This document shows positions 1 through 7,649 of a stretch of DNA of 7,649 bases, in pieces. Both the position numbers and the translations under genes were made by a program. The stretch spans positions 1 to 7,649 of the forward strand of contig JBGPLH010000150.1 of assembly GCA_041486365.1 (NCBI GenBank). The letters run 5' to 3'. The first letter of the stretch is position 1; every line of letters starts with the position of its first letter. Source of the stretch: JBGPLH01 sp041486365 [NCBI: Thermodesulfobacteriota bacterium] (GTDB lineage Bacteria > JAUYMQ01). The notes beneath the pieces were generated by a model. That model was not told the DNA's origin and did not search any database. It saw only the letters and a list, made by a program, of their open reading frames with translations.

Positions 1-743
1 CGCTCGGCCAGCGTGCGGGCGATGGCCGCGGTGATCCCCCGGGCGCCGCCGGTCACGAGGACGACTGCGGCGGAATCGATCGGATCGTTCGTCCGCTCCA
101 CGGGTGCGGCGACGGGCCGGAAGACGACGCGCCGGCCGCCGCGCCATGCGGACGCCACATCGGGACCGGGCGGTGCGGCCAGCTCCGAGAGGATGCGCCG
201 GACCTGGGTGGCCGCGTCCGCCGGATCGAGATCCACGGCACGGCACCGCACGGCGGGCCACTCCCAGGCGAGGCACTTGAGGAGCCCCGCGATGGCGCCG
301 CGGTGGGGGTTGGACGCCGCATCGGCCGTGGCGGCGAGCACGAACGCGTTGCCCCGCGCGGCCGCGTCCTTCAGATCGGACGCAGCCAGGCGGAGGAGCG
401 CGGCCAGCGACTTCACCTCGCCCCCGACCCGCGCGCGCCATGCTTCGAGGTCCAGGTCGTCGAAGGCGGGAGCGGCGGCCAGCGGCGCAAGATGGATCAC
501 CGCGCCGATGGGGCCCTGCGTCTCGCGCACGCGCGCGAGCTGGTCCTGGATCGCATAATCGAGTCGGATGACGACGGCGCGCGCGCCGAGATCGATGAGC
601 GCCCGGCCCATCGCATCGGCGATCCCGTCCTCGTCATCCGTGATCACGATGGCGCCCGTCGGCAGGGCAGGAGCGGTGGCGCTCCCCTCCCCGTCGACGC
701 TCGACGTCACCTCGCGGATCGCGAAGGCCGGCGCAGGGGCGAT
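1..743 (-). other. Domain: ketoreductase (KR), structural half plus start of catalytic half; truncated by window edge
   Basis: Residues from about 1955 to the window edge. The structural subdomain (to about 2150) includes GLLKCLAWEWP and CRAVDLDP, typical of PUFA-type KRs. The catalytic Rossmann fold then starts with VVLVTGGARGITA, whose TGGARGIT NADPH loop spans 2185-2192. The Ser-Tyr-Lys catalytic residues would lie past the left edge. It should reduce the beta-keto group formed by the KS. Activity cannot be judged from the visible part. Confidence 0.88.
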
Positions 744-3700
744 CCGCCCCTCCTCGGCGCCGCTTGGCACGGGAGGCTCCGCTTGCGCCTGCTGTGCCTC
801 CGGCGACTGCCCGTTCCCGGCGTGGTCCATCACGCCGGTTCCCTCCCGGTCGTGGCCGTTGCCCCGGGGCGCGGCACCGTTCCCGCCGCCGGAGCGAGGC
901 GGCCCGGCCACCGGTCCGGGCGGCGGGGGCGCCTCCGGTCCGCCGCCCGGGAGCGTGTCGGCGAGCAGGCCCGCGATCGACCGGAGCGACTTCAGCGTGC
1001 GCACCTTCTCCATGAACTCGTCGTCCGCCTTCCAGCCCGCGAGGGCGTCCCAAGTCTGGAAGGTACCGAGGATCTCCACCCGCTTGATCGAATCGATCCC
1101 CAGATCGGCCTCGAGGTCGAGATCGAGGTCGAGCATGTCCGGTGGGTAGCCGGTGCGCTCGCTCACGATGGCGAGGAGCTTCGAGGTCACGTCCTCGAGC
1201 GAGATCGCCGAGCGCGCGCCGTTGCCGCTCGGGGCGGGCGCGGGAGCCAAGGGCCGGACGGGCTTTGCTGAGGCACGGGGCTTCGCCGCCGCGGGGGACG
1301 CGGGCCTTGCGGCCATCGCGGGTGCGATGGGGCGCGCCACGGCGATCGGCTCGAGCAATGGCTGCGAGACGATGGCCTCGGCGTCCCCGGCGCCGAGTTC
1401 CGCCGGCGCGGAAGCGCCCTCGAGGAACGCGAGCATGACGCTCCGCTGCGTCTCGAGGAATCGGGCCATGAGCTGCTGGTGGTGGAGCATCACGGCCGCG
1501 CGATCGCCGCCGGGTGGCGAAACACGCGCGGGTGTGGTGGGGGCTTCGTCGTCGTGCCGGGTCATCTCAAACTCCCGAGGGCGGAGGGGTTCGGCGGTCG
1601 GTCCGGGCGCCGGTGTTGCCGGTGCGTGGCGCGGGGCCGGACGGGTGCGTTCCGTGCGGATCGCTTCCGCGGTTTCGACCCACGCGCTGGGCCTCGCCTC
1701 GTTCGCGGGCCGCACGCGGCTGCCGTTCACGAGCCAGATCGGGCGCGACGCAACCTTCGCCTCGGCCATGAGCGATGCGGGATCGAGGGAGATCAGGGCG
1801 CGGCCCTCGAAGAGCCCGTCGACGGCGACCGGCACGCCCTGGGCGAGCAGTTGCGCGAGCGCGTGCTGGAGCTGAAGGAGTCCGGCGCGCTTGCCGTTGT
1901 CGAGCGCGACGGCGGCGAAGTCGCGTCCGTCGAGGATCTGCTTCGTGAGGCCGGTGAGGACCGAGCCGGGGCCCGCTTCCACGAAAACGCGGGCGCCGGC
2001 CGCGTGCATCGCTTCGATCTCCTCCTGGAAGCGGACGGGCTTCACGAGGTGGTCGACGAGAAGCGCGAGCGCCGCTGCGGGATCGTCGGGGTAACGCCCG
2101 GCGAGCGTGTTCGACCAGACCTGGCACCGGGCGTCCGCGAGGCGGACCATCGATAGGGTCTTCGCGAGACAATCGCGCGCCGGGGCCATGAGCGGGGAGT
2201 GGAACGCGCAGGCCACGCGGATGGGGCGGCTCAGCAGGTCCAGCTCCTCCATCCGCCCCAGCGCCTTCTGCACCGCCTCGCGCGTGCCGGAGATGATCGT
2301 CTGCTTCGGCGAGTTGCGATTCGCCACGACGACGCCCTTGATGCCGCGCAGGGCCTCCTCCACCCTCGCGGCGGGCGCGTCCACGGCGGCCATCGTGCCG
2401 AGATCCCGATCCAGGGCCTCCACGATCGCGCGGCCGCGCGCCTCCGAGATCGAGAAGAGCGCCGCCTCGTCGATCCGTCCCGCCGCGTAGAGCGCCACGT
2501 ATTCGCCGTAGCTGTGCCCGGCCGCCATGTCCGGGCGCACGCCGAGGCGATCGAGCAGGGCGATCATCGCCGAGCCCGCGGCGCCGAGGGCGGGCTGCGC
2601 CACGCGCGTGTCGGTGATCGCCTCCATCGCGGCCTGCTCTTCCTCCTTCGTGAAACGCGGGCGGGGGAAGACGAGGGCGCTGAGAGGGCGCCCGAGTTTC
2701 GCGGCGAGGGCAACGTCGGCCCGTTCGAAGGCGGCGCGGACCTCGGGGAAGTGCACCGCCAGCTCGCGCAGCATGTCGGGGCGCTGCGATCCCTGGCCGG
2801 GGAAGAGGAACGCCACGCGGCCGTCCGGGGCCAGCGGCCGGTCGCTGAAGTAGATCCCGCGCGGATCCTCGAAGCGGCCCCCGGCGCCCGAGCGCAGGTG
2901 CTCGGCCGCGCGGCCGAGCTTGGCGGCGAGGTCTTCCTTGGAATCGGCGACGACGGCGAGCGTGAGCGCGGCCTCGCGGCCCCGGCGCGAGCGCAGCGCG
3001 GTGGCGGCCGTGCAGGCCAGGTCGGCGAGGGCGTGGGGCGTCGCCGGGTCCGCGGCGCGGAGGTACGGCTCGATCTGCGTGAGGAGCCCGGCGCGATCGG
3101 TTCCGCTCCAGGCGAGAAGCTCGCTCGGCCAGCGGCGCAGGGTCTTCTCCTCGCCCCCGAGGAAGTCTCCCTCGTACTCCTCCAGCACGGCGTGGAAGTT
3201 CGTCCCGCCGAAGCCGAAGGCGCTCACGCCGGCGCGGCGCGGATGATCCGCCGGCCGGATCCAGGGGCGCGTCTCCGCGTTCACGTAGAGCGGGCCCGTG
3301 CCGAAGCCCGACTTCGGGTTGGGTCTTTCCACGTTGATCGTGGGCGGCAGGATCCGGTCGTGGAGCGCCAGGGCGATCTTCATGAGACCCGCCACGCCCG
3401 CCGAGCACTTCGTGTGCCCGATCATCGACTTCACGGATCCGACGGCGCAGCTCCCGGGCTTCGCCCCCTCCGCCTCGAGCACGCGGGTGAGCGACTGGGC
3501 CTCGGCGAGATCGCCCGCCACGGTCCCCGTGCCGTGCGCCTCGAAGAGCCCGACGGTCGCGGGGGAGAAGCCGGCCTTCGCGTATGCGCGCTCCAGGGCG
3601 CGCATCTGTCCCTCGGGCCGGGGTGCCGTGAGGCCGCGGTCGCGCCCGTCGCTCGATCCACCGACTCCCTTGATCACCGCGTAGACGCGATCCCCGTCGC

Positions 3701-6605
3701 GCTCCGCGTCGTCCAGCCGCTTGAGCACCAGGGCGACGAGCCCCTCCGAGATCACGATCCCGTCCGCCTCGGTGTCGAAGGTCCGGCAGCGGCCGTGCGG
3801 CGAGAGGGCCTGGGTCTTCGCGAAGCAGAGGTAGGTGAAAGGATTCTGCATGGTGTCGGCGCCGCCGACGATCACCATGTCGCTGTTCAGGGTCTCGAGC
3901 TCCCGCACCGCCAGGTGCACCGCCGCGAGCGAGGATGCGCAGGCCGCGTCCACGGTGAAGTTCACGCCTCCGAGATCGAAGCGATTGGCCACGCGCCCCG
4001 CCGCGACGTTGGGGAGGATTCCGGCGAAGGAGTCCTCCGTCCACTTCGGGAGCCGCGCGTAGGCCTCCGGCCCGGCGTCGGGATCGACCATCGGGAGGTG
4101 GGAGCGGATCGCGTACTGCGCGCCCAGATCGGCCAGGCCGCCTCCGGCGCCGAAGATCACCGATGTCTTCTCACGGTTGAACTCGCGATCGAGGTAGCCC
4201 GCGTCCGAGAGCGCGGCGCGGGAGACCTCGAGCGTGAGCAGCTGCATCGGCTCGATGGAGGCGAGGGTGCTCGGAGGCATCCCGTAGGCCAGCGGGTCGA
4301 AGGGGATGTCCTCGAGGAAGCCGCCCCAGCGGGAATAGATCCTGTCCGGCGCCTTGCGGTCCTCGTCGAAGTAGAGTCGCCAGTCCCAGCGATCCGGGGG
4401 GATCTCCGTGATCGCGTCCCGCTTCGCGAGCACGTTCTCCCAGAAGGTCCGGAGATCCCCCGCCTTCGGGAGGAGGCAGCCCATGCCCACGATCGCGATG
4501 TCGCTGGGCGCCGGGCGGGCGGTGTCGGGGTCCCGGTGCGCGCGCGCGTGCTCGGAGAGCCACGCGGAGCTTCCGACGGAGACGTCGCGGTGGAGCGAGG
4601 CGATCGGGACGATGTCGTGGCGCAGCTCCGCGACCTGCCCGATCATGTACATCCCCTGACGGCGCTGCTCGGCGTCGCCCACGCGCGCGTGGCGGGGGAC
4701 GGGCGGGCCGCCGTTTCCGCCGCCGACGTGCGTGATCCCCTTGGATGCGATGCGCAATCGCCCGAGGTTCAGCATCTCGAGCGCGTCGCGGATCTCCTCC
4801 GCGGATCGCCCCTGCGCCAGGAGCCGCCGCTTCTCGTCGAGGAACTCCTGCGCAAAGGCTGTGTCCACGCAGCGGGTGGCGTGGCCGGGGCCGGTCTCCA
4901 GCAGCACCGTCCGGCGGCAGGCGAGTGCTTCCTCCTGGAACCCGGGCTGGATCGCGCCGGAGGAGACCGCCTCCTCCGTGAACAGGTACGCGGTCCCCAG
5001 GAGCACGCCGAGCTTCGCGCCGGCCTCCGCGAGCGGGGCGGCGAGGGTGGCGACCATGGCGGCCGAGCGCGCGTCGTGGATCCCGCCGGCGAAGATCACG
5101 TGGAGCTTCTCGAACTCGCCCGCCGGGGTCTTCCGGAGCAGCAGCTCGACCATCGTTTCCCACAGGACGAAGCTCGAGCGCGGGCCGACGTGCCCGCCGC
5201 ACTCGCGTCCCTCGAAGACGAATCGCCGCGCGCCGTCGGCCAGGAACATCTCGAGCAGGCCCGGCGAGGGCACGTGCAGGTAGGTGGCGATCCCCTCCCG
5301 CTCCAGCGCGAGGGCCTGATCGGGCCGTCCGCCGGCGATCAGCGCGAAGGGCGGACGCGCCTCGCGGATCGCCTCGAGCTGTTCCTTGCGGAGATCGAGC
5401 GGGACGAAGCCGAGTATCCCGACGCCCCAGGCGCGACCGCCGAAGTGTTCCCGCGTCTCCTCGAGGAGGGTCCGCACCTCCGCGCCCCGCATGAGGGCGA
5501 GGGCGAGGAAGGGGAGCGCACCTCCATCGGCGACCGCCTGCGCGAAGGGGGCCACATCGCTCACCCGGGTCATCGGGCCCTGAAGGATCGGATAACGCGT
5601 GCCGTGGGACCGTGCGAGCGCGGAGTCCTCGTCGAGGGGGCGGAGCCTTCGCGCGGCCGCAACGTGCGCGTCGATGGCGCGTCGGATTCCCTCGATCGCG
5701 CCGCCGGCTGTCATGAAACGCGACGCGATTCGCGCGGCGAAGGCCGCGTCCTGCCCCGTGAGCCAGGGCCTGTCGCCGGGAGACGGCTCGCGCATGGCCC
5801 GCGCGACGGCGTCGCGCATCGTCAGGCCCGCGTCGGGACCCCCTTCGGACTGGAGCCGGGTGTCGATCTCCTGGAGCGCTTCCGCGACGCGAAGGCCGGG
5901 ACGGGCGTACAGACGGGTGGTCGCGTCGCCGGCGAGCGCGGCTCCGAGGCAAAGCGTCTCGCTGCCGTCCATCGCGGCTAGTCGCGCGCGCAGAGGCTCC
6001 GGGATCGACGCGAGGCCCTCCCGCGTGAGGGCCAGTTGCCAGTCGAGCACGATGCCCGCGGCGCCCGCGGTCGCGCAGGCCGCCGCGGTGTGGAGCCCGA
6101 TCCCGCCCTGCACCCAGAGGGGGAGGCCCGCGTCCAGCGCGAGCAGTCGCTGCAGGAGGATGAAGGAGGTCTCGTCCCCGACACGGCCCCCCGCCTCGTG
6201 TCCCTTCGCGACGATGCCCGCGGCGCCGAGCCGCAGCGCCAGATCCACGAGGGACGCGTCACGTGCCTCGATGAGGATTGCGATCGATCGTCCCTCACGC
6301 AGCGCGCGGGCGGCGGATTCGATCCGCGCCGCGTCGGTCCCGGTCAGGATCGCGGCACCGCAGCGATCGGGCAGAAGAGGCAGAAGAGAATTCAGGAAAT
6401 CGGGATCGTCGGCATCCAGTCGCACGCCGAAGAGGGTACGGGTGTGCTCCTCGATGCGCGCGAGAGCGGACTCCGCGATGTCAGGCGCGGAGACGTACTC
6501 GAGGTCGAGCATGCCCAGCGCGCCTGCGCGCGAAGCGGCGATGGCCAGCCCCGGATCGGGGAATCCGGGGAGGGTGAGGACGATTTCCTTCGGGAGCCCG
6601 GCCAT
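1..6605 (-). CDS. PUFA-synthase-like type I polyketide/fatty acid synthase with N-terminal tandem NPD (PfaD-like) domains; C-terminus outside window
   Basis: One uninterrupted frame of 2201 codons plus two bases, open at the left edge. The start is the ATG at 6605-6603. It is preceded by a GGGTGATC ribosome site, and the first upstream in-frame stop (6683-6681) lies 25 codons away with no ATG, GTG or TTG between, so no other start is possible. Visible order: NPD1 (residues about 5-235), NPD2 (335-690), KS (702-1145), AT (1264-1580), helical linker, ACP (1802-1885), KR (from about 1955, cut). Key residues: H472, C889/H1024/H1064, S1365/H1469, S1839 and TGGARGIT at 2185-2192. The KS and ACP motifs (DAACASS, DLGIDSIKRVEI) are those of the PUFA/secondary-lipid synthase branch. 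Expected role: cytosolic iterative assembly of a fatty acyl or polyketide chain from malonyl units. The product, and any dehydratase after the KR, cannot be seen. The family call is secure; the product is unknown. Confidence 0.96.
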   Translation of the reverse strand, partial: MAGLPKEIVLTLPGFPDPGLAIAASRAGALGMLDLEYVSAPDIAESALARIEEHTRTLFGVRLDADDPDFLNSLLPLLPDRCGAAILTGTDAARIESAARALREGRSIAILIEARDASLVDLALRLGAAGIVAKGHEAGGRVGDETSFILLQRLLALDAGLPLWVQGGIGLHTAAACATAGAAGIVLDWQLALTREGLASIPEPLRARLAAMDGSETLCLGAALAGDATTRLYARPGLRVAEALQEIDTRLQSEGGPDAGLTMRDAVARAMREPSPGDRPWLTGQDAAFAARIASRFMTAGGAIEGIRRAIDAHVAAARRLRPLDEDSALARSHGTRYPILQGPMTRVSDVAPFAQAVADGGALPFLALALMRGAEVRTLLEETREHFGGRAWGVGILGFVPLDLRKEQLEAIREARPPFALIAGGRPDQALALEREGIATYLHVPSPGLLEMFLADGARRFVFEGRECGGHVGPRSSFVLWETMVELLLRKTPAGEFEKLHVIFAGGIHDARSAAMVATLAAPLAEAGAKLGVLLGTAYLFTEEAVSSGAIQPGFQEEALACRRTVLLETGPGHATRCVDTAFAQEFLDEKRRLLAQGRSAEEIRDALEMLNLGRLRIASKGITHVGGGNGGPPVPRHARVGDAEQRRQGMYMIGQVAELRHDIVPIASLHRDVSVGSSAWLSEHARAHRDPDTARPAPSDIAIVGMGCLLPKAGDLRTFWENVLAKRDAITEIPPDRWDWRLYFDEDRKAPDRIYSRWGGFLEDIPFDPLAYGMPPSTLASIEPMQLLTLEVSRAALSDAGYLDREFNREKTSVIFGAGGGLADLGAQYAIRSHLPMVDPDAGPEAYARLPKWTEDSFAGILPNVAAGRVANRFDLGGVNFTVDAACASSLAAVHLAVRELETLNSDMVIVGGADTMQNPFTYLCFAKTQALSPHGRCRTFDTEADGIVISEGLVALVLKRLDDAERDGDRVYAVIKGVGGSSDGRDRGLTAPRPEGQMRALERAYAKAGFSPATVGLFEAHGTGTVAGDLAEAQSLTRVLEAEGAKPGSCAVGSVKSMIGHTKCSAGVAGLMKIALALHDRILPPTINVERPNPKSGFGTGPLYVNAETRPWIRPADHPRRAGVSAFGFGGTNFHAVLEEYEGDFLGGEEKTLRRWPSELLAWSGTDRAGLLTQIEPYLRAADPATPHALADLACTAATALRSRRGREAALTLAVVADSKEDLAAKLGRAAEHLRSGAGGRFEDPRGIYFSDRPLAPDGRVAFLFPGQGSQRPDMLRELAVHFPEVRAAFERADVALAAKLGRPLSALVFPRPRFTKEEEQAAMEAITDTRVAQPALGAAGSAMIALLDRLGVRPDMAAGHSYGEYVALYAAGRIDEAALFSISEARGRAIVEALDRDLGTMAAVDAPAARVEEALRGIKGVVVANRNSPKQTIISGTREAVQKALGRMEELDLLSRPIRVACAFHSPLMAPARDCLAKTLSMVRLADARCQVWSNTLAGRYPDDPAAALALLVDHLVKPVRFQEEIEAMHAAGARVFVEAGPGSVLTGLTKQILDGRDFAAVALDNGKRAGLLQLQHALAQLLAQGVPVAVDGLFEGRALISLDPASLMAEAKVASRPIWLVNGSRVRPANEARPSAWVETAEAIRTERTRPAPRHAPATPAPGPTAEPLRPREFEMTRHDDEAPTTPARVSPPGGDRAAVMLHHQQLMARFLETQRSVMLAFLEGASAPAELGAGDAEAIVSQPLLEPIAVARPIAPAMAARPASPAAAKPRASAKPVRPLAPAPAPSGNGARSAISLEDVTSKLLAIVSERTGYPPDMLDLDLDLEADLGIDSIKRVEILGTFQTWDALAGWKADDEFMEKVRTLKSLRSIAGLLADTLPGGGPEAPPPPGPVAGPPRSGGGNGAAPRGNGHDREGTGVMDHAGNGQSPEAQQAQAEPPVPSGAEEGRIAPAPAFAIREVTSSVDGEGSATAPALPTGAIVITDDEDGIADAMGRALIDLGARAVVIRLDYAIQDQLARVRETQGPIGAVIHLAPLAAAPAFDDLDLEAWRARVGGEVKSLAALLRLAASDLKDAAARGNAFVLAATADAASNPHRGAIAGLLKCLAWEWPAVRCRAVDLDPADAATQVRRILSELAAPPGPDVASAWRGGRRVVFRPVAAPVERTNDPIDSAAVVLVTGGARGITAAIARTLAE
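951..1202 (-). other. Domain: acyl carrier protein (single copy)
   Basis: Residues about 1802-1885. The four-helix carrier fold carries LEADLGIDSIKRVEIL, with Ser1839 as the phosphopantetheine attachment site. It closely resembles the carrier domains of PUFA synthases, but only one copy is visible, whereas PfaA-type proteins usually carry several in tandem. It is followed by a Gly/Pro/Asn-rich flexible linker (about 1886-1960). A phosphopantetheinyl transferase is required and is not encoded in the window. Confidence 0.95.
1416..1496 (-). other. Post-AT amphipathic helix (probable dimerisation element)
   Basis: Residues about 1704-1730 form a predicted helix containing HHQQLMARFLETQ with hydrophobic residues at helical spacing (M, L, F, V, M, L). 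It is isolated between two low-complexity Pro/Ala-rich linkers (about 1625-1700 and 1750-1797). Similar helices with an FLxTQ core occur between AT and ACP in related large synthases. A self-association role is inferred. Confidence 0.45.
1866..2816 (-). other. Domain: acyltransferase (AT), probably malonyl-specific
   Basis: Residues about 1264-1580. PGQGSQ lies at 1269-1274. The nucleophile Ser1365 is in GHSYGEY, and the catalytic His1469 is in ACAFHSPL. Arg1390 lies exactly 25 residues after the Ser, the spacing of the carboxylate-binding Arg in FabD, so an extender with a free carboxylate is expected. The AFH form of the specificity motif resembles malonyl (HAFH) and not methylmalonyl (YASH) enzymes. 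Malonyl specificity is therefore likely but inferred. Confidence 0.92.
3171..4502 (-). other. Domain: ketosynthase (KS)
   Basis: Residues about 702-1145. It begins DIAIVGMGC (702-710) and ends in GFGGTNFH (H1138). The catalytic triad is intact: Cys889 in VDAACASS, His1024 in EAHGTGT and His1064 in VKSMIGHTK. It performs decarboxylative Claisen condensation of malonyl-ACP with the growing chain. The DAACASS and SVKSMIGHTKCSAG forms are characteristic of PUFA, heterocyst-glycolipid and enediyne iterative synthases more than of modular PKSs. This is a working condensing domain by residue content. Confidence 0.95.
4536..5603 (-). other. Domain: second NPD/PfaD-like FMN barrel (NPD2), probable enoyl reductase
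   Basis: Residues about 335-690. It has the complete family signature: PILQGPM at 339-345, GRECGGH with H472, and AGGIHD at 506-511. It ends with a helical extension containing EEIRDALEMLNLGR, of the kind that follows the barrel in PfaD-like proteins. PfaD is the stand-alone FMN enoyl reductase of PUFA synthases. A fused copy here suggests enoyl reduction in cis, upstream of the KS. The fold and motifs are seen directly; the enoyl-reductase assignment follows from the PUFA-synthase relatives, since nitronate oxidation would make no sense inside this protein. Confidence 0.85.
5901..6593 (-). other. Domain: first nitronate-monooxygenase-like TIM barrel (NPD1), apparently degenerate
   Basis: Residues about 5-235 of the synthase. 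Alternating strands and helices are typical of the FMN-dependent nitronate monooxygenase/PfaD enoyl-reductase fold. Recognisable parts are an opening PGFPDPGLAIA segment, GAAGIVAKGHEAGG ending at residue 140, and the WVQGGIG phosphate-loop-like motif at 164-170. The usual N-terminal QGPM motif is missing. The family signature GxEAGGH reads GHEAGGR, so residue 141 is Arg (codon CGT) where the catalytic His normally sits. By inference this copy may bind flavin or serve a structural role without normal chemistry. A helical stretch (about 236-333) joins it to the second barrel. Confidence 0.8.
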
Positions 6606-6607
6606 GA

Positions 6608-6615
6608 GATCACCC
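6608..6615 (-). promoter_or_regulatory. Ribosome binding site of the synthase gene
   Basis: Read on the minus strand, GGGTGATC sits two bases before the ATG. It matches the 3' part of the full Shine-Dalgarno complement (AAGGAGGTGATC). In that register the GG of the core lies seven bases from the start codon, which is a normal spacing. It supports the chosen start. Confidence 0.7.
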
Positions 6616-6807
6616 GCCGCGAGGCATTGGAGCTCCGCGGCGCGTCGTGCTTCGTTACCGTCAAGAAGCGATCTGTTATCTCAGCACCAACAACGCAGGC
6701 CACCGTTGATGGGAATACCTTCCCCGGCCCGGACCTGAGCCCCGCGAGACTTACATAGATGATGAGGGGATCCAGCGGGCGTTCCGCCGGACGGGTCACC
6801 TGCAACG

Positions 6808-6852
6808 CGCGCCAAATCAGGTGGGTTTCCTGGCGCGGCCTGGCCCCAGGCC
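6808..6852 (-). repeat. GC-rich inverted repeats about 200 bp upstream of the synthase
   Basis: Two adjacent dyads. CGCGCCA (6808-6814) pairs with TGGCGCG (6831-6837) across 16 bases. GGCCTGG (6837-6843) pairs with CCAGGCC (6846-6852) with a two-base centre. They share base 6837, so both would not form completely at once. They could fold in a long 5' leader of the synthase mRNA, but in GC-rich DNA such dyads also arise by chance. Confidence 0.3.
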
Positions 6853-7063
6853 CAGTGGGACGACGGGGTCCCCGCGATGCCCCAGCCTCGCGGTCCAGCC
6901 TTACAAAAGACTGGCGAACCTCCTCCCGTCTGGCTCGATGTGCAAGAAGCAGGCCACGAGTTTTGAGTGTCGTTCAATGAATCGGAATCAGTACAAAGGG
7001 GAAGAATTTGGCATCGATATATAAGGATTCCACTAGTCCAGCGCGAGGTTGCAAGAGAGACGT

Positions 7064-7099
7064 GGAAAAGTTTTTCCCAATAGAGGAAAAGTTTTTTCC
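7064..7099. repeat. Paired AT-rich palindromes, possible tandem operator
   Basis: Copy one (7064-7077) is GGAAAA-GT-TTTTCC and copy two (7085-7099) is GGAAAA-GTT-TTTTCC. Their centres lie 21-22 bp apart, about two helical turns. Because each is self-complementary, the two can also pair with each other as a roughly 14-bp hairpin with one bulge and a loop at 7078-7084. No T-run follows on either strand, so it is not a standard terminator. A dimeric regulator site is a reasonable inference. Confidence 0.5.
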
Positions 7100-7220
7100 A
7101 AAATGACTACCTGTATTACATCGTGGGCATTCTTGGAGTAACCCATATGAGGAAGCCGGTGGGCAGCAAAGTACTTGGAAATTCACGGTTTCGTTACAAT
7201 GTGCCTTCTCCGCGCAGGGG

Positions 7221-7244
7221 GGAGGCAGCGCCTCCTTTGGAGGC
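7221..7244. repeat. Three-segment alternative hairpin (GGAGGC / GCCTCC / GGAGGC)
   Basis: GGAGGC (7221-7226), GCCTCC (7230-7235) and GGAGGC (7239-7244) are separated by AGC and TTT. The middle segment can pair perfectly with either flank, which gives two mutually exclusive 6-bp hairpins with three-base loops. This could be an attenuator-like leader element or simply a repeated hexamer. No terminator T-run is present. Confidence 0.4.
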
Positions 7245-7288
7245 ATATTCCCGACAATTCCTGGTCTCGAGCGTGAGCAAAGCGGCGG

Positions 7289-7318
7289 CTGGAGATCAGG
7301 ATCTCCAGGTTGTCCTGG
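7289..7318. repeat. Perfect 20-bp palindrome with adjoining small dyad
   Basis: CTGGAGATC (7289-7297) and GATCTCCAG (7300-7308) are exact reverse complements around a two-base AG centre. Overlapping the right arm, CCAGG (7305-7309) and CCTGG (7314-7318) flank the tetraloop TTGT. The 9-bp perfect arms are the strongest dyad in the region. They lie about 190 bp upstream of the plus-strand gene and would suit a dimeric DNA-binding protein. Confidence 0.5.
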
Positions 7319-7494
7319 ATTTGTGGGGAATGAGCCTCTCGCGCTCGCTTGCGCCGGAACGCCGGACGCGGCACGCTTCTTGCTCAAGCATCTTCGATTG
7401 ATCAGCGCACAGCGGCTTCATCACGTTCGGATCATGCGCCGAACCTGACGATGTGCATCGCGCAGATCTGGAGGACCGCGTCGCGGTTTCCACT

Positions 7495-7649
7495 ATGTCG
7501 GAAGCATCGCCATCTCCCTCGAACGGATCGGGCCCGAACGGATCGCAGAATCCGAACGGCGGCAACGGATCGGCGCGCCCCAACGGCTCGCAGGGTCCGA
7601 ACGGTTTCCCGTGCCTCCGTTCGGGGCTGCAGATCATCCCCCGTCCCCG
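7495..7649 (+). CDS. N-terminus of a hypothetical protein with Asn-Gly-rich leader; cut by the window edge
   Basis: Fifty-one codons plus two bases are visible from the ATG at 7495, open to the right edge. The first 38 residues are low complexity with six Asn-Gly dipeptides set among Ser and Pro. A less repetitive segment, CLRSGLQIIPRP, follows. Third codon positions are mostly G or C, as in the synthase, which supports coding. The start is uncertain: GGAGG near 7470 is about 20 bases away, and the frame stays open back to the stop at 7399-7401, with a GTG at 7453 as an alternative start. No family is recognised. Divergent orientation next to the synthase suggests but does not prove a related role. 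Confidence 0.5.
   Translation, partial: MSEASPSPSNGSGPNGSQNPNGGNGSARPNGSQGPNGFPCLRSGLQIIPRP

Follow-up and report, generated by a model that had tools for sequence, protein, structure and literature searches.

Why should a multidomain synthase begin with two barrels of the nitronate monooxygenase (NMO)/PfaD type in a row, of which only the second keeps the catalytic motif? The question is raised by a gene in the window, by which we mean the whole 7,649-nucleotide stretch of DNA analyzed here (contig JBGPLH010000150.1 of a Thermodesulfobacteriota bacterium). From its N-terminus the encoded protein has the domain order NPD1 – NPD2 – KS – AT – ACP – start of a KR (Table 1). The two barrels are as originally predicted: the second carries QGPM and GGH472, the first has no QGPM and GGH is replaced by GGR141, with R141 and H472 sharing one column of a 109-row alignment. 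On balance we favor the view that NPD1 is a pseudo-enoyl-reductase, kept as the partner of an active enoyl reductase (ER) in an ArsA-like iterative synthase.

Table 1. Features of the synthase gene in the window.
Feature	Position	Strand	Basis or remarks
Multidomain synthase reading frame	3..6605	minus	2201 aa from an ATG start, incomplete at the window's left edge
NPD1, putative FabK-fold pseudo-enoyl-reductase barrel, residues 1-325	5631..6605	minus	AlphaFold models, FabK profile match, VIA-align, 36-row alignment
R141 in KGHEAGGR141, NPD1, catalytic-His column	6183..6185	minus	Alignment with H472
E137, NPD1	6195..6197	minus	Invariant, 36/36
D188, NPD1, column of NPD2 G537 (presumed FMN-phosphate Gly)	6042..6044	minus	D 28, E 3, G 0 of 36
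NPD2, motif-intact, putative FabK/NMO-type enoyl-reductase barrel, residues 330-690	4536..5618	minus	Pfam NMO 408-625, FabK profile match
QGPM motif I, Q342-M345, NPD2	5571..5582	minus	QGPM 33, QGAM 3 of 36
H472, proposed catalytic His of GGH, NPD2	5190..5192	minus	36/36
Ketosynthase, residues 702-1093	3327..4502	minus	Pfam
Acyltransferase, residues 1266-1559	1929..2810	minus	Pfam
Acyl carrier protein, residues 1809-1850, LGIDSIKRVE	1056..1181	minus	Pfam; sole ACP detected
Start of ketoreductase region, residues 2000-2201	3..608	minus	Weak, sub-threshold Pfam match 2000-2076; runs off the window

Fold and family of the two barrels

Modelled alone with AlphaFold, NPD1 shows its strand-helix units in the succession expected of a barrel, though confidence is low (pLDDT 60.7, pTM 0.55). 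The two-barrel model reaches pLDDT 60.0 and pTM 0.39, the latter value meaning that the placement of NPD1 relative to NPD2 is not predicted; with a basis of four sequences each and a mean pLDDT of about 60, the models back the fold and not the arrangement. A profile of four NPD1 sequences is colinear with T. maritima FabK (E 9.3e-23, profile 16-306 against chain 27-306), and NPD2 gives a profile match to FabK structures as well. Models, profile match and fold comparison thus agree that NPD1 is the separate barrel it had been predicted to be.

The term "PfaD-like", originally applied to both barrels, suits the fold, where FabK, NMO and PfaD are nearly tied, but is loose as a family name, because there are weak matches to the FabK model and none listed to the PfaD model. 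FabK model TIGR03151 gives 31.1 bits for NPD1 and 64.1 bits for NPD2, both far under its 453.1-bit cut-off. For the window protein and L001, NCBI's PfaD model TIGR02814 (cut-off 449.25 bits) lists no match to either barrel at E up to 1, with filters removing most matches above about 0.1, and PfaD membership was rejected on this model. In the fold comparison, the NPD1 model gives Z 14.7 with FabK versus Z 13.7 with PfaD; scores for FabK, NMO, MlnA and PfaD differ by no more than about 1 Z, and unrelated IMP dehydrogenase barrels also reach Z of about 11. By fold alone, PfaD membership would still be compatible with the model. The protein as a whole, cut by the window edge, scores 870.2 bits against the PfaA model TIGR02813 (cut-off 1010.1), and Pfam finds a single PP-binding stretch in its window part, not the tandem ACPs of a PUFA synthase.

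Loss of catalytic residues from NPD1

As predicted, homologues do not regularly carry a His at position 141: it is absent from NPD1 in all 49 different genes where the site could be read, the window counted (36 aligned in full, 11 more, and L046 and L128). The 36 aligned rows contain two near-identical Streptomyces genes and omit both L036, the same gene as L089, and L046, which is cut by a contig end and was read afterwards. NPD2 has its His in every aligned row and also in the 31 matches read from a search led by NPD2. Among stand-alone barrels in the 109-row alignment, 31 of 33 have His at the same column, as do all four PfaD proteins (Fisher p 1.3e-17 for the contrast with controls, relatedness being ignored); these 33 are a subset of the stand-alone matches, L070, cut at a contig end, having been dropped. 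The two exceptions, L059 and L062, mean that loss of the His is not limited to tandem proteins. Judged from the aligned sequences, the loss in NPD1 is old and general, a trait of a broad family and not a peculiarity of the window protein.

The loss extends beyond the His. G537 is present in all 36 NPD2 sequences, in a column that we take to be that of the FMN-phosphate Gly. The flavin-binding role once suggested for NPD1 is disfavored, because the residue there is Asp or Glu in 31 of 36 and never Gly. The FabK-type catalytic set (motif-I Met, His and beta-8 Gly) is complete in 36/36 NPD2 barrels, and each member is absent from NPD1 (0/36). For the motif-I Met, found in no NPD1 versus every NPD2 of the 36, PMC13311796 describes contact with FMN. 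With the motifs missing from the first copy and intact in the second, the suggested specialization of the first copy appears sound.

In every case the His gives way to a bulky side chain, namely W, R, F, L, I, K, Q or M. Position 141 holds W in 14 rows, R in 11, F in five, L in three and I, K and Q in one each; F, W and M occur in the 13 genes read afterwards. Arg141, whose conservation had been in question, was accordingly rejected as a conserved new active-site residue, being present in 11 of 36 rows at a site for which the tree requires 12 or more residue changes. Despite a median pairwise identity of 27.4% among NPD1 sequences, G135, E137, L150, G181 and R231 are invariant in all 36. The GG of beta-7 is also kept and, with E137, suggests that some pocket may persist in NPD1.

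These residues bear on a tentative alternative, to which we give a minor share of belief: that NPD1 is a non-catalytic binding module, one that grips the ACP or a lengthening acyl chain, or gates reduction by NPD2, and is no subunit of a dimer. A large side chain always in place of the His looks as if the pocket were plugged or reshaped, and the invariance of E137 and R231 fits as well, although the same residues would suit pairing too; the many changes at residue 141, however, speak against a precise contact there.

Tree, selection and co-inheritance

NPD1 and NPD2 each form one clade of 36 (SH-aLRT 100 and 99, respectively), and the four PfaD rows form a clade of their own. The free tree puts NPD1 apart from NPD2, on a long branch; a single clade uniting them is not rejected (p-AU 0.63), the constrained tree having had the higher likelihood. 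Long branches occur at several points within NPD1, and sequence composition is uneven. Of the proposed duplication followed by catalytic loss, the loss of motifs from NPD1 is thus confirmed, while an origin by duplication of NPD2 is neither favored by the free tree and the 20.5% identity of the two barrels in the window protein nor rejected by the AU value.

NPD1 is under purifying selection, with dN/dS of 0.17-0.37 in seven of eight pairs (the computable ones; dS exceeds 1 in several). Its evolutionary rate is roughly double that of NPD2 (ratio 2.08), and its dN/dS is the higher in all five pairs computable for both, which fits a weaker constraint. Tree distances for the two barrels are correlated (Spearman 0.79, 0/999 permutations, n=34 with two near-copies excluded).

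The NPD2-led search of 733 genomes gave 33 matches at E<=1e-30, defined by the NPD2 barrel and not by a KS downstream. NPD1 is legible in frame in 31 of them and present alongside NPD2 in 32, the remaining one being cut by a contig end; none of the 33 was shown to be without NPD1. In L128 the NPD1 motif lies upstream of an in-frame stop, and in L110 a contig end cuts the gene, with an NPD1 fragment (L046) on another contig of the same genome. The phyla sampled were those of L001-L003 (titles "Planctomycetota", "Cyanaurora" and "Deltaproteobacteria"), that of L001 being omitted from the NPD2-led search; about five or six first-look candidates were scored per genome, so that match counts are lower bounds.

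Selection and the retention of E137, G135 and the beta-7 GG would also fit a barrel that is active but uses a different cofactor or catalyzes a different reaction (another kind of redox module, or an isomerase), and the fold can take other chemistry, since Helicobacter pylori FabX, a dehydrogenase/isomerase, shares it. We nevertheless regard this as improbable: the catalytic His, motif-I Met and beta-8 Gly are all missing, and the His position accommodates a range of residues, unlike an active site. That NPD1 is the decaying remnant of a duplication and now serves no purpose is very hard to credit, for although its faster evolution, higher dN/dS and lost motifs point that way, its company with NPD2 in 32 of the 33 matches, its low dN/dS and its five invariant positions argue the contrary.

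An enoyl-reductase pair and its known counterparts

What the sequences themselves show is a pair of barrels, the first lacking His, Met and beta-8 Gly, a loss that is general, together with co-inheritance and purifying selection. These observations suggest that NPD1 is retained without catalytic residues to give the working copy structural support or to control it. Under the favored pseudo-enoyl-reductase reading, the N-terminus would hold an enoyl-reductase pair. NPD2 would carry out the enoyl reduction as an FMN-dependent FabK-type enzyme. NPD1, predicted to be incapable of the FabK reaction and probably of the usual FMN binding, would pair with it as the second ER subunit, either in cis or between the chains of the PKS dimer, and would be kept because of this pairing. 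PMC13311796 describes the ERs of Pfas, FAS and PKS as working as homodimers, and thraustochytrid ERb as aggregating alone, seemingly without FMN, and forming a stable FMN-bound heterodimer with ERc. Both thraustochytrid ERs keep the His, so that the analogy extends to pairing but does not cover loss.

Ketosynthase-chain length factor pairs likewise join an active domain to a kept inactive homologue, although fold and reaction differ from those of an ER pair. That NPD1 is the ER counterpart of a chain length factor, pairing with NPD2 and setting the cycles or chain length of double-bond reduction, seems to us rather unlikely; if true, an NPD1 swap or mutation would alter the product. To our knowledge, control of the cycle-by-cycle choice of reduction in iterative synthases is poorly understood, and an ER twin predicted to be inactive, yet retained by widely differing bacteria, offers a clear and testable candidate element, whether for structure or for programming. 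It may also help to account for the failure of isolated or transplanted ER domains, and a count of "two ER domains" by fold only would overstate the catalytic capacity of such synthases.

Among known systems, the PfaD reductase of classical PUFA synthases belongs to the same barrel superfamily and serves the same step, but is a separate protein in its own clade, and the window barrels have no listed match to its model. FabK and nitronate monooxygenase share the fold and a colinear sequence match with them; these, however, are stand-alone enzymes, and NPD1 is without their catalytic motifs. Thraustochytrid ERb and ERc resemble NPD1 and NPD2 in being two TIM-barrel ERs per synthase, one unstable and apparently FMN-free alone, but differ in being two polypeptides, 75-80% identical, near PfaD and both with the catalytic His (PMC13311796). 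No account of an inactive first ER barrel appeared in the literature searched as text; figure 1 of PMC3098273 could depict a pair of ERs in certain types.

The remaining comparison is with the ArsA-type fatty acid synthases, the Type P class of secondary lipid synthases. Shulse and Allen place Beijerinckia indica ATCC 9039 and Azotobacter vinelandii in Type P (PMC3098273), and from its neighbors we infer that the gene on pBIND02, which encodes the B. indica protein compared here, is the one they meant. Type III PKS genes and a PPTase adjoin ArsA-type synthase genes (PMC3098273, PMC4824345, PMC6274091 and PMC13291983); the window ends before any neighboring type III PKS would come into view, and one ACP was detected. 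Judged against the B. indica protein, the layout is nonetheless that of ArsA/Type P, the same NPD1-NPD2-KS-AT-ACP-KR order being found in both, with the KR of the window partial and under the cut-off. In the B. indica protein, Gln occupies the position of the missing His in NPD1, and NPD2 retains its His.

Domain architecture and gene neighbourhood

The synthase ORF, with GGGTGATCTC before its ATG, carries two barrels in the region N-terminal to the KS. It had been proposed that only the second of them retains the catalytic motifs, and this is indeed the case: NPD2 (the second barrel) has QGPM at residues 342-345 and GGH472, whereas NPD1 (the first) has no QGPM and reads GGR141 at the matching site, R141 and H472 falling in one column of a 109-row alignment. 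The start of a divergent ORF (window 7495-7649, plus strand; 51 aa up to the window end) is rich in Pro-Asn-Gly repeats and gave no match to Pfam.

Features of the synthase ORF in the window
Feature	Position	Strand	Remarks
Synthase ORF	6605..3	minus	2201 aa; ATG start; ends at window edge
NMO domain	residues 408-625	minus	Pfam
KS	residues 702-1093	minus	Pfam
AT	residues 1266-1559	minus	Pfam
ACP (one)	residues 1809-1850	minus	Pfam
KR start		minus	Pfam, weak and sub-threshold; ORF cut by window edge

After the homologue in Beijerinckia indica ATCC 9039 (2674 aa, on pBIND02) come two genes with ketoacyl-ACP synthase III-like annotations, the first of which Pfam assigns to the chalcone/stilbene-synthase family, as well as a gene whose protein combines DH and PPTase domains. 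Shulse and Allen (PMC3098273) count this strain and Azotobacter vinelandii among the Type P synthases, which make the alkyl chain of phenolic lipids. Downstream of other homologues lies a gene for a second PKS protein, with KS, AT, DH and PPTase domains in the three loci checked with Pfam (L075, L082 and L092). Given the B. indica neighbours, the Type P placement and these second PKS genes, an iterative secondary-lipid synthase is the most likely identity of the window protein.

The ars-like cluster is plasmid-borne in both B. indica and Methylosinus sp. C49 (L091, L093). Three cyanobacterial loci (L078:784-3084, L079:3-1421 and L089:12231-13685) have a neighbour protein in common that begins similarly in each, with no Pfam domain in two of them and a methyltransferase domain in the third. 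In L002 and L077 alike, a similar-looking gene precedes the tandem gene (in L077 Pfam assigns it to the sulfatase family), and a gene also lies directly upstream in L084:6827-7783 and L086:14065-15021, that of L084 encoding a TetR-like DNA-binding domain.

The fold of the first barrel

The NPD1 barrel is complete: a profile built from four of its sequences matched T. maritima FabK (profile 16-306, chain 27-306, E 9.3e-23), the match including a C-terminal GQ element. Modelled by itself, NPD1 reaches only low confidence (pLDDT 60.7, pTM 0.55), with a first strand of just two residues; its strand-helix units follow in barrel order, and the two-barrel model has eight strands within residues 7-188. 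That NPD1 forms a separate barrel is thus supported by the profile match together with these low-confidence models. FabK of T. maritima was also the top Foldseek match (E 7.8e-11, TM 0.56, rmsd 6.3), and VIA-align gave Z 14.7 against FabK over 274 residues (rmsd 5.2), on a scale where unrelated IMP dehydrogenase barrels still score near 11. In the two-barrel model, FabK matches residues 1-279 (Z 20.9, rmsd 4.6 over 224 residues), and the MlnA ER matches residues 328-544 (Z 18.4, rmsd 2.6 over 204 residues); the pTM of this model is 0.39, so it gives no mutual placement of the barrels.

The description of the barrels as PfaD-like is loose. By fold alone the families are nearly level, the NMO, MlnA and PfaD rows of VIA-align for NPD1 all lying within about 1 of FabK's Z, but among the NCBI models the PfaD one had no match listed up to E 1 in either barrel. 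The FabK model scored 31.1 bits on NPD1 and 64.1 on NPD2, both far below its cut-off of 453.1. Judged by these models, FabK is closer than PfaD to both barrels.

Loss of the catalytic site among homologues

Homologues were gathered by a single scan of genome contigs (4 loci, three with both barrels and the fourth, L004, with only the NPD2 end), by NPD1-profile searches of 1173 genomes sampled from the phyla to which L001, L002 and L003 belong (by record title Planctomycetota, Ca. Cyanaurora and Deltaproteobacteria), and from five plasmid records (Beijerinckia indica, Methylosinus, two Streptomyces and a Rhodobacteraceae). Among the 36 aligned proteins, window included, His occupies the site in every NPD2 and in no NPD1, where Trp (14) is commoner than Arg (11), followed by Phe (5), Leu (3), and Ile, Lys and Gln (1 each); Arg141 itself is therefore not conserved. 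Eleven further genes have Phe (10) or Trp (1) and two more have Met and Phe, so that His is absent in 49/49 distinct genes, window included. At the sequence level, loss of the NPD1 His is general among the homologues. The stand-alone barrels retrieved in the same searches have His in 31/33 (the others Leu and Ala), as do 4/4 PfaD controls.

Two other positions follow suit. The motif-I Met is present in 36/36 NPD2 and 0/36 NPD1, 28 of which have Pro instead. In the beta-8 GT, the Gly presumed to lie at the FMN phosphate in FabK structures occurs in 36/36 NPD2 and 33/33 stand-alone barrels; in NPD1 the column holds Asp (28), Glu (3) or other residues (5), never Gly. Invariant NPD1-specific positions (36/36) are G135, E137, L150, G181 and R231. 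NPD1 is very likely unable to reduce an enoyl intermediate. Searches of the text of open papers found no description of an inactive barrel of this kind. The NCBI conserved-domain collection has an 'NPD_PKS' entry, so that barrels of this sort are already known from PKSs.

There is a second subfamily of tandem synthases (L087, L088, L090 and L119-L133): the 13 of its NPD2s that were read carry QGAM rather than QGPM, and its NPD1 typically has 'LKG.E..GF', plus 'ES[LV]HW' at the expected GT position.

Retention and possible role of the first barrel

All 36 NPD1s group in a single clade (SH-aLRT 100), as do all 36 NPD2s (SH-aLRT 99), and the tree distances of the two barrels are correlated (Spearman 0.79, 0/999 permutations, n=34). 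An NPD2-led search (E<=1e-30) of 375 genomes of the L003 phylum and 358 of the L002 phylum gave 26 and 7 matches, 31 of these 33 with a legible in-frame NPD1. One of the remaining two (L128) has an in-frame stop between an upstream NPD1 motif and NPD2; the other ends at a contig end, with an NPD1 fragment at the end of another contig of the same genome. None of the 33 matches in these 733 genomes of two phyla is demonstrably without NPD1. Five genomes (G881, G1090, G1108, G970 and G1132) have two such matches each, and in the first three each subfamily is represented once.

By Nei-Gojobori, NPD1 has a dN/dS of 0.17-0.37 in 7/8 pairs, the eighth being saturated and several others having dS >1; it exceeds that of NPD2 in 5/5 pairs computable for both, and NPD1 evolves at about twice the rate of NPD2. 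NPD1 is therefore constrained, albeit less so than NPD2. It is both kept and old.

The motifs of NPD2 suggest that this barrel would reduce the enoyl intermediate using FMN, and NPD1 is probably retained as its partner subunit in an ER pair. The main rival is that NPD1 is a binding or gating module that does not pair. Another redox role is unlikely in a barrel with these residues at the His and beta-8 columns, and a relic without function, whatever the faster rate, is very unlikely.

The pairing we favour has a parallel in the thraustochytrid PUFA synthases. Dimers are the working form of TIM-barrel ERs, and a thraustochytrid ER on its own aggregates and seems FMN-free, but is stable with its twin (PMC13311796). 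Both members of that pair keep the His, unlike the two barrels here, of which only NPD2 does, so the case serves as an analogy only; by that analogy, we infer that NPD1 may pair with NPD2 as the thraustochytrid ERs do.
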